NCBI RefSeq assembly: GCF_020510525.1 | Contig: NZ_CP075188.1 | Span: forward strand, 1,612,001 to 1,676,000 | DNA length: 64,000 nt | Reading direction: 5' to 3' | DNA from: Quatrionicoccus australiensis | GTDB lineage: Bacteria > Pseudomonadota > Gammaproteobacteria > Burkholderiales > Rhodocyclaceae | Shown here: in pieces, positions 1-64,000 of the stretch | Layout: each line of letters starts with the position of its first letter | How positions within the stretch are numbered: position 1 is the first letter of the stretch | The notes under the pieces: model-generated | What the model saw: the letters and a program-made list of their open reading frames with translations, nothing else | Databases searched by the model: none | What the model was told of the DNA's origin: nothing | Program-made: the position numbers and the translations under genes

Positions 1-366
1 AGGCCGGCTGCATGACCTGCCACCACGGCCCGGCGCTCAGCGACAACAAGTTCCACAATCTCGGCCTGACCTGGTTCGGGCGCAAGTACGAGGATCTCGG
101 GCGCTACAAGGTGACCGGCGACGTCAGGGATGTCGGCAAATTCAGGACGCCGACCCTGCGCAACGTGGCGCAGAGCGGACCGTGGATGCACAACGGCCTG
201 TTCCCGGCACTGCGCGGCATTCTCAACATGTACAACGCCGGCATGCCGCGGCCCAAACCGGTCAACGAAGCCCAGGCGGTCGACCCGCGTTTTCCGGTCA
301 ATTCCGAGCTGCTCAAGCCGCTTGATCTGAACGAAGAGGAAATCCGGGCGCTCGAGGCTTTCCTCC

Positions 367-377
<11 letters not shown>
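1..377 (+). CDS. Cytochrome c peroxidase / MauG-family di-haem protein, C-terminal part (partial)
   Basis: The reading frame is open from the window edge (codons in phase with position 3) to a TAA at 375-377, so the 5' part is missing. The first visible residues hold a CxxCH haem-attachment motif (C-M-T-C-H, positions 9-23). It is followed by the KFRTPTLRNVA segment and a WMHNG segment, which are typical of the second haem domain of bacterial di-haem cytochrome c peroxidases and MauG relatives. Such proteins are periplasmic and use a high-potential and a low-potential haem to reduce peroxide or oxidise a protein partner. Only one haem motif is inside the window, so I cannot tell a peroxidase from a MauG-like enzyme. 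The end overlaps the downstream peptidase gene by 11 bases, suggesting one transcript. Confidence 0.8.
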
Positions 378-3066
<2,689 letters not shown>

Positions 3067-3350
3067 ACGGCGGCTGATTTTGTCGATTTCGGGATGGTCG
3101 ACCGTCCCGGAGAGCGGAAAATGCTGCCCGCAAGCAGGCTGAAATCCGCTTCCGCAGCAGCGGGAACGCCACCGCCAGCCTGTCTCCTGTTATTCCGATC
3201 GCGACGGCGGTCCGCTGCGCGAGATGCAAGCCCGTTTTTGTTGGCCGCGGTGAGCATTTCCACCGGCCGAATTGCGCTGTTTGTTTGATACTCTTGCTTT
3301 CTGGCGTGCGTCTCGCCGCGCTTCATTCAAAACAGAAAACCTGGACGATC

Positions 3351-5567
3351 ATGATCTCCCTCGAAAACCTGTCACTCAAAAAATACCTGAACCTCGTTTC
3401 CGCGCTGGTTTTTGCGATTCTGGTGCTTGTCGGTGCGGTCGGTATTGCCGCCTTGCAGGGGATTTCCTCGTCGGCTGCGAAAATGGGCGAGGGCAAGGAT
3501 GTCGTGGCCGATATCCTGCCGCCGCCGCTTTTCATCATCGAGGCGCAGTTGACCGCTTACGACCTTGCAGCGGCATCGGAAGCGCAGCGTCCGAAATTGC
3601 TCGAGAAACTGCAGCAGCTGAAGAAAGACTATGTCGCCCGCAACCAGTTCTGGAGCAGTTCGGAACTCAATGCCGATTTGAAGGCAAAACTGCTGGGTGA
3701 GCAGAAGACGCAAGGCGAACTGTTCTGGGGCGAGCTGGAGAATGTCTTCCTGCCGGCGCTGGCGGCGAATGACACGGCGCGCATGGAAAGCTCCCTGCGC
3801 CAGATGCGCGAGCGTTACGAGGCGCATCGCGTGGGCGTTGAGGCAACCGTTGTCGTCGCCAACCAGTTTGCCGAATCGACCTTGAAGAACCTGACCGATA
3901 CCAGCTGGCTGGACAGTCTGGCGATGTCGGCGGCGATTGTCATCGGTTGCCTGCTGATCGTGCTGGCCATGCGTTCGCTGTCGTCCACGCTGTTTCGCCG
4001 GATTGGCGGCGAGCCGGCGGCAGCCGTGGCCGTGGTCAGCCGGATTGCCGGTGGCGATCTGGGCGGCCGGATCGAGCTGGCGCCGGGTGACTCCTCAAGC
4101 ATGCTGGCGGCCATGAAGTCGATGCAGGATACCTTGGCCGGCCTGGTCGGCGAAATCCGTGACATGGTGCTGGCCGCCGAACATGGCGATCTCGGGCGGC
4201 GGATGGGGCTTGCCGACAAGCAGGGTTTTGGCAGGGAGATCGGTGAGGCGCTGAATCAATTGATGGTGGTGACCGATACCAGTTTGCAGGACGTCTCCCG
4301 CGTGGCCGGGGCGCTGGCAGCGGGTGATCTGTCGCAGAAGGTGGATGCGGTTTATCCCGGTGCCTTCGGCCAGACCGCCGGGGCGATCAATGCCACGGTA
4401 CAGGCCCTGGCGCAGGTGATCGAAGAAGTCAGGGAAATCGTCAATGCCGCTGCGCAGGGCGATTTCAGCCGGCAGATCGATGTGGACAGCAAGCGCGGTT
4501 ACGCCCGCACCCTGGCCGAACTGCTCAACAGTCTGGGCATCACGGCGCACCAGGCGCTCTCGGATATTTCGCTGGTCGCCCGAACGCTGGCCGACGGCGA
4601 CTTGCGGCAACGCATCGAAAGGCAGTATCCCGGCTTGTTTGGCGAAACGGCGCAGGGCATCAATACGACGGTCGATAACCTGAAGGAAGTGATCGGCAAC
4701 GTGGTTGCTGCGGTTGACGCGATCACCACCGCCGCCAAGGAAATTTCAGCTGGCAATGCCGATCTCTCGGTGCGTACCGAAGAGCAGGCTTCCAGCCTTG
4801 AGGAAACGGCTGCCAGCATCGAGGAGTTCACCGCAACCGCCCAGCAGAACACGGCGAGCGCCAAGGCGGCGAACGAGCTGGCGATGGCGGCGTCGGAAAT
4901 GGCGATCAAGGGCGGCGAGGTGGTCAAGGCGTCGGCGGCGACGATGATCGAAATCCAGACCAGTTCGAAGAAGGTCGGCGACATCATCAGCGTCATCGAA
5001 GGAATCGCCTTCCAGACCAACATCCTGGCGCTGAACGCGGCGGTCGAGGCGGCACGCGCCGGCGATCAGGGCAAGGGCTTTGCCGTGGTCGCGACGGAAG
5101 TGCGGGCGCTGGCGCAACGCTCTGCCACGGCAGCCAAGGAAATCGGCGCATTGATTGCGGATTCGGGAAGCAAGATCGAACGCGGCTCGACGCAGGCACG
5201 CGAAGCTGGCGTGCGCATGGAGCAGATTGTCGAGTCGATCGGCAAGGTGACGGCCATCGTCGCCAGCATCAGCCGGGCTTCGAGCGAACAGACCGCCGGG
5301 ATCGAGCAGGTCAACCAGGCGGTTTCCCAGATGGACGAAGTGACGCAACAGAATGCCGCCCTTGTCGAGGAGGCAGCTGCGGCGGCCGAGTCGCTGGAAG
5401 ATCAGGCGCAACAACTGCAGGAGCAGGTGGCCCGCTTCAAACTGGATAACAGCCTGTCCGGGCTGGCCAGGCTGGCCAAGCCGCAGCGGACGGCCGGGCG
5501 CGAACGCAGCGGCAAGGCCGTACTGTCGGCACCTGCCGACGACAACGCGGAGTGGAATACGATTTGA
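3351..5567 (+). CDS. Methyl-accepting chemotaxis protein with extended HAMP region
   Basis: I start at ATG 3351 rather than upstream at 3285, because the sequence from 3351 gives a normal cytoplasmic stub followed at once by the first membrane segment (about residues 13-36). A periplasmic four-helix-like sensor region follows, then a second membrane segment (about 190-211). A long stretch (about 214-457) repeats the HAMP pattern several times (GDL-R/Q-R-I... recurring about every 90 residues). The C-terminal signalling domain has the conserved hairpin [20 protein letters not shown] near residue 551. It would pass ligand binding to CheA/CheW. The tail ends E-W-N-T-I, only loosely like a CheR-binding pentapeptide and lacking the final aromatic residue. 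It stands alone; no che genes are nearby. The 284 bases upstream (3067-3350) show no gene. Confidence 0.95.
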
Positions 5568-5571
5568 TGAC

Positions 5572-5591
5572 AGGCCGGAAAACGCCGGCCT
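5572..5591. terminator. Hairpin between convergent genes
   Basis: A 7-bp perfect inverted repeat (AGGCCGG / CCGGCCT, loop AAAACG) lies between the chemoreceptor stop and the end of the convergent membrane-protein gene. It lacks a clear T tract on either strand, so it is only a weak candidate for a bidirectional terminator. Confidence 0.35.
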
Positions 5592-5603
5592 AAACCGGCC
5601 GGC

Positions 5604-5909
5604 TTAAAGCGCCGACCAGAGGGCCAGCCCGAGGCAGGCCAGCATCAGGTAGCCGGCCAGGCCGCCAAACAGCATCTGGCGATCGTTTTCGCGGCGGCCG
5701 AGGGCAAACATTTCGGTGACCGGGACGCGTCGACCGTAACGCGCCTCGCCTTGCTGCCCGGCACGGATCGAAACCAGGGATGCAGCGACTGCAATCAGGA
5801 GCAGCAGCGGTACCGGCGTTTGCGTCCACGCCAGCCAGGCGGCCGGCAGCACCAGCGCCAGACCGGTGATGCTGCGGATGATCAGGAGCGGCAGGCGGCG
5901 CTGGTTCAT
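5604..5909 (-). CDS. Small integral membrane protein downstream of psd
   Basis: A 101-residue protein with about three hydrophobic segments: near the N-terminus (IIRSITGLALVLPAAWLAW), in the middle (PLLLLIAVAASLVSI) and at the C-terminus (GGLAGYLMLACLGLALW). I start at the ATG at 5909 because it overlaps the psd stop codon in an ATGA arrangement (5906-5909), which signals translational coupling. A longer frame upstream would only read through psd. I do not recognise a family. The coupling to phosphatidylserine decarboxylase suggests a link to membrane lipid synthesis, but this is inference. Confidence 0.75.
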   Translation of the reverse strand: MNQRRLPLLIIRSITGLALVLPAAWLAWTQTPVPLLLLIAVAASLVSIRAGQQGEARYGRRVPVTEMFALGRRENDRQMLFGGLAGYLMLACLGLALWSAL

Positions 5910-6751
5910 GCGGATTCCCCCATCGCCTCGCCCATGCGGATGGCGCGCGTCGGCGCCCAGTCCGGGTTTAAGGCCAGCGTGTCCTTGGGGAAGAGCATGA
6001 CGACGGTCGAACCGAGCAGGAAGCGGCCCATTTCCTCGCCCTTTTTCAACACGATGTTGCGGTCGTCGTAACGCCATTCGCGCACGACGCCGGGGCGCGG
6101 CGGATTGACCTGGCCATGCCAGACGGTGGCCATGCTGCCGACGATGGTGGCGCCAACCAGGGTCAGCACGAAGGGGCCGCTGGCCGTCTCGAAGACGCAG
6201 ACGACGCGCTCGTTGCGTGCGAACAGGCCGGGCACGCCGCGCGCCGTGGTCGGATTGACCGAGAACAGCGCGCCGGGCACGTAGATCATGCGGCTCAGCT
6301 TGCCGTCGCAGGGCATGTGGATGCGGTGGTAATCGCGCGGGCTGAGGTAGAGCGTCGCGAAACTGCCGTTCTCGAATTTCTTGGCCAGTTCGCGGTCGCC
6401 GCCGACCAGCGCCGTCGTCGAATAACTGTGGCCCTTGGCCTGGAAAATCTGATCGCGCTCGATGGCGCCGAACTGGCTGATCGCGCCGTCGACCGGGCTG
6501 AGAAATGCAGCCTCGGCGAGCGGCCGGGCGCCCGCCTGCAGCGGCCGGGTGAAGAATTCGTTGAAACTCTTGTAGCTGGCGATGTCCGGATTCGCCGCTT
6601 CAGCCATATTCACCTTGTAACGGCCGACGAACCAGCGGATGACGCGAGTGGTCAGCGTGCCGGCCTCCTTGCTGGCGAGCTTGCCGGCGAGAATGGTCAG
6701 TGCCTGTTTCGGGATCAGGTATTGGGGTAGTACGGCGAGACGGTCGGACAC
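5906..6751 (-). CDS. psd: Phosphatidylserine decarboxylase proenzyme
   Basis: This enzyme converts phosphatidylserine to phosphatidylethanolamine at the inner membrane. The 281-residue product carries the conserved LGST site near residues 246-249, where the proenzyme cuts itself between Gly and Ser to form the pyruvoyl prosthetic group. An HIH/P segment (YHRIHMPCDGKL) and other family blocks are present. The length is typical of bacterial proenzymes. It is the first gene of a two-gene unit on the minus strand, with a small membrane protein overlapping its stop codon. Confidence 0.96.
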   Translation of the reverse strand: MSDRLAVLPQYLIPKQALTILAGKLASKEAGTLTTRVIRWFVGRYKVNMAEAANPDIASYKSFNEFFTRPLQAGARPLAEAAFLSPVDGAISQFGAIERDQIFQAKGHSYSTTALVGGDRELAKKFENGSFATLYLSPRDYHRIHMPCDGKLSRMIYVPGALFSVNPTTARGVPGLFARNERVVCVFETASGPFVLTLVGATIVGSMATVWHGQVNPPRPGVVREWRYDDRNIVLKKGEEMGRFLLGSTVVMLFPKDTLALNPDWAPTRAIRMGEAMGESA

Positions 6752-6839
6752 GATGGAAACCGGTAAATTGGCGACCCGCGATTATACGGGTTCGCCGCTT
6801 TGCCTCCTATGTCCCTGCCATCTGCAATTGGCGCCGGAC

Positions 6840-7208
6840 TCAGTCCTTCGAATACAGTCCGACCCGGTTGCCTTCGCTGTCGATGAACAGCGCGATATGG
6901 CCGATGCCCTTGCCGAGGTCGGTTTTGTCCATGACGACGTGACCGCCGGCGGCCGGGATGCGCGCCAGTACGACGTTAAGATCGGCGCCGCCGTCGAGAT
7001 AGACGAGCGTGCCGTTGTCGCGCGGTTGCAGTTGCGGCATGGCGACCAGGGCGCCGCTCGGGTAGGGCTCGGCGTAGGGGAAAATGGCCATGGCGATGTC
7101 GCCGCAGGTTTCGCGGCGCAATTCGATGGCGAGAATGTCCTGGTAGAAGGCGACGGCCCGGTCGAGGTTGGTGGTGGCGATTTCAAACCAGCGCAGCGGA
7201 TTGTCCAT
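6840..7208 (-). CDS. VOC family (glyoxalase / bleomycin-resistance fold) protein
   Basis: A 122-residue single-module vicinal-oxygen-chelate protein. It has the usual opening (RWFEIATTNLDRAVAFYQDIL) and the closing strand pattern GHIALFIDSEGNRVGL. I choose ATG 7208 over an in-frame codon at 7259, because 7208 has a good ribosome site (AAGGAAA) at proper distance and starts directly at the domain. These proteins act as metal-dependent isomerases, dioxygenases or binding proteins; the substrate cannot be told. It is divergent from a WYL-domain regulator with 147 bases between starts, so that regulator probably controls it. Confidence 0.85.
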   Translation of the reverse strand: MDNPLRWFEIATTNLDRAVAFYQDILAIELRRETCGDIAMAIFPYAEPYPSGALVAMPQLQPRDNGTLVYLDGGADLNVVLARIPAAGGHVVMDKTDLGKGIGHIALFIDSEGNRVGLYSKD

Positions 7209-7355
7209 GATGTTTTCCTTGATGAAATTCAGCGGCGGGATGCCGTTGATGCAGCGCATTCTGGCCGGGGGCTCCTGACAGCATGGTGTCAGGAGGCTTG
7301 GCGTGCCCGGCGAAACGGCGTGCTATGCTGAAATTCCCGTTTTTCCCGTCATGAC

Positions 7356-8051
7356 ATGCGCCCGGCCGACCGACTGTTCCAGATCATACTTTTGCTGCGC
7401 AACGGCCGCGTCGTCACCGCTGCCGCCCTGGCCGAGGTGCTCGAGGTTTCCGAGCGCACCATCTATCGCGATATCGCCGATCTGGTGAAATCCGGCGCGC
7501 CGATCGACGGCGAGGCCGGCGTCGGCTATCGCCTGCGCCGTGGTTACCAGGTCCCGCCGCTGATGTTTACCGGCGATGAGCTCGAAGCGCTGGTGGTTGG
7601 CGCCAAGCTGGTCCAGGCCTGGGGTGACTCTGCCCTGGGCAAGGCGGCAGCGCAGGCCATGGCGCGCATCGAGGCGGTTTTGCCGCGCGCGCTGGAAGAG
7701 CGGGTCGGCGCATCGAGCCGGCGTTTCCTGGCGCTTGACTGCCTGCAACCGGCGCCGCTGCGCGAACCGATGGCCTTGCTACGGGCCGGCATGGAAAGCG
7801 GCCGCAAGGTTTCCGTGAGTTATCGGCGGGCCGACGGCGAAGTGTCGCAACGCACGCTATGGCCGCTCGGCCTGGTTTTCTGGGGGCATTGCTGGACGCT
7901 CGGCGCCTGGTGCGAGTTGCGACTGTCCTTCCGGACCTTCCGCGTCGACCGTATTTTGGCCGTCGAGCTGAGCGAACAGATTTTCGACGACCGCTACGGC
8001 CACCTCTGGCGCGACTACCTGGCGACGGCGCGCGGCGACGGCGAAGCCTAG
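7356..8051 (+). CDS. YafY-type HTH/WYL-domain transcriptional regulator
   Basis: A 231-residue regulator. The N-terminal HTH_11 domain (about residues 1-60) carries the recognition segment EVSERTIYRDIADL. A middle part follows, and then a C-terminal WYL-type domain (about residues 140-200; RKVSVSYRRADGE ... WPLGLVFWGHCWTLGAWCE). The canonical W-Y-L triplet is degenerate here. WYL domains sense ligands, nucleic acids or nucleotides. It diverges from the VOC gene, the most likely target. An overlapping ATG at 7351 opens a different frame and does not give this protein. Confidence 0.9.
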   Translation: MRPADRLFQIILLLRNGRVVTAAALAEVLEVSERTIYRDIADLVKSGAPIDGEAGVGYRLRRGYQVPPLMFTGDELEALVVGAKLVQAWGDSALGKAAAQAMARIEAVLPRALEERVGASSRRFLALDCLQPAPLREPMALLRAGMESGRKVSVSYRRADGEVSQRTLWPLGLVFWGHCWTLGAWCELRLSFRTFRVDRILAVELSEQIFDDRYGHLWRDYLATARGDGEA

Positions 8052-8174
8052 TCGGTCTTGGTGGCGCAGGATTTCATGTCAAATTGCCCGATATCGCATT
8101 CCAGATCAATTTTCAGGATATGGGCGCTGCATTTGGCGCTACCATAAGCCCCCTGTTTTTGCCGAGAAACGATC

Positions 8175-8783
8175 ATGCGCCGGGGCTTTTGCCAATTCCT
8201 TGCCGTTTGTTTACTGTCTTTGCTGATTGCCGGGTGTGCCTCGCCGCCGCGTCTTCGTGATGTCAATTTGCTGGCCACCAACGTGGAAAAGACGACGCGT
8301 CTGCATTTCGTTTACCGGCAGGTCGAGATGCGTACCGTGTCATCGACCCGTTATGGCCAGGGCGCGCCGGTCGTGGATACCGGGTTCGCCGGATTCGGCA
8401 AAGTCCTGGTCGGGCAGGCTCCCCAGGCTTTCGCCGGCCACCGGGTGACGGTGCTTTCTGCGGCCGTGGTCGGTGGTTCCGAAATTCTGCCGGTCAATTC
8501 GCCGGCCGCCGGGGTCGAGCCGGCACCGGTGCTGTTGATTGTCCCGGTCAGCGGCAGTACGCAGGCCAATCGCCAATCGACCCGGACCAGTTATGTGTTT
8601 GCCGTGCAGCTAACGGATCCGCAAAGCCGGCGTCTGCTCTGGAAGGCGACGATAGATACCAGCACATGGGCCGGCAACGATTTCGTGATGAAGAGTTTCG
8701 AAAAAACCGAGTACGACGACAAGTACGCCTTGCAACTGCTGCAGGCGGTTGCCGAACAATTGGCAGTGGCCGGCCTGATTTGA
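8175..8783 (+). CDS. Putative lipoprotein of unknown function
   Basis: A 202-residue protein with a lipoprotein signal peptide: a basic start (MRRG), a hydrophobic stretch, and a lipobox L-I-A-G-C with the acylated cysteine at position 21. The mature part is a Ser/Thr/Val-rich domain containing YVFAVQLTDPQSRRLLWKA, a pattern seen in lipoproteins that resemble DUF4136-like envelope proteins; I do not assign it firmly. It sits 27 bases before another exported protein on the same strand, so the two may act together in the envelope. Confidence 0.8.
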   Translation: MRRGFCQFLAVCLLSLLIAGCASPPRLRDVNLLATNVEKTTRLHFVYRQVEMRTVSSTRYGQGAPVVDTGFAGFGKVLVGQAPQAFAGHRVTVLSAAVVGGSEILPVNSPAAGVEPAPVLLIVPVSGSTQANRQSTRTSYVFAVQLTDPQSRRLLWKATIDTSTWAGNDFVMKSFEKTEYDDKYALQLLQAVAEQLAVAGLI

Positions 8784-8810
8784 TGGTGCCGGCCGGAACG
8801 GGAGGAAATC

Positions 8811-9776
8811 ATGCTTGAAAAAACGGGCTGTCTGCTGTTTGCCCTGTTGCTCGCCGCCAGGGCGTCTGCAGCCGATGTTGCCGTACCGGAAAACCTGGTT
8901 GTAGGCTGGATCGATTCGCCGGATGCGCTGGCCCAGGTCGGCTACTGTGTGCCGGATATCAGCCCGGCAAAACTGGAGGAAATCCGGGGCGGAGCGGCCA
9001 AGGGGAGCGTTGTGAATTATCGCAGGGGGGCGGACAAAACCCCCTATCTGATCGCCAGCGGCGACCGCTTTGCCTGCATAGACCGCAATGGCAACGGCAA
9101 GCCGCTCCTGCCGGCCCGCCTGTTCAGCAAGATGCTGAGCCTGGAGGGGGCAAGCGAGCAGACTGCCAACGACTTGCGGCTGAGTCTCGCCCAGCAGGTG
9201 GCGCAACGCGGCATGGCTGATGCGCTGGTGAAATTTTCCAATGGCAATGCCCTGGAGATCATGATCCTGGTCGCCGAAGATGCGCCCGTCGAATTCCTCT
9301 ATTCGACCAACTTTCTCAAGGCCGGTGCCTACGACGAGAGCAAGTACCGTTTTGTTGCCTCCGGTCCGATCAAGTCGTTTTCCTCCATGGCCTATGGTGC
9401 ATCCTCCCGGCGCGCCGTTGGTATTCTGCAGGATGAGCCGGCGCCCCGCCCGTTGCGTGGCGAGTACTTGCTGGCCAAGGGCAGCAGCGCTACCGGCGAC
9501 TATCGTTTTGCCGGCAGCACCTGGCGCTTCAACAACGGTTCTTCCATTTATCTTGCGCCAGGCGGGAATGTCAGCTTCCGGCCTACGGCGGGCGACGAAA
9601 AGACCGGTTCCTGGACGGTCGACAACGGCGTCCTCTATTTCAGCTACGGGCAGGTTTATGGTTCGGCGACGCTGGCCGATGGCGACAAGCTGGCCGTCGA
9701 TTTCAGGAGTCCCGTCTCGGGCCCGGAGAAGAAGGAACGGCGCTGGACGGCCCGCCTGGATAAAGGCGGATTCTGA
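8811..9776 (+). CDS. Exported protein of unknown function
   Basis: A 321-residue protein with a clear signal peptide (about residues 1-21, ending ASA-A) and a strong ribosome site (GGGAGGAAATC) before ATG 8811. No family is recognised. The C-terminal hundred residues have a repeated strand pattern (YRFAGSTWRFNNGSSIYLAPGG and SWTVDNGVLYFSYG) that would suit a small beta-barrel or lipocalin-like fold. It follows the lipoprotein gene closely and may share its transcript. Confidence 0.72.
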   Translation: MLEKTGCLLFALLLAARASAADVAVPENLVVGWIDSPDALAQVGYCVPDISPAKLEEIRGGAAKGSVVNYRRGADKTPYLIASGDRFACIDRNGNGKPLLPARLFSKMLSLEGASEQTANDLRLSLAQQVAQRGMADALVKFSNGNALEIMILVAEDAPVEFLYSTNFLKAGAYDESKYRFVASGPIKSFSSMAYGASSRRAVGILQDEPAPRPLRGEYLLAKGSSATGDYRFAGSTWRFNNGSSIYLAPGGNVSFRPTAGDEKTGSWTVDNGVLYFSYGQVYGSATLADGDKLAVDFRSPVSGPEKKERRWTARLDKGGF

Positions 9777-9840
9777 CGCGCCTCACGGCGAGCGCTGAGG
9801 CAGCGTTCGCTCGTTGCGTGCCATCGCTGTGCGCTGAAGC

Positions 9841-10863
9841 CTAGCCGGCGTTCTCGCTAACCGGGAAACGCGGTGCCTGCGGGGTTTCAGGGGGCGCAAC
9901 CGACCAGCGTTCCTTGCGCCACTTCTCGCGTTCGCCGTTGCCGCAGAAGGTCCAGGCGACGAAGCGGCTCTGCTTCTGTCCCTGGGCCATGGCGATGGTG
10001 CGCGATTCGACGACTTTCGCCTTTTTCAGCGCGGCTTCGATATGCACCAGGTTATCGGCCTGTGAGACCAGGCTGGTGAACCACATGACGCGCTTCGGGA
10101 TGTTGGCGCTCTGCTCGATCATGTTCTTGACGAAGGCGCGCTCGCCGCCATTGCACCACAGCTCGGTGCCACCGCCGCCGAAATTGAGGCGCGGCTGCTG
10201 CACGGCGCCCTTTTTCGCGCCGGGCTTGTTGAGGTTGTTCCACTTGCGCTGGCTGACCGCATGCACGTCATCCGGCGAATTGTGGAAGGGCGGGTTGCAG
10301 ATGCTCAGTTCGAAGTTTTCGCCGGAGCGCAGCAGGCCGGTGAAGATGTTTTCCCAGACCGGCTGGTGGCGCAGTTCGACCATACCGGTCAACTGCTCGT
10401 TTTTGCCCAAAATCATTTGCGCATTGGCCAGCGCCGTTTCGTCGATATCGACGCCGAGGAAGTGCCAGCCGTATTCGGCGGCACCGATCAGCGGATAGAC
10501 GCAGTTGGCGCCGACGCCGATGTCGAGCACACGCACGCCGGCGCCGGTCGGGATCGTTTTCTTGTTGCAGGTCGCGAGCAGGTCGGCGGCGTGGTGGATG
10601 TAGTCGGCGCGGCCGGGAATCGGCGGACAGAGGTAGCCGGCCGGGATTTCCCAGCCCTTGATGCCGTAATGCAGGGCGAGCAGGGCGCGGTTGAAGGCCT
10701 TGACGGCGCTCGGATTGGCGAAATCGATGCTCGGCGTGCCTGCCTTGGTGGTGATCACGAACTTGACCAGACCGGGCGCGACGGCCGTCAGCGCGGCGAA
10801 ATCGTAGCCGGCCGCATTCTTGTTGCGCGGGTGCAGTCCGGGTTTCTGGGCGGGTGTGGTCAT
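9841..10863 (-). CDS. rlmF: 23S rRNA (adenine(1618)-N6)-methyltransferase
   Basis: The enzyme methylates N6 of A1618 in 23S rRNA using S-adenosylmethionine. The protein opens with the RlmF-type segment (LHPRNKNAAGYDFAAL), followed by a SAM-binding loop (VLDIGVGANCVYPLIG) and the N6-adenine methyltransferase motif NPPF (SICNPPFHNSP). I take ATG 10863 as the start, since it opens just before the conserved start of the family; an in-frame ATG at 10902 adds 13 residues with no family match and enters the repeat element upstream. Length 340 residues, slightly longer than the E. coli enzyme. It stands alone. Confidence 0.93.
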   Translation of the reverse strand: MTTPAQKPGLHPRNKNAAGYDFAALTAVAPGLVKFVITTKAGTPSIDFANPSAVKAFNRALLALHYGIKGWEIPAGYLCPPIPGRADYIHHAADLLATCNKKTIPTGAGVRVLDIGVGANCVYPLIGAAEYGWHFLGVDIDETALANAQMILGKNEQLTGMVELRHQPVWENIFTGLLRSGENFELSICNPPFHNSPDDVHAVSQRKWNNLNKPGAKKGAVQQPRLNFGGGGTELWCNGGERAFVKNMIEQSANIPKRVMWFTSLVSQADNLVHIEAALKKAKVVESRTIAMAQGQKQSRFVAWTFCGNGEREKWRKERWSVAPPETPQAPRFPVSENAG

Positions 10864-10904
10864 GCGCGTTCCGATCATTTTGCTGGGGGCGGAGTATCCC
10901 ACGG

Positions 10905-11150
10905 AACGATCCTTGAAACCTCAGTTGACCGCTTGTCCATCCCAGGGAAATCTCATGAGCGCTGATTTGAGTGCCTTCGATACCATTGATCCAATGGGTG
11001 CGAGCGCTACGTGGCTGCTGGCACGTCTGGGCGGGCGCCCAGCTTTGTCGCTCCTCCTTGCAGGCATGAGCCTGCCGCGTCGTCGCTTCGCGCTGGCCAT
11101 CCCGCCCAAATGCACCAACAGCCGCGTCCAACCAAGGTTTCAAGGATCAT
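10905..11150. repeat. Roughly 240-bp non-coding element with terminal inverted repeats (MITE-like)
   Basis: The 412-base gap between rlmF and the AAA+ ATPase (10864-11275) contains a segment bounded by GATCCTTGAAACCT (10908-10921) and its exact reverse complement AGGTTTCAAGGATC (11134-11147). Beyond the 14 perfect bases the similarity continues inward for about 11 further bases with mismatches (GTTG..CGC). The interior is GC-rich and holds only short frames without family resemblance. This looks like a non-autonomous transposable element or an old insertion remnant. I could not find a convincing target-site duplication, and no second copy was noticed in this window. Confidence 0.55.
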
Positions 11151-11275
11151 TGTTACAAGAACGACAAGCCGCCTTTCTTGCCAACTGTTTGTTTTTTTGC
11201 TGTTTTTACACGTCGACCGCTGGGCATGAAATTCGCTGCATATTGCGAATTCGTCCCCCACGGAGTCTTCCCATA

Positions 11276-12976
11276 ATGAAACTGCAAATCGAACGCCCGC
11301 ATATCGAGGCGATGATCCAGGCTTTTCCGCGTCTTGATTTTGTCCGGGAGCAATTGCGCTTCGGCAACAAGGTCGAACTTTCCTTCAGCCAATTGACTGA
11401 CGAGGAACTCGCCTTCCTCGAAGATTTGTATGCCAGGGGCGGGCCGGAGCTGCGGGCGCGCGGCGCGCAGATCGCCACCTTGCAGAAGGCGATGCGCGAG
11501 GGCGGCCGGCGTTTCGAGCCGGAGGAGCTGGAAATGGCGGTGCCGGCCATCGCCCGCTACCTGGCCGAAGGTTCGACGCGCGGCTGGGTGTTTTCGGCGA
11601 CCATCACCGGCAAGCCGCTGGCCTACGTGGTGACGCGCCTCGACTACACGCCGCCGTCGGAAGAGGAAACTGGCAAGATCTTTGTAGAACTCAAAGCCAA
11701 TGCCCGCGCCCGCATGGCGACGGCGACGGTGCGCATCACCGGGCCGGACATCGCCGGTCGCAATATCGCCGAAATCCTCGCCGCCAAGGGCTTTGTCAAG
11801 GAAACGCCGGAACTGCTGCAAAGCTACGACGAAGGCGCGGCGCGCTATTTCGACTGGCGGGCGCAGTACGGCGCGCAGTTCGCCGGCACCGGCGTCGGCT
11901 ATTTCGCCGAGAATCCGACGGCGACGCATCGCGATACCGATTACACGCGCAAGGACATGATCATCTTGTCTTCGACCGGCAGCCCGTCGCGCCTGGTCAA
12001 CGATGAAAGCATCCTCGGCGAGCGCGTGCTGGCACTCGATGCGACCGGCGACATCATGGCCAAGTTCGTGCGCCGCGTCGCACGCAATTCGCGCCTCTCC
12101 AACAAGGAGGAGGCGGAGGTCGAGGAAACCCAGGCCAGCATGCCGAAGGGGATGTTCACCGAACTGCCGGTGCATTTCTACATCCTGATGTTCCACCTCG
12201 AACTGCACCATTACGTCTGGGTGCATGTGGACGACATGGAACCTTATGTCTACCAGCCGGAACTCAAGGACAAGCTGGTGCTGCCGCCCGAGCAGACCGA
12301 CCTGATCGACATCCTGACCGCCGAGATGGATGTGCTGATGGACGACATCGTCGCCGGCAAGTCGGGCGGCACGACGGTGCTCTGCGCCGGGCCGGCCGGG
12401 GTCGGCAAGACGCTGACGGCCGAGGTGTACTCGGAAATCATCAAGCGCCCGCTGTATCGCGTGCATTCCGGGCAACTGGGGCTCAATGTCGCGGCCATGG
12501 AAGTGGCGCTCAAGGAAGTGCTGACCCGCGCCCAGCGCTGGGGCGCGGTCATGCTCATCGACGAGGCCGACGTGTACATCAAGAAGCGCGACGACAACAT
12601 CACGATGAATGCCGTGGTCGGCGTCTTCCTGCGCGTGCTGGAATATTTCAATGGCTTGCTCTTCCTGACCACCAACCGGGTCGATGACATCGACGAAGCC
12701 ATCGTTTCGCGCTGCATCGCGCTGATCAAGTTTCATCCGCCGACACGCGCCGACCGGCGCAAGATCTGGGGCGTCATGAGCGAGCAGTTCGGCTTGCCCG
12801 TCGCGCCGGAGCTGCTCGAACGCCTGCCCGACATCTTCCCGGAGGCGACCGGGCGCGACATCAAGGGGCTGGCCAAGCTGGTCGCCAAGTACTGCAACCA
12901 GAAACAGGTGGCGCCGGGCGTCGATGTCTTCCGGCGCTGCTCGATGTTCCGCGGCATGGAGGTGGTCGAGGCTTAG
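11276..12976 (+). CDS. AAA+ family ATPase
   Basis: I start at ATG 11276 (566 residues), which has GGAG about ten bases upstream. The frame is open further upstream but reads through the inverted-repeat element. The C-terminal half is a single AAA+ module: Walker A (GPAGVGKT, about residues 372-379), Walker B (MLIDEAD, about 424-430), a sensor-1 TTN and an arginine in SRC that could serve as the arginine finger. The N-terminal 350 residues match no domain I know. The family remodels or unfolds proteins; the substrate is unknown. The short region 11151-11275 upstream shows no gene. Confidence 0.85.
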   Translation: MKLQIERPHIEAMIQAFPRLDFVREQLRFGNKVELSFSQLTDEELAFLEDLYARGGPELRARGAQIATLQKAMREGGRRFEPEELEMAVPAIARYLAEGSTRGWVFSATITGKPLAYVVTRLDYTPPSEEETGKIFVELKANARARMATATVRITGPDIAGRNIAEILAAKGFVKETPELLQSYDEGAARYFDWRAQYGAQFAGTGVGYFAENPTATHRDTDYTRKDMIILSSTGSPSRLVNDESILGERVLALDATGDIMAKFVRRVARNSRLSNKEEAEVEETQASMPKGMFTELPVHFYILMFHLELHHYVWVHVDDMEPYVYQPELKDKLVLPPEQTDLIDILTAEMDVLMDDIVAGKSGGTTVLCAGPAGVGKTLTAEVYSEIIKRPLYRVHSGQLGLNVAAMEVALKEVLTRAQRWGAVMLIDEADVYIKKRDDNITMNAVVGVFLRVLEYFNGLLFLTTNRVDDIDEAIVSRCIALIKFHPPTRADRRKIWGVMSEQFGLPVAPELLERLPDIFPEATGRDIKGLAKLVAKYCNQKQVAPGVDVFRRCSMFRGMEVVEA

Positions 12977-13102
12977 GCGGTCTTCGCTTCCGGCAGCGAG
13001 GCGGCGATCGGCGAGCCGTCCCGCTGCTGGCGGGGCTCGATTGCGTTGTTCGTCCGCTCGTTGGGTGAATTTCCCGATGCGGCGTTGTTAGAATCGGGCC
13101 CC

Positions 13103-14908
13103 ATGAACAGTCCAGCTGCGCGATTCTTCCGGCGTCTCTTTCCGGCCATGCTCCTGCTTGCCGCCGCCGTCCAGGCGCAGGAGAGCGTGCGGATCGGCGT
13201 CCTTGCCTGGCAAGGGCTGGAAGAAGCCGAAGTGCACTGGTCGTCGCTGGCCGGACAACTCGAGAAACGCCTGCCCGGCAAACGCGTCGAGCTCATCCAT
13301 ACCGATCTGGCCGGCATGGCGGCGGCCCTGCGGGCGCGGGAGCTGGATTTCGTCATGACCAATCCCGGGCATTACGTGATGCTGGAAGCGGAAACCGGCA
13401 TTTCCCGGATTGCCACGCAGGTCGGCAGCGGCTTCGCCGATCCCGCGCATGTGGTCGGGTCGGCTGTGGTCGTCAGGCGGGAGCGACAGGATATCCGTTC
13501 CCTGGAGGACTTGCGCGGCAAGCGCCTGGCTGCCGTATCCCCCGATGCCTTCGGCGGTTACCAGGTGATCTGGGCCGAACTGCGGCGGGCCGGCCTCGAT
13601 CCGGAGCGCGGCCAGGTCGCGCTGCAATTCACGGATTTCCCGATGGCGCGCGTGATCGATGCCGTGCGCAAGGGTGAGGCTGATGCAGGCGTGCTGCGTG
13701 CCTGCCTGCTCGAATATCTCGAGCGCGAAGGTGTTTTGCCGCCCGGCGAGTTGCAGGTCGTCGCCGTCCGGTCGACGTCCTCCCCGTGCCAGGTTTCGTC
13801 GCCGCTCTATCCGGGTTGGGCCTTTGCCGCGGCAGCCGGGACGCCGCCGGCGCTGGCTCGCGATGTCCTGCTCGCCTTGCTGTCACTGGCGCCGGATGCG
13901 ACCGGATCGTCGTGGAGCGTGCCGGCCGATTACCACGCCGTCTACGCGCTGTTTCGCGAGTTGCAGATCGGTCCCTACGCGGTATTGCGCGAGACCGCCT
14001 GGTCTTCCCTGGCGCGCCGCTACTGGCCGTGGCTGGTCGGACTGCTCTGCCTGATGCTGGCCGGGGGCGCCTATACCTTGCATGTCGAGCACCTGGTTCA
14101 GCGTCGCACCCGCGAGCTGAGCCGGGCTCTCGACGAACGGCATCGTCTCGAAGCGACCCTGCAGGCCGGACAGCAGCAGATGGAGCACCTGTCGCGCCTG
14201 TCGATTCTTGGCGAACTGGCCGGCACGCTGGCGCATGAACTGAACCAGCCGCTGGCGGCGATCGGCAATTACGCCCGCAGCCTGTTGCGCCGGCAGCAAC
14301 GTGACCAGTTGTCGGCGTCCGCTCTGCAGCAGGCGGCGGAAGAGATTGCCGGCGAGTCCGAGCGTGCCGCCGGCATTCTCGCCGGCATTCGCGCCTTTGC
14401 CCGCAAGCGCGCGCGGGTCCGCGAAATCTGCGACATGGCCGAACTGGTCCGCGAAGCTGCCGGGTTGATGCGCGGCATGACGGCCGGCGGCCCCAAGATC
14501 GAACTGCTGGATGCCTTGCCCGAGCAGCAGCGGCATGTTTGCGTCGATCCCCTGCAGATTCAGCAGGTCTTGCTCAACCTCTTCAAGAATGCCTGGGATG
14601 CCCAGCAAGGCGTGCATGTCGAGGCCCCGATCGAAGTGACTTTGCAGGTCGTCGATACGACCTGCCGGATTGCCGTGCGCGACCATGGCGTCGGTCTGGC
14701 ACCGGAGGTGGACGCGCACCTGTTCGAAGCCTTTTTTACAACCAAACCGGAGGGGCTGGGCTTGGGATTGTCGATTTGCAAGACCATCGTCGAGGCGCAT
14801 GCCGGCGAAATGCAGGCGCTGCCCGCCGCGCCCGGTCCCGGCACGGTATTCTGGTTCAGCTTGCCGCTGGTCGCCGCCGGCGCCGCGGCGTCGGGAGAGG
14901 AAAAATGA
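13103..14908 (+). CDS. TtrS-like sensor histidine kinase with PhnD-type periplasmic domain
   Basis: A 601-residue membrane kinase. After a signal sequence (about residues 1-25) comes a PhnD/TtrS-like periplasmic ligand-binding domain (about 26-270; TNPGHYVMLEAETGI is typical). A membrane span lies at about 306-328, then a His-kinase core with the phosphorylated His near residue 378 in AHELNQPLAAIGNYARS and ATPase motifs (NAWDA; DHGVGL; GLGLGLSICKTIVEAH). This is the architecture of TtrS, the tetrathionate sensor of enterobacteria. I start at ATG 13103 because it opens directly at the signal peptide. It overlaps its response regulator by four bases (ATGA), and the next gene encodes a TsdA-fused cytochrome. 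A sulfur-oxyanion signal is therefore likely, by inference. Confidence 0.9.
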   Translation: MNSPAARFFRRLFPAMLLLAAAVQAQESVRIGVLAWQGLEEAEVHWSSLAGQLEKRLPGKRVELIHTDLAGMAAALRARELDFVMTNPGHYVMLEAETGISRIATQVGSGFADPAHVVGSAVVVRRERQDIRSLEDLRGKRLAAVSPDAFGGYQVIWAELRRAGLDPERGQVALQFTDFPMARVIDAVRKGEADAGVLRACLLEYLEREGVLPPGELQVVAVRSTSSPCQVSSPLYPGWAFAAAAGTPPALARDVLLALLSLAPDATGSSWSVPADYHAVYALFRELQIGPYAVLRETAWSSLARRYWPWLVGLLCLMLAGGAYTLHVEHLVQRRTRELSRALDERHRLEATLQAGQQQMEHLSRLSILGELAGTLAHELNQPLAAIGNYARSLLRRQQRDQLSASALQQAAEEIAGESERAAGILAGIRAFARKRARVREICDMAELVREAAGLMRGMTAGGPKIELLDALPEQQRHVCVDPLQIQQVLLNLFKNAWDAQQGVHVEAPIEVTLQVVDTTCRIAVRDHGVGLAPEVDAHLFEAFFTTKPEGLGLGLSICKTIVEAHAGEMQALPAAPGPGTVFWFSLPLVAAGAAASGEEK

Positions 14909-15540
14909 TGGCAGGGAAGGATGTACCGGTCATTCACGTGGTTGACGACGAAGCGCCGTTTCGCCGTTCCTTGTTGTTCCTGCTTGAATCGATGGGCTGG
15001 ACTGCCGTCGGGCACGAATCGGCGGAAGCCTTCATGCAGGCCGCCCCGGCCTTTCCGGCGGGCGGCGGCTGCCTGGTCCTCGATATCCGGATGCCGCGTC
15101 TCAGCGGCCTGGAGTTGCAGCGCCGCCTGCAGGCCGGCGGCTCGCCCTTTCCCATCATCTTCATGACCGGGCATGGCGACGTCGAACTGGCCGTCCAGGC
15201 GATGAAGGCGGGGGCGATCGATTTCCTGCAGAAGCCGTTCAAGGACCAGTTGTTTCTCGATACGGTCGAGCGCGCCGTGCATATCAGTTGCGAGCGTTAC
15301 CTGGAAACGCGCCGGCATCAGGAAGCGCAGCAGGTGCTTGAGCGCCTGTCGGTGCGCGAACGCGAGGTTGCCCGCCTGCTGGCGCAGGGCCTCGCCAACA
15401 AGGAAGTCGCTCGCCTGCTCAAGATCAGCGACAACACGGTTCACGTCCATCGCCAGCATGTCATGGAAAAAACCGGTACCGGCAGTGCCGCCGAACTGGC
15501 GCGCCTCATCCTGCGGGCTGATCCGGGCGGTCTCGACTAA
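14905..15540 (+). CDS. TtrR/FixJ-type response regulator
   Basis: A 211-residue two-domain regulator that partners the kinase just upstream, with an ATGA overlap at 14905-14908. The receiver domain has the acidic pair D14-D15, the phospho-acceptor D60 (VLDIRMP) and a conserved K in FLQKPF. The C-terminal LuxR-type HTH (LSVREREVARLLAQG ... NTVHVHRQHVMEK) is typical of the FixJ/TtrR group. Phosphorylation would promote DNA binding. The likely target is the promoter of the cytochrome gene that begins 97 bases downstream, where an inverted repeat is visible. Confidence 0.92.
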   Translation: MMAGKDVPVIHVVDDEAPFRRSLLFLLESMGWTAVGHESAEAFMQAAPAFPAGGGCLVLDIRMPRLSGLELQRRLQAGGSPFPIIFMTGHGDVELAVQAMKAGAIDFLQKPFKDQLFLDTVERAVHISCERYLETRRHQEAQQVLERLSVREREVARLLAQGLANKEVARLLKISDNTVHVHRQHVMEKTGTGSAAELARLILRADPGGLD

Positions 15541-15600
15541 TCGGTTTCGGCTATTGCGCTAAACGGACTCCCGGATGGCGGAGTAGCACCGGGCTCCCTA

Positions 15601-15620
15601 GACTTGCTCCCAAACAAGTC
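15601..15620. promoter_or_regulatory. Inverted repeat in the leader of the cytochrome/TsdA gene
   Basis: GACTTG and its reverse complement CAAGTC are separated by eight bases, directly upstream of the ribosome site (GAGGGAG) of the five-haem cytochrome gene. It could be an operator for the adjacent response regulator or an mRNA hairpin near the start codon. A second, weaker CCCGG/CCGGG pair lies at about 15572-15593. Confidence 0.4.
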
Positions 15621-15637
15621 AAAGAGGGAGTATCAGC

Positions 15638-17716
15638 ATGATGAGCAAAAAATCCGGACAGCCGGCGGCTGTTCAAGCACTGGGAAAATACTTGCGCAAG
15701 GTGCTGCGCAACTGCGTCGGCATGGGCCTGGCGCTGGCCGTTTCGGCGGCCGCGGCGGCCGATGCGACGAGCCTGGAACGCGGGCGTTACCTGGCGCAAC
15801 TGGGCGATTGCGTCGCCTGCCACACGGCGGAGAAAGGCACGCCGATGGCCGGCGGCCGGGCCCTCGAAACGCCCTTCGGCAAGCTCTACTCGACCAATAT
15901 CACGCCGGACAAGGAAAGCGGCATCGGCGGCTACAGCTTCGCGCAGTTCGATCGCGCCATGCGCAAGGGGGTTGCGGCAGATGGCCACAATCTCTACCCG
16001 GCGATGCCTTATCCGTCCTATGCCAAGATGAGCGGCGAGGACATGCAGGCCCTCTACGCCTACCTGATGCAAGGTCTGCCGGCGGTCAAGCAGGAGAACA
16101 AGCCGAGCGAAATGGCATGGCCGTTCAGCATGCGCTGGGGCCTGGCGATCTGGAACTGGTTCTTCCTCGACGACACGCCTTATCAGGCAAATACGACCCA
16201 GGACGCGGTCTGGAACCGTGGCGCCTATCTGGTGCAGGGTCTCGGCCACTGCGGCGCCTGCCATACGCCGCGCGGCATCGCCTTCCAGGAAAAGGCGATG
16301 AGCGACGCCGGCGCGAAGGGCGAGTACTTCCTCGCCGGTGAAACCGTCGAATCCTGGCGGGCGCTCAGCCTGCGCAACCTGTGGACGGTCGAGGATACGG
16401 CGCTGTTTCTGAAAACCGGGCAGAACCGCTTTGCGACGGCTTCGGGCAGCATGACCGAAGTCATTTCGCACAGCACGCAACATATCAGGGACGAAGACCT
16501 GACGGCCATCGCCACCTATCTGAAATCCCTGCCGCCCGGCCCCTATGACAAGCCGATTCAGGCTGCCACGGCAAAGCCGGTGGCGCTCGCCAGGGTTCCG
16601 GAAACCTTGTTTACGACGCGCGGCGGCCTCGGTTACATCCAGTTCTGCGGCGATTGCCATCGCGCCGATGGCGGCGGTGTGGACAAAATCTTCCCGACCC
16701 TGGCCGGCAATCCGACGGTGATTTCGAAGGATGCCTCGACGCTGGTGCACATCATTCTGACCGGCGGCCAGACGGCGGCGACGGCGACGCATCCGCGGGT
16801 GTTCACGATGCCCGCCTTTGCCCGCCTGGGCGACAGGGAGCTGGCCGAAATCCTCAGTTTTGTGCGCGCCAGCTGGGGTGATGGCGCCCCACCGGTCGAC
16901 GTCGCTACAGTGAGCAAAATGCGCGCCGAACTCGATCCCAAGACGACCGATTCGAGCAAGTTCGACACGCCGCGCCTGGCCGACATGCTGGCCGCGGCCA
17001 ATGCCGAGCAACTGGTGCGCGGCATGCGCCTCAACCTGGAAACGCGGACCCTGTTGCCCGATCATGTCGGCGATCAACTCAATTGCACGAGCTGTCACCT
17101 GAATGCCGGTACCGTGGCCGACGGTTCGCCCTATGTCGGCGTCTCCGCCTTCTTCCCGAGCTACGGGGCGCGGGCGGGCAAGATCATCACGCTGGAAGAG
17201 CGCATCAACGGCTGTTTCCGTCGCTCGATGAACGGCAAGCCGCTGGCCAAGGACTCGCCCGACATGCAGGCGATGGTTGCCTACTTTGACTGGATGAAGC
17301 GCGAAACCAAGCCTGAGGACAAGGTGGCGGGACGCGGTATCGGCAAGATCGACAAGAAAATCGTGCCCAACAGCGAAAACGGCAGGAAAATCTATGCCGA
17401 TCAATGTGCGATCTGCCACGGCGAGAACGGCGAGGGGTTGAAGAATGCCGCCGGCCAGATGGTCTACCCGCCGCTGTGGGGTGACGAGTCCTTCAACATC
17501 GGCGCCGGCATGGCCCGCACCTATACGGCCGCCGCCTTCGTCAAGCGCAACATGCCGATCGGCTTCCACGACAAGTTCCCGCTCGGCCAGGGCGGTCTCT
17601 CCGATCAGGAAGCGGTCGATGTCGCCGAATATTTCAGTCACCAGCCGCGCCCGGACTTCCCGGACAAGGTCAAGGACTGGCCGAAGGATCCCAAGCCGAG
17701 CGACGCCCGTTATTGA
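15638..17716 (+). CDS. Five-haem cytochrome c: triheme dehydrogenase-type cytochrome fused to TsdA-like thiosulfate dehydrogenase
   Basis: A 692-residue exported protein. A signal peptide (about residues 1-43) is followed by three CxxCH motifs (near C58, C205 and C337) in a layout typical of the cytochrome c subunit of membrane alcohol or gluconate dehydrogenases. From about residue 455 the protein is TsdA-like. It has CTSCH (C483) in CTSCHLNAGT, a cysteine near position 526 in the segment INGCFRRS that matches the unusual Cys haem ligand of TsdA, CAICH (C590), and PPLWGDESFNIGAGMAR. TsdA oxidises two thiosulfate to tetrathionate, or the reverse. The N-terminal part would be the electron conduit. 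It follows a TtrSR-like pair and ends at a strong terminator. The domain identity is strong; direction and substrate are inferred. Confidence 0.88.
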   Translation: MMSKKSGQPAAVQALGKYLRKVLRNCVGMGLALAVSAAAAADATSLERGRYLAQLGDCVACHTAEKGTPMAGGRALETPFGKLYSTNITPDKESGIGGYSFAQFDRAMRKGVAADGHNLYPAMPYPSYAKMSGEDMQALYAYLMQGLPAVKQENKPSEMAWPFSMRWGLAIWNWFFLDDTPYQANTTQDAVWNRGAYLVQGLGHCGACHTPRGIAFQEKAMSDAGAKGEYFLAGETVESWRALSLRNLWTVEDTALFLKTGQNRFATASGSMTEVISHSTQHIRDEDLTAIATYLKSLPPGPYDKPIQAATAKPVALARVPETLFTTRGGLGYIQFCGDCHRADGGGVDKIFPTLAGNPTVISKDASTLVHIILTGGQTAATATHPRVFTMPAFARLGDRELAEILSFVRASWGDGAPPVDVATVSKMRAELDPKTTDSSKFDTPRLADMLAAANAEQLVRGMRLNLETRTLLPDHVGDQLNCTSCHLNAGTVADGSPYVGVSAFFPSYGARAGKIITLEERINGCFRRSMNGKPLAKDSPDMQAMVAYFDWMKRETKPEDKVAGRGIGKIDKKIVPNSENGRKIYADQCAICHGENGEGLKNAAGQMVYPPLWGDESFNIGAGMARTYTAAAFVKRNMPIGFHDKFPLGQGGLSDQEAVDVAEYFSHQPRPDFPDKVKDWPKDPKPSDARY

Positions 17717-17743
17717 TTACGCCACGCTGCTTTCATTTGTAAC

Positions 17744-17772
17744 AGCCGCTCCCTCCGGGGGGCGGCTTTTTT
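17744..17772 (+). terminator. Intrinsic terminator of the cytochrome/TsdA gene
   Basis: Stem AGCCGC / GCGGCT around a C/G-rich loop, followed directly by a run of six T residues. It lies 27 bases after the stop codon and abuts the convergent TPR-like gene. Confidence 0.85.
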
Positions 17773-18250
17773 AACCCGGCAGTCCTTGCATGCTCAAGCG
17801 GGTTTCTTCCAGCAGAGCAGCAACGACCGAGCCACCAACAGCATCTTCCGGATCCATGGCGATGACGCGGGCTATCATGTCAGCTGCCAAGGGCAACTGG
17901 TCGCTGCGCAGATGCACGAAGGCCAGGCCTTTGAGTGCAGCGAGGGCATTGCCCGGGGCGGATTTCCAGAGCCGCCAGTCAGCCGGCAAGCCAGCGAGTG
18001 CGGCGGCTGCCTCCAGCCAGTTGCGGGCAGCGGGCAGGGCTTTGTCGAATTGTCGACAGCGGTTGTAGTGTTTGACCAGGCAGCGATGCGCGGGAAGCGT
18101 CTGCGGTGCCAGCGCCAGGACTGCGAGAAAGCTGCGTTCGGCCAGCGCCGGATCGCTAAAATGGGCGGCAACTCCTTGTTGCAAAAGCAGATCGATCTCG
18201 GGTGGCAGTTTGCCGAAGTCGAGCTTTTCATCGTCGTCGTCAGGTGTCAT
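17771..18250 (-). CDS. TPR-like protein of unknown function
   Basis: A 159-residue soluble protein with helical pairs resembling tetratricopeptide repeats (ERSFLAVLALAPQTLPAHRCLVKHY and the C-terminal AADMIARVIAMDPEDAVGG). It begins with an acidic stretch (MTPDDDDEKLD). I choose ATG 18250, which has GGAAG ten bases upstream; an in-frame codon at 18319 has no such support. TPR-like proteins mediate protein contacts; no partner can be named. It diverges from the IsdG-like monooxygenase gene with 88 bases between starts. Confidence 0.78.
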   Translation of the reverse strand: MTPDDDDEKLDFGKLPPEIDLLLQQGVAAHFSDPALAERSFLAVLALAPQTLPAHRCLVKHYNRCRQFDKALPAARNWLEAAAALAGLPADWRLWKSAPGNALAALKGLAFVHLRSDQLPLAADMIARVIAMDPEDAVGGSVVAALLEETRLSMQGLPG

Positions 18251-18338
18251 GTGCGAAGCTTCCTTCTGTTGCGGTCGGGTGGCACGGAATAAGCAACAAG
18301 CGTGCACGAGCCGTTTCAATCTTTACTCAGGAGGTCGC

Positions 18339-18644
18339 ATGTTTCTCGCAATGAACCGTTTTCGCATCGCACTCGGCAAGGAAGATGCCTTTGTCGAGCA
18401 CTGGCGCAATCGCAACAGTTATCTCGGCGAAGTGCCGGGTTTCATCAGTTTCAACCTGCTGCGCGGCGACACCAACGCAGAGCGCACCTTGTTTGCCTCG
18501 CACACGATTTGGGAATCGGAACAGGCCTTTGCCGACTGGACGCAGTCCGAGGCTTTCCGCAAGGCGCACATGGCGGCCGGCCATTCGCCGCGCGATTTCT
18601 ACCTCGGGCTGCCGCTGCTCGAATTGTTCGAAGCCGTGCTCTGA
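18339..18644 (+). CDS. Antibiotic biosynthesis monooxygenase (ABM) domain protein, IsdG-like
   Basis: A 101-residue protein made of one ABM ferredoxin-like domain. It has the pattern MNRFRIALGKEDAFVEHW, then GFISFNLLRGD, and ASHTIWESEQAFADWTQS followed by FRKAH, which is the arrangement of IsdG/HmoA-type haem-degrading monooxygenases. The start at 18339 has a perfect ribosome site (CAGGAGG). These enzymes open haem without a partner protein, or act as small quinone-forming oxygenases. The neighbour nnrS encodes a haem protein linked to nitric oxide, so a role in haem handling is plausible but inferred. Confidence 0.85.
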   Translation: MFLAMNRFRIALGKEDAFVEHWRNRNSYLGEVPGFISFNLLRGDTNAERTLFASHTIWESEQAFADWTQSEAFRKAHMAAGHSPRDFYLGLPLLELFEAVL

Positions 18645-18675
18645 GCGGTCGACGGCCTTTTTGCGGCAAAAACCG

Positions 18676-19836
18676 TCAGTGTTCCTTGCCGTCGATGCGC
18701 GGCTGCAGCAGGGCGGGAACGTGGCGGATGGCGAGAATGGCGTAGCAGGCAAACCAGCAGGCGGCGGCGAGCTGGATCCAGAGAAGGTAGAGGGCAGGAT
18801 AAAGCTGCGGCAGCACGATGCGTAGTGCGAGCGCGCCGAGCATGATGTACAGCGTCGCCTTGTCGAGCGTATCAAAGACGACCTTGCGCCCGGTGTGGCC
18901 CTGGCTGATGCGGATCAGCATGGCCGGAATGACGCAGCCCATGGCGCCGAAGGTGAATAGGTGCACCGAGACACTGCCGACCCAGACGAAATTGACGACA
19001 TGACCCAGCGCTTCGATCAGCAACTGGCCGACGATGGCCAGGTAGCCGACGTACATGATGCCGATGTCGATGCGGCGCAGCGCGAGCTGCGGTTTCCAGA
19101 ACACGAAGCGGATGCCGAGCAGCACGGCGAGCGTCAGCGAGAGCGCAGCGGTCAACGGTCGTGGCAGGGCCATTTCCATGACCAGGATCAGGCCGAGCAG
19201 CTTGATCGCCATGTCCAGTAGCGGGTGGCGCAGGATCTGCGCCTGGAAGGCCGCTTTCATGAACCCGGTCAGCGTGCGTTCGAGCATGACGAGAAAGGCG
19301 AGGCGGAAGAGCCCCATGCTCATGCTGTAGCCGGCCGTGAAGTTGTCACCGTTGAGCATCAGGTACTTGGCGACCAGGAAGGCGGGCAGGATGATCAGGA
19401 AAAAGGCGTTGTCGCGGTAGCTGTCGCGTGCCCGGTGACGGATCAGCGTCCACATCAGCATGCCGCTGATACAGCCGAGGAAGGCGTTGTTGGAGAGCAG
19501 GAAGAGGGCGCGCGGCCAGGCGCCGCCGCAACTCATGCCGAGGCGCTCGAACAGCCAGGCGGCGGCGAGCAGCATCAGGGCCGGGCCGTGATAGCCGCGG
19601 ATATTCACCCAGTTCTTGGTCGAGGTCAGCAGGAAACCGCCGAGCACCGCCCAGCCGAAACCGAAGAACATCTCATGGGCGTGCCACTGGACCGGTGTGA
19701 AGGCATTGTCCGGTGCCGCGAGCAGGCCGCTGAAAATCAGCGCCCAGGCAACCGGCAAGGTCATGCCGGCGAGGCAGGCGAGGGTGAAGAATGGACGAAA
19801 GCCGGCCAGCCAGAGTGGATGTTTCGCGAGTTGCAT
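18676..19836 (-). CDS. nnrS: NnrS family membrane haem-copper protein
   Basis: A 386-residue protein with about twelve hydrophobic segments. It has conserved histidines typical of NnrS (PVQWHAHEMFFGF near the N-terminus; NFVWVGSVSVHLFTFGAMG in the C-terminal half) and the opening PLWLAGFRPFF. NnrS proteins protect against nitric oxide and nitrosative stress and are common in denitrifiers. I start at ATG 19836, with AAAGGTT upstream; an in-frame codon at 19929 adds residues with no family support. A full FNR/Dnr box was not found upstream, only a TTGAT half-site near 19903. Confidence 0.93.
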   Translation of the reverse strand: MQLAKHPLWLAGFRPFFTLACLAGMTLPVAWALIFSGLLAAPDNAFTPVQWHAHEMFFGFGWAVLGGFLLTSTKNWVNIRGYHGPALMLLAAAWLFERLGMSCGGAWPRALFLLSNNAFLGCISGMLMWTLIRHRARDSYRDNAFFLIILPAFLVAKYLMLNGDNFTAGYSMSMGLFRLAFLVMLERTLTGFMKAAFQAQILRHPLLDMAIKLLGLILVMEMALPRPLTAALSLTLAVLLGIRFVFWKPQLALRRIDIGIMYVGYLAIVGQLLIEALGHVVNFVWVGSVSVHLFTFGAMGCVIPAMLIRISQGHTGRKVVFDTLDKATLYIMLGALALRIVLPQLYPALYLLWIQLAAACWFACYAILAIRHVPALLQPRIDGKEH

Positions 19837-20014
19837 GTTTGAACCTTTCGGGATGGCGGGTGCCTGTTGTATTGAGTTTAGCGACAGACGCCCGTCACAT
19901 CTTTGATTTATCCCGTGCTCGTCGAGCAAGAGCCTTCACATTCGCGTAAAATTCCGGGCTTAGTCAGGCGCGCGATATCGCGATCGGGCCGGGCTGCTTT
20001 TCTGAAGGATAGCA

Positions 20015-21271
20015 ATGAAGCGCGTGGATGATTTCCGCTTGCAGTTGGGCAAGCATGAACTTGTACCAATCATGATTGGCGGCATGGGCGTTGATATTTC
20101 GACGGCCGACCTGGCCCTGGAGGTTGCTCGTCTGGGTGGCGTTGGCCATATCTCGGATGCGATGATCAAGACGGTCACGGACCGTCGTTACAAGACCAAG
20201 TTCGTCAAGGAAAAGCTCGCGCTTTACAAGTACAACGCGGAAAACGAAGACAAGTCGGCCGTCAAGTTCGATCTTGGCAAGATTGCCGAAGCGACCAAGC
20301 TGCATGTCGCCGGCACCATGGAACGCAAGCAGGGCTCCGGCCTGGTTTTCGTCAACTGCATGGAAAAGCTGACCATGAATGCGCCGAAAGAGACGCTCAA
20401 GGTTCGCATGACTGCGGCGCTGGATGCCGGTATCGACGGCATCACGCTGGCTGCCGGCCTGCATCTCGGTTCTTTCGCCTTGATCGAGGATCACCCGCGT
20501 TTTCGCGATGCGAAGCTCGGCATCATCGTTTCCTCGGTGCGCGCTTTGCAACTGTTCCTGAAAAAGGTTGCCCGCACCAACCGCCTGCCTGACTACGTCG
20601 TTGTTGAAGGTCCGCTCGCCGGTGGCCACCTGGGTTTCGGCATGGACTGGGCGCAGTACGACCTGGCGACCATCGTCGCCGAAGTCATGCAGTACCTGAA
20701 AAACGAACATCTTGAAATTCCGGTCATTCCGGCCGGTGGTATTTTCACCGGTACCGATGCGGCGCAGTTCCTCGAAGCCGGTGCTGCCGCTGTCCAGGTG
20801 GCTACCCGCTTTACCGTTGCCAAGGAATGCGGCCTGCCCGAGAAGGTGCAGCAGGAGTACTTCAAGGCCAGCGAAGACGATATCGAGGTCAACCAGATTT
20901 CCCCGACCGGCTACCCGATGCGCATGCTCAAGGGCAGCCCGGCGATTGGCGATGGCATCCGCCCGAATTGCGAAGCCTATGGTTACTTACTCGATGCCAA
21001 TGGCAAGTGTTCCTACGTCACTGCCTACAACCGAGAAGTTGCCGCCCATCCCGGAGCGCGCAAGGTTTCGGTGATGGACAAGACCTGCCTCTGCACGCAG
21101 ATGCGCAATTTCGACTTGTGGACCTGTGGTCATCTGACCTATCGTCTCAAGGATACGACCAACAGGCTGGCCGATGGCAGCTACCAGATCCTGTCGGCTG
21201 AGCATGTTTTCAAGGATTACCAGTTCAGTACCGACAACAAGGTGGCGCTGCCGCAAAAGCAGACGGTCTGA
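20015..21271 (+). CDS. Nitronate monooxygenase-type NAD(P)H-dependent flavoprotein
   Basis: A 418-residue FMN-dependent protein of the nitronate monooxygenase / 2-nitropropane dioxygenase superfamily. It opens with the barrel strand (LVPIMIGGMGVDIS), followed by the loop VEGPLAGGHLGFGMDW, the phosphate-binding IPAGGIFTGTDAAQFLEAGAAAVQVATRF, and a Cys-containing C-terminal extension (NCEAYGYLLDANGKCSY; CLCTQMRNFDLWTCG). The extension makes it longer than simple nitronate monooxygenases. Its four closely placed cysteines could bind a metal or cluster, which is inference. It is monocistronic and followed by a terminator. Confidence 0.86.
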   Translation: MKRVDDFRLQLGKHELVPIMIGGMGVDISTADLALEVARLGGVGHISDAMIKTVTDRRYKTKFVKEKLALYKYNAENEDKSAVKFDLGKIAEATKLHVAGTMERKQGSGLVFVNCMEKLTMNAPKETLKVRMTAALDAGIDGITLAAGLHLGSFALIEDHPRFRDAKLGIIVSSVRALQLFLKKVARTNRLPDYVVVEGPLAGGHLGFGMDWAQYDLATIVAEVMQYLKNEHLEIPVIPAGGIFTGTDAAQFLEAGAAAVQVATRFTVAKECGLPEKVQQEYFKASEDDIEVNQISPTGYPMRMLKGSPAIGDGIRPNCEAYGYLLDANGKCSYVTAYNREVAAHPGARKVSVMDKTCLCTQMRNFDLWTCGHLTYRLKDTTNRLADGSYQILSAEHVFKDYQFSTDNKVALPQKQTV

Positions 21272-21295
21272 TTCGCTTGCTGGATGCGTAAAGGG

Positions 21296-21326
21296 AACCC
21301 GGCGCATTTCTGGCCGGGTTTTTTTC
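21296..21326 (+). terminator. Intrinsic terminator after the flavoprotein gene
   Basis: Stem AACCCGG / CCGGGTT with an 11-base loop, followed by a T-rich tract. Confidence 0.85.
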
Positions 21327-21461
21327 TGGTCGGTATTCGCTGTTGCAGTTCATTCGAGGCTGGAAAAGTGTTTTTTGCTGAGGCAGTCATGCCGGAATTT
21401 AATGATGATGCGATATAGTGCTGGCCTTTCCGGGCAGGACGTCATCATTTCTGGTGCAAAC

Positions 21462-22694
21462 ATGTCGCAAAACCAATCAACGGATTTTTTTCTCGCAGCG
21501 GCCAAAAAACTGCACCTCGTTGCAGCCCTGGTTGCCCTGGTTTTCGTCGGGCCGGTTGGTGCCGAAGAAGAATCGGCCTTTTCCTTGCACGGATTCGGCA
21601 CGCTTGGTGCAACTCGAACCTCGACGGCTGATGCCGAATTCGTCCGCGACCTTTCGCAACCCAAAGGTGCGAGCAAGCACTGGGATGGCAAGGTGGACAG
21701 CATCCTCGGTCTGCAGGCCAGCTGGCGCCTGACGCCCGATCTGGAGGCGGTCGTCCAGGCGATCAGCCACTATCGTTACGATCGCAGCTTCAAGCCGGAG
21801 GTCTCCTGGGCTTACGTCAAGTACGATCCGACGCCGCAAGTGAGTCTGCGGGCCGGGCGTCTCGGTACCGAATTTTTCATGATGGCCGATTCGCGCCAGG
21901 TCGGTTATTCCTATCTGCCGGTACGGCCGCCGGGCGATTTTTTCTGGTACCTGCCGTTTTCCAGCATTAACGGGGTTGATGCGGCGTTGACCGTGCCGGT
22001 CGGTGAGGATGTCTTGCGCGGCAAGCTCTATTACGGGATTTCCGAGGGCAATATCCCGCTGGCTGACAAGCAGTGGAGCCTGGATGGCTCGGCGATGGTT
22101 GGCGGCTATCTCGATTACCAGCTGGGCTCCTGGCTGTTGCGTGCCAGCTACGCGAATATCCGCTTCAATCACAACATGCCGATTGAGGGCGATCTGGCAT
22201 CAGCTGTTCTGGCTGGTGCGATGACGTCGACCGAGGCTGCGCAGGCGCGCGACTATCTGGCGGCAGACAATACGCGCAGTCACTATTATTCGGTCGGGGC
22301 AATTTACGACAATGGCCCTTGGCAGTTGCAGATCATGCTCAACAAGATCACCCAGGGCAGCCGGATTTTCCAGAGTTCGTCGGCGGGGTATTTGCTGGCA
22401 GGCTACCGGGTCGGCCCGGTGACGCCTTTTGCCGGTTTCTCCTGGATTCGTTCGGAGTCAAGATCAACTGCCGTGAATCCGGTGGTCCAGTACATCATGG
22501 CGGATGCGCACGCGCATCAGAATACGATCATTCTTGGTGCACGTTGGGATGTGGCGCGCAATGTGGCGCTCAAGGCGCAGTGGGATGGTATTCGTGGCGA
22601 GCCGCAGTCGATATTCCCTTTCCGGGCCGAGAACAGGAATGCCTGGAGCGGGAAGATGGATGTCTTCAGTCTGACCATGGACTTTGTCTTCTGA
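21462..22694 (+). CDS. Putative outer-membrane beta-barrel protein (porin-like)
   Basis: A 410-residue protein. The signal peptide (about residues 1-34, ending VGA-E) leads into FSLHGFGTLGATR, typical of a porin first strand. Alternating hydrophobic strands follow (for example LEAVVQAISHYRYD and WAYVKYDPTPQVSLRAGRLG). The protein ends with an aromatic residue (SLTMDFVF), the usual outer-membrane insertion signal. Weak upstream ribosome signals leave the exact start open; ATG 21462 fits the signal peptide. It stands four bases before a PstS-like small protein, so the two probably form a transport or sensing pair. Substrate unknown. Confidence 0.83.
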   Translation: MSQNQSTDFFLAAAKKLHLVAALVALVFVGPVGAEEESAFSLHGFGTLGATRTSTADAEFVRDLSQPKGASKHWDGKVDSILGLQASWRLTPDLEAVVQAISHYRYDRSFKPEVSWAYVKYDPTPQVSLRAGRLGTEFFMMADSRQVGYSYLPVRPPGDFFWYLPFSSINGVDAALTVPVGEDVLRGKLYYGISEGNIPLADKQWSLDGSAMVGGYLDYQLGSWLLRASYANIRFNHNMPIEGDLASAVLAGAMTSTEAAQARDYLAADNTRSHYYSVGAIYDNGPWQLQIMLNKITQGSRIFQSSSAGYLLAGYRVGPVTPFAGFSWIRSESRSTAVNPVVQYIMADAHAHQNTIILGARWDVARNVALKAQWDGIRGEPQSIFPFRAENRNAWSGKMDVFSLTMDFVF

Positions 22695-22698
22695 AATC

Positions 22699-23136
22699 AT
22701 GAAGCCGTCCCGTCTTCATTCTCTCGTTCTCCTTGTCTGGCTGGTGCTGCTGCCAGTGCGCGAGGCGCTGGCTGATCTGGTGGTGGTGGTCAATGCCCGC
22801 AACGGCGTTGCCGTGATGACGCGCAATGAGGTGGCCAATATCTTTTTTGGTCGTTACCGCCAGTTCTTCAATGGCGTCGAGGCGCAGCCGGTCGATCTGG
22901 CCGACAGTCACCCGGATCGGGCGCGCTTTTATGCCGCGCTCGTCGGCAAGGATCTTTCCGACGTCAATGCCTACTGGTCGCGCCAGGTGTTCTCCGGACG
23001 CATGCAGGCGCCACCGCGCGTCGGTAGTACGGAAGAAGTGCTGAAATGGGTCAGTTCCCACCCCGGCGGCATCGGTTTCGTCGATCTGGCCAAGGCGGAT
23101 GCGCGAGTGCGCGTCGTCTACGAACTGGTGCCCTGA
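22699..23136 (+). CDS. PstS-like small periplasmic phosphate-binding-fold protein
   Basis: A 145-residue exported protein (signal peptide about residues 1-25, ending ALA-D). The rest matches one lobe of the phosphate ABC transporter substrate-binding family (VVVVNARNGVAVMTRNEVANIFFG; FYAALVGKDLSDVNAYWSRQVFSGR; HPGGIGFVD). It is far shorter than a full PstS and no ABC transporter genes are adjacent. In many proteobacteria such short proteins accompany outer-membrane barrels or signalling genes. The start at 22699 follows the barrel gene's stop by four bases. Confidence 0.82.
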   Translation: MKPSRLHSLVLLVWLVLLPVREALADLVVVVNARNGVAVMTRNEVANIFFGRYRQFFNGVEAQPVDLADSHPDRARFYAALVGKDLSDVNAYWSRQVFSGRMQAPPRVGSTEEVLKWVSSHPGGIGFVDLAKADARVRVVYELVP

Positions 23137-23298
23137 GCAATTTTTCAATTGCCGTTGAACATTTTCCGGTTGTCTCCGGTCTGTAGTACTGAGCAGGTGA
23201 CGGTTGTCGTCATCCGGTCATGATCGGTCGGGGTGCTTGCGTGTAAGCTCCGATTCGAGCACCTTGTGCTTGCATTCAAATCAATAAAGGAGACAAAC

Positions 23299-23739
23299 AT
23301 GCCACAAAGAATCATAGGCAATATCCTCGCCGGTCGTACGCTGGTGACGGCAGGCGCTGACACGACAGTCAGGGCGGCCAGCCGGCTGATGGCGGAGAAA
23401 AAGATCGGGGCGCTGCTGATCGTCGAGCAGGGCCGGATCGCCGGCATCTTTACCGAACGCGATGCGCTGAACAAGGTGCTGGCTACCGGTCTGGATCCGG
23501 ATAAAACCCTGCTCGCACAGGTCATGGTGCGTGATCTGCAAACCATACGTGCCGACAGGCCGCTGGCTTACGCGCTGCACATGATGGCCGAAGGCGGCTT
23601 CCGTCATGTGCCGGTTGTTGATGCCGATGGTGCGCCGGTTGGCATGGTCTCGGCCCGCGATGCGCTGGGGCAGGACATGGTTGATCTCGAGCGCGATATG
23701 CGCCGCCTGCAGGAGCTGGAAACCTCTATCGGTTACTGA
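23299..23739 (+). CDS. CBS-domain pair protein
   Basis: A 146-residue protein of two CBS motifs. The first spans about residues 15-60 (IGALLIVEQGRIAGIFTERD) and the second about 77-125 (FRHVPVVDADGAPVGMVSARD). CBS pairs bind adenosine nucleotides and regulate partners. The start at 23299 has a strong site (AAAGGAGAC). It ends convergent with truC, overlapping by seven bases. No linked enzyme shows its target. Confidence 0.92.
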   Translation: MPQRIIGNILAGRTLVTAGADTTVRAASRLMAEKKIGALLIVEQGRIAGIFTERDALNKVLATGLDPDKTLLAQVMVRDLQTIRADRPLAYALHMMAEGGFRHVPVVDADGAPVGMVSARDALGQDMVDLERDMRRLQELETSIGY

Positions 23740-24494
23740 GCGGGAGCGGTCCAGCCCAACTGCGCCAGTGTGGCGGCGAATTCGCCGGACACTGGCGCTT
23801 TTATTTGCATGCGGCGGGCGTCGACCGGATGGTTGAAAGCGAGTTGCGTGCAGGCGAGCAGCATGCGCGGGCAGCTGAAATGTTCGGCAAAGAAGCGGTT
23901 GTGGATGCCCTTGCCGTGCGTCGCGTCGCCAATGATCGGATGGGCGATGTGCTTGAGGTGGCGGCGCAACTGGTGTTTGCGCCCGGTTTGCGGATCGAGC
24001 TCGAGCAAGGCGTAGCGGCTGGTCGGGTAACGGTCGACGGCAAAAGGCAGCTCGATTTCAGCGATGCGGCGATAGTGGGTGAGGGCGCTTTGTGCTTCAT
24101 GGCTGCTTTGTTCTCCGACGAACTCGTGGCGCTCGCGCTGGCGGGTCAGCGGGTGATCGATGCTGCCGGTGGCCGGAGGGATGCCGCGCACGACGGCCAG
24201 GTAGCGTTTTTCGACATTGCCTGCCTCGAACTGTCTGCCAAGCTGGCCGGCGATCTCTTGCGAGAGTGCAAAGAGCAGGACGCCGGACGTGCCGCGGTCG
24301 AGGCGATGCGCCGGCCATACCCACTGGCCGATCTGGTCGCGCAGGATCTGGATCGCAAAGCGTGTTTCGTGACGGTCGACCTCCGAGCGATGGACGAGCA
24401 GACCGGATGGTTTGTCCACGACGACGATGTATTCGTCGCGATAGATAATCGGCAGCTCTTCCCGGGGTGGGCTGCCGTTGTCGTCTTCAGCCAA
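23733..24494 (-). CDS. truC: tRNA pseudouridine(65) synthase TruC
   Basis: An RluA-family pseudouridine synthase of about 253 residues. The catalytic Asp lies in HRLDRGTSGVLLFA (about residue 66 from the chosen start). The TruC-specific block RYPTSRYALLELDPQTGRKHQLRRHLKHI followed by HPIIGD matches E. coli TruC closely and is here cited only in part for position. It isomerises U65 in certain tRNAs. No ATG opens at the right place. I choose TTG 24494, eight bases inside the end of the upstream CitE-like gene; a longer frame to 24602 would only read through that gene. Start uncertain, function firm. Confidence 0.85.
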   Translation of the reverse strand: MAEDDNGSPPREELPIIYRDEYIVVVDKPSGLLVHRSEVDRHETRFAIQILRDQIGQWVWPAHRLDRGTSGVLLFALSQEIAGQLGRQFEAGNVEKRYLAVVRGIPPATGSIDHPLTRQRERHEFVGEQSSHEAQSALTHYRRIAEIELPFAVDRYPTSRYALLELDPQTGRKHQLRRHLKHIAHPIIGDATHGKGIHNRFFAEHFSCPRMLLACTQLAFNHPVDARRMQIKAPVSGEFAATLAQLGWTAPAQ

Positions 24495-25470
24495 AGAAGC
24501 GGCTCGATGCCTCGGCCGGGAGTTCCATGCCGGTGATGTGGGCGCGTTCGAGCAACTCCCAGTAATAGCGGTAGGAAGCGCGGTCATGCAGCTTGCCGGC
24601 ATGCTGGATCGGACCCCAGTCGGTGTCCTGGGCGGCGATCAGGATTTCCGTCGCGGCCTGTACTTCGGAAAAATCCGGGCGCATGGCTTCGACGATGGGC
24701 AGGATCTGGTTCGGATGGATGCTCCACATGCGCAGATAGCCGAACTCGCGACGGGCGCGCAAGGCGTCGTTCCTGATGTATTCGATGTCCTTGAGTTCGG
24801 TGGTGACGTTGTGCGCCGGCACCACGCCGCAGGCCAGTGCAGCGGCGCTGATCTCGCACTTGGCGCGGGTTACCAGCGGATGTTCGAACTGGCCGGGGCT
24901 CTTCATCGCGCTGCCGGGAATGGCGCCGTGGTGGCCGGAAACGAAATCCATCAGGCCGAAATCCAGCGATTCGACGCCGGGCAGGGCGGCGATTTCCCAG
25001 ACTTCGCGCAGGGCGCCGTGGGTTTCGATCAGCACGTGTACGGGGATGCGCCGGTCGACGCCGAATTTTCGCTCGATTTGCCGCAGGGCTTCGATCTGGA
25101 TCTGCACATCTTCAGCGCTGCACGGCTTGGGCAGTGTGATGAAGGGGAGGCGGTTGCCGGCGATGCGGACCAGAATTTCCAGGTCCTGTTGCCAGTGGGC
25201 ATGCGTGATGTCGTGAATGCGCGCACCGACCCGGTTGAACAGGTTGTCATCCGACATGATCAGTCGGGCGGCCATTTCGGCATGCTCGCGTTCGGCGCCG
25301 GCATGTGCGCCATCCTCGCAGTCGCAGGTGATGTCGAAGATCGGGCCGAGCTCCTTCTGCAGGAGCAGTGCTTTCTGCATCAGTTTTTCCGAACCGGCGT
25401 AGTGGTCGACCGCCGGAAGAACAGGAAAAGGCTTTTCGCCGGCAAAGAGAACGATTTTCGGATGGCGCAT
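24487..25470 (-). CDS. HpcH/HpaI aldolase / CitE-like lyase family protein
   Basis: A 327-residue enzyme of the citrate lyase beta-subunit / malyl-CoA lyase superfamily. It has an acidic metal site segment (DITCDCEDGAHAG), an Arg/Asp pattern (GARIHDITHAHW), and VHVLIETHGALREVWEIA with the metal-binding Glu. Family members cleave or hydrolyse malyl-, citramalyl- or related CoA thioesters with Mg2+. No partner subunits of citrate lyase are present, so a stand-alone lyase or thioesterase is more likely. It lies downstream of mdh on the same strand, separated by a terminator-like hairpin, and next to the TCA cluster. Confidence 0.85.
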   Translation of the reverse strand: MRHPKIVLFAGEKPFPVLPAVDHYAGSEKLMQKALLLQKELGPIFDITCDCEDGAHAGAEREHAEMAARLIMSDDNLFNRVGARIHDITHAHWQQDLEILVRIAGNRLPFITLPKPCSAEDVQIQIEALRQIERKFGVDRRIPVHVLIETHGALREVWEIAALPGVESLDFGLMDFVSGHHGAIPGSAMKSPGQFEHPLVTRAKCEISAAALACGVVPAHNVTTELKDIEYIRNDALRARREFGYLRMWSIHPNQILPIVEAMRPDFSEVQAATEILIAAQDTDWGPIQHAGKLHDRASYRYYWELLERAHITGMELPAEASSRFFG

Positions 25471-25513
25471 GTTTTTAGCGATCAGGTTCGAAATGTTGGA
25501 GGTGGAGTAAAAA

Positions 25514-25545
25514 CGAAAAGGGCCGCGGTATTTTACCGCGGCCCC
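25514..25545 (-). terminator. Intrinsic terminator downstream of mdh
   Basis: A perfect 11-bp stem GGGCCGCGGTA / TACCGCGGCCC with a 3-base loop lies at 25520-25544. On the minus strand it is followed by TTTT, which suits termination of mdh transcripts. Read-through could still serve the CitE-like gene. Confidence 0.85.
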
Positions 25546-25590
25546 TGCTTGTTTTTCTGGTAGCTAACAACTACCAGCCAACAGCTTGTC

Positions 25591-26577
25591 TTACAGCATG
25601 TCCTTGACGGCTTCAGCTTCGTCGGTCAATTCCTTGAGCGTGAAGTTGATCTTTTCACGGCTGTATTCGTCGATTTCCAGGCCCTGGATGATCGAGAACT
25701 TGCCGCCCTTGCATTCGCACGGGAAGCCGAACACGATGCCGGCCGGAATGCCGTAGGAACCATCGGAAGGAACACCCATGGTGACCCATTCGTCGGAACC
25801 GAGGACCCAGTCGCGCACGTGGTCGATGGCGGCGTTGGCAGCAGAAGCAGCCGAGGACAGGCCACGGGCTTCGATGATGGCGGCGCCGCGCTTGCCAACG
25901 GTCGGCAGGAAGACGTCGTTGTTCCAGGCGTGATCGTTGATCAGGGCCTTGACGCTGTCGCCATTGGAGGTGGTGTAGCGGTAGTCGGCGTACATCGTCG
26001 GCGAGTGGTTACCCCAGACGACCAGCTTCTTCAGGGAAGAAACTTCGCGACCGGACTTGGCGGCCAGTTGCGACAGGGCGCGGTTGTGGTCCAGACGCAG
26101 CATGCCGTGGTAGTTGTTCGGGTTGGTGCGGCCAACCTTCTTGGCGGCGGCAGCAGCGATGAAGGCATTGGTGTTGCAGGGGTTGCCGACGACCAGGACC
26201 TTGACGTCTTCCTTGGCATTTTCGGCGATGGCCTTGCCTTGCACCGTGAAGATGGCGCCGTTGGCGGTCAGCAGGTCGGCACGTTCCATGCCCTTGGTGC
26301 GCGGACGAGCACCAACCAGCAAGCAGACGTCGGCATCCTTGAAGGCGACATTCGGATCATCGGTGGCAACCATGCCGGCGAGCAGCGGGAAGGCACAGTC
26401 TTCCAGCTCCATCATCACGCCCTTCACGGCTTGCTGAGCTTGCGGCAGGTCGAGCAACTGAAGGATGACCGGCTGGTCTTTGCCGAGCATTTCGCCGGAG
26501 GCGATGCGGAACAGCAGGCTATAACCGATCTGACCGGCGGCACCGGTAATGGCAACGCGCATGGGGGCTTTGGACAT
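25591..26577 (-). CDS. mdh: Malate dehydrogenase
   Basis: A 328-residue NAD-dependent enzyme that interconverts malate and oxaloacetate in the TCA cycle. Visible landmarks are the Rossmann start ([21 protein letters not shown]), substrate-binding arginines in [14 protein letters not shown], the [11 protein letters not shown] segment and the catalytic His in [12 protein letters not shown]. Length and motifs match the non-lactate-like malate dehydrogenases of betaproteobacteria. It is divergent from a GntR regulator; a 16-bp perfect palindrome in the 192-base gap is a likely operator. Confidence 0.97.
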
Positions 26578-26709
26578 ATGTCGCTCCTGTTTGAAACAGC
26601 GTGATTGAAATTGTTCGGGTTTGCTCGGGGGCTTGCTGGAGATTTTGCAAGCGGGCGCGAGAAGACAATGATGTTAGAAGTTCGGGCGCTGGCTGTCAAT
26701 TGCATCATG

Positions 26710-26725
26710 TGTCTTATATAAGACA
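26710..26725. promoter_or_regulatory. 16-bp perfect palindrome, candidate GntR operator
   Basis: TGTCTTATATAAGACA is perfectly symmetrical and lies in the mdh/GntR divergent promoter region, 45 bases before the regulator's start. Its size, symmetry and AT-rich centre are those of operators for HutC-type GntR proteins. No second copy was seen before sdhC or gltA. Confidence 0.65.
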
Positions 26726-26769
26726 ACTTTTCGTGGACGCTGTGCCCGAAATGTGCTGAAATTTGGCCC

Positions 26770-27525
26770 ATGAATCGAGAAGCCTTCCGTTCGACCAGTC
26801 GCTCTCCGTCGCCAACTTTCAGTCCGCTCTACCGGCAGATCAAGGATTTTCTGATCCGTAGCCTGGAGGCTGGTGAGTGGGGGCCGGGTGATGCTATTCC
26901 CAGTGAGGGCGAGCTTGCGACGCGCTTCAATGTCAGCCAGGGGACCGTACGCAAGGCCATTGATGAAATGGCGGCAGAGAACCTGCTGGTGCGGCGTCAG
27001 GGCAAGGGTACCTTCGTGGCTACGCACAGTGATCCGCGCTCTTTCTATCGCTTCCTGCGCCTGGTTCCCGATGATGGCCTTGTGGCGCATGCCGTCAGCG
27101 ATCCGCGTCTGTGCTCGATTGTGCCGGCGACGCCGGAGGTTGCTGCGGTTTTGCGGATTCCGGCCGGCGAGAAGGTGGTTTGTGTCGAGCGTCTGTTGCA
27201 TTTCAACGGCGAGCCGGTTGTTCTTGATCAGATTTACCTCGTGGCCGAGCTCTTCGAGGGTTTGACGCTGGAACGATTGCGTGGCGGGGAGCGTTCGCTC
27301 TACAGTCTTTTCGAGAGTGATTTCGGTGTGCGCATGATTCATGCCGAAGAGCATCTGCGGGCTGTTGCCGCGGATGCTTACAGTGCTGGTTTGCTGGGTG
27401 TGCAGGCGGGAGATCCATTGCTTCTGGTGGAGCGTACTGCCTACACCTACGGCAATAAACCGGTGGAGTGGCGGCGCGGTCTTTATTGCACGCGTTCGCA
27501 TTATTACCGCAACGATCTGGGCTGA
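26770..27525 (+). CDS. GntR family (HutC subfamily) transcriptional regulator
   Basis: A 251-residue regulator. The N-terminal winged HTH (about residues 18-85; AIPSEGELATRFNVSQGTVRKAIDEM) is followed by a UTRA effector-binding domain (about 100-245; VCVERLLHFNGEPVVLDQIYL and DPLLLVERTAYTYG). Members repress genes of carbon or amino-acid use and release DNA on binding a metabolite. It is placed between mdh and the sdh operon, which makes TCA-cycle control likely. The effector is unknown. The palindrome upstream suggests that it also controls itself. Confidence 0.92.
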   Translation: MNREAFRSTSRSPSPTFSPLYRQIKDFLIRSLEAGEWGPGDAIPSEGELATRFNVSQGTVRKAIDEMAAENLLVRRQGKGTFVATHSDPRSFYRFLRLVPDDGLVAHAVSDPRLCSIVPATPEVAAVLRIPAGEKVVCVERLLHFNGEPVVLDQIYLVAELFEGLTLERLRGGERSLYSLFESDFGVRMIHAEEHLRAVAADAYSAGLLGVQAGDPLLLVERTAYTYGNKPVEWRRGLYCTRSHYYRNDLG

Positions 27526-27549
27526 TTGTCCGGCAGGGGAGTTGGCTCC

Positions 27550-27573
27550 AAAGTCGCCCAAGACGGCGACTTT
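27550..27573. terminator. Hairpin between the GntR gene and sdhC
   Basis: A 9-bp perfect stem AAAGTCGCC / GGCGACTTT with a six-base loop lies 24 bases after the regulator's stop. There is no T run, so it may be a weak terminator or an mRNA-stabilising hairpin. A TATAAT-like element (TATAATTATGG, 27590-27600) follows and may be the -10 box of the sdh promoter. Confidence 0.4.
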
Positions 27574-27657
27574 CGGCCGATTTTGAATGTATAATTATGG
27601 TTCTTTTTGAACCACGTAAAAGCGGAAAACCGCACACTTTCGCGAGGGATGACGTTC

Positions 27658-28047
27658 ATGGCAGAAATGAGCATCAAGAAACAACGTCCAAAAAATTTGG
27701 ACTTGACTAGTATCAGGTTGCCCTTGCCGGGCAAGGTATCGATTCTCCATCGCGTCAGCGGTGTTGGTCTGTTCCTGTTTCTCCCGGTAATGCTCTGGCT
27801 GTTTTCCGCCAGCCTGACTTCGGCAGAAACCTTTGCTGACTTCAAGGCGATTTCCGCCTCCTTGCCGGCCAAGGTGATTGTTGCGGGTCTGCTCTGGGCC
27901 TTTGTGCATCACTTCTGTGCAGGTATTCGTTTCCTGCTGCTTGATCTGCATGTCGGTATCGAGAAAGAGGCTGCGCGTCAGTCCGCAGCAGTGGTGTTTG
28001 CGGTCAGCATTCCGCTGACCCTGATCCTCTGGGGGGTTCTGCTGTGA
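27658..28047 (+). CDS. sdhC: Succinate dehydrogenase cytochrome b556 subunit
   Basis: A 129-residue membrane anchor of complex II. It has three hydrophobic helices, the N-terminal RPKNLDLTSIRLPLPGKVS typical of SdhC, the conserved SILHRVSG (Ser and Arg of the quinone site) and the haem-ligand His in the segment FVHHFCAGIRFLLLD. I start at ATG 27658, ten bases after GAGGGA; an upstream in-frame codon at 27607 lacks support. It overlaps sdhD by four bases. Confidence 0.94.
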   Translation: MAEMSIKKQRPKNLDLTSIRLPLPGKVSILHRVSGVGLFLFLPVMLWLFSASLTSAETFADFKAISASLPAKVIVAGLLWAFVHHFCAGIRFLLLDLHVGIEKEAARQSAAVVFAVSIPLTLILWGVLL

Positions 28048-28391
28048 TTAACCGTATTGTTGTCGGTGCCCATTACGGTCTTAAAGACTGGATTGCCCAG
28101 CGTGCCACGGCGGTCATCATGGCTGTTTATTCAGTCCTGATTGCTGCTGTCCTGCTGGTTGTTCGTCCGGGTACTTTCGAGGCCTGGCAAGGTGTTTTCT
28201 CGAACGGCGTCATCAAGTTCCTGACCTTCCTGTTCTTTGTCAGCCTTTTTTACCACGCCTGGATCGGCGTGCGTGATATCTGGATGGATTACGTCAAGCC
28301 GACGGGCATTCGCCTGACCTTGCACGTTCTGACCATTGCTGCGCTGGTGGGTTACACGGCGTGGGCTGCTGCGATTCTCTGGAGGCTGTAA
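28044..28391 (+). CDS. sdhD: Succinate dehydrogenase hydrophobic membrane anchor subunit
   Basis: A 115-residue protein with three membrane helices. It has the SdhD pattern GLKDWIAQRATAVIMAVY near the N-terminus and FYHAWIGVRDIWMDYVKP in the middle, including the conserved His and Asp-Tyr near the quinone and haem sites. It starts with GTG at 28044 inside the end of sdhC (GTGA overlap), indicating coupled translation. Together with SdhC it anchors SdhAB and passes electrons to ubiquinone. Confidence 0.94.
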   Translation: MINRIVVGAHYGLKDWIAQRATAVIMAVYSVLIAAVLLVVRPGTFEAWQGVFSNGVIKFLTFLFFVSLFYHAWIGVRDIWMDYVKPTGIRLTLHVLTIAALVGYTAWAAAILWRL

Positions 28392-28393
28392 GC

Positions 28394-30178
28394 GTGAGTA
28401 TTCCTGTTCTCAAGTTTGATGCGGTCATTGTCGGTGCCGGTGGCGCCGGTCTGCGTTCCGCAATCCAATTGTCCGAAGCCGGCTTGAAGACCGCCGTGCT
28501 TTCCAAGGTTTTCCCGACCCGCTCGCACACGGTTGCGGCGCAGGGCGGTGTTGCTGCGTCCCTCGGTAATTCCGAGGAAGATCACTGGACGTGGCACATG
28601 TACGATACCGTCAAGGGCTCCGACTGGCTCGGCGACCAGGACGCCATCGAGTTCATGTGCAAGAAGGCCAACGAAGTGGTCGTTGAGCTCGAACACTACG
28701 GCATGCCTTTCGATCGTACCGATGACGGCAAGATCTATCAGCGTCCGTTCGGCGGTCACATGTCCAACTTCGGCGAAAAGCCGGTGCGTCGTTCCTGTGC
28801 TGCTGCTGACCGTACCGGTCACGCCATGCTGCATGCGATGTATCAGCGCAACGTCAAGGCCAATACCCAGTTCTTCGTTGAATGGATGGCGCTGGACCTG
28901 ATTCGTGACGAAGAAGGTCATGTCCTTGGTGTTACCGCCATGGAAATGGAAACCGGCCAGATCGTGATTTTCCACGCTCGCGCCACGATTTTCGCAACCG
29001 GCGGTGCCGGCCGTATCTTCTACTCTTCGACCAATGCCTTCATCAACACCGGTGATGGTCTGGGTATGGCGGCGCGTGCCGGCATTCCGCTCGAAGACAT
29101 GGAATTCTGGCAGTTCCACCCGACCGGCGTGGCCGGTGCCGGCGTGCTGATTACCGAAGGCGTGCGCGGCGAAGGCGGCATCTTGCGTAACTCCAGCAAG
29201 GAGCGCTTCATGGAGCGCTACGCGCCGAACGCCAAGGATCTGGCTTCGCGCGACGTGGTTTCGCGCGCCATGGCCACCGAAATCAAGGAAGGTCGCGGCT
29301 GTGGCGTCAACAAGGACTACGTCCTGCTCGACATCACCCACCTTGATCCCGCCACCATCATGAAGCGCCTGCCGGGTATCCACGAAATCGGTATCCAGTT
29401 TGCCGGTGTCGATTGCCTGAAAGAGCCGCTGCCGGTCGTGCCGACCTGTCACTACCAGATGGGCGGTATCCCGACCCATTATTCCGGTCGTGTCGTGATG
29501 CCCAAGGATGGCGACTTGAATTCCGTCGTGCCGGGCTTCTACGCCGGTGGCGAATGTGCCTGTGCCTCGGTGCACGGTGCCAACCGCCTGGGTACCAACT
29601 CGCTGCTCGATCTGCTGGTCTTCGGCAAATCGGCTGGTGACTCCGCGGTCGAAGATCTCAAGGCTGGCCGTGCACATCGCGAGCTGCCGAAGGATGTTGC
29701 CGACAAGACCCTGGCCCGCATCGCCGCTCTGGACAACCGCAAGGGTGGTGCCAACGTGCACGAAACCCGCCTGGCCATGCAGCGCACCATGCAGGATCAC
29801 GCCGGTGTGTTCCGTTTCGGCGACATGCTGAAGCAGGGCGTCGAAAAGATTCTTGAAGTCGAAAAGGCGGCTCGCCAGCTCGAGATCAAGGACAAGTCGA
29901 TGGCCTGGAATACCGCTCGCACCGAAGCGCTCGAAATGGAAAACCTGATCGAAGTTGCCAAGGCGACGATGATTTCCGCCGAAGCCCGCAAGGAATCCCG
30001 CGGTGCCCACGTGCGCGACGATGCCCCGGATACGGCCGAGTTCCCGAACGGTCGCAACGACAAGGAGTGGCTGAAGCACACGCTGTTCTCGCCGGTGGAT
30101 AACTCGATCACGTACAAGCCGGTCAACATGCAACCCCTGACCGTCGAGGCCGTAGCGCTCAAGACGCGCTCGTACTAA
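28394..30178 (+). CDS. sdhA: Succinate dehydrogenase flavoprotein subunit
   Basis: A 594-residue catalytic subunit that oxidises succinate to fumarate. The FAD-binding loop VGAGGAGLRSAIQLSEAG is near the N-terminus, and the His that carries covalent FAD lies in RSHTVAAQGG. The active-site block (HPTGVAGAGVLITEGVRGEGG) and the C-terminal HGANRLGTNSLLDLLVFG are intact. I start at GTG 28394, ten bases after GGAGG and two bases after the sdhD stop; a frame extension to 28361 would overlap sdhD without support. It is flavinylated with help from SdhE, encoded two genes downstream. Confidence 0.97.
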   Translation: MSIPVLKFDAVIVGAGGAGLRSAIQLSEAGLKTAVLSKVFPTRSHTVAAQGGVAASLGNSEEDHWTWHMYDTVKGSDWLGDQDAIEFMCKKANEVVVELEHYGMPFDRTDDGKIYQRPFGGHMSNFGEKPVRRSCAAADRTGHAMLHAMYQRNVKANTQFFVEWMALDLIRDEEGHVLGVTAMEMETGQIVIFHARATIFATGGAGRIFYSSTNAFINTGDGLGMAARAGIPLEDMEFWQFHPTGVAGAGVLITEGVRGEGGILRNSSKERFMERYAPNAKDLASRDVVSRAMATEIKEGRGCGVNKDYVLLDITHLDPATIMKRLPGIHEIGIQFAGVDCLKEPLPVVPTCHYQMGGIPTHYSGRVVMPKDGDLNSVVPGFYAGGECACASVHGANRLGTNSLLDLLVFGKSAGDSAVEDLKAGRAHRELPKDVADKTLARIAALDNRKGGANVHETRLAMQRTMQDHAGVFRFGDMLKQGVEKILEVEKAARQLEIKDKSMAWNTARTEALEMENLIEVAKATMISAEARKESRGAHVRDDAPDTAEFPNGRNDKEWLKHTLFSPVDNSITYKPVNMQPLTVEAVALKTRSY

Positions 30179-30189
30179 AGGAGTCCAGA

Positions 30190-30900
30190 ATGAGCAAACG
30201 CATGGTTCAATTCAGTATCTATCGCTACGATCCGGACAAGGACGACGCGCCGTACATGCAGGATATTTCGGTTGAACTCGAACCGACTGACCGCAAGCTG
30301 CTGGACGCGCTGACCAAGCTCAAGGCCAAGGATGACGCGATTTCCTATCGTCGTTCCTGCCGTGAAGGCGTCTGCGGTTCCGATGCGATGAACATCAACG
30401 GCAAGAACGGTCTGGCCTGCCTGACCGACATCGACAGCCTGAAGCAGCCGATCGTGCTGCGTCCGCTGCCGGGTCTGCCGGTCATTCGCGACCTGATCGT
30501 CGATATGACCCAGTTCTTCAAGCAGTATCACTCGATCAAGCCCTACCTGATCAACAATGATCCGCCGCCGGAACGCGAACGACTGCAGTCGCCGGAAGAT
30601 CGCGAAGAGCTGAACGGTCTTTACGAGTGCATCCTGTGTGCCTGCTGCTCTACGTCCTGCCCGTCGTTCTGGTGGAACCCGGACAAGTTCGTCGGCCCGG
30701 CCGGCCTGCTGGCTGCTTACCGTTTCATCGCCGATACGCGTGACCAGGCAACCAACGAGCGTCTCGATAACCTCGAAGATCCGTACCGCCTGTTCCGTTG
30801 CCACACCATCATGAACTGTGTTGACGTATGTCCGAAGGGTCTGAATCCGACCAAGGCCATCGGCAAGATCAAGGACATGATGGTTCGTCGCGCCGTCTGA
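30190..30900 (+). CDS. sdhB: Succinate dehydrogenase iron-sulfur subunit
   Basis: A 236-residue protein carrying three clusters. Ligands of the 2Fe-2S cluster are in SCREGVCGSDAMNINGKNGLAC, cited here for its Cys positions only. Those of the 4Fe-4S cluster are in CILCACCSTSCPSFWW, and those of the 3Fe-4S cluster in CHTIMNCVDVCPKGL. It links the flavin of SdhA to the quinone site in SdhCD. The ribosome site AAAGGAG lies before ATG 30190. The stop codon overlaps the start of sdhE by one base. Confidence 0.97.
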   Translation: MSKRMVQFSIYRYDPDKDDAPYMQDISVELEPTDRKLLDALTKLKAKDDAISYRRSCREGVCGSDAMNINGKNGLACLTDIDSLKQPIVLRPLPGLPVIRDLIVDMTQFFKQYHSIKPYLINNDPPPERERLQSPEDREELNGLYECILCACCSTSCPSFWWNPDKFVGPAGLLAAYRFIADTRDQATNERLDNLEDPYRLFRCHTIMNCVDVCPKGLNPTKAIGKIKDMMVRRAV

Positions 30901-31145
30901 TGGAAAGAAAGGACTACGAACGCCTGCGTTGGCGCTGTATCCGTCGTGCGCTTCTCGAGCTCGATATTACGCTGACGCGTTTTCTCGATGATGGTCGCTT
31001 CGAAAAGCTCAATGACGAGGAACAGCAGGCGTTCGTGGAACTTGCCGATATGGAGGATTACGATCTCTGGGACTTGCTGACCGGCAAGGCGGAGATCGAT
31101 GATCCTCGCTTGGCGCACATCGTGGCGCTGCTTCGTAAGAGTTAA
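30900..31145 (+). CDS. sdhE: FAD assembly factor SdhE (succinate dehydrogenase assembly factor 2 family)
   Basis: An 81-residue helical protein that promotes covalent attachment of FAD to SdhA. It has the family layout (RLRWRCIRRALLELDITLTRF and an acidic C-terminal half with EDYDLWDLLTG). The normally invariant RGxxE signature reads R-A-L-L-E here, with Gly replaced by Ala; the Arg and Glu are kept. The start ATG shares its first base with the sdhB stop codon (30898-30902), so it belongs to the sdh operon. An upstream in-frame codon at 30828 lies within sdhB. Confidence 0.93.
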   Translation: MERKDYERLRWRCIRRALLELDITLTRFLDDGRFEKLNDEEQQAFVELADMEDYDLWDLLTGKAEIDDPRLAHIVALLRKS

Positions 31146-31166
31146 GTAAGGTTTGCAGATTAACTT

Positions 31167-31188
31167 GGTAATGTTTACCGCTTTTTTT
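31167..31188 (+). terminator. Weak hairpin with T tract after the sdh operon
   Basis: A 5-bp stem GGTAA / TTACC with a 3-base loop is followed by GCTTTTTTT. It may partly end sdh transcription before gltA. Confidence 0.45.
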
Positions 31189-31229
31189 GGCAGTGCAGTG
31201 ACAACTAACACCTGAACAGGGAAAAATCC

Positions 31230-32528
31230 ATGACGACCGAACGCAAGGCAACTTTGACAATTGACGGACAGGCTCCCGTCGATTTCCCGATCATGTCCCC
31301 GACGCATGGCAACGACTGCGTCGATATTCGTACCTTGGGCGCCAAGACCGGCTTGTTCACCTACGACTCCGGTTTTCTTTCTACCGCCAGCTGCAAATCC
31401 AAGGTTACCTTCATCGATGGTGACAAGGGCGAACTGCTGTATCGCGGCTACCCGATTGAACAACTGGCCGAGAACTGCAACTTCCTCGAAGTGACCTATC
31501 TGCTGAAGAACGGCGAATTGCCGAATGCCAAGCAGAAGCTGGAATTCGAAACCACCATCAAGAAGCACACGATGGTGCACGAGCAACTGTCGAAGTTCTT
31601 CTCCGGCTTCCGTCGTGACGCACATCCGATGGCCGTGATGACCGGCGTGGTCGGCGCGCTTTCCGCCTTCTACCACGATGCAATGGACTTTTCCGACGCC
31701 GAGCATCGCAATGTCAGCTTCAACCGCCTGGTTGCCAAGCTGCCGACCATTGTCGCGATGGCTTACAAGTACAACACCGGCATGCCCTTCATGTATCCGG
31801 ACAATGATCTGGACTACACCGCCAACTTCATGCGCATGATGTTCGGCAATCCGTGCGAAAAGTACGTTCCGAACCCGGTGCTGGTCCGCGCGCTCGACGT
31901 CATCTTCACGCTGCACGCCGATCACGAACAGAATGCTTCCACCTCGACGGTGCGTCTGGCTGGTTCCTCCGGTGCCAATCCGTTTGCCTGTATCGCTGCC
32001 GGTATCGCCTGTCTGTGGGGCCCGGCGCACGGCGGTGCGAACGAAGCCTGTCTGCAGATGCTGGAAGAAATCGGCGACGTTTCGCGCGTTCCCGAGTTCA
32101 TCGCCCGCGCCAAGGACAAGAACGATTCCTTCAAGCTCATGGGCTTCGGTCACCGCGTCTACAAGAACTTCGACCCGCGCGCCAAGCTGATGCGCAAGGT
32201 CTGCAACGAAGTTCTGACTGAACTGGGCCTCGAAAACGATCGCCTGTTCAAGCTGGCCATGGAACTGGAACGCATCGCTCTGGAAGACCCGTACTTCGTC
32301 GAGAAGAAGCTCTACCCGAACGTCGATTTCTACTCCGGTATCGTTCAGAAGGCCATCGGCATCCCGACCGAAATGTTCACCTGCATCTTCGCGCTGGCCC
32401 GTACGGTTGGCTGGATGACGCAGTGGGAAGAAATGATCACCGATCCGGAATACAAGATCGGTCGTCCGCGTCAGCTGTACATCGGTGCCGCTCGTCGCGA
32501 CGTTGTGCCGCTTGCCCAACGCGGCTAA
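31230..32528 (+). CDS. gltA: Citrate synthase
   Basis: A 432-residue hexameric-type citrate synthase that condenses acetyl-CoA and oxaloacetate. Catalytic residues are visible: His in [15 protein letters not shown], His in [10 protein letters not shown] and Asp in the segment near [13 protein letters not shown], with [14 protein letters not shown] as the family signature. It lies 84 bases after sdhE and has its own terminator, so it can be transcribed alone or from sdh. Confidence 0.97.
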
Positions 32529-32538
32529 GCTGAAGAAC

Positions 32539-32565
32539 GGGCGGCCGTGTGGCCGCCCTTTTTTT
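32539..32565 (+). terminator. Intrinsic terminator after gltA
   Basis: An 8-bp stem GGGCGGCC / GGCCGCCC with loop GTGT, followed by seven T residues. Confidence 0.92.
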
Positions 32566-32604
32566 ACCCGCCGGACCTGAATGCCCGGTGACCCGCAGCT
32601 ACAT

Positions 32605-32633
32605 AGAAAGACAATACCCTCAAGGGGACGCCT
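32605..32633 (+). promoter_or_regulatory. sucA leader with ribosome site inside a small hairpin
   Basis: Just before sucA the leader reads ACCCTCAAGGGGACGCCT. The Shine-Dalgarno AAGGGGA can pair with CCC to form a CCC-TCAA-GGG hairpin. This recalls the sucA RNA motif reported before sucA in betaproteobacteria, where the ribosome site lies in a stem. I cannot test the covariation model here, so the identity is tentative. Confidence 0.35.
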
Positions 32634-35468
32634 ATGACTACGATGAATAACCTTTTCGACAGCACGATGTTCTTCGGCGGCAATGCGCCGTTCGTTGAAG
32701 AGCTGTACGAAAACTATCTCGATAATCCGACTGCCGTGCCGGCCGAATGGCGCGACTATTTCGACCGCCTGGCCCAGATGCCGGGCTTTGTTGCTCGTGA
32801 CGTCGCCCACGCACCGGTCATCGCTGCCTTCGCCGAGCTGGGCAAGGACGGCGGTTTCCGCCAGACTGCCCCGAGTGGCGGTGACAACAAGAAACAATCT
32901 GCGGTTGGCCAACTGGTTACGGCCTACCGTTCGATGGGCACGCGTTGGGCCGATCTCGATCCGCTCAAGCGCCTGGCCCGTCCGAAGATTGAAGAGCTGG
33001 AGCTGGGTTTCTACGGCTTTACCGATGCCGACCTGAATCAGACTTTCAGCGTCGGTTCCCTGAAGGGCCTGCCGGAAACCGCCAAGCTTGGCGATATCAT
33101 GGAAACCCTGAAGCAGACCTACTGCGGCTCGGTCGGTGTCGAGTACATGTACATGACCGAGTACACCGAGAAGCGCTGGCTGCAGGATCGCCTGGAAACC
33201 ATCCGTTCGCGTCCGACTTACAACGCCGATCAGAAAAAGCGCATTCTGGAGCGGTTGACCGCTGCGGAAACCCTGGAACGCTACCTGCATACCAAGTATG
33301 TCGGTCAGAAGCGTTTCTCGCTCGAAGGCGGCGAATCGCTGATCGTTGCCATGGATGAAGCCATCCGCACCGGCGGCAACTGCGGCATTGACGAAATCGT
33401 CATCGGCATGGCCCATCGCGGTCGCCTGAACGTGCTCGTCAACACGCTGGGCAAGGCACCGTCCATGCTGTTCTCCGAGTTCGAAGGCAAGAAGAAGAGC
33501 GACTTGTCGGCTGGTGACGTCAAGTACCACATGGGTTTCTCCTCCGACGTGTCGACGTCGAACGGTCCGTGTCACCTGACCCTGGCGTTCAACCCGTCGC
33601 ACCTCGAAATCGTCAATCCGGTGGTCGAAGGCTCGGTCTATGCCCGCCAGGTCCGTCGTGGCGAAGGTAGCAAGGCCAAGGTCATGCCGGTCATCATCCA
33701 CGGTGACTCTGCCGTGGCGGGTCAGGGCGTCAACCAGGAAATGCTCAATTTCGCACAGACCCGTGGTTACGGCACGGGCGGCACGCTGCATATCGTGGTG
33801 AACAACCAGATCGGTTTCACCACCAGCGATCCGCGCGACTACCGCTCGGGCCACTACTGTACCGACATCTTCAAGATGGCCGATGCACCGATCTTCCACG
33901 TCAATGGTGATGATCCGGAAGCCGTTGCCCTGGTCACCCAGCTCGCTGTCGAGTTCCGCCAGAAGTTCATGAAGGATGTCGTGATCGACATCATCTGCTT
34001 CCGCAAGCTCGGTCACAACGAGCAGGACGAGCCGATGGTCACCCAGCCGCTGATGTACAAGAAGGTTGCCCAGCATCCGGGTACCCGCAAGGTCTACGGC
34101 GACAAGCTGATTGCTGAAGGCGTGCTGCCGGCTGATGGTCCGGACACGATGATCAAGGAATACCGCGAGCATCTGGATAAGGGCGAGCTGCTGTACAACC
34201 CGGTTCTGGCTGGCTACAAGCACCCGAACATGATCGACTGGACGCCGTTCCTGACCAAGAACTACATCGAGACCTGCGATACCACGGTGCCGATGAAGGA
34301 ACTGCAGCGCCTGTCGCAGCGCCTGACCACCTTCCCCGAAGGTTTCACGCTGCATTCGCGCGTCAAGAAGATTGCCGAAGATCGTGCCGCCATGGGCGAA
34401 GGCAAGCTGCCGGTCGACTGGGGCATGGCCGAGAATCTGGCCTACGCATCCCTGCTGGTTTCCGGCTACGGCGTGCGTATTTCCGGTGAGGACGTTGGTC
34501 GCGGTACCTTCTTCCACCGGCATGCCGCTTTCCACGATCAGAATCGTGAAAACTGGGATGAAGGCACCTATTATCCGCTGAAGAACCTGCAGGAAAAGCA
34601 GGCCGGCTTCCAGTGCTTCGACTCCGTGCTGTCGGAAGAGGCTGTGCTGGCTTTTGATTACGGTTACGCCACCGCCAACCCGTACGAACTGGTTGTCTGG
34701 GAAGGTCAGTTCGGCGACTTCGCCAACGGTGCCCAGGTCGTTATCGACCAGTTCATCTCTTCCGGTGAAGCCAAGTGGGGCCGTGCCTGTGGTCTGGTCA
34801 TGCTGCTGCCGCACGGTTACGAAGGTCAGGGTCCGGAGCACTCCTCCGCCCGCCTCGAACGCTACATGCAGGCTTGTGCCGAAATGAACATGGAAGTCTG
34901 CGTGCCGTCCAACGCCGCCCAGGTTTTCCACATGCTGCGCCGTCAGGCGGTTCGCATGCAGCGCAAGCCGCTGGTGGTCATGACGCCGAAGTCGCTGCTG
35001 CGTCACAAGGATGCCGCTTCGTCCATGGAAGAGCTGGCCAATGGCGAATTCCAGCGCGTCATCGGTGAAGTCGACAAGCTCGATGCGAAGAAGGTCAAGC
35101 GTGTCCTGCTCTGTTCCGGCAAGGTCTATTACGATCTGGTTGCAGCCCGTCGCGAGAAGAAGATCACCGATATCGCCATCGTGCGTATCGAACAGCTCTA
35201 TCCTTTCCCGAAGGACTCGCTCGCCAAGGAACTGGCCAAGTATCCGAAGGCCACCGAAATCGTCTGGACGCAGGAAGAGCCGCGCAACCAGGGCGCCTGG
35301 TACTGGTTTGCCTCGCGTCACCATCTCGACACCGGTCTGGAATCCAAGCAGAAGTTGCTGCTGGTGGCCCGTCCGGCTTCGCCTTCGCCAGCCGTCGGTT
35401 ATCTGGCCAAGCACAACGAGCAACAAAAGGCACTGATCGAGTCCGCACTGGGCAAAATCGAGTACTAA
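32634..35468 (+). CDS. sucA: 2-oxoglutarate dehydrogenase E1 component
   Basis: The 944-residue thiamine diphosphate-dependent E1 subunit decarboxylates 2-oxoglutarate and transfers the succinyl group to the lipoyl arm of SucB. It shows the N-terminal E2-binding stretch (FVEELYENYLDNPTAVPAEW), the IVIGMAHRGRLNVL block, the thiamine-binding region around HGDSAVAGQGVNQEMLNFAQ and HVNGDDPEA, and the C-terminal VWEGQFGDFANGAQVVIDQF. It is the first gene of sucA-sucB-lpd, with 24 bases to sucB. Confidence 0.97.
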   Translation: MTTMNNLFDSTMFFGGNAPFVEELYENYLDNPTAVPAEWRDYFDRLAQMPGFVARDVAHAPVIAAFAELGKDGGFRQTAPSGGDNKKQSAVGQLVTAYRSMGTRWADLDPLKRLARPKIEELELGFYGFTDADLNQTFSVGSLKGLPETAKLGDIMETLKQTYCGSVGVEYMYMTEYTEKRWLQDRLETIRSRPTYNADQKKRILERLTAAETLERYLHTKYVGQKRFSLEGGESLIVAMDEAIRTGGNCGIDEIVIGMAHRGRLNVLVNTLGKAPSMLFSEFEGKKKSDLSAGDVKYHMGFSSDVSTSNGPCHLTLAFNPSHLEIVNPVVEGSVYARQVRRGEGSKAKVMPVIIHGDSAVAGQGVNQEMLNFAQTRGYGTGGTLHIVVNNQIGFTTSDPRDYRSGHYCTDIFKMADAPIFHVNGDDPEAVALVTQLAVEFRQKFMKDVVIDIICFRKLGHNEQDEPMVTQPLMYKKVAQHPGTRKVYGDKLIAEGVLPADGPDTMIKEYREHLDKGELLYNPVLAGYKHPNMIDWTPFLTKNYIETCDTTVPMKELQRLSQRLTTFPEGFTLHSRVKKIAEDRAAMGEGKLPVDWGMAENLAYASLLVSGYGVRISGEDVGRGTFFHRHAAFHDQNRENWDEGTYYPLKNLQEKQAGFQCFDSVLSEEAVLAFDYGYATANPYELVVWEGQFGDFANGAQVVIDQFISSGEAKWGRACGLVMLLPHGYEGQGPEHSSARLERYMQACAEMNMEVCVPSNAAQVFHMLRRQAVRMQRKPLVVMTPKSLLRHKDAASSMEELANGEFQRVIGEVDKLDAKKVKRVLLCSGKVYYDLVAARREKKITDIAIVRIEQLYPFPKDSLAKELAKYPKATEIVWTQEEPRNQGAWYWFASRHHLDTGLESKQKLLLVARPASPSPAVGYLAKHNEQQKALIESALGKIEY

Positions 35469-35492
35469 TAACTAAAGCAGAGTGGAGTCATT

Positions 35493-36719
35493 ATGAGCAT
35501 TATTGAAGTCCAAGTTCCCCAGCTCTCCGAGTCCGTTGCCGAAGGCACGCTCGCATCCTGGAAAAAGAAAATCGGCGACGCCGTTGCCCGTGACGAAATC
35601 CTGATCGATATCGAAACCGACAAGGTCGTTCTTGAAGTGCCGTCGCCGGGCGCCGGCGTGCTGGTCGAAATCGTCAAGGCTGATGGCGAAACCGTCGTTT
35701 CCGGCGAACTGATCGCCCGCATCGATACCGAAGCCAAGGCTGGCGCCGCTGCTCCGGCCGCGGAAGCACCGAAGGCGGCCGCACCGGCTGCCGCTCCGGC
35801 TCCGGCCGCTGCCGCACCGGCTGGTACGGCCAGTCCGTCGGCCCGCAAGATCCTCGACGAAAAGGGCATCGCTGCCGCCGACGTCGCCGGCTCTGGCCGT
35901 GGTGGTCGTGTCACCAAGGAAGATGCCGTTGCTGCCGCACCGAAGGCTGGTCCGGTTGCCGCTCCGGCCGCTGCCAAGGTTTCCCTGCCGACGCCGCCGG
36001 TTGCCGTCGCCCTGGGCGATCGTGCCGAACAGCGCGTGCCGATGACCCGTCTGCGTGCCCGCGTTGCCGAGCGTCTGCTCGAATCGCAAGCCACCAACGC
36101 CATCCTGACCACGTTCAACGAAGTGAACATGGCGCCGGTCATGGCGCTGCGCAAGCAGTACGGCGACAAGTTCGAAAAGGCCCATGGCGTTCGCCTCGGC
36201 TTCATGGGCTTCTTCGTCAAGGCTGCCGTTGCCGCCCTGCAGAAGTTCCCGATCCTGAACGCTTCGGTTGATGGCAACGACATCGTCTATCACGGTTACA
36301 TCGACATCGGTATCGCCGTCGGTTCGCCGCGTGGTCTGGTTGTGCCGATCATCCGCAACGCCGATCAGATGTCGATCGCCGAAATCGAAAAGAAGATTGC
36401 CGAATTCGGTGCCAAGGCCAAGGATGGCAAGCTGTCCATCGAAGATCTCACCGGCGGTACCTTCTCGATCTCGAACGGCGGCATCTTCGGTTCGATGATG
36501 TCCACCCCGATCATCAACCCGCCGCAATCCGCGATCCTCGGCATTCATGCCACCAAGGACCGTGCCGTGGTTGAAAACGGTCAGGTCGTCGTCCGTCCGA
36601 TCAACTACCTCGCCATGTCCTACGACCACCGCATCATCGACGGCCGCGAAGCCGTCCTCGGTCTGGTGACCATGAAGGAAGCGCTCGAAGATCCGTCGCG
36701 CCTGCTGCTCGGCGTCTAA
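35493..36719 (+). CDS. sucB: Dihydrolipoyllysine-residue succinyltransferase (E2 of 2-oxoglutarate dehydrogenase)
   Basis: A 408-residue E2. One lipoyl domain (about residues 2-77) has the lipoylated Lys44 in the E-T-D-K-V motif. An Ala/Pro-rich flexible linker and a peripheral subunit-binding domain follow ([18 protein letters not shown]). The C-terminal catalytic domain has the active-site His in [13 protein letters not shown]. It forms the core of the complex, accepting succinyl groups from SucA and passing them to CoA. A cluster of inverted repeats separates it from lpd. Confidence 0.97.
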
Positions 36720-36805
36720 CTAGGATCGAGTTGCCTAGTTGCCTAGGATCGAGTGGAGCCCCCCGGGTTTTCACTCGATCCTCGATCCTAATATCTCGAT
36801 CCTAA
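36720..36805 (+). repeat. Nested copies of CTAGGATCGAG in both orientations between sucB and lpd
   Basis: The 98-base gap holds CTAGGATCGAG twice in the forward sense (36720-36730 and 36743-36753) and CTCGATCC(TA) three times in the reverse sense (from 36774, 36781 and 36795). The best hairpin pairs GGATCGAGTG (36746-36755) with CACTCGATCC (36772-36781), a perfect 10-bp stem around a CCCCCCGGG-containing loop. Alternative pairings among the copies are possible. There is no T run, so it looks more like an mRNA structure or repeat remnant than a terminator. Confidence 0.6.
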
Positions 36806-36817
36806 TTGGAGTTTTAC

Positions 36818-38239
36818 ATGTCCAAGCAATTCGACGTACTCGTCATCGGTGGTGGTCCTGGCGGTTATGTGGCTGCCATTCGCGCCGCCCAGCTCGGTTT
36901 CAATACGGCTTGCGCCGAATCCAATGCCTATGCCGACCCCAAGGGCGAACCGCGTCTCGGTGGCACCTGCCTGAACGTGGGCTGCATCCCGTCCAAGGCC
37001 CTGCTGCGTTCTTCCGAACTGTTCGAAGAAGCCAATCACTCCTTCGCCATGCACGGCATTTCCGCCAAGGGCGTGGCGATTGACGTGCCGACCATGGTCG
37101 GCCGCAAAAACACCATCGTCACGCAGTTGACCGGTGGGATCAAGGGCCTGTTCAAGAAGAACAAGGTCACCAGCCTGAACGGCCACGGCAGCTTCGCCGG
37201 CAAGGAAGGCGACCTGTACAAGGTCAAGGTTGGCGAAGAAGAAGTGCTGGCCAAGCATGTCATCATCGCGACCGGCTCCAAGCCGCGTCACCTCGACGGT
37301 ATTCCGGTTGACAACAAGGTCATCTGCGACAACGTCGGCGCCCTCGATTTCGACGCTGCCCCGAAGCGTCTCGGTGTGATCGGTGCCGGCGTCATCGGCC
37401 TCGAAATGGGTTCGGTCTGGCGTCGCCTGGGTACGGACGTCACCGTGCTCGAAGCAGCCCCGGACTTCATGCCGTTTGCTGACCAGGACATCGCCAAGGA
37501 AGCCCTCAAGCTGTTCACCAAGCAGGGCCTGAAGATCTCCACCGGCATCAAGATCAACAAGGTCTCCGTCGCCAAGAAGGGCGTTACGGTCGACTACGAA
37601 GACAAGGATGGCGCCAAGAAGCTCGAATGCGACAAGCTGATCGTTTCGGTCGGTCGCATCCCGAACACCGACGGTCTGAACGGCGAAGCCGTCGGCCTGA
37701 AGATCAATGATCGCGGTCAGGTTGATGTCGACGGTCACTGCAAGACCAACCTGCCGAACGTCTGGGCGGTCGGCGACGTCGTGCGTGGTCCGATGCTGGC
37801 CCACAAGGCTTCCGAAGAAGGCGTCATGGTTGCCGAGCTGATCTCCGGTCAGTCCGGTCATTGCGACTTCAACACCATTCCGGGCGTCGTCTACACCCAT
37901 CCGGAAATCGCCTGGGTCGGCAAGAACGAGCAGCAGCTCAAGGCCGAAGGCATTGCCTACAAGCCGGGCAAGGTGCCGTTCATGGCCAGCGGTCGTGCGC
38001 TGGGTCACGGTGATGCCAGCGGCTTCGTCAAGGTTCTGGCTGATGCCAAGACCGACCGTATCCTCGGCGTACACATCATCGGCAACAACGCTTCCGAGCT
38101 GATCGCCGAAGCCGTCGTCACCATGGAATTCGCCGGCGCTTCCGAAGACCTCGGCCGCATCTGCCACGCTCACCCGACCCTGTCGGAAATCGTGCACGAA
38201 GCCGCGCTGGCCTGCGACAAGCGCTCGCTGCACTTCTAA
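36818..38239 (+). CDS. lpdA: Dihydrolipoyl dehydrogenase (E3)
   Basis: A 473-residue FAD enzyme that reoxidises the lipoyl arm with NAD+. It has the FAD-binding start (VLVIGGGPGGYVAAIRA), the redox disulfide C51/C56 in GGTCLNVGCIPSK, the NAD-binding block (LGVIGAGVIGLEMGSVW) and the C-terminal catalytic HAHPTLSE. I choose ATG 36818 with GGAG upstream; a TTG at 36806 would add four residues. It is the last gene of the sucAB-lpd unit and ends at a strong terminator. Confidence 0.97.
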   Translation: MSKQFDVLVIGGGPGGYVAAIRAAQLGFNTACAESNAYADPKGEPRLGGTCLNVGCIPSKALLRSSELFEEANHSFAMHGISAKGVAIDVPTMVGRKNTIVTQLTGGIKGLFKKNKVTSLNGHGSFAGKEGDLYKVKVGEEEVLAKHVIIATGSKPRHLDGIPVDNKVICDNVGALDFDAAPKRLGVIGAGVIGLEMGSVWRRLGTDVTVLEAAPDFMPFADQDIAKEALKLFTKQGLKISTGIKINKVSVAKKGVTVDYEDKDGAKKLECDKLIVSVGRIPNTDGLNGEAVGLKINDRGQVDVDGHCKTNLPNVWAVGDVVRGPMLAHKASEEGVMVAELISGQSGHCDFNTIPGVVYTHPEIAWVGKNEQQLKAEGIAYKPGKVPFMASGRALGHGDASGFVKVLADAKTDRILGVHIIGNNASELIAEAVVTMEFAGASEDLGRICHAHPTLSEIVHEAALACDKRSLHF

Positions 38240-38263
38240 TCCGGTTTTTCCGGCAATTAAAGG

Positions 38264-38291
38264 CGGCTGCGGAAACGCAGCCGTTTTTTTT
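38264..38291 (+). terminator. Intrinsic terminator after lpd
   Basis: An 8-bp stem CGGCTGCG / CGCAGCCG with a GAAA tetraloop, followed by eight T residues. Confidence 0.95.
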
Positions 38292-38295
38292 GGAT

Positions 38296-38796
38296 TCAGG
38301 CGATGGCCGGGGGGGCCAGCCAGCGGCGCGATCCTTGCAGGACTAGACCGGTCAGCAGGAGACAGGCGACATAGCCGACAAGCAAGCTCCAGAACGGTGC
38401 GACCCCGTAAGCCAGCGGTTTGGCGACGCCAAGGAAGCTGCCGTAAATCAACGAACCGAGCGAGATGGCGAACATCGCCAGGCGCCGCTGGTCCAGGCCG
38501 CTGTAGCTGTAATGGCGGAGCAGCCAGGAATTCAGGCTCCACAGCGTGATCAGGATCACTTTTGTCCACAGCTTGGGATTGTCGAAATAGGGCATACCCT
38601 TGAGCGCGACGCCGAAGGCGATAATCAGCAGGCCGGAAAGCCAGAGATGGAGTTCGCCGTTCAGGATCAGCGGCCGGATCAGCCGCCGTTCCGTTGCAAC
38701 CCCGCGCAGACGGCACAGTGCCAGGAAGACGCCGGTGAGCGATGCGAACAGGGCGACCAGGTGATAGAAAACCGCCAGGGTGACGAGGAGTTCCAT
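38296..38796 (-). CDS. Integral membrane protein of unknown function
   Basis: A 166-residue protein with about four hydrophobic segments: residues 1-27, about 48-65, about 78-92, and a long C-terminal one at about 133-153. It has a few conserved-looking histidines (H12, H50, H95). Histidine placement in small four-helix membrane proteins can bind haem or metal, but I cannot show this here. It is convergent with lpd and divergent from zapE. No family name is assigned. Confidence 0.7.
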   Translation of the reverse strand: MELLVTLAVFYHLVALFASLTGVFLALCRLRGVATERRLIRPLILNGELHLWLSGLLIIAFGVALKGMPYFDNPKLWTKVILITLWSLNSWLLRHYSYSGLDQRRLAMFAISLGSLIYGSFLGVAKPLAYGVAPFWSLLVGYVACLLLTGLVLQGSRRWLAPPAIA

Positions 38797-38977
38797 GATC
38801 GATTTTTCGGAAAGATGCGAAGCCTTAATTCAAGCCGATTACGATGACGTGTCGATGACAGGCGGATGTCGGTCTCTGCTGGAAAATTTGCCTGACCTTC
38901 CGGTAAAGCAGGATTGCCCTGCAGAACTCCGCCAATATTTGCGAAAATAGCGTACCTGAGAACAACGATAGCCGACG

Positions 38978-40093
38978 ATGCCCCACAAGAAACTGAATGT
39001 CCCCGCCACCGGCATGCTTGACGCTTACGATGCACTGCTTGTCGAGCGCGGTTATGTTGCCGACGAAGCCCAGATGCGTGCAGCGACGGCCTTGCAGGAA
39101 CTGTACGCCAACCTGCTGTCGTTCAAGGTCAATCGCGGCAGCACGCTGAAACGCCTGCTCAATCCGCCGAAGCCGCCCAAGGGCGTGTATTTTTGGGGCG
39201 GTGTCGGGCGCGGGAAGAGCTTCCTGATGGATTGCTTCTACGACTCGGTGCCTTACCGCCGCAAGAAACGCATCCACTTTCACGCCTTCATGCAGCAGAT
39301 CCATCGCGACCTGGAAAAATACAAGGGCGAGCCCGATCCGATGCTGCGCCTGGCCGAGCAGATCGCGCGCGAAGTGCGCCTGCTCTGTTTCGACGAATTC
39401 CACGTCTCCGATATCGCCGATGCGATGATTCTCGGTCGCCTGATGGACGGCCTGTTCGCCAATGGCGTGATCATCGTCATGACCTCGAACTACCCGCCGG
39501 AGAAGCTCTATCCGAACGGCCTGCATCGTGAAAGCTTCCTGCCGACCATCGCGTTGCTGCAGAAGCATCTTGATGTCTTCGAGGTCGATGCCGGGGTCGA
39601 TTACCGCCTGCGCGCCCTGGAGCAGGTCGAGATTTACCACCATCCGGTCGACGCCGCTGCCGAGAAGAAAATGCTCGACTATTTCCGCATGGTGGCCGGT
39701 GAGGAGGGCAAGAAGGGTGGTCATATCGAGGTGCTTGGTCGTCAGGTGGATACCGTTCGGCGCGGCCATGGCGTGATCTGGTTCGATTTCCGTACCCTGT
39801 GCGGTGGACCGCGCTCGCAGAACGATTATCTGGAAATTGCCCGCGGCTACCACACGGTGCTGCTCTCGCACATTCCGAAAATGACCCAGCACCAGGCTTC
39901 CGAAGCCCGCCGTTTCACCTGGCTGGTCGATGTCTTCTACGACCATCGCGTCAAACTGATCGCCACCGCCGACTGCGCGCCGGAAGCGCTGTACACCGAA
40001 GGAACGCAGTCCAGCGAGTTTTTCCGCACGGTCAGCCGTCTGACCGAAATGCATTCGCGCGAATACCTGACCCTGCCGCATCTGGTGAGCTGA
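38978..40093 (+). CDS. zapE: Cell division protein ZapE (AFG1-like ATPase)
   Basis: A 371-residue P-loop ATPase of the AFG1/ZapE family, which in E. coli acts on the FtsZ ring at late division. Walker A is GGVGRGKS (residues 74-81) and Walker B is LLCFDEFHV. The family pattern FHAFMQQIHRDLEKY and the ending HSREYLTLPHL are present. Length fits the family. The downstream HD-GYP gene begins three bases after its stop. Confidence 0.94.
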   Translation: MPHKKLNVPATGMLDAYDALLVERGYVADEAQMRAATALQELYANLLSFKVNRGSTLKRLLNPPKPPKGVYFWGGVGRGKSFLMDCFYDSVPYRRKKRIHFHAFMQQIHRDLEKYKGEPDPMLRLAEQIAREVRLLCFDEFHVSDIADAMILGRLMDGLFANGVIIVMTSNYPPEKLYPNGLHRESFLPTIALLQKHLDVFEVDAGVDYRLRALEQVEIYHHPVDAAAEKKMLDYFRMVAGEEGKKGGHIEVLGRQVDTVRRGHGVIWFDFRTLCGGPRSQNDYLEIARGYHTVLLSHIPKMTQHQASEARRFTWLVDVFYDHRVKLIATADCAPEALYTEGTQSSEFFRTVSRLTEMHSREYLTLPHLVS

Positions 40094-40096
40094 ATC

Positions 40097-41344
40097 ATGC
40101 TACAGCCGACGCAACCCGCCGACCTTGCCATCGACCTGCGGCAACTGGTCATCACCATCGCGCACACCGTCGATCTGGTCGGTGTGGACGATGTCCTGCA
40201 CGGCCGCCGGGTTGGCATGCTGGCGCGCGAACTGGCCATCTTCATGGGCTGGCCCGAAGCCGAGCAGCAACTGCTCTACGATGCCGGTCTGTTGCACGAT
40301 TGCGGTGTTTCATCGACACGCGTGCATCACCGGCTGGTGGTCGATCTTGAATGGTCGGGGGCCGAGGAGCATTGTGTCGCCGGCCAGGACTTGCTTGCCG
40401 ATTTTGCGCCGCTGGCGCACCTGGCACCGATCATCCGTTACCACCACAGCCGCTGGGAGTGGCTGGCGCAGCAAACGCAGCTTGGCGATACGGCGCGTTT
40501 TGCCAATCTGATCTATCTGGCCGACCGGGTCGATGTCCTGGCGGCGCCTTACCATGCCGACCAGACGGTGCTGTCGCATGCCGACGAAATCCGTTCGCGT
40601 CTGGCCGCCGAGCGCGGTTGCCTGTTTTCGCCGGCGCTGGTTGAGGCATTCGAGAAGTTTTCGGAAGGCGAGGCCTTCTGGCTGGCCTTGCAGCCTGACT
40701 GGGTGCAACAGTACCAGCGCGAGATGGAGACGCACGGCAAGCTGGAGGTGATCAACTGGGCGCAGTTCAAGCAGTGCGCCGAGATCTTCGCCCGCATCAT
40801 CGACGCCAAGTCGCCCTACACGCAGCGCCATTCGCGCGGGGTTTCCCGCCTGGCGCGCCATCTGGCCGAGCGTCTCGGGCTGGATACGGTGACCTGCGAG
40901 AAGATCGAGGTCGCCGGCTTGCTGCACGATATCGGCAAGTTGCAGATTCCCGACGAAATCATCGAAGGCCCGAATGCCCTGACGCCGCATGAGTTCGACA
41001 TCATGAAGAGCCACAGCTACGGCACCCTGCAGGTCCTGAAGCGTTTGCCGGCAATCGAGGAAATCGCGCAGTGGGCGGCTTTCCATCACGAAACACCGGA
41101 TGGTCACGGCTATCCCTTTCACATCGGCGGCAAGGCCTTGCCGCTCGAGGCGCGCATCATCAATGTGGCCGACGTCTTCCAGGCGCTGGCGCAGGAGCGG
41201 CCTTACCGCAAGCCGATGCAGCCAGCCGAGATCATGGCCGTGCTGCAGGAAAGGGCTGACCTCGGTCGGGCCGATCCCGGCATCGTCGCGCTGGTGGCGG
41301 CCGATCTGGCCAATTGCCATCGCGTTGCCCTGTGCATGGATTGA
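40097..41344 (+). CDS. Tandem HD / HD-GYP domain protein, likely c-di-GMP phosphodiesterase
   Basis: A 415-residue protein with two HD-type domains. The N-terminal one (about residues 15-170) has LLHDCGV but lacks the GYP loop. The C-terminal one (about 240-400) has VAGLLHDIGKLQIPDEII, then HHETPDGHGYPFHIGG and ADVFQALAQERPYRKPM, so the HD, HHE and GYP elements are intact. HD-GYP enzymes hydrolyse cyclic di-GMP. No receiver or other sensor domain is fused. It directly follows zapE and precedes a small secretin-like gene. Confidence 0.9.
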   Translation: MLQPTQPADLAIDLRQLVITIAHTVDLVGVDDVLHGRRVGMLARELAIFMGWPEAEQQLLYDAGLLHDCGVSSTRVHHRLVVDLEWSGAEEHCVAGQDLLADFAPLAHLAPIIRYHHSRWEWLAQQTQLGDTARFANLIYLADRVDVLAAPYHADQTVLSHADEIRSRLAAERGCLFSPALVEAFEKFSEGEAFWLALQPDWVQQYQREMETHGKLEVINWAQFKQCAEIFARIIDAKSPYTQRHSRGVSRLARHLAERLGLDTVTCEKIEVAGLLHDIGKLQIPDEIIEGPNALTPHEFDIMKSHSYGTLQVLKRLPAIEEIAQWAAFHHETPDGHGYPFHIGGKALPLEARIINVADVFQALAQERPYRKPMQPAEIMAVLQERADLGRADPGIVALVAADLANCHRVALCMD

Positions 41345-41374
41345 CCGGTCGACCGGCCGGAAAGGAGCTTTTTC

Positions 41375-42166
41375 ATGGCGCGTATTTTTCTGTTGCTGGT
41401 TCTTTTCTTCAGTACGCCGCTCTGGGCGCAGCAGATGGAAATCATCCAGCTGCGCAGCAAGACGGTTGAAGAAGTTCTGCCGACCCTGTTGCCCCTGGTG
41501 GAGCCGGGCGGCACGCTGACCGGCCTGAACGACCAGCTTTTCCTGCGCAGCTCGGCGAAAAATCGGGCCGACATCAAGCGCGTGCTGGCCGCCATTGATA
41601 CGCCGACGCGGCGCCTGATCATTCGTGTTTCGCAGAATCGCCAGGGCGAAGACAGCGCGCGTGGTGTTGAGGCGAGTGGGCAACTGGCGCTGGGTACGGG
41701 GCGCCGCTCGCAGGCCGAGGCGCGGGTCTGGGACACGAAGAGCGTGCGCGGCGAGAGTGCGGCGCAGATGGTGCAAACCGTCGAGGGCGGGCGTGCCTTC
41801 ATCCAGATCGGGCGCTCACTGCCGATCCCGATGCGGCAGGTGATGGTCGGGCCGGGCGGGGCGCTGGTCAATGAAACAGTGGTTTATCGCGATGTCGGGC
41901 GCGGCTTCTACGCCGTGCCACGTCTGAACGGCCAGCGCGTCAGCCTGGAAATCAGCCAGCAGGCCGACAGCACGGATGCCTACGGGCGCGGTGCGATCAA
42001 TACGCAGCGTCTGTCGACGACGGTCAGCGGTCGACTCGGCGAATGGATCGAATTGGGCGGTGGCGGCAGTCAGGCCAGCAGCAACCAGGGTGGGGCGATG
42101 AGCCTGTCGACCAGCGAGGCGCGCGACAACCGCGCGGTCTGGCTGATGGTCGAGGAAGTCGAATAA
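41375..42166 (+). CDS. Short secretin-like exported protein
   Basis: A 263-residue protein with a signal peptide (about residues 1-18, ending WA-Q). It carries an N-terminal secretin-type NolW-like domain (MEIIQLRSKTVEEVLPTLLP ... LFLRSSAKNRADIKRVLAAIDTPTRRLIIRV). The rest (about residues 90-263) is Gly/Ser-rich with strands but lacks the full secretin pore domain of GspD/PilQ proteins. No other secretion genes are nearby. It may be a periplasmic relic or a stand-alone envelope protein. It ends at a strong hairpin. Confidence 0.78.
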   Translation: MARIFLLLVLFFSTPLWAQQMEIIQLRSKTVEEVLPTLLPLVEPGGTLTGLNDQLFLRSSAKNRADIKRVLAAIDTPTRRLIIRVSQNRQGEDSARGVEASGQLALGTGRRSQAEARVWDTKSVRGESAAQMVQTVEGGRAFIQIGRSLPIPMRQVMVGPGGALVNETVVYRDVGRGFYAVPRLNGQRVSLEISQQADSTDAYGRGAINTQRLSTTVSGRLGEWIELGGGGSQASSNQGGAMSLSTSEARDNRAVWLMVEEVE

Positions 42167-42186
42167 GACCGGCAAGCGCCAACGAA

Positions 42187-42214
42187 AAGGCCGCCCTCGA
42201 GGCGGCCTTCGTTT
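42187..42214. terminator. Bidirectional terminator between convergent genes
   Basis: A 9-bp stem AAGGCCGCC / GGCGGCCTT with loop CTCGA. T residues follow on the plus strand (CGTTTT) and on the minus strand (TT within CTTTTCG). Confidence 0.8.
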
Positions 42215-42230
42215 TACGGCCTGGCGTATT

Positions 42231-42887
42231 TCAGGCGGCTGCCTTGACGACTTGCGGCTTGGCGGCGGGGAGCGGTCCCTTCTTGATCCAGCCGAACGGT
42301 GCGCCGAGCGAGAGCACGGTACGCCCGAAGAAGTTGTTCAGGAAGTTGGCGCCGGCGGCATAGAAGCCGAGCAGGGAAATGCCCAGTTCCGACCAGGCGG
42401 CGAGCGGTCCGAAGACTTCGTGATTGATGCCGAGGATGGACAGCGCCAGCGACGGCAGCAGGATGTTGATCAGCACCAGGATGGCGGCAAACACCTTGTT
42501 GGCTTCGAAGGCGGCAACCATGATGAACAGCGAGAAAATGAAATAGCCGATGCAGGCGAAAGCCAGTTGCTTCGGATCGGCCTTGTCGCCGACGGCGCCC
42601 AGCCAGCCGAGGCTGATTGCCCAGTGCATGGCGACGGCAATCCAGAACAGGCCGTAGGCGCCGAGCACGATGGCGCCGAAATAGTTGTTTTTCTTGAAGT
42701 CGACCGCCGAGGCCCAGATCTGGGCGATGGAACCGAGGAACAGTGCCCACGGGATCAGATAGGCGACGCCGCTGGTCCAGCCCATCTTGGCCGAAGCGGC
42801 GACGAAGGTGACCATGGAAAGACCGAACACGCCGAGGGCGGTCGGGTCGGACATGACGATCCTGGTTTCGCTGATTGGTTGCTGCAT
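42231..42887 (-). CDS. Acetate uptake transporter, GPR1/FUN34/YaaH (SatP) family
   Basis: A 218-residue protein with six hydrophobic helices. The N-terminal family motif reads DPTALGVFGLSMV, and the later block is ANFLNNFFGRTVLSLGAPFGW. The family moves acetate or succinate with protons through the inner membrane. ATG 42887 has a strong site (AGGGGAG); the frame stays open upstream without support. A near-consensus FNR/Anr box lies about 100 bases upstream (42985-42998), pointing to control by low oxygen. Confidence 0.88.
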   Translation of the reverse strand: MQQPISETRIVMSDPTALGVFGLSMVTFVAASAKMGWTSGVAYLIPWALFLGSIAQIWASAVDFKKNNYFGAIVLGAYGLFWIAVAMHWAISLGWLGAVGDKADPKQLAFACIGYFIFSLFIMVAAFEANKVFAAILVLINILLPSLALSILGINHEVFGPLAAWSELGISLLGFYAAGANFLNNFFGRTVLSLGAPFGWIKKGPLPAAKPQVVKAAA

Positions 42888-42984
42888 GGATTTCTCCCCT
42901 TCTTGGTTTAATGATTTTGTCGGCGTCGCATACGAGCGTTCGTCTTTGTGGGGGCTATTCTGTGTTCCGGATAAGCGCTTCCTT

Positions 42985-42998
42985 ATGATCCAGATCAA
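42985..42998. promoter_or_regulatory. FNR/Anr-type box upstream of the acetate transporter
   Basis: ATGATCCAGATCAA matches the TTGAT-N4-ATCAA consensus at nine of ten positions. It is the only such site I noticed in the window and lies in the promoter region of the minus-strand transporter. Confidence 0.6.
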
Positions 42999-43100
42999 GA
43001 GTTGGTGTGCTATTTCCGGTCGTGCACTGTCTTGGTAAATTATTGTTTTGTTTAAATAAATTGCTTTAACGATGTTGAATTTCGGCTTTGCTCTTGGCAT

Positions 43101-43128
43101 AAAAAAAGCCCGGCGCTCGGCCGGGCTT
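43101..43128 (-). terminator. Intrinsic terminator after metY
   Basis: On the minus strand, a 9-bp stem (AAGCCCGGC / GCCGGGCTT) is followed by a run of T residues, 21 bases past the metY stop. Confidence 0.92.
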
Positions 43129-43148
43129 GTCCTGAAGTTCAGGTTCGA

Positions 43149-44420
43149 TCAGGCGGCGTTCAATGCCTGATCCAGGTCGGCGATCAGGTCGTCGACATGT
43201 TCGATACCGACCGACAGACGGATCATGTCTTCGGAAACGCCGGCCTTGGCCAGTTCTTCCGGCGACAGCTGGCGGTGCGTGGTCGAAGCCGGGTGGCAGG
43301 CCAGGGTCTTGCAATCGCCGATATTGACCAGGCGGGTGACCAGCTTCAATGCATCCTGGAACTTGCCGCCGCCTTCGCGGCCACCCTTGACGCCGAAGTT
43401 GAGGATGCCGGAAGCGCGACCGCCCATGTACTTCTGGACCAGGGCGTGATCCTTGTGGTCGGGCAGGCCGGCGTAATTGACCCAGCTGCACTTCGGGTGG
43501 TTTTTCAGGAAGTTGGCGATCTTCAGCGAGTTTTCGCAGATGCGGTCCATGCGCAGGGCCAGGGTTTCGATGCCCAGCAGGATCAGGAAGGCATTGAACG
43601 GGCTGATCGCGGCGCCCATGTTGCGCAAGGGCACGACGCGGGCGCGGCCGATGTAGGCGGCGGCACCGAGCGCTTCGGTGTAAACGACGCCGTGGTAGGA
43701 GACGTCCGGCTCGTTGAGGCGCTTGAACTTGGTCTTGTGTTCAGCCCACGGGAACTTGCCGCTATCGACGATGATGCCGCCGATCGAATTGCCATGGCCA
43801 CCAAGGTACTTGGTCAGCGCATGCACGACGATGTCGGCGCCATGTTCGAACGGGCGGCACAGGTAGGGCGAGGGCACCGTGTTGTCGACGATGACCGGCA
43901 CGCCATGCTTGTGGGCGACTTCGGCGAGCTTTTCGAAATCGACGATGTTGCCGAGCGGGTTGCCAACCGATTCGCAGAACACGGCTTTCGTTTTGCCGTC
44001 GATCAGCTTTTCGAAGGCTTCCGGATCGCGGTAATCGGCGAAACGCACTTCGATGCCGTACTGCGGCAGGGTGTGGGCGAACAGGTTGTAGGTGCCGCCG
44101 TACAGCGTGCTCGAGGTGACGATGTTGTCGCCGGCTTCGGCGATGGTCATGATCGAGGCCGTGATCGCGGCCATGCCCGAGGCCATGGCCAGCGCGGCAA
44201 TGCCGCCTTCCATTTCGGCGACGCGCTTTTCCAGGACGTCCTGGGTCGGATTCATGATGCGCGTGTAGATGTTGCCGGCGACCTTGAGGTCGAACAGGTC
44301 GGCACCGTGCTGTGTGCTGTCGAAGGCGTAGGACGTCGTCTGGTAGATCGGCACGGCGACCGCCTTGGTGGTCGGATCTGGTGAATAGCCACCATGGACG
44401 GCAATGGTTTCAATCTTCAT
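43149..44420 (-). CDS. metY: O-acetylhomoserine aminocarboxypropyltransferase (sulfhydrylase)
   Basis: A 423-residue PLP enzyme of the Cys/Met metabolism family that makes homocysteine from O-acetylhomoserine and sulfide. It opens with TIAVHGGYSPDPTTKAVAVP and has YTRIMNPTQDVLEKRVAEMEGG, the PLP lysine in HALTKYLGGHGNS and the C-terminal TLACHPASTTHRQL. The length and the single-domain order separate it from shorter cystathionine enzymes. It is monocistronic with a terminator after it. Confidence 0.95.
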   Translation of the reverse strand: MKIETIAVHGGYSPDPTTKAVAVPIYQTTSYAFDSTQHGADLFDLKVAGNIYTRIMNPTQDVLEKRVAEMEGGIAALAMASGMAAITASIMTIAEAGDNIVTSSTLYGGTYNLFAHTLPQYGIEVRFADYRDPEAFEKLIDGKTKAVFCESVGNPLGNIVDFEKLAEVAHKHGVPVIVDNTVPSPYLCRPFEHGADIVVHALTKYLGGHGNSIGGIIVDSGKFPWAEHKTKFKRLNEPDVSYHGVVYTEALGAAAYIGRARVVPLRNMGAAISPFNAFLILLGIETLALRMDRICENSLKIANFLKNHPKCSWVNYAGLPDHKDHALVQKYMGGRASGILNFGVKGGREGGGKFQDALKLVTRLVNIGDCKTLACHPASTTHRQLSPEELAKAGVSEDMIRLSVGIEHVDDLIADLDQALNAA

Positions 44421-44610
44421 CGGGATTTCCTCTCAGCTTGTTTTTTTTCGGGAGCAAGGAGTTTAGTGTGTTTTATGTCCCAAAACCACAGCGGGGGGAA
44501 TTGCTGTAATGCGCTTGGGTAACGCTTTTATACCCACGCCTCGCTTTTTTCCGGTGTAAGTCGGACAATCCGAATTTTTGTCCAGGATTACTCAAGGAGA
44601 GTCTCTCAGG

Positions 44611-45270
44611 ATGAGTGAATTACCTCAGGATCTTTGTCCATTCGGGGCCCAATATCAGCCCTTTTGGAACATGAGGTATCAATTGTTTGCTAAGTTTGAC
44701 GAGGCAAAAGTTGATGCAGGTGGTCTTTATACGATGGTTCCCGAGGCTTATGCCCTGGAAATGGCAAAAAGAGCCGGGGGGCAGAAAACCCTTGATATTT
44801 GTTCGGGAATCGGTTCGATGTCGATTGCTTTCGCGCGATCCGGGCAGCGAGTAATAGCGATTGAAATTGATGAAGAGCGGGTTGCCATGGCGAGACACAA
44901 TGCTCGTCTGTACGGTGTTGCCGACCAAATCGATATACGCAATGCCGACGTTACTTCTGATGCCATGCTTCATTCCCTGCCGGATGATATCCATACCGTA
45001 TGGTTCGATCCCCCTTGGGGAAATGGAATTGGTGATTACCGAAAACGCCCGGTGATTCGCCTGGAAGACTTGCAACTGGCCGGCATGGATTTGCGTGATC
45101 TGGTCAGAAAAATCCCGTGTCAGGAAGTTATGTTCAGATTACCTCCCAATTTCGATACTGCGGTTTTTCGTTCAGTGATTGGCGAGAAGTTGAAATTTGC
45201 TACCAAGAACCATCTGCTCTGGTATTTCATTCGTACAACACGGGAGCAATTCATCAATGCTGCCTACTGA
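44611..45270 (+). CDS. TGS1-like (RNA cap guanine-N2) class I methyltransferase
   Basis: A 219-residue SAM-dependent methyltransferase, visibly AT-richer than its neighbours. SAM-binding motif I is LDICSGIGSMSIAFARSG, followed by RVIAIEIDEERVAMARHNA and YGVADQI. This is strikingly close to the corresponding stretch of trimethylguanosine synthase TGS1. The catalytic motif is VWFDPPWGN, with the TGS1-type DPPWG rather than an NPPY motif. ATG 44611 has AAGGAGAG eight bases upstream. It stands alone between metY and mnmC. Bacteria lack m7G caps, so its RNA or other target is unknown. Composition suggests horizontal acquisition. Confidence 0.8.
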   Translation: MSELPQDLCPFGAQYQPFWNMRYQLFAKFDEAKVDAGGLYTMVPEAYALEMAKRAGGQKTLDICSGIGSMSIAFARSGQRVIAIEIDEERVAMARHNARLYGVADQIDIRNADVTSDAMLHSLPDDIHTVWFDPPWGNGIGDYRKRPVIRLEDLQLAGMDLRDLVRKIPCQEVMFRLPPNFDTAVFRSVIGEKLKFATKNHLLWYFIRTTREQFINAAY

Positions 45271-45402
45271 TCCGGCCAGGCGGCCCGAAATGTCCGTCAT
45301 GGCAGGCCGCAACCCGCCGAGCTGGTAGGGCGCTGCAAGATCGGTAACGATGACCAACAAGTGCGTCGACTCGGCTGTTGGTTTATTGCCGATGATCAGT
45401 TG

Positions 45403-47301
45403 TCAGATTTGCTGTCTTCCTGATGGCGAGGACATCAGGAAACGGCCAGGATCGATGGCGTCGACCAGGTCGCTTTCGAGCGGCAGCGGTTCGCCTTCGA
45501 GCTGGCTGAGCAACAGGTCGGCCATCAGCATGGACCAGACGATGCCGCGCGCACCGAAGCCCTGCATGCACCACAGGCCGGGCTGGCGGGGCAGGGCGTG
45601 CAGGCGCGGTGCGCCGGCAAAAACGGGTTCGGGCACCGGGCCGACAATGGGCAGACGATCCGGCGACATCGGGCGGAAACCGACACGGCCATGCAGTGTT
45701 GCGGGATCAATGCCGGCGCCGAAGCCGGGCAGGCTGAATTCGAGCTTGGCCAGATTCTCGACATGGTCGCTCAGGCGCTCGCCCGGGTCGGCGTCGTCGA
45801 GCTGGCTGGTGGCGCCGATCAGGCGCAGGCCGTCGACCGCGGGCATGGCGTAGCCGCCCTGGCGGCAGACGACGATGTCGAGCGGCGGTGTTGCGGCGGC
45901 CGGCAAATGACTGACCTGGCCGCGCGCCGGCTGTTGCGGCAGCCAGGAAAACTGGGCAAAACGCGGGGCGGCGGCACCGCTTGCCATGATCAGCACCGGC
46001 GCCGCGGCGAGCACGGTGCCCGTTGCATCGAGGGCGCGCCACTCGTTTTCGACCCGTTCCAGGCGGTCGACCGTTGTCCGGCAGCGTAAATCAATCTGCG
46101 CCGGGAAGGCGGCCAGTGCGGCGCGGCAGACCGAGGGCGGCTGCACCCAGCCGCCTTGCGGAAACCACCAGCCGCCGATCTCCACCGGTCGACCGGCCAA
46201 AACCGAGGCTTTTGCCGGCTCGACGAATTGCAGCAGTTCCGGCGGCAGGCCGAGACTGTCCACCGCCTTGCGCTGCTGTGCTGCGTGCTCGGCATCGCGT
46301 CCGAGGTGCAGCACGCCGCAGGGCGACCAGCGCGCCTCAGGCAGGCCGGCGAGGCGGGCGCGGGTGGCGAAGAAGCCGGCCCGGGTCAGGCGCGAGATGC
46401 GGTTGTCGTCCACGCTGGGCAGCGGCCGCAGCATCCCGGCCAGATTGCTGGAAGCGCCGGTGGCCGGCGTTTCCGCCTGTTCCAGAACCGTGACCTGCCA
46501 GCCGGCGGCGGCCAGCGCGTAAGCCGTGGCGCTGCCGGCGATGCCGGCGCCGATCACGATGGCGCGCCGCTCGGCCGGTGGCTGGTGACGGTTCGGCCGG
46601 CGCGAGCGGAAACGGCCGGTCAGCATCTGCCATTTGCCGGCAAAGCCGGGCCGCTTCTGCAGCTCGAATTCGGCTTCTTTCAGCGCCTGACGCACCGGGC
46701 CGGCGACTGCCCAGGTCGCCAGCGTCGTGCCTTCGGACGACAGCCGGGCGAGCGCCTTGCACAGTTGCGGCGTCCACAGCTCCGGGTTCTTGGCCGGCGC
46801 GAAGCCGTCGAGGAAAAAGGCATCGACGGCGGCGTTGACTGTACGCAGCTGTTGCGTCGCATCGCCGAAGAACAGGGTCAGGATGACATTGCCGCCGTCC
46901 AGGTGCAGACGATGCACGCCCGGCGTCAGCAGCGGCCAGTTGGCCTGCAATTCGGTGGCGAGCGCGGCGAACTCCGGCCAGGCCTGTTGCGCGGTGGTCA
47001 GGTCGCTGGCGGTGAACGGGTGTTTTTCGAAGGAAACGAAATGCAGGCGGCGACAGCGTTGCGGGTCGTCCCGCCAGGCCTGCCAGGTCGTCAGGAAATT
47101 GAGGCCGAGACCAAAGCCGGTTTCGAGAATGACGAAGCGGTCGCGGCCCTGCCAGCGAGCGGGCAACTCGTTGCCGGCGAGAAAGACGTGGCGGGCTTGC
47201 GCCGGGCCGCCGTGCGGCGAGTGATAGACATCGCCGTAGGCGACCGAGAAGGGCGTGCCGTCCGGCGCAAATTCGAGGCGGGCGGGCTGGAGTTTGTCCA
47301 C
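45403..47301 (-). CDS. mnmC: Bifunctional tRNA 5-methylaminomethyl-2-thiouridine synthesis protein MnmC
   Basis: A 632-residue fusion that finishes mnm5s2U34 in tRNA anticodons. The N-terminal methyltransferase (about residues 1-235; [31 protein letters not shown]) methylates the amine. The C-terminal FAD oxidoreductase (from about 255; [20 protein letters not shown]) removes the carboxymethyl group. I choose GTG 47301 because the family starts with the Q-P-A-x-L-E-F segment directly after it and because the codon shares one base with the stop of the upstream gene (TAGTG). An upstream in-frame start would only read through that gene. Confidence 0.93.
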
Positions 47302-47792
47302 TAGTGGAGCAGCGATTTGCCCGGGGGAGTGGTCAGCGTGGCCGGGGCATCGTAACTGAGCCCGAGATCCCACTTGGCCTGCTCGCTGGCGGCGCGCAGC
47401 ATCGAGCACAAGGCCTGCAACAGTTCGCCGTTCAGGTTGAGGCTGAAATAGCGCTCGCGACCTTCGCGCAGGATCATCCGGCCCAGGCCATCCTCGCCAC
47501 CTTCGAAGGTCGCTTCGGAGGCGAGCAGCGGCTTCGAGCCGAGCGGAAAGACCGGATTGTCTTCCCGGAACGGTTGCTCAAAACTCGACGGTTCATGCTC
47601 GGAAGAAGCATCAGCCTGCGGCGTGGGATTTGCCAGCTGCTTGGCCAGCATCCGGCTCAGATGCGGCCAGATTTCGCGCAGAAAACGCCGCGTCAGAAAA
47701 ACGCGGATTTCCTCGTTGTCATCCGTCGCAATGCGCATAACCAGCCGGTCCTGCACACTGTCGTTGGCGATTTGCAGCTGACGAACAGACAT
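47301..47792 (-). CDS. Conserved-looking protein of unknown function upstream of mnmC
   Basis: A 163-residue soluble protein. It opens with [24 protein letters not shown] followed by [16 protein letters not shown], and ends with a C-terminal part around [21 protein letters not shown] Ser/Glu/Pro-rich linker (about residues 62-85) separates the two parts. I do not recognise a family. ATG 47792 has GAGG ten bases upstream. Its stop shares a base with mnmC, so the two are translationally coupled and may be linked in tRNA maturation. Confidence 0.75.
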
Positions 47793-47816
47793 CAGCCTTT
47801 TACCTCGACAGCACCC

Positions 47817-47919
47817 AAGCATGCGCGAGCGCAGGTGAGACAAGGCGCACGACGCCGCCGCATAGCAGCGCTATGCAAGGTGCCGTGCAACGCGGTATCA
47901 CCAAGCGCAGCCATGCTTA
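47817..47919. repeat. Long imperfect palindrome (REP/MITE-like) ending in the lysS stop codon
   Basis: The intergenic segment folds on a perfect core GCATAGC / GCTATGC (47860-47866 and 47870-47876, loop AGC). Its outer arms begin AAGCATG at 47817 and end with the complementary CATGCTTA at 47912-47919, with partial pairing between (GCGC..GGTGA). The last bases are the lysS stop codon. It resembles a repetitive extragenic palindrome or a small transposable element. No second copy was noticed here. Confidence 0.55.
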
Positions 47920-49422
47920 CTCGGGGCGCATGGAGGGGAAGAGAATCACATCGCGAATCGCGGCAGCATCCGTCAGCAGCATGATCAACCGGTCAATCCC
48001 GATGCCGCAGCCGCCGGTCGGGGGCAGCCCGTATTCCAGCGCGCGGATGAAATCGGCGTCGTAATACATCGCCTCTTCATCGCCAGCATCCTTGGCCTTC
48101 ATCTGCTCATGGAAGCGCGCCGCCTGATCTTCCGCGTCATTCAACTCGGAGAACCCATTGGCAATCTCGCGACCGACGATGAACAGCTCGAAGCGCTCGG
48201 TAATCTCCGGATTGCTGTCCGAAGCACGGGCCAGCGGCGAAACTTCCACCGGGTAGTCGATGATGAAGGTCGGTTCCCAGCACTTGGCTTCGGCGCAGGC
48301 TTCGAACAGTTGCAGTTGCAGGCTGCCCAGGCCGCCAGCCTTGACCGGTTCGCCGAAGTGCTTGATCTTGGCCTTGAGGAATTCCGGATCGGCCAGCTCG
48401 GCATCGGAGAATTCCGGCTGTTCGCGCTGGATCGCCTGGTTGATGGTCAGGCGGTGGAAAGGCTTGGACAGGTCGAGTTCGCGGCCCTGATAGATGAAAA
48501 CTTCCTTGCCCAGCGCTTCGCGTGCGGCGTGGCGGAGCAGGCCTTCGGTGAAATCCATCAGCGTGTGGTAGTTCGCATACGCCTCGTAGAACTCCATCAT
48601 CGTGAATTCGGGGTTGTGGCGCGGGCTCAAACCTTCGTTACGGAAGTTGCGGTTGATTTCGAAGACCTTCTCGAAACCGCCGACGACCAGGCGCTTGAGG
48701 TAGAGCTCCGGCGCGATGCGCAGGAACTGCTGCATGTCGAGCGCGTTGTGGTGCGTCACGAAGGGCTTGGCCGAGGCGCCGCCGGGGATCGGGTGCATCA
48801 TCGGCGTTTCGACTTCCATGAAGCCGTGGCCGGTCATGTAATTGCGGATGGCGGCGACGATGTCGGAGCGGGCGCGGAAGGTGGCGCGCGTTTCCTCGTT
48901 CATGATCAGGTCGACGTAGCGCTGGCGATACTTCATTTCCTGGTCGGCCAGGCCGTGGAACTTGTCCGGCAGCGGGCGCAGCGACTTGGTCAGCAGACGG
49001 ATCTCGCTGGCCTGGATCGATAGTTCGCCGGTCTTGGTCTTCATCAGCGTACCTACGACACCGACGATGTCGCCGAGGTCCCAGCCCTTGAAGGCGGCAT
49101 AGGCGTCTTCACCGACCTTGTCGCGCGCAACATAGAGCTGGATGCGGCCGGACAGGTCCTGCACCGTGGCAAACGAGGCCTTGCCCATGACGCGCTTCAA
49201 CATCATGCGACCGGCAACCTTGACTTCGACCGGCATGCCTTCGAGTTCTTCGGCAGATTTTTCGCCGTAGCCATCATGCAGCTTCTGCGCAGTGTTTTCG
49301 CGCTGGAAGTCGTTCGGGAAGGCGGCACCCGTCTTGCGCCATTCGGCCAGTTTGGCGCGACGCTCGGCGATGAGCTGGTTTTCGTCTTGCTGGACCGGGG
49401 CTTGCTGTTCGGCGTTGGACAT
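47917..49422 (-). CDS. lysS: Lysine--tRNA ligase, class II
   Basis: A 501-residue class II aminoacyl-tRNA synthetase. The N-terminal OB-fold anticodon-binding domain (about residues 60-170; [21 protein letters not shown]) is followed by motif 2 ([20 protein letters not shown]) and motif 3 near the C-terminus ([21 protein letters not shown]). It charges tRNA-Lys. The gene is between parC and the mnmC pair on the minus strand. Confidence 0.97.
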
Positions 49423-49507
49423 GAAAAATCCTTGGAAATGAGGTTGCTGCGGGGCAAAAGCCTGGAACCCTGAATTTTCGCCGATTCAGGGGGGGGGAAC
49501 AAGCTGG

Positions 49508-49532
49508 ACAGGGCATTTTTGCCCTGTTTTTT
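49508..49532 (+). terminator. Terminator-like hairpin oriented against its neighbours
   Basis: A 7-bp stem ACAGGGC / GCCCTGT with an ATTTTT loop is followed by six T residues on the plus strand. Both flanking genes (lysS and parC) run on the minus strand, where the same hairpin has no T tract after it. Confidence 0.5.
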
Positions 49533-49553
49533 ACGTTGACCGCCGGGCGAGCC

Positions 49554-51971
49554 CTACTTGCGTGCGGCGCGTACCAGCTTGCCCTTGCCGCCGCGATTGC
49601 CGCGGCAGATTTCCAGACGTTCGCCCTTGAGCTTGGCGGCGGCGCCGTCGACGACCGGAATGATCTCCTCGAGCGCCGTCTTGCCCGGCGCGGCGTCGAT
49701 CAGCTTGAGGCCGCGACCCTTGGCGAGCAGGCGGACTTCTTCGATGTTGAAGACGAGGGCGCGGCCATCCCTAGTGACGCAGGCGATTTCGCCTGTGGCC
49801 GGGGCCGGCATGAAGATGGCCGGGGCTTCGCCTTCGCCCAGCGTCAGGAAGGCCTTGCCGGCCTTGCCGCGCGACATGAAGTCTTCGCCCTTGCAGCGGA
49901 AGCCGTAGCCGCCGTCGGCAGCCACCAGGTAGAGCACCTCGTTCTTGACGGCCAGCGCCAGGCAGGGCTTGCCGCCATCCTGGAAGTCGGCAAGCGAGGT
50001 GGCCGGAATGCCGTCGCCCTTGCCGCCGGGAATGTCGGAGGCGGGGATCGAATAAGCGCGGCCGTTGGAATCGAGCAAAATCAGGTGGTCGACCGTACGG
50101 CAGGGCAGGCAGGCGAGCAGGCTGTCGCCGGAGCGGAAAGTCAGTTGCGTCGGGTCGATGTTGTGGCCCTGGCGCGAGCGCAGCCAGCCGTGTTTCGAGA
50201 CGATCAGCGTGGTCGGCTCGTCGACGATGGAGACGGTCTTGGCATCCGACATGGTGACCTTGGCGTCGGCCTCGATCAGGGTGCGGCGATCGTCGCCGTA
50301 TTTTTTCGCATCGGCTTCGATTTCGGCGGCGACGCAGGCGCGCAGCGCCGGTTCGGAGTCGAGCAGGTGATTGAGGCCCTTGGCTTCTTCACGCAGTTTG
50401 GCGAGGTCCTCGCCGATCTTGATGCCTTCCAGCCGGGCCAGTTGGCGCAGGCGGATTTCGAGGATGTCTTCGGCCTGGATCTCGGACAGCTTGAAGTGCG
50501 CCATCAGGTCGGCCTTGGGGTCGTCCGACTCGCGGATCACCTTGATCACCTTGTCGATGTCGAGCAGCACGGCAAGCCGGCCTTCGAGGATGTGGATGCG
50601 CTTTTCGGCGGCGGTCAGGCGATGCCGCGTGCGGCGTTCGACGGTGGCCAGGCGGAAGCGGCACCATTCGGCGATCATGCTGTACAGCGAGGCCTGGCGC
50701 GGCGTGCCGGTGACGCCGAGCACGGTCAGGTTGATCGAGGCATTGGTTTCCAGGCTGGTGTGGGCGAGCAGCATGCGCACCAGGTCGTCCTGGCCCTGGC
50801 GCGAGCTGGCCGGCTCGATGACCAGGCGCACGGCGTGCTCCTTGCCGGATTCGTCGCGCACGCCGGATTCGGAAATCGACGACAGGAAGGCCGCCTTGAG
50901 ATTGAGTTGTTCCGGCGTGAACACCTTTTTGCCGGCTTTTTCCTTGGCGACCGGGTTGGAGCAGGCTTCGATTTCCGACATCACCGTGGCGGTCGAGACG
51001 CCCGGCGGCAGTTCGGTGATGACCAGCTTCCACTGGCCACGAGCGAGGTTCTCGATCTTCCACTTGGCGCGCACGCGCAGGCTGCCGCGGCCGCTCTTGT
51101 AGGTGGCGGCAATTTCCTCGGGCGAGGAAATGATCTGCGCGCCGCCCGGGTAATCGGGGCCGGGAATCAGCGCCAGGACTTCGTCTTCCGTGAAATTCGG
51201 GTTTTTGACGAGGTTGACCGCTGCGGCGGCGACTTCGCGCAGGTTATGCGCCGGGATTTCGGTGGCCATGCCGACTGCGATGCCGGACGCGCCATTGAGC
51301 AGGCAGAAGGGCAGACGCGCCGGTAACAGCGCCGGTTCGTCGTTGGCGCCGTCGTAATTAGGCTTCCAGTCGACCGTGCCTTCGTCGAGTTCGGCGAGCA
51401 GCAGTTCGGCAATCGGCGTCAGGCGGGCTTCGGTGTAGCGCATCGCGGCGGCGTTGTCGCCGTCGCGCGAGCCGAAATTGCCCTGGCCGTCCACGATCGG
51501 GTAGCGCAGGCTCCAGTCCTGGGCCATGCGGACCATCGCGTCATAGACCGAGGAGTCGCCGTGCGGGTGATACTTACCGATCACGTCACCGACGACGCGT
51601 GCCGATTTGACGTGGCGCGGGCTCTTGTACAGGCCCATCCGGTGCATGGCGTAGAGAATGCGGCGCTGCACCGGCTTCTGGCCGTCGGCGGCGGAGGGCA
51701 GGGCGCGGCCGGTGACGACGCTCATCGCGTATTCGAGATAGCGGCGGGCGGCATAGTCGGCGGGCGAGGCAATGTCGTCGGCCGGGCCGGAGGCCGACGG
51801 CGGCAGTGCCGGCGGTACGGTCGACCCGCTGTCGGGCGGCAAATCGGGCAGATCGGCGGGCGCCGGCTCTGCCGTGGCAAGGGTTTGCGCTGCGGCCTCG
51901 GCGGCGACGGTTTGCGTTTCGCCGGCCGCCGCTTTGGCGCTGGCATCGAAGAGATTGAGCTGGTCGGTCAT
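49554..51971 (-). CDS. parC: DNA topoisomerase IV subunit A
   Basis: An 805-residue type IIA topoisomerase subunit that cuts and passes DNA to separate daughter chromosomes. It has the N-terminal [20 protein letters not shown], the quinolone-determining [12 protein letters not shown] (Ser kept, Asp where E. coli has Glu84), the catalytic Tyr in [13 protein letters not shown], and beta-pinwheel repeats towards the C-terminus. About 70 Ala/Pro-rich residues precede the core. ATG 51971 is chosen because the segment TDQLNLFD after it is common in betaproteobacterial ParC. parE is not in the window. Confidence 0.95.
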
Positions 51972-52119
51972 GGTGTTGCGGCAAATCCTGAATCGAGTCG
52001 GGCGCAAATTTATCATAGGGTGGCGGGCGGCAAGGGCAATTCCGCCGGCTGGATGACGGTGGTAATGGCCGGGTGGCGTTCCGCTTGTTCAGCTGCTTCG
52101 ATGTTGTTTGTTATTTAAA

Positions 52120-52256
52120 GATCCAAAATTAGTCTTTTAAATCTTGAATATGCGGTTAACGATCTAAAATAAGACTATTGTTTCGTGTATTCGATTTGTG
52201 ATCTAAAATTAGTCTGTAAGGCTGTTAAATTGAATTTAATGATCTAAAAATAGGCT
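52120..52256 (+). promoter_or_regulatory. Four regularly spaced 16-bp operator repeats before the hipBA-like module
   Basis: Copies of GATCYAAAAWWAGNCT lie at 52120, 52161, 52200 and 52241. Spacing is 39-41 bases, close to four DNA turns, so all copies face about the same side. The last one ends at the base before the antitoxin ATG. The stretch is much AT-richer than its surroundings. The likely ligand is the antitoxin, alone or with the toxin. Confidence 0.75.
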
Positions 52257-52589
52257 ATGGATATCTATCGGATGACCAACGATGAGCTGGCCGCGCAACT
52301 GGCCGCCAGCCTCAAGGCCTGGCGCGTTTCGCCCAACGGTGCGGCGCTGACCCAGGCCGACCTGGCGCAGAAGAGCGGCATCGGCTTGACGCCGTTGAAG
52401 CGCTTCGAGAAAACCGGCGCCATCACGCTGCGTAACCTGATCGCCATCCTGCGCGCGCTGGATCTGCTCGACGGCTTGCAGAATCTCGTGCCCGACGCCG
52501 ACAGCCCGAGCCCGCTCGACGTGCTGGCTGCGGCGCAGAAAAAATCGGCGCGGGTCCGCCAGCGCGCGCCGCGTTCGCATAAGGCGTAA
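52257..52589 (+). CDS. HipB-like antitoxin, HTH DNA-binding protein
   Basis: A 110-residue protein with a Cro/CI-type helix-turn-helix (about residues 30-70; LTQADLAQKSGIGLTPLKRFEKTG). A basic tail (KKSARVRQRAPRSHKA) follows. It precedes a HipA-like kinase by two bases, the normal antitoxin-toxin order. It would repress its own promoter by binding the four upstream repeats. A second ATG at 52272 is a possible alternative start. Confidence 0.88.
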   Translation: MDIYRMTNDELAAQLAASLKAWRVSPNGAALTQADLAQKSGIGLTPLKRFEKTGAITLRNLIAILRALDLLDGLQNLVPDADSPSPLDVLAAAQKKSARVRQRAPRSHKA

Positions 52590-52591
52590 AC

Positions 52592-53866
52592 ATGGACGAT
52601 ATCCGCGCCGTTCAGGTCAATCTCTGGGGCCAGTTCGCCGGTGCCGTCGCGCCGCTGCGCAACAAGCCCGGCTATTACGAATTCAGCTACGCGCCGGAAT
52701 TTGCCAAGCGCGGGCTGGAGCTGTCGCCCATCCTGATGCCGCTCAAGGCGAAGCGGCGTTTCAGCTTTCCGGCCCTGGCCCGGGAAACCTTTCACGGCTT
52801 GCCCGGCCTGCTTGCCGATGCGCTGCCCGACAAGTTCGGCAATGCGCTGATCGACGAATACCTGGCCCGGCGCGGCATCCTGCCCGGCGACATCACGACT
52901 TTGCAACGCCTGCTTTACGTCGGGCGGCGCAGCATGGGCGCGCTTGAATTCGAGCCGGCCGAAAAGGCCTTGCGCGGCGCCGCGGCCAGCCTGCCGCTCG
53001 ACATGGCGCACCTGGTCGAGGATGCGCGGCGGGCGCTCAAGGGCGAGTTTTCCAGCATCGCCCAGGACATCATCGATATCGGCAGTTCGGCCGGCGGGGC
53101 GCGCGCCAAGGCAGTGATCGGCTGGAACCGCCAGACCAACCAGGTGGTGTCCGGACAATTCGACGTACCCGATGGCTTCGAGCACTGGTTGCTCAAGTTT
53201 GATGTCGGCGGCGACGGTGAACTCGGCACCACGGCCGGTTTCGGCCGCATCGAGTACGCGCACGCGCTGATGGCCGCGGCGGCCGGCATCGAGATGAGCG
53301 AATGCCGGCTGCTCGAAGAGGGCGGCCGGGCGCATTTCATGACCAAACGTTTCGACCGCGACGGCAATGCCAAGCTGCACGCCCAGTCGCTGTGCGGCCT
53401 GCTGCACCTCGATTTCAACATGCCCTACGTGCATGGCTACGAGCAATACCTGCGCAGCGTGCTCGGCCTGCGCCTCGGCGCCGATGCGCTGGAACAGGCC
53501 TGGGCGCGCTGCGCCTTCAATGTCGCCATCGTCAATTGCGACGACCACACCAAGAATTTCGGTTTCCTGATGGACAGTACCGGTCAGTGGCGTCTCGCCC
53601 CGGCCTACGACACCTGCTTCGCGCACAATCCGGGCGCCGGCAAATGGACACGCCAGCACCAGATGCAGGTCGGCGGCAAGACCTGGGACATCGGCGTCGA
53701 CGATCTGCTGGCGCTTGCCAAGACCTACGACATCCGCCGCGCCCGCGACCGCCTGCAGCAAATCCGCGCAGCCGTCGCCCGCTGGCCGGAGTTCGCCGCA
53801 ACGGCTGGCGTGGCCGAGGCGGAAGTCCGCAAGATCGCGGCCTTGCAGCCGGCCTGGGCGAAGTAG
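52592..53866 (+). CDS. HipA-like serine/threonine kinase toxin
   Basis: A 424-residue protein of the HipA family. It has the N-terminal subdomain (about 1-105; YEFSYAPEFAKRGLELSP and FHGLPGLLADALPDKFGN), then a Gly-rich segment SSAGGARAKAVIGW, the LKFD strand, and the catalytic loop NCDDHTKNFGFLMD (about residues 315-328), which matches the family's H-x-K-N core. E. coli HipA phosphorylates glutamyl-tRNA synthetase and causes persistence; the target here is unknown. All key residues appear intact. Confidence 0.92.
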   Translation: MDDIRAVQVNLWGQFAGAVAPLRNKPGYYEFSYAPEFAKRGLELSPILMPLKAKRRFSFPALARETFHGLPGLLADALPDKFGNALIDEYLARRGILPGDITTLQRLLYVGRRSMGALEFEPAEKALRGAAASLPLDMAHLVEDARRALKGEFSSIAQDIIDIGSSAGGARAKAVIGWNRQTNQVVSGQFDVPDGFEHWLLKFDVGGDGELGTTAGFGRIEYAHALMAAAAGIEMSECRLLEEGGRAHFMTKRFDRDGNAKLHAQSLCGLLHLDFNMPYVHGYEQYLRSVLGLRLGADALEQAWARCAFNVAIVNCDDHTKNFGFLMDSTGQWRLAPAYDTCFAHNPGAGKWTRQHQMQVGGKTWDIGVDDLLALAKTYDIRRARDRLQQIRAAVARWPEFAATAGVAEAEVRKIAALQPAWAK

Positions 53867-53909
53867 GTCTGGCTGTCGCGGACAGGTGGTGGCGGGCGCG
53901 TTGACTGAC

Positions 53910-54833
53910 CTACTTGTTACGCTGCGCCAGCAGGCGCCCATTGCTCGCTACGAAATGGATGGGCGCGATTTGTTGCAGGGCGCGTGGCGCGGTGGCCTCG
54001 TCGCTGATCAGGAAAACGCCGCTGATGCGGATTTCCCCCAAACGAGGGTCATCAAGCACGATGGGCTGTTTACGGAAACGGTTCAATTCGGTGATGACCT
54101 CGGCCAGCGGCGCGGCATCGAAGGCGAGCTGTCCCTTGGTCCAGTTCAGTGCGCTGCGGCGTTCGATGTTGTGTACCGGACCGATCTTTCCGTTTTCGAC
54201 AACCGCGGCTTCCCCGGCGTTCAGGCGTAGTGGCGGCTGCGCCTCGGCCGCGGGGAGAATGTCGACAATGCCTTCGGCTACCGTGACGCGGGTGTGTCGG
54301 GTGTCGGTCAGGACGGCGAAGCGGGTCCCGATGTCGCGGATGGTATTGCCGCCTGCCGTGATTGCGAAGGGCCGCTGGCGGTCGACTGCGACGTTGACGG
54401 CAATTTCGCCGGCCAGCAGATCGATGTGGCGTTGCTTGTCATCGATGCTGATGCGCAGACGGCTTTGGGGGGCAATATCGAGTTCGCTGCCGTCGTCTAG
54501 TTGCACGTGCCGGACTTCGCCGGCTTCGGTCGACACCTGTCCGTCCAACCAGTGCAGGCCGAGCCAGCCACAAACGAGGATGACGCAGCCCAGGGCCAGG
54601 CCACGGCGCAACGCTTGCCGTGCCGGCGGGGCTTGCCGCTGCAGGTGAGCCGAGTCGTCCCAGATTTGTTCGAGGATCTTGAACTCCCGGGCATGTGCCG
54701 GGTTGGCGGCGAGCCATCTGGCGAAGGCGGCCCGTTGTTGTCCGGAAACCGATTCGCCGCGCAGGCGGGCAAACCAGACTGCGGCTTCTTCCTGGATTTG
54801 TTGCTCTTGAGAGGGGGGCGCGGACGGCGGCAT
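53910..54833 (-). CDS. FecR-family anti-sigma / sigma regulator
   Basis: A protein of about 307 residues. The cytoplasmic DUF4880-like N-terminus (AAVWFARLRGESVSGQQRAAFARWLAANPAHAREF, cited for family only in part) is followed by one membrane span (ALGCVILVCGWLGLHWL) and a periplasmic FecR domain (EVRHVQLDDGSELDIAP; VTVAEGIVDILP), ending in an STN-like tail. It relays an outer-membrane receptor signal to the ECF sigma factor encoded just upstream. ATG 54833 is chosen; a TTG at 54869 that overlaps the sigma stop codon is the alternative. It sits in the FecI-FecR unit divergent from the receptor. Confidence 0.9.
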   Translation of the reverse strand: MPPSAPPSQEQQIQEEAAVWFARLRGESVSGQQRAAFARWLAANPAHAREFKILEQIWDDSAHLQRQAPPARQALRRGLALGCVILVCGWLGLHWLDGQVSTEAGEVRHVQLDDGSELDIAPQSRLRISIDDKQRHIDLLAGEIAVNVAVDRQRPFAITAGGNTIRDIGTRFAVLTDTRHTRVTVAEGIVDILPAAEAQPPLRLNAGEAAVVENGKIGPVHNIERRSALNWTKGQLAFDAAPLAEVITELNRFRKQPIVLDDPRLGEIRISGVFLISDEATAPRALQQIAPIHFVASNGRLLAQRNK

Positions 54834-54865
54834 GCGCCGGATTTTCGGGAGGGCCGGGCGGGCTG

Positions 54866-55405
54866 TCAATTGCAGACCAACTGGCCGGCCCGGAGTCGGC
54901 GCAAGTGGAGCATGGCGTTGGCCAGATGCTTTTCCACGGTTTTAGCCGAAATGGCTAGCTGCTCGGCAATCTGGTTTTGGGTCAGGGCGTCGAAGCGATG
55001 CAGGAAAAAGACCTGGCGGCATTTGGCCGGCAGCGACTGGATGTCGTTGGCCAGGGCAAACAGTTGTTGGCGCGCCGCTGCGATGCGTGCCGGATCGGCG
55101 ATCGGGTCGGGCAGGCTGTCCTGGAAATCGTCGATGGGAACGAGGATCGGCCTGGTCCGGCTGGCGCGCAGCAGGTCGATGACGAGATTTTTGCCGGCAT
55201 GGAGCAGGAAAGCCCGGGGGTTGTAAATGGCTTCTTCGGGCGGCTTGACCAGCAAGCGCAAGAAAACGTCCTGGGCGGCATCCCGTCCTGCTTCCGGACA
55301 ATCGAGCCGACGGCTGAGATATTGGCGCAATTCGTCGAAGTGATCGCGATACAGCTGCGTCAGGCAAATCTGGTTATTCAGGCTGGAAGCGAGGGAGGAG
55401 GGCAT
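54866..55405 (-). CDS. FecI-like ECF sigma factor
   Basis: A 179-residue sigma-70 family ECF factor. Region 2 is about residues 15-80 (LYRDHFDELRQYLSRRL; AAQDVFLRLL; NPRAFLLHAGKNLVIDLLR) and region 4 about 120-170 (CRQVFFLHRFDALTQNQIAEQL). It starts with ATG 55405; TTG 55411 is an alternative. FecI-type factors are released by FecR when a TonB receptor with an STN domain binds its ligand, then transcribe that receptor's operon. The receptor gene is divergent, 157 bases away. Confidence 0.92.
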   Translation of the reverse strand: MPSSLASSLNNQICLTQLYRDHFDELRQYLSRRLDCPEAGRDAAQDVFLRLLVKPPEEAIYNPRAFLLHAGKNLVIDLLRASRTRPILVPIDDFQDSLPDPIADPARIAAARQQLFALANDIQSLPAKCRQVFFLHRFDALTQNQIAEQLAISAKTVEKHLANAMLHLRRLRAGQLVCN

Positions 55406-55562
55406 GGGCAAATGCTAATGGCCGAGGCCGCCATCTCCAATGCGGCATGTTGCCGCAGGCGCCTGTTTTTCGGGGGAGAGAGGTAGGGAAAGGTCCGGCG
55501 ATTTCGTCTTGGAAGGTAGAGGCACATTTCGTTGCCGTTTTGCCATAACCAGGGGGAAATAC

Positions 55563-57827
55563 GTGTTGCAAAGCAAATCGAGGGCGCGCCCGGCGGCGTT
55601 GCGGAAACTACTGATCACCACAATGATCCTGGCTTGCCATAGCGTTGCAGTTTTTGCCGCTCCGGATGTCACGGTCGATATCGCGGCTCAGCCACTCTCT
55701 TCCGCGCTGCGTGACCTGGCCAGCCAGGCCGGAGTGCAATTGGTATTTGCGGCCGAGACGGTGGGGGCTGCCAAGGCACGCGCAATCAAAGGTGAAATGA
55801 GCGTCGATGCCGCTCTCCGCAAGTTGCTGCTCGGCAGCGGGCTGGATTTTCGCAAGGACGGTGAGCGCAGTTACGTGGTGGTGAAGTCAGCCGAGATCGA
55901 ACATGGCCTGGCTGAAGTTGTGGTGACGGCAACGCGGACGGAGCGGCGGGTTGACGATGTGCCGGCCAGTGTCAGCGTCATCACTGCCAAGGATATTGCC
56001 AGCCAGAGGCCCACGGTTATCAGCGACCTGCTGCGCAATATCGAAGGTGTCGACGTCAGCAACACGGCGTCGTTAGCCGGAAGCGAGTCGGTTATGTTGC
56101 GCGGCATAGGCGGGTCGTACGGTGGCTCGACCAGCCAGGTTTTGCTCGATGGCATGCCGTTGGAGTCGCCGATTACCGGCATTCACTACGGTATGAAAAC
56201 ACTCGCCGTCCAGGATGTTGAGCGCATTGAGGTCGTTCGAGGGCCGGCTTCGGCACTTTACGGTCCGAGTGCCGTCGGTGGCGTGGTCAACCTGATGTCC
56301 AGGCGATGGCAGGGCACGCCGGGAGCGGAAGTGCAGATCGGCGGTGGAAGTCATGGCTCGACCCTGGTCGGAGGTGCAGTCGGCGGGGCGTGGGATGTGG
56401 CCGATTTCAGGTTGTCGGTCAGTGATTACCGCACAGATGGTTACGTCGCGCAGCCGGAGCCGGATCGTTGGGGAACCAGGGATTTGGGCGCGCGCGATGG
56501 CCAGGATAAAAAAATCGCTCTGACCGGCGGTTTGCGGCCATCCGAGAATCAGGAAATCACCTTTGGCATCCGCAGTTCGGATATCGAATCAGCCTGGTTG
56601 GGTGGCCATCCCAACTACCGTATCCATGCGCGGCTGGAAAGCTACGACCTGGGCTACCGTGCCGAGATCGGTGACTGGGCGGTAGTCAAGGCTCGCTATC
56701 GCAAGTTGCAGCAAAAGGCGCGGGTGTTTTTTGATGCCGATGCGTATATGGCGAATGGGGACCTGTCCCTGGCCGAATTTGATAATCGAACCGATAGCAG
56801 CGATTCCATCGATTTGCAGGCAGATCTTCGTCTTGCCCGGAACAATGTACTTTCCCTTGGCTATAGCTACGGTCTGGGAAAATACACAACTACGGCCGAC
56901 TATACCGGCGCCTTTCTTGGCTTTCCGGCCGAGCAGAGCTCATCGAAGAGCGAGTTGACCGGGTTATTCATCCAGGACGAACACCGGTTTACGGAAGCCT
57001 TGTCGGTTTTGCTCGGCGGGCGCTGGGATCATTACCGGTTTTTCGGCGATAGCCGCGATGGAGTCGCAACGGGCAAGAATTCGAGCGACGATGTGTTCAA
57101 CCCGCGCGTCGGGGCACGCTACCGCCTGACCGAGGCCGCTTCGGTGTATGCCACCGCAGGCACGGCTTACGTCCCGGCGCTCAACTCGCTGAAATTCCGC
57201 AGCGGCGGCGTTTGGCTCGATAACGCCGGGTTGAAACCAGAAACCTCGGTGACCTACGAGGTGGGCGCCAATTACCGTGAAGGCCCCCTGGCCACCCGGG
57301 CGGCGATTTATCACACCGATTACACCGACAAAATTGAAGTCATCACGGTGGGGGTGCAGAGGCAGTTCAGCAACGTCAGCAAAGTCGCGGTCAATGGCCT
57401 GGAATTGGCCATGGAAGCGAAATTGGCCAGCGGCTGGCATCCCTACGTGAACTACACCTATACCGATTCCAAGATCAAACAAAATCCGGGTGATCTTCTG
57501 ACGGAAGGCAAACGGCTGCAACGGGTTGCCCCGCACAAGCTCAATGTGGGCGTTACCTATGCGCCTTCCGATAGCTGGTATGGCCGCATTTCCGGTCGCC
57601 ATGTGGCGGCCTACTATTTCAACGACCAGAACACGGCGGATGCCCGCAATCCAGGCCATTTTGTTGCCGATATGAAGTTCGGCGTGAATCTGCCGGCCGG
57701 CGGGTTTGCCCGCAAGCTTGAGTTGTCGCTGGCGATCAACAATCTGTTCGATAAACGCTATGGCGAGCAGCAATACGAATACCTGGATGGTCGGAATGTT
57801 TGGCTCGGTCTGAGTGCGAAGTTCTGA
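55563..57827 (+). CDS. TonB-dependent receptor with N-terminal STN signalling domain
   Basis: A 754-residue outer-membrane receptor. GTG 55563 is chosen: it has AGGGGGAAA six bases upstream and opens at the signal peptide (about 1-33, ending VFA-A). The STN domain (about residues 35-105; VTVDIAAQPLSSALRDLAS) is the part that signals to FecR. Then come a TonB box (EVVVTAT), a plug (VSVITAKDI; RIEVVRGPASALYG; AVGGVVNLM) and a 22-strand-type barrel ending NVWLGLSAKF. It imports a ligand and triggers the FecIR pair. The Cys-rich peptide gene follows by 58 bases, so the ligand may be the mature peptide or its metal complex. Confidence 0.93.
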   Translation: MLQSKSRARPAALRKLLITTMILACHSVAVFAAPDVTVDIAAQPLSSALRDLASQAGVQLVFAAETVGAAKARAIKGEMSVDAALRKLLLGSGLDFRKDGERSYVVVKSAEIEHGLAEVVVTATRTERRVDDVPASVSVITAKDIASQRPTVISDLLRNIEGVDVSNTASLAGSESVMLRGIGGSYGGSTSQVLLDGMPLESPITGIHYGMKTLAVQDVERIEVVRGPASALYGPSAVGGVVNLMSRRWQGTPGAEVQIGGGSHGSTLVGGAVGGAWDVADFRLSVSDYRTDGYVAQPEPDRWGTRDLGARDGQDKKIALTGGLRPSENQEITFGIRSSDIESAWLGGHPNYRIHARLESYDLGYRAEIGDWAVVKARYRKLQQKARVFFDADAYMANGDLSLAEFDNRTDSSDSIDLQADLRLARNNVLSLGYSYGLGKYTTTADYTGAFLGFPAEQSSSKSELTGLFIQDEHRFTEALSVLLGGRWDHYRFFGDSRDGVATGKNSSDDVFNPRVGARYRLTEAASVYATAGTAYVPALNSLKFRSGGVWLDNAGLKPETSVTYEVGANYREGPLATRAAIYHTDYTDKIEVITVGVQRQFSNVSKVAVNGLELAMEAKLASGWHPYVNYTYTDSKIKQNPGDLLTEGKRLQRVAPHKLNVGVTYAPSDSWYGRISGRHVAAYYFNDQNTADARNPGHFVADMKFGVNLPAGGFARKLELSLAINNLFDKRYGEQQYEYLDGRNVWLGLSAKF

Positions 57828-57885
57828 TTGGGTGCTGTCATCACCGTTTTGCTCGGCCACGTGCAATCTACTCAAGGAGATTGAT

Positions 57886-58011
57886 ATGGAAATCAAAGAA
57901 ATCGATTTTGAAACGCTGGAAGGCTGCAACGAAGCATTTGAAGCATTGACCGCCTGTGCCTGCTGCGGCACTCAGGGCGGCATGATGTGCCATTGCGGAG
58001 CGCGCCGGTAA
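57886..58011 (+). CDS. Cys-rich 41-residue peptide, candidate RiPP precursor
   Basis: A small gene with a strong ribosome site (CAAGGAG) before ATG 57886. The N-terminal half is acidic and helical in pattern (IKEIDFETLEGCNEAFEALT). The C-terminal half is Cys- and Gly-rich (ACACCGTQGGMMCHCGARR). Cysteines are at residues 14, 24, 26, 27, 35 and 37. It lies directly before three radical SAM/SPASM genes and an ABC exporter, the normal place of a precursor peptide. The acidic part would be the leader and the tail the core; the cleavage site is unknown, although a Gly-Gly pair occurs at 31-32. It is too short for standard homology search. A longer in-frame start at 57814 has no ribosome site. Confidence 0.8.
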   Translation: MEIKEIDFETLEGCNEAFEALTACACCGTQGGMMCHCGARR

Positions 58012-58046
58012 TCCGGCTCGCCTTTTTCTAATCCATCAATGAAATC

Positions 58047-58068
58047 GCCCGTGGCCGGGCTCCTTTTT
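58047..58068 (+). terminator. Hairpin with T tract between the peptide gene and its maturases
   Basis: Stem GCCCG / CGGGC with a four-base loop, followed by TCCTTTTTT. It lies 36 bases after the peptide stop and would act as a partial terminator, leaving more transcript for the peptide than for the enzymes. Confidence 0.6.
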
Positions 58069-58078
58069 TGGAAGAATC

Positions 58079-59515
58079 ATGCTGGACAAAACAAATTTTC
58101 ATGCGTTCCGGAAAGACGATCGTCATTTCCTGTTTCTGACCGTGCCGGTGGCCTTGTTCTCCATCGATGCGGAAAGCTACGGCGTGCTGCGCAAGGTGGA
58201 AGAGGATCAAACACTGGAGGCTAACGGCGAAACGGCACGCTGGGAGGACTTGAACCGGTTTGCCGAACGTTATATGGAACGTGCCAAACCCGCCCAGCCG
58301 GTACGCTCACCGGCGGACATTACCGACAAGGTAGTGGCGACCTATCTTTTCGTCAGCCAGGAGTGCAACCTCAAGTGTGCCTACTGCTACGGCAGCGAAG
58401 GAGAATACGGCAAGCGTGGCCGCATGAGCGAGACGGTGATGAATCAGGCCTTCGAGCGGTTTTTCTCGGCGGGTGAGGGGCAGCATTACGTGACCTTCTT
58501 TGGCGGCGAACCGCTGATGAATTTTCCGTTGATGGAAAAGACTGCGGAGCTGGCGCAAACCTATCGAGAGGATGGCAAGGCCGACATCCGGTTGTGCATC
58601 GTCACCAACGGCACCTTGTATAGCCCGAAAATCGATGCTTTCTTCCGGGAACACATCAGCGATGTCACCTTCAGCCTGGATGGACCGAAGGCATTGAACG
58701 ACGCCCAACGGGTGGCGAAGTCGGGCGACAGCGTCCATGACCAGGCAGCGGAAAACATCCGCCAATTGACGAAGGATGCGCCATTCGGTTGGTCCTTCCG
58801 CGCCATCGTCACCCGTGCTGGCTGCGAACAGGTCGAAGACATCTACCAGCACATGGAAACTTTCAAGCCCGGTGGGATCGGCATTGTGGATGTGGATGTG
58901 CCCAAGGACAGCCCCTTGTATATCGACGACGCCCGTTATAGGCGTTTCCTGGAGCAAATCGTTGCGGTCAACCGGCGCGGCCTGGCCAGTATTCTGGAGG
59001 GAGACGCCCCGGTGGCCTTTGAATATCCCTTCTACATTCTTTATTACTTCGTTTCCCGCCGCCATGCCCTTTACCACTGCAATGCCGGCACCAACCTGCT
59101 GGCGGTGACGGCGGAGGGCGACGTTTATCCCTGCCACCGTTTCGTCGGCATGGAGGATTTCAAGATGGGCAATGTTGCTGATCCTGAGTTGAAATCCAGC
59201 GAACGTTATCAGGGTATCCGCCAACAGTTCATCGATGCCACCGTGGACAATCGCGAGGGGTGCCGTGATTGCTGGGCACGCTACCTGTGCGGCGGTTCCT
59301 GCGCCAAGTATGCCTTTGCCGAGCATGGCAGCATCGCACCGCCAGTGGCGCGTCATTGCCAATACATCAAAACCATCATCGAGGAATTATTGCCCGATCT
59401 GGTGGCGGTCATGGAAGAACCGGCACAGCGTCGCAAATTGATCGGTCGCCTGGGCGAGGCGGTACGTGGTGGTGCGGCGGATAGCCGGGCGCTGGGCGAA
59501 GTGCATGGCGCCTGA
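58079..59515 (+). CDS. Radical SAM/SPASM peptide maturase 1
   Basis: A 478-residue enzyme. The first 90 residues resemble a peptide-recognition or PqqD-like region (FLTVPVALFSIDAESYGVLR). The radical SAM cluster motif is C96-N-L-K-C100-A-Y-C103. The SAM region GGEPLMN and a C-terminal SPASM domain follow, with cysteines near 334, 352, 395, 398, 404, 408 and 427 (CRDCWARYLCGGSC). SPASM maturases use auxiliary 4Fe-4S clusters to form thioether or carbon cross-links in peptides. It directly follows the Cys-rich peptide gene, which is its likely substrate. The end overlaps the next maturase by 11 bases. Confidence 0.93.
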   Translation: MLDKTNFHAFRKDDRHFLFLTVPVALFSIDAESYGVLRKVEEDQTLEANGETARWEDLNRFAERYMERAKPAQPVRSPADITDKVVATYLFVSQECNLKCAYCYGSEGEYGKRGRMSETVMNQAFERFFSAGEGQHYVTFFGGEPLMNFPLMEKTAELAQTYREDGKADIRLCIVTNGTLYSPKIDAFFREHISDVTFSLDGPKALNDAQRVAKSGDSVHDQAAENIRQLTKDAPFGWSFRAIVTRAGCEQVEDIYQHMETFKPGGIGIVDVDVPKDSPLYIDDARYRRFLEQIVAVNRRGLASILEGDAPVAFEYPFYILYYFVSRRHALYHCNAGTNLLAVTAEGDVYPCHRFVGMEDFKMGNVADPELKSSERYQGIRQQFIDATVDNREGCRDCWARYLCGGSCAKYAFAEHGSIAPPVARHCQYIKTIIEELLPDLVAVMEEPAQRRKLIGRLGEAVRGGAADSRALGEVHGA

Positions 59516-60869
59516 TTGTCATGTCATCGCCGAGGCTGGCATCGTCTATTTCCCGGAGAGCGGCAAGTTCTATGCGGTGCCGCAAGGTATCGGCGAGCGC
59601 CTGAAATCCTGGCTGGCCGGGGATGGCGAGGCGCCGCCGGAGGCGGCTGCCATGCTCGCGGCGGAGGCGGGCAGGGGGCAAGCCGATCTGCCGCCCGTTG
59701 GAGGTGATGAAGGCGAGGTGCGCAGCCTGTGTTTGTACACCGCCCACGATTGCAATCTGGCTTGTACGTATTGCTACAACCAGCGCGGGCGGGCGGTGGC
59801 GCCGTTGGCCATGATGTCTTTCGCCACCGCCAAGGCGGCGATTGACCGCTTCTTCTGGCGACCGGGCGTGCCCTATGCCATTGCGCTGTATGGCGGTGAA
59901 CCCTTGCTCAATGTCGGCCTGATCGAACCCCTGGTCGACTACGCCGAACGTTTGCGGCGGGAACGGGATATTCGCATCGATTTCAGCCTGACCACCAACG
60001 GCACGGTCATGAATCGGGAGATCCTGGCCTTGCTGGATCGTCATTTCGTAGCGGTGACGGTGAGTCTGGACGGCATCAAGGCGGTCAATGACCGGCATCG
60101 CCATGCCGAAAAGGGCGAACACAGCGTTCACGACCGGGCGGTGGCGACGATTCGTTTGCTCAAGGAAAACACCGGCTTGCGGGTCACGGTCAAGGGAACG
60201 CTGACCGCCCAGGGGGTGCCCCATTACCGGGAATCCCTCGCCTACCTGCGCAGCCTGGGAGCCGACAATGCCGCCCTCACCCCGGCCTTCGGGCCGGCAG
60301 AGGCCGATTGGGCGCTGGCCGGCGAGGTGTTCGAGCGTTACGTGGCGATGCAGGCCGGGAACGCTGCGGCGGACCTGGCCGACCTCGACGAAGCCGCCGA
60401 ACCATGGCACGAATACACCTTCCAGATCGTCGCCGGCCTGCTGACCAAGCGGCGCCTGCTGCGTCACTGCAATATCGGGCGCGACCTGGCGGTGATGGCC
60501 GACGGGTCTATCTATGCCTGCCACGGCCTGGCCGGCCAGTCGGCCTTCGCCATGGGGCGGGTGGACGATCCGGCCAGCCCGGATTTCCAGCGTCTGCATG
60601 AAGATTTCGCCGGCCTCGATCTGCGTTCGGTCGACGGCTGCCAGCGGTGCTGGGCGCGTTATCTGTGCGGTGGCGGTTGTTACGCCAATGCCTGGTTCCA
60701 GAGCGGTTCCGTTCGCCAGCCGGATCGCGGCCATTGCGCCGTTTTCAAGGCGGTGGCGGAGAAGGTTCTGGTCGCTTTCGTCGACACCATGGGTCGGCCC
60801 GCGCAGGCGCAAGGGCTGCTGCGCAAGGTGCGCGGCATGATCGGCGCACCGCCGCCTTCCCATGTCTGA
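59505..60869 (+). CDS. Radical SAM/SPASM peptide maturase 2
   Basis: A 454-residue protein. The radical SAM motif is C83-N-L-A-C87-T-Y-C90, and GGEPLLN follows. The SPASM-type Cys cluster reads CQRCWARYLCGGGC near the C-terminus, similar to maturase 1. About 75 residues precede the SAM core (VYFPESGKFYAVPQGIGERL), again resembling a leader-binding region. I start at ATG 59505, within the end of maturase 1; an in-frame codon at 59466 would overlap more. It overlaps maturase 3 by eight bases. It probably acts on the same peptide or its intermediate. Confidence 0.92.
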   Translation: MAPDCHVIAEAGIVYFPESGKFYAVPQGIGERLKSWLAGDGEAPPEAAAMLAAEAGRGQADLPPVGGDEGEVRSLCLYTAHDCNLACTYCYNQRGRAVAPLAMMSFATAKAAIDRFFWRPGVPYAIALYGGEPLLNVGLIEPLVDYAERLRRERDIRIDFSLTTNGTVMNREILALLDRHFVAVTVSLDGIKAVNDRHRHAEKGEHSVHDRAVATIRLLKENTGLRVTVKGTLTAQGVPHYRESLAYLRSLGADNAALTPAFGPAEADWALAGEVFERYVAMQAGNAAADLADLDEAAEPWHEYTFQIVAGLLTKRRLLRHCNIGRDLAVMADGSIYACHGLAGQSAFAMGRVDDPASPDFQRLHEDFAGLDLRSVDGCQRCWARYLCGGGCYANAWFQSGSVRQPDRGHCAVFKAVAEKVLVAFVDTMGRPAQAQGLLRKVRGMIGAPPPSHV

Positions 60870-61980
60870 AGTGTTGCGCAATCTCTACCTGGTGGTGGCC
60901 CAGGAGTGCAATCTGGCCTGCACCTATTGCTACGCTGCCGGGGGCGGCTTCGGCCAGCCGGAACGCCATATGCCGGAGGCCATCATGCGCCGTGGCCTGG
61001 CGCGCCTGTTGCCCTTGGCCGGCGAACGGCTGACCCTGTCCTTCTTCGGCGGCGAGCCGCTGCTCAATTTCACCTTACTGCAGGAAACCGTTCGCTACGC
61101 CAGTTGTCTCGCGGCCGAAAGCGGGCGCGGGCTGTCCTTTGCCCTGACCACCAACGGCACCCTGCTCGATGAGGCGATGCTCGATTTCATCGAAAGGCAC
61201 ATCGCTTACCTGGCGATCAGTCTCGATGGCGATGCCGTGGCGAACAGCGGGCGGGTGTTCCGCGATGGCCGGCCGGCATTCCCGGTTATTCTGGACAATC
61301 TCGAACGGCTTCGGCAACGGCGCATCCCGTTTGCTCTGCGGGCGACGGTGACGCCGGCCAATGTCGGTCAGGTGGCGGAAACGGTCGCTTTTCTGTCCGC
61401 GCTCGGTGCCCAGTCGGTGCGCGTGTTGCCGGCCCAGGGTGTGATCTGGTCGGCAACCGAGCAGCAGCAATTGCGTCACGCCATGGCCGACCTCAACCGG
61501 CGCGGCTTGCAGGCGCTGCTGGCCGGCGAAACGCCGACGGCTTGCGAGCATGCCCTGCGTCTGGCCGTCCACACGGTGGCTAGTGAAGATGCGGAGCGTC
61601 CGTGCCTGGCAGGTGGCGGCATCCTGGCCCTGGCTGCCGACGGCATGCTCTACCCTTGCGAACATTTCGTCGGAGTCGATGAATTGGCCATGGGCCACGT
61701 CGATGACTATCCCGATACGCACGCTCGCCACATCGCAGCCCGCTTCGCGGCGGCGACCACGGCGGGGCGACCGCGTTGCCAGGCGTGTGCGGTGCGGGGC
61801 GCCTGCGGCGGGCAATGCTATGCCGAAGCCTACCTGGCGAACGGCAATATCGAGCTGCCGGCGGCGGATTACTGCGGGCGAATACACGCCACTTTCCGGG
61901 CGCTGGCGCCGGATTTGGCGCAAGGCATGGCCGATGTCGAGCAGGCCGGTCGTCTGCGCCGGGCCATCGGGGTGGAGTAG
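60862..61980 (+). CDS. Radical SAM/SPASM peptide maturase 3
   Basis: A 372-residue protein that starts almost directly at the radical SAM motif C16-N-L-A-C20-T-Y-C23, so it lacks the N-terminal extension seen in the other two. GGEPLLN and a SPASM-type C-terminus (CQACAVRGACGGQC) follow. Without its own recognition region it may rely on maturase 1 or 2 for the peptide, or act on a partly modified form. The ATG at 60862 overlaps the upstream stop by eight bases. Confidence 0.91.
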   Translation: MSEVLRNLYLVVAQECNLACTYCYAAGGGFGQPERHMPEAIMRRGLARLLPLAGERLTLSFFGGEPLLNFTLLQETVRYASCLAAESGRGLSFALTTNGTLLDEAMLDFIERHIAYLAISLDGDAVANSGRVFRDGRPAFPVILDNLERLRQRRIPFALRATVTPANVGQVAETVAFLSALGAQSVRVLPAQGVIWSATEQQQLRHAMADLNRRGLQALLAGETPTACEHALRLAVHTVASEDAERPCLAGGGILALAADGMLYPCEHFVGVDELAMGHVDDYPDTHARHIAARFAAATTAGRPRCQACAVRGACGGQCYAEAYLANGNIELPAADYCGRIHATFRALAPDLAQGMADVEQAGRLRRAIGVE

Positions 61981-61982
61981 GA

Positions 61983-62720
61983 ATGTCACCCGCTATCGTT
62001 GTCGACAATCTGGGGGTCGTCTATCCCAATGGGCAGCGCGCGCTCGACGGTTTGTCGTTGCAAGTGCAATCGGGCGAAGTGTTTGGTTTGCTTGGCGCCA
62101 ACGGCGCCGGCAAGACCACGCTTATCAAGGTACTGGCCAGCCTGATGCGGCCGAGCAGGGGGACGGTGCGCGTGCTGGGGCTGGATCCTGGCGAGCAGCC
62201 GGAAACGATCAAACGTCAGTTGGGCGTGGTACCCCAGGAGAACAACCTCGACGTGGATCTGGATGTGCGCGCCAACCTGGTTTTTCACTGCCGTTATTTC
62301 GGCCTGCGCCGGGCCGATATCACGACGCGGGTCGCTCATTGGCTGGCGCAACTCGGCCTCACCGACAAGGCTGCTGCGGAAATCATGCACCTCTCGGGCG
62401 GTACCAAGCGCAAGGTGATGCTGGCCAAGGCATTTCTCACCTCGCCCCGGCTGCTGGTCCTGGATGAGCCGACCAGCGGTCTCGACCCGGAAATCCGGGC
62501 GAGCATCTGGCGGCATATCCGCGACTTTCGCGACGGCGGGGGCACGGTTTTCCTGTCCACCCATCACATGGAAGAGGCCGAGCGCCTGTGCGACCGGGTG
62601 GCGTTGCTGCGCCAGGGCAGAATTGTCGCCTGCGATACGCCGACGGCGTTGGTGACCGGGCTGGGTGGTGGCCTGGAAGCCTTGTTTGAGGAAGCGGCAA
62701 GCACGGAGGATGGGCGATGA
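61983..62720 (+). CDS. ABC-2 type exporter, ATP-binding subunit
   Basis: A 245-residue ATPase. Walker A is GANGAGKTT (residues 38-46), the signature is LSGGTKRKVML, Walker B is LLVLDEPTSGLDPE, and the H-loop is STHHMEEAE. It is of the DrrA/NodI class that pairs with an ABC-2 permease, encoded next with an ATGA overlap. No C39 peptidase domain is fused, so leader removal must be done elsewhere. Start at ATG 61983, two bases after the maturase stop. It likely powers export of the modified peptide. Confidence 0.93.
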   Translation: MSPAIVVDNLGVVYPNGQRALDGLSLQVQSGEVFGLLGANGAGKTTLIKVLASLMRPSRGTVRVLGLDPGEQPETIKRQLGVVPQENNLDVDLDVRANLVFHCRYFGLRRADITTRVAHWLAQLGLTDKAAAEIMHLSGGTKRKVMLAKAFLTSPRLLVLDEPTSGLDPEIRASIWRHIRDFRDGGGTVFLSTHHMEEAERLCDRVALLRQGRIVACDTPTALVTGLGGGLEALFEEAASTEDGR

Positions 62721-63478
62721 ATTTTGTCTGGGCCATGCTGGCCCGCAATTTCGCCGTCGAGTGCCGCTCGTTGCGGGTCAGCTTCACGCGCATGGTGCTG
62801 CAACCGGCGATCTATCTCTTCGTATTCGGCTATGTCGTGGGGCGCATGCTGCCGGCAGGAAATTCCGGCAACTATGCAGCGGTAATGGCACCGGGGGTGG
62901 TGGCGATTTCGCTGATGAGCGCGCCGTATCTGGTGGTCGGCAGTTCCATCCTGTCCGGCTTTTACTTCCGGACCATGGAAGCCTGGCTGCTCTCGCCGGT
63001 TGGCGTGCGCGCCCTGTTGCTGGCCCTGCTCGCCAGCGGCACGCTCTACGGCATGGCCAGCGCCGCCGTGGTGGTCGGCCTGATCTGGATCATCCTCGGC
63101 ATCGTCCCGGAAAACTGGCTGCTGATCGCCTATTTCTGCTTTTTCGGCTCGCTGCTATTTTCGTTGCTGGCGGTGGTGGTGTTGCTGGCACCGGCCACGC
63201 CAAAACAGGGGCAGGACATTTTTTCCCTGCTGATGATGCCGATGACTTTTTTCGGCTGTACCTTCTACTCCTTCGCCATGCTGATTCCGCCTTTCGACAG
63301 CGTGGCGCTGCTCTTGCCGACCACCTATCTCAGCGAGGGGCTGCGGGCGGCCTATGCGACCGGTGGTGGCAGTCTGCCGACCCACTGGGTGGTGGCGGGA
63401 CTGGCGGCGACCACCCTGCTTCTCGTGCCGCTGGCCGACTGGGTGGTGGCGCGCCGCCTGCGGAATTTCACCTGGTGA
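62717..63478 (+). CDS. ABC-2 type exporter, permease subunit
   Basis: A 253-residue inner-membrane protein with about six helices. It has the ABC-2 family pattern (RMVLQPAIYLFVFGYVVGR near the N-terminus; LLMMPMTFFGCTFYSFAML and LLPTTYLSEGLRAAY towards the C-terminus). It partners the ATPase encoded just upstream (ATGA overlap, 62717-62720). The stop codon shares a base with the start of the next TonB receptor gene, so exporter and receptor belong to one operon. Confidence 0.92.
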   Translation: MNFVWAMLARNFAVECRSLRVSFTRMVLQPAIYLFVFGYVVGRMLPAGNSGNYAAVMAPGVVAISLMSAPYLVVGSSILSGFYFRTMEAWLLSPVGVRALLLALLASGTLYGMASAAVVVGLIWIILGIVPENWLLIAYFCFFGSLLFSLLAVVVLLAPATPKQGQDIFSLLMMPMTFFGCTFYSFAMLIPPFDSVALLLPTTYLSEGLRAAYATGGGSLPTHWVVAGLAATTLLLVPLADWVVARRLRNFTW

Positions 63479-64000
63479 TGCGGCGGGGCTGGTGCTTGGT
63501 CTTCCTGCTGGCGAGCTTGCCGGCGAGTGTGCTGGCGCAGGGCGAAAACACGGCCGAAACCGACGTCTCGGTTATCACCGCCGCCGACATCGCCCGCGAA
63601 AAGCCGGCCAGTCTGCTGGAGATGCTGAAGCGGCGGGTCGGGCTGGACGAGAACAACAGCGTCATCAGCATGCGCGGGGTGCGCGGGATTGCCGTGGTGG
63701 TCGATGGCTTCGTTTCTTCGGTCAGCGAGTTGTCGGCCTTGCGCCCGGAGCAGGTGGAGCGCATCGAAGTGTTGCGCGGGGCGGCGTCGGCGCGTTTCGG
63801 GGCTGAGGCGATGGGCGGGGCGATTGCGGTGACGACGCGGCGTGCCGGTGGTCGGCAGAATCCTGCGGTCAACCTGACGCAGGGGCTGGATTCTCGTGGC
63901 GGCAGCTATACCCGAGTGGGTGGCAGCGGCGAGCGCGCCGAACTGGCCTGGGCCTTGCTGGCGGAAAGCCGCGAGGACAAGGGCTTCCGCACCGTGCCGC
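63478..64000 (+). CDS. Second TonB-dependent receptor (partial, runs off the window)
   Basis: An open frame of at least 174 codons from ATG 63478 to the window end, without stop. A signal peptide (about residues 1-21, ending VLA-Q) leads directly into a plug domain: DVSVITAADIAREKPASLLE, then SVISMRGVRGIAVVVDGFVS, VERIEVLRGAASARFGAEAMGG and AIAVTTRRAGG. There is no STN domain, unlike the first receptor, so it would transport without signalling to FecR. It is the last visible gene of the peptide cluster. The start overlaps the permease stop by one base. Confidence 0.92.
   Translation, partial: MRRGWCLVFLLASLPASVLAQGENTAETDVSVITAADIAREKPASLLEMLKRRVGLDENNSVISMRGVRGIAVVVDGFVSSVSELSALRPEQVERIEVLRGAASARFGAEAMGGAIAVTTRRAGGRQNPAVNLTQGLDSRGGSYTRVGGSGERAELAWALLAESREDKGFRTVP

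Follow-up and report, generated by a model that had tools for sequence, protein, structure and literature searches.

The locus described here, positions 53910..64000 of the window (the whole stretch of DNA that was analysed, 64 kb in length) together with genes past the window end that were read from the adjoining sequence, is a conserved module rather than a chance assembly. It comprises a FecI/FecR pair, two TonB-dependent receptors, a short Cys-bearing precursor peptide, three radical SAM/SPASM maturases, an ABC-2 transporter and a Vgb-fold heme protein. The data is compatible, at roughly even odds (about 0.5), with a model in which these genes make, export, recapture and sense a metal-binding peptide, resembling group I methanobactin but relying on other enzymes. 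Specifically, the steps that we infer are that the peptide is exported, binds metal, is recaptured and sensed, and gives up its metal on reduction.

Conservation and distribution

Maturase 1 was found in eight genomes, seven of which offer a stretch long enough to judge linkage, and the linkage counts rest on these seven loci (the own locus and L090, L091, L092, L096, L097 and L103). The three maturases, the peptide, FecIR, receptor 1 and the ABC-2 pair are linked in all seven, and the Vgb-heme gene is likewise present in 7/7; receptor 2 occurs in six, leaving one locus without it. Maturase 1 of the six other loci is 60-64% identical to the own enzyme, and the peptide gene lies upstream of maturase 1 in every locus (7/7). 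The core idea of the sequence-only reading, which had taken these genes for one system, is supported by the recurrence of the gene set in six other loci. It had also proposed a search for co-occurrence of the maturases with FecIR and TonB receptors: they are linked in 7/7 judgeable loci, and maturases mostly devoid of the peptide or the receptors, the outcome it had named as contrary, were looked for among the seven loci and not found.

The Vgb-heme gene and maturase 1 occur in exactly the same genomes, both in the family sample (3/150) and in the order sample (3/300). The module is present in one of 398 genomes of the phylum sample, namely the own genome, and in none of the three same-genus genomes of the family sample, a patchy distribution which indicates that it is not essential. 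Among the best 120 relatives listed for each protein, 115 are at least 50% identical to the own sequence for the Vgb-heme protein compared with 58 for maturase 1, which suggests that the heme protein may occur outside this module as well.

A Schekmanbacteria locus presents a reduced form of the module, consisting of a receptor, a Cys peptide, one maturase, the Vgb-heme protein, ABC-2 and a receptor. Since the profile search gives no STN match for the receptor there and the homology search lists no FecI or FecR match at this locus, sensing is not universal. A scan of genome contigs furthermore returned at least 80 distant SPASM loci, the best among the matches listed being 35% identical, and L003 alone of these entered the locus comparison. 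At the distant locus L026, tblastn gives radical SAM matches only, and all matches of a maturase search in a plasmid collection (21/21) are below 60% identity, 12 of the 20 listed being annotated as the quinohemoprotein maturase PeaB.

Components of the module

ORF and profile searches recover every gene that had been listed from the sequence alone, from FecI/FecR through to receptor 2. The reverse strand carries a FecR-type anti-sigma/sensor (53910..54869; PF04773, E 5e-20, and DUF4880) and a FecI-type ECF sigma factor (54866..55411; PF04542 and PF08281, sigma-70 regions 2 and 4), each with homologues in the six other loci. Receptor 1 (55563..57827, forward strand), whose start we place at the GTG at 55563 by comparison with L097, is TonB-dependent and has an STN signalling domain (E 2.8e-9) in addition to plug and barrel (PF07660, PF07715, PF00593). 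Its homologues align across the STN region and are linked to the peptide together with FecIR in 7/7 loci. An STN domain on a TonB receptor that adjoins FecI and FecR is the arrangement of FecIRA-type signalling.

Upstream of receptor 1, an ECF-like promoter element is predicted (AGGTAGGGAAAG, 12 bases, CGTCTT; 55481..55510, forward strand), and CGTC[GT]T recurs at this place in 7/7 loci with a similar upstream block and spacing. A palindrome between fecI and receptor 1, TGCGGCA-N3-TGCCGCA (55441..55457), is a putative operator that is shared with L096 and L097 and absent from the other four loci. A FecI-like element before receptor 1, GGAAAT-N17-TC, was dropped as a chance match because it occurs only in the own locus and L090 of six loci scanned while the CGTCTT element is found in 7/7; the motif was not found in the literature searched.

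The precursor peptide (57886..58011, forward strand) has 41 residues and the core CACCGTQGGMMCHCGARR. Twelve database relatives (E 1.2e-17 to 2.6e-10) keep the pattern CCGxxGGxxCxCG, which is found in 19/19 precursor rows with its four Cys invariant and the core as a whole nearly so. With the core kept by these relatives and the same gene set present at six further loci, the peptide is not a chance ORF.

Inverted arms on the forward strand, one upstream (57851..57864) and one downstream (58047..58060) of the peptide gene, pair into a covarying stem around it. Alone, the downstream arm also resembles a terminator, being a hairpin with a T-run behind it; its local folding energy lies between about -9 and -11 kcal/mol in the own locus, L092, L096 and L097, at -4.3 in L090 and L103 and at 0 in L091, and in the latter three strong pairing is confined to the long-range partner. 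Other signs for the stem are weaker: taken whole, the own segment folds only slightly better than its shuffles (z -1.74, 10/200 as good), the RNAalifold covariation term is small (-0.16), and the score of the stem for further pair types is reached by 36/500 shuffles. This window is GC-rich, and with no more than one mismatch the own arm motif matches 17 times in it against 9 expected, so the motif is not a rare one. The Rfam search near the peptide gives one sub-threshold lncRNA match (E 0.19).

Three radical SAM/SPASM maturases follow on the forward strand: maturase 1 (58079..59515), with an RRE-like N-terminal domain, maturase 2 (59505..60869; PF04055), whose start at 59505 we set by comparison with homologues, and maturase 3 (60862..61980; PF04055), which has no N-terminal domain. 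In a tree they fall into three clades, with one member of each per locus. The description of all three as SPASM enzymes holds for the cysteine pattern, given that each has the radical SAM CxxxCxxC motif and the complete seven-Cys SPASM pattern in 7/7 loci, but only maturase 1 passes the Pfam SPASM cut-off (33.3 bits against 21.5, compared with 13.9 for maturase 3 and no listed match for maturase 2). Among the best 25 families listed for each maturase, no RiPP-class cut-off is reached: maturases 1, 2 and 3 score 210.9, 176 and 217.7 bits for PapB (NCBIfam cut-off 340), 189.6, 201.3 and 167.9 for SCIFF (NCBIfam cut-off 425), 107.4, 71.0 and 99.7 for CbpA/CbpB (TIGR04163, cut-off 375) and 180.8, 164.5 and 163.1 for QhpD (cut-off 453). 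By sequence, the enzymes resemble the CteB/PapB/QhpD kind most closely, and the CteB-like combination of RRE, radical SAM and SPASM fold is present. There is precedent for radical SAM enzymes that form thiooxazoles and thioethers in Cys peptides, according to the available part of PMC11002830.

An ABC ATPase (61983..62720; PF00005, E 4.5e-33) and an ABC-2 permease (62717..63478; PF01061, E 4.4e-12) come next on the same strand. The ATPase scores best against DrrA and the permease second best, far below the cut-off, against DrrB; the pair is likely an exporter, a direction assigned by family only. Receptor 2 (63478..64000 and on to about 65391, forward strand; PF07715, PF00593) is TonB-dependent and has no STN match; its sequence matches receptors of known structure for siderophores, colicin I and heme.

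Directly after receptor 2, beyond the window end, lies the gene of the heme protein (about 65388-66758; L002:12388-13758), which has a signal-peptide-like start, a Vgb-fold propeller and a C-terminal heme c domain. At the presumed position of Vgb His270, no His is found in 28/28 heme proteins (P0133 299-302, register set by hand), and Vgb-like antibiotic cleavage, which seems unlikely on this ground, was set aside. The heme gene and the stem flanking the peptide gene are two features that the sequence-only reading did not contain. A P-type ATPase after the heme gene is not counted in the module because no match to it is listed in the other loci searched.

Proposed mechanism and alternatives

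In the proposed model, the three linked radical SAM/SPASM enzymes would alter the Cys/Gly core through thioether or thiooxazole-type chemistry, a protease encoded outside the cluster would cut off the leader, and the ABC-2 transporter would export the peptide, which then likely binds a metal. The loaded peptide is likely recaptured by the receptors; it would bind receptor 1, whose STN domain would act via FecR on FecI and thereby likely switch on the peptide's own operon, with receptor 2 as a second import route. The heme protein, which is predicted to be periplasmic, would serve as a docking site for the peptide once recaptured and free the metal by reducing it. The stem around the peptide gene would furthermore provide more precursor than maturase, by termination, processing or protection. 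Copper is our guess for the scavenged metal, because the conserved cysteines suit Cu(I). Against a metallophore, nothing in the module is shown to be a metal site, a metal regulator or a metal enzyme, and the ligand of the receptors might instead be a signal or another molecule. Only tentatively do we propose a ribosomal metallophore class that is built wholly by radical SAM enzymes, is sensed by its own producer and has a periplasmic Vgb-cytochrome c reductase and an RNA stem setting the peptide:enzyme ratio; a single CC...CxC peptide would then pass through the three SPASM enzymes one after another.

The conservation of the heme gene alongside the maturases also fits the idea that the periplasmic Vgb-fold heme protein incorporates the peptide as a subunit or cofactor, much as quinohemoprotein amine dehydrogenase does its cross-linked gamma subunit, with export serving assembly and the receptors importing the substrate of the heme protein. 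The nearest maturase families include QhpD, and the heme domain weakly resembles the quinohemoprotein alpha heme domain at sub-threshold scores (15.9 bits of 274; 16.2 of 25.2). In quinohemoprotein amine dehydrogenase, the modified peptide holds the Trp for the quinone cofactor, and Trp is absent from the own peptide and from all 19 cores. We regard this reading as unlikely.

SCIFF ranthipeptides are reported in quorum sensing by the title of a paper that PMC8326336 cites, and the linkage of receptor 1 and FecIR to the peptide in all seven loci would suit a secreted pheromone, which receptor 1 and FecIR would sense as a measure of population density with no metal involved. Such a signal, however, needs neither the second receptor of 6/7 loci nor a heme protein, and the four invariant Cys would make a fitting set of ligands. 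We regard a pheromone as rather improbable. A very unlikely function is that of an antibiotic entering rivals via TonB receptors or stripping their metal, with the producer's own receptors giving uptake or immunity, as the transporter resembles drug-exporter families (DrrA, DrrB) and Vgb inactivates a peptide antibiotic, but no dedicated immunity gene is seen in the module, the core is nearly invariant and the apparent lack of the His (in the hand-set register) speaks against Vgb-type cleavage.

If the loop around a metal-binding peptide is true, the methanobactin strategy, in which a ribosomally made metal carrier is sensed at the cell surface, has been reached with quite different enzymes. 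Three linked SPASM enzymes and one short, almost unvarying substrate would offer a tidy case for peptide sharing among radical enzymes, the Vgb-heme fusion suggests an unrecognised route of metal release, and the covarying stem suggests how the amounts of precursor and enzymes may be balanced.

Comparison with known systems

The earlier statement that no characterised RiPP locus is known with exactly three SPASM proteins, a FecIR pair and two TonB receptors stands in so far as no RiPP-class cut-off is reached among the best 25 families listed for each maturase, and has to be narrowed in view of RiPP precedents with FecIR and TonB receptors; such a system was not found in the open-licence literature, as judged by titles and the start of abstracts. 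The closest comparison is with the parts of group I methanobactin (MbnA, MbnB/C, MbnT, MbnM, MbnI/MbnR and MbnP/H). The methanobactin precursor is Cys-bearing (available part of PMC8788703), and four group I operons carry FecIR and an N-extended TonB receptor, both of which are present in the module and have homologues in 7/7 loci; as far as the available part of PMC3621798 goes, the two systems have in common a small precursor, FecI/FecR, an N-extended TonB receptor, a dedicated exporter and a linked heme protein. Whereas methanobactin has an MbnB-type enzyme, the module has none and uses three radical SAM/SPASM enzymes instead. We rejected a product of MNIO chemistry, since the genome has a single MNIO gene and it is far from the cluster, the sole PF05114 match (G000:C1:1976710-1977501) lying about 300 kb away and outside the operon. 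The exporter, furthermore, is ABC-2 rather than MATE, the heme protein has a Vgb fold rather than being a di-heme peroxidase, and there are usually two receptors, unlike in methanobactin.

Compared with the ranthipeptide/SCIFF systems (CteB, PapB) and QhpD, the module has three enzymes per peptide, TonB receptors and FecIR in its locus and a core in which no Asp/Glu follows the first cysteine of the CC pair. The ItfA-F locus of Bacteroides thetaiotaomicron, a radical SAM RiPP locus (ItfD/ItfF) with a TonB transporter, likewise combines a radical SAM enzyme, a precursor and a TonB-dependent transporter, but it has YcaO and a C39 exporter, and FecIR, a Cys core and a heme protein are unmentioned in the available part of PMC11002830. 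Relative to Vgb, the heme protein of the module adds the signal-peptide-like start and the C-terminal heme c domain. As in FecIRA, the ECF sigma factor, FecR and the STN receptor adjoin one another and an ECF-like element precedes the receptor; in contrast to FecIRA, these genes are tied to a peptide that the module itself encodes, together with its maturases, and not to uptake genes alone.

The genes that the sequence-only reading had named are all found at the locus (window G000:C1:1612001-1676000, within a genome that forms a single contig of 4.17 Mb). Receptor 2 extends past the end of the window and one further gene sits outside it; L002, which spans 20 kb of this genome, served as the source for both. 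The further gene encodes a Vgb-fold propeller fused to a heme-c domain (Vgb-heme) and is immediately followed by a P-type cation ATPase gene (L002:13775-16600), which has no match among those listed for the other loci. Beyond fecR, the translations read as those of an HTH gene and then a HipA-like gene (52257-53866).

Maturase 1 occurs in 3 of 369 class, 3 of 300 order and 3 of 150 family genomes, in 1 of 398 phylum genomes (our genome only), and in 2 of 2, 2 of 22, 1 of 4 and 1 of 2 genomes of further samples, the genome at each search centre being counted. With overlaps removed, these are eight genomes: our own, G084, G208, G402, G428, G685, G692 and G1166. Seven of them offer a stretch of sufficient length for judging the locus (L002, L090, L091, L092, L096, L097 and L103); L093 from G208, a 3.5 kb fragment with maturases only, stands outside the counts. 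By tblastn, our locus included, FecI, FecR, receptor 1, the peptide, maturases 1-3, the ABC ATPase, the permease and the Vgb-heme gene are present in all seven, and receptor 2 in six (absent from L096). Identity to our proteins in the six other loci is 60-64% for maturase 1 and 38-46% for maturases 2 and 3. Compared through translations, the flanks are mostly unlike, except that L090 and L103, members of one family, share an exonuclease-III-like gene, and that L091 and L103 have similar small ORFs. L097 carries more TonB-receptor matches just past fecR (L097:4-3980).

The peptide keeps its length of about 41 residues and, in 19 of 19 rows (12 database relatives and the seven locus copies, those of L090 and L103 being identical), the core CCGxxGGxxCxCG. 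The leader usually resembles EIxxIxFExLEGCNEAF; the leader Cys and the Cys preceding CC vary.

Two inverted arms enclose the peptide gene, one between receptor 1 and the peptide (57851-57864) and the other between the peptide and maturase 1 (58047-58060). Their sequence differs, yet at every one of the seven loci they are reverse-complementary to each other, with a match that exceeds the best of 60 shuffles. In the seven-row alignment, effectively about six independent rows as L090 and L103 are near-copies, 95.6% of cells pair, with two-sided changes at 6 of 13 pairs; slid arm partners pair at 30-53%. The covariation score was equalled by 0 of 500 shuffles, the count of further pair types by 36 of 500. 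Without prompting, RNAalifold arrives at this helix and gives it a small covariation term, and the minimum-energy fold of every row contains it; our whole segment is just mildly stabler than shuffles (z -1.74). A T-run lies 3' of the downstream arm in our locus, L090, L103 and L091, and our sequence also allows a local terminator-like hairpin. A second such hairpin lies at the peptide stop codon (58004-58017). We infer that the stem has a role at the peptide gene, where the arms may pair as DNA repeats and not as RNA.

Upstream of receptor 1, CGTC[GT]T and a similar upstream block recur in all seven loci, with 8 matches of this type against about 1 expected in the 1857 bases of these upstream regions (estimated with equal base frequencies), consistent with a promoter of ECF type that the linked FecI would recognise. 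A perfect palindrome, TGCGGCA-N3-TGCCGCA, lies between fecI and receptor 1 (55441-55457), recurs perfectly in L097 and with one middle base changed in L096, and was not found in the remaining four of the seven loci; it is a possible operator for some regulator.

A Candidatus Schekmanbacteria locus (L003) contains a receptor, a Cys/Gly-rich peptide, one maturase (35% identical to maturase 1), a Vgb-type protein carrying CNTNCH, an ABC-2 pair and a second receptor, with no FecI, FecR or STN match within the part of the locus seen. From this gene set, peptide, maturase, transporter, receptors and heme protein look like the core unit, and FecIR and the extra maturases like additions. Three small ORFs 5' of its receptor (L003:6126-7350), two of them Cys-rich, match no Pfam family above cut-off.

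Metal recapture is the likeliest reading of the module, at roughly even odds. According to PMC11002830, QhpD-related radical SAM enzymes form thioethers from Cys peptides and SbtM, another radical SAM-SPASM enzyme, a thiooxazole, which makes a Cys-based metal ligand plausible; copper would be a guess. That the peptide is instead a heme-enzyme subunit is unlikely and ranks second, its being a signal is somewhat less probable still, and an antibiotic comes last as improbable.

Titles and abstract starts of the open-licence literature yielded no comparable system. We file the module as a candidate self-sensed RiPP metallophore system and not among methanobactins, because the methanobactin-defining enzyme is missing from the cluster. 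The genome's one MNIO gene (PF05114; G000:C1:1976710-1977501) lies about 300 kb from the locus. The logic of the module is the same as that of group I methanobactin operons as described in PMC3621798.
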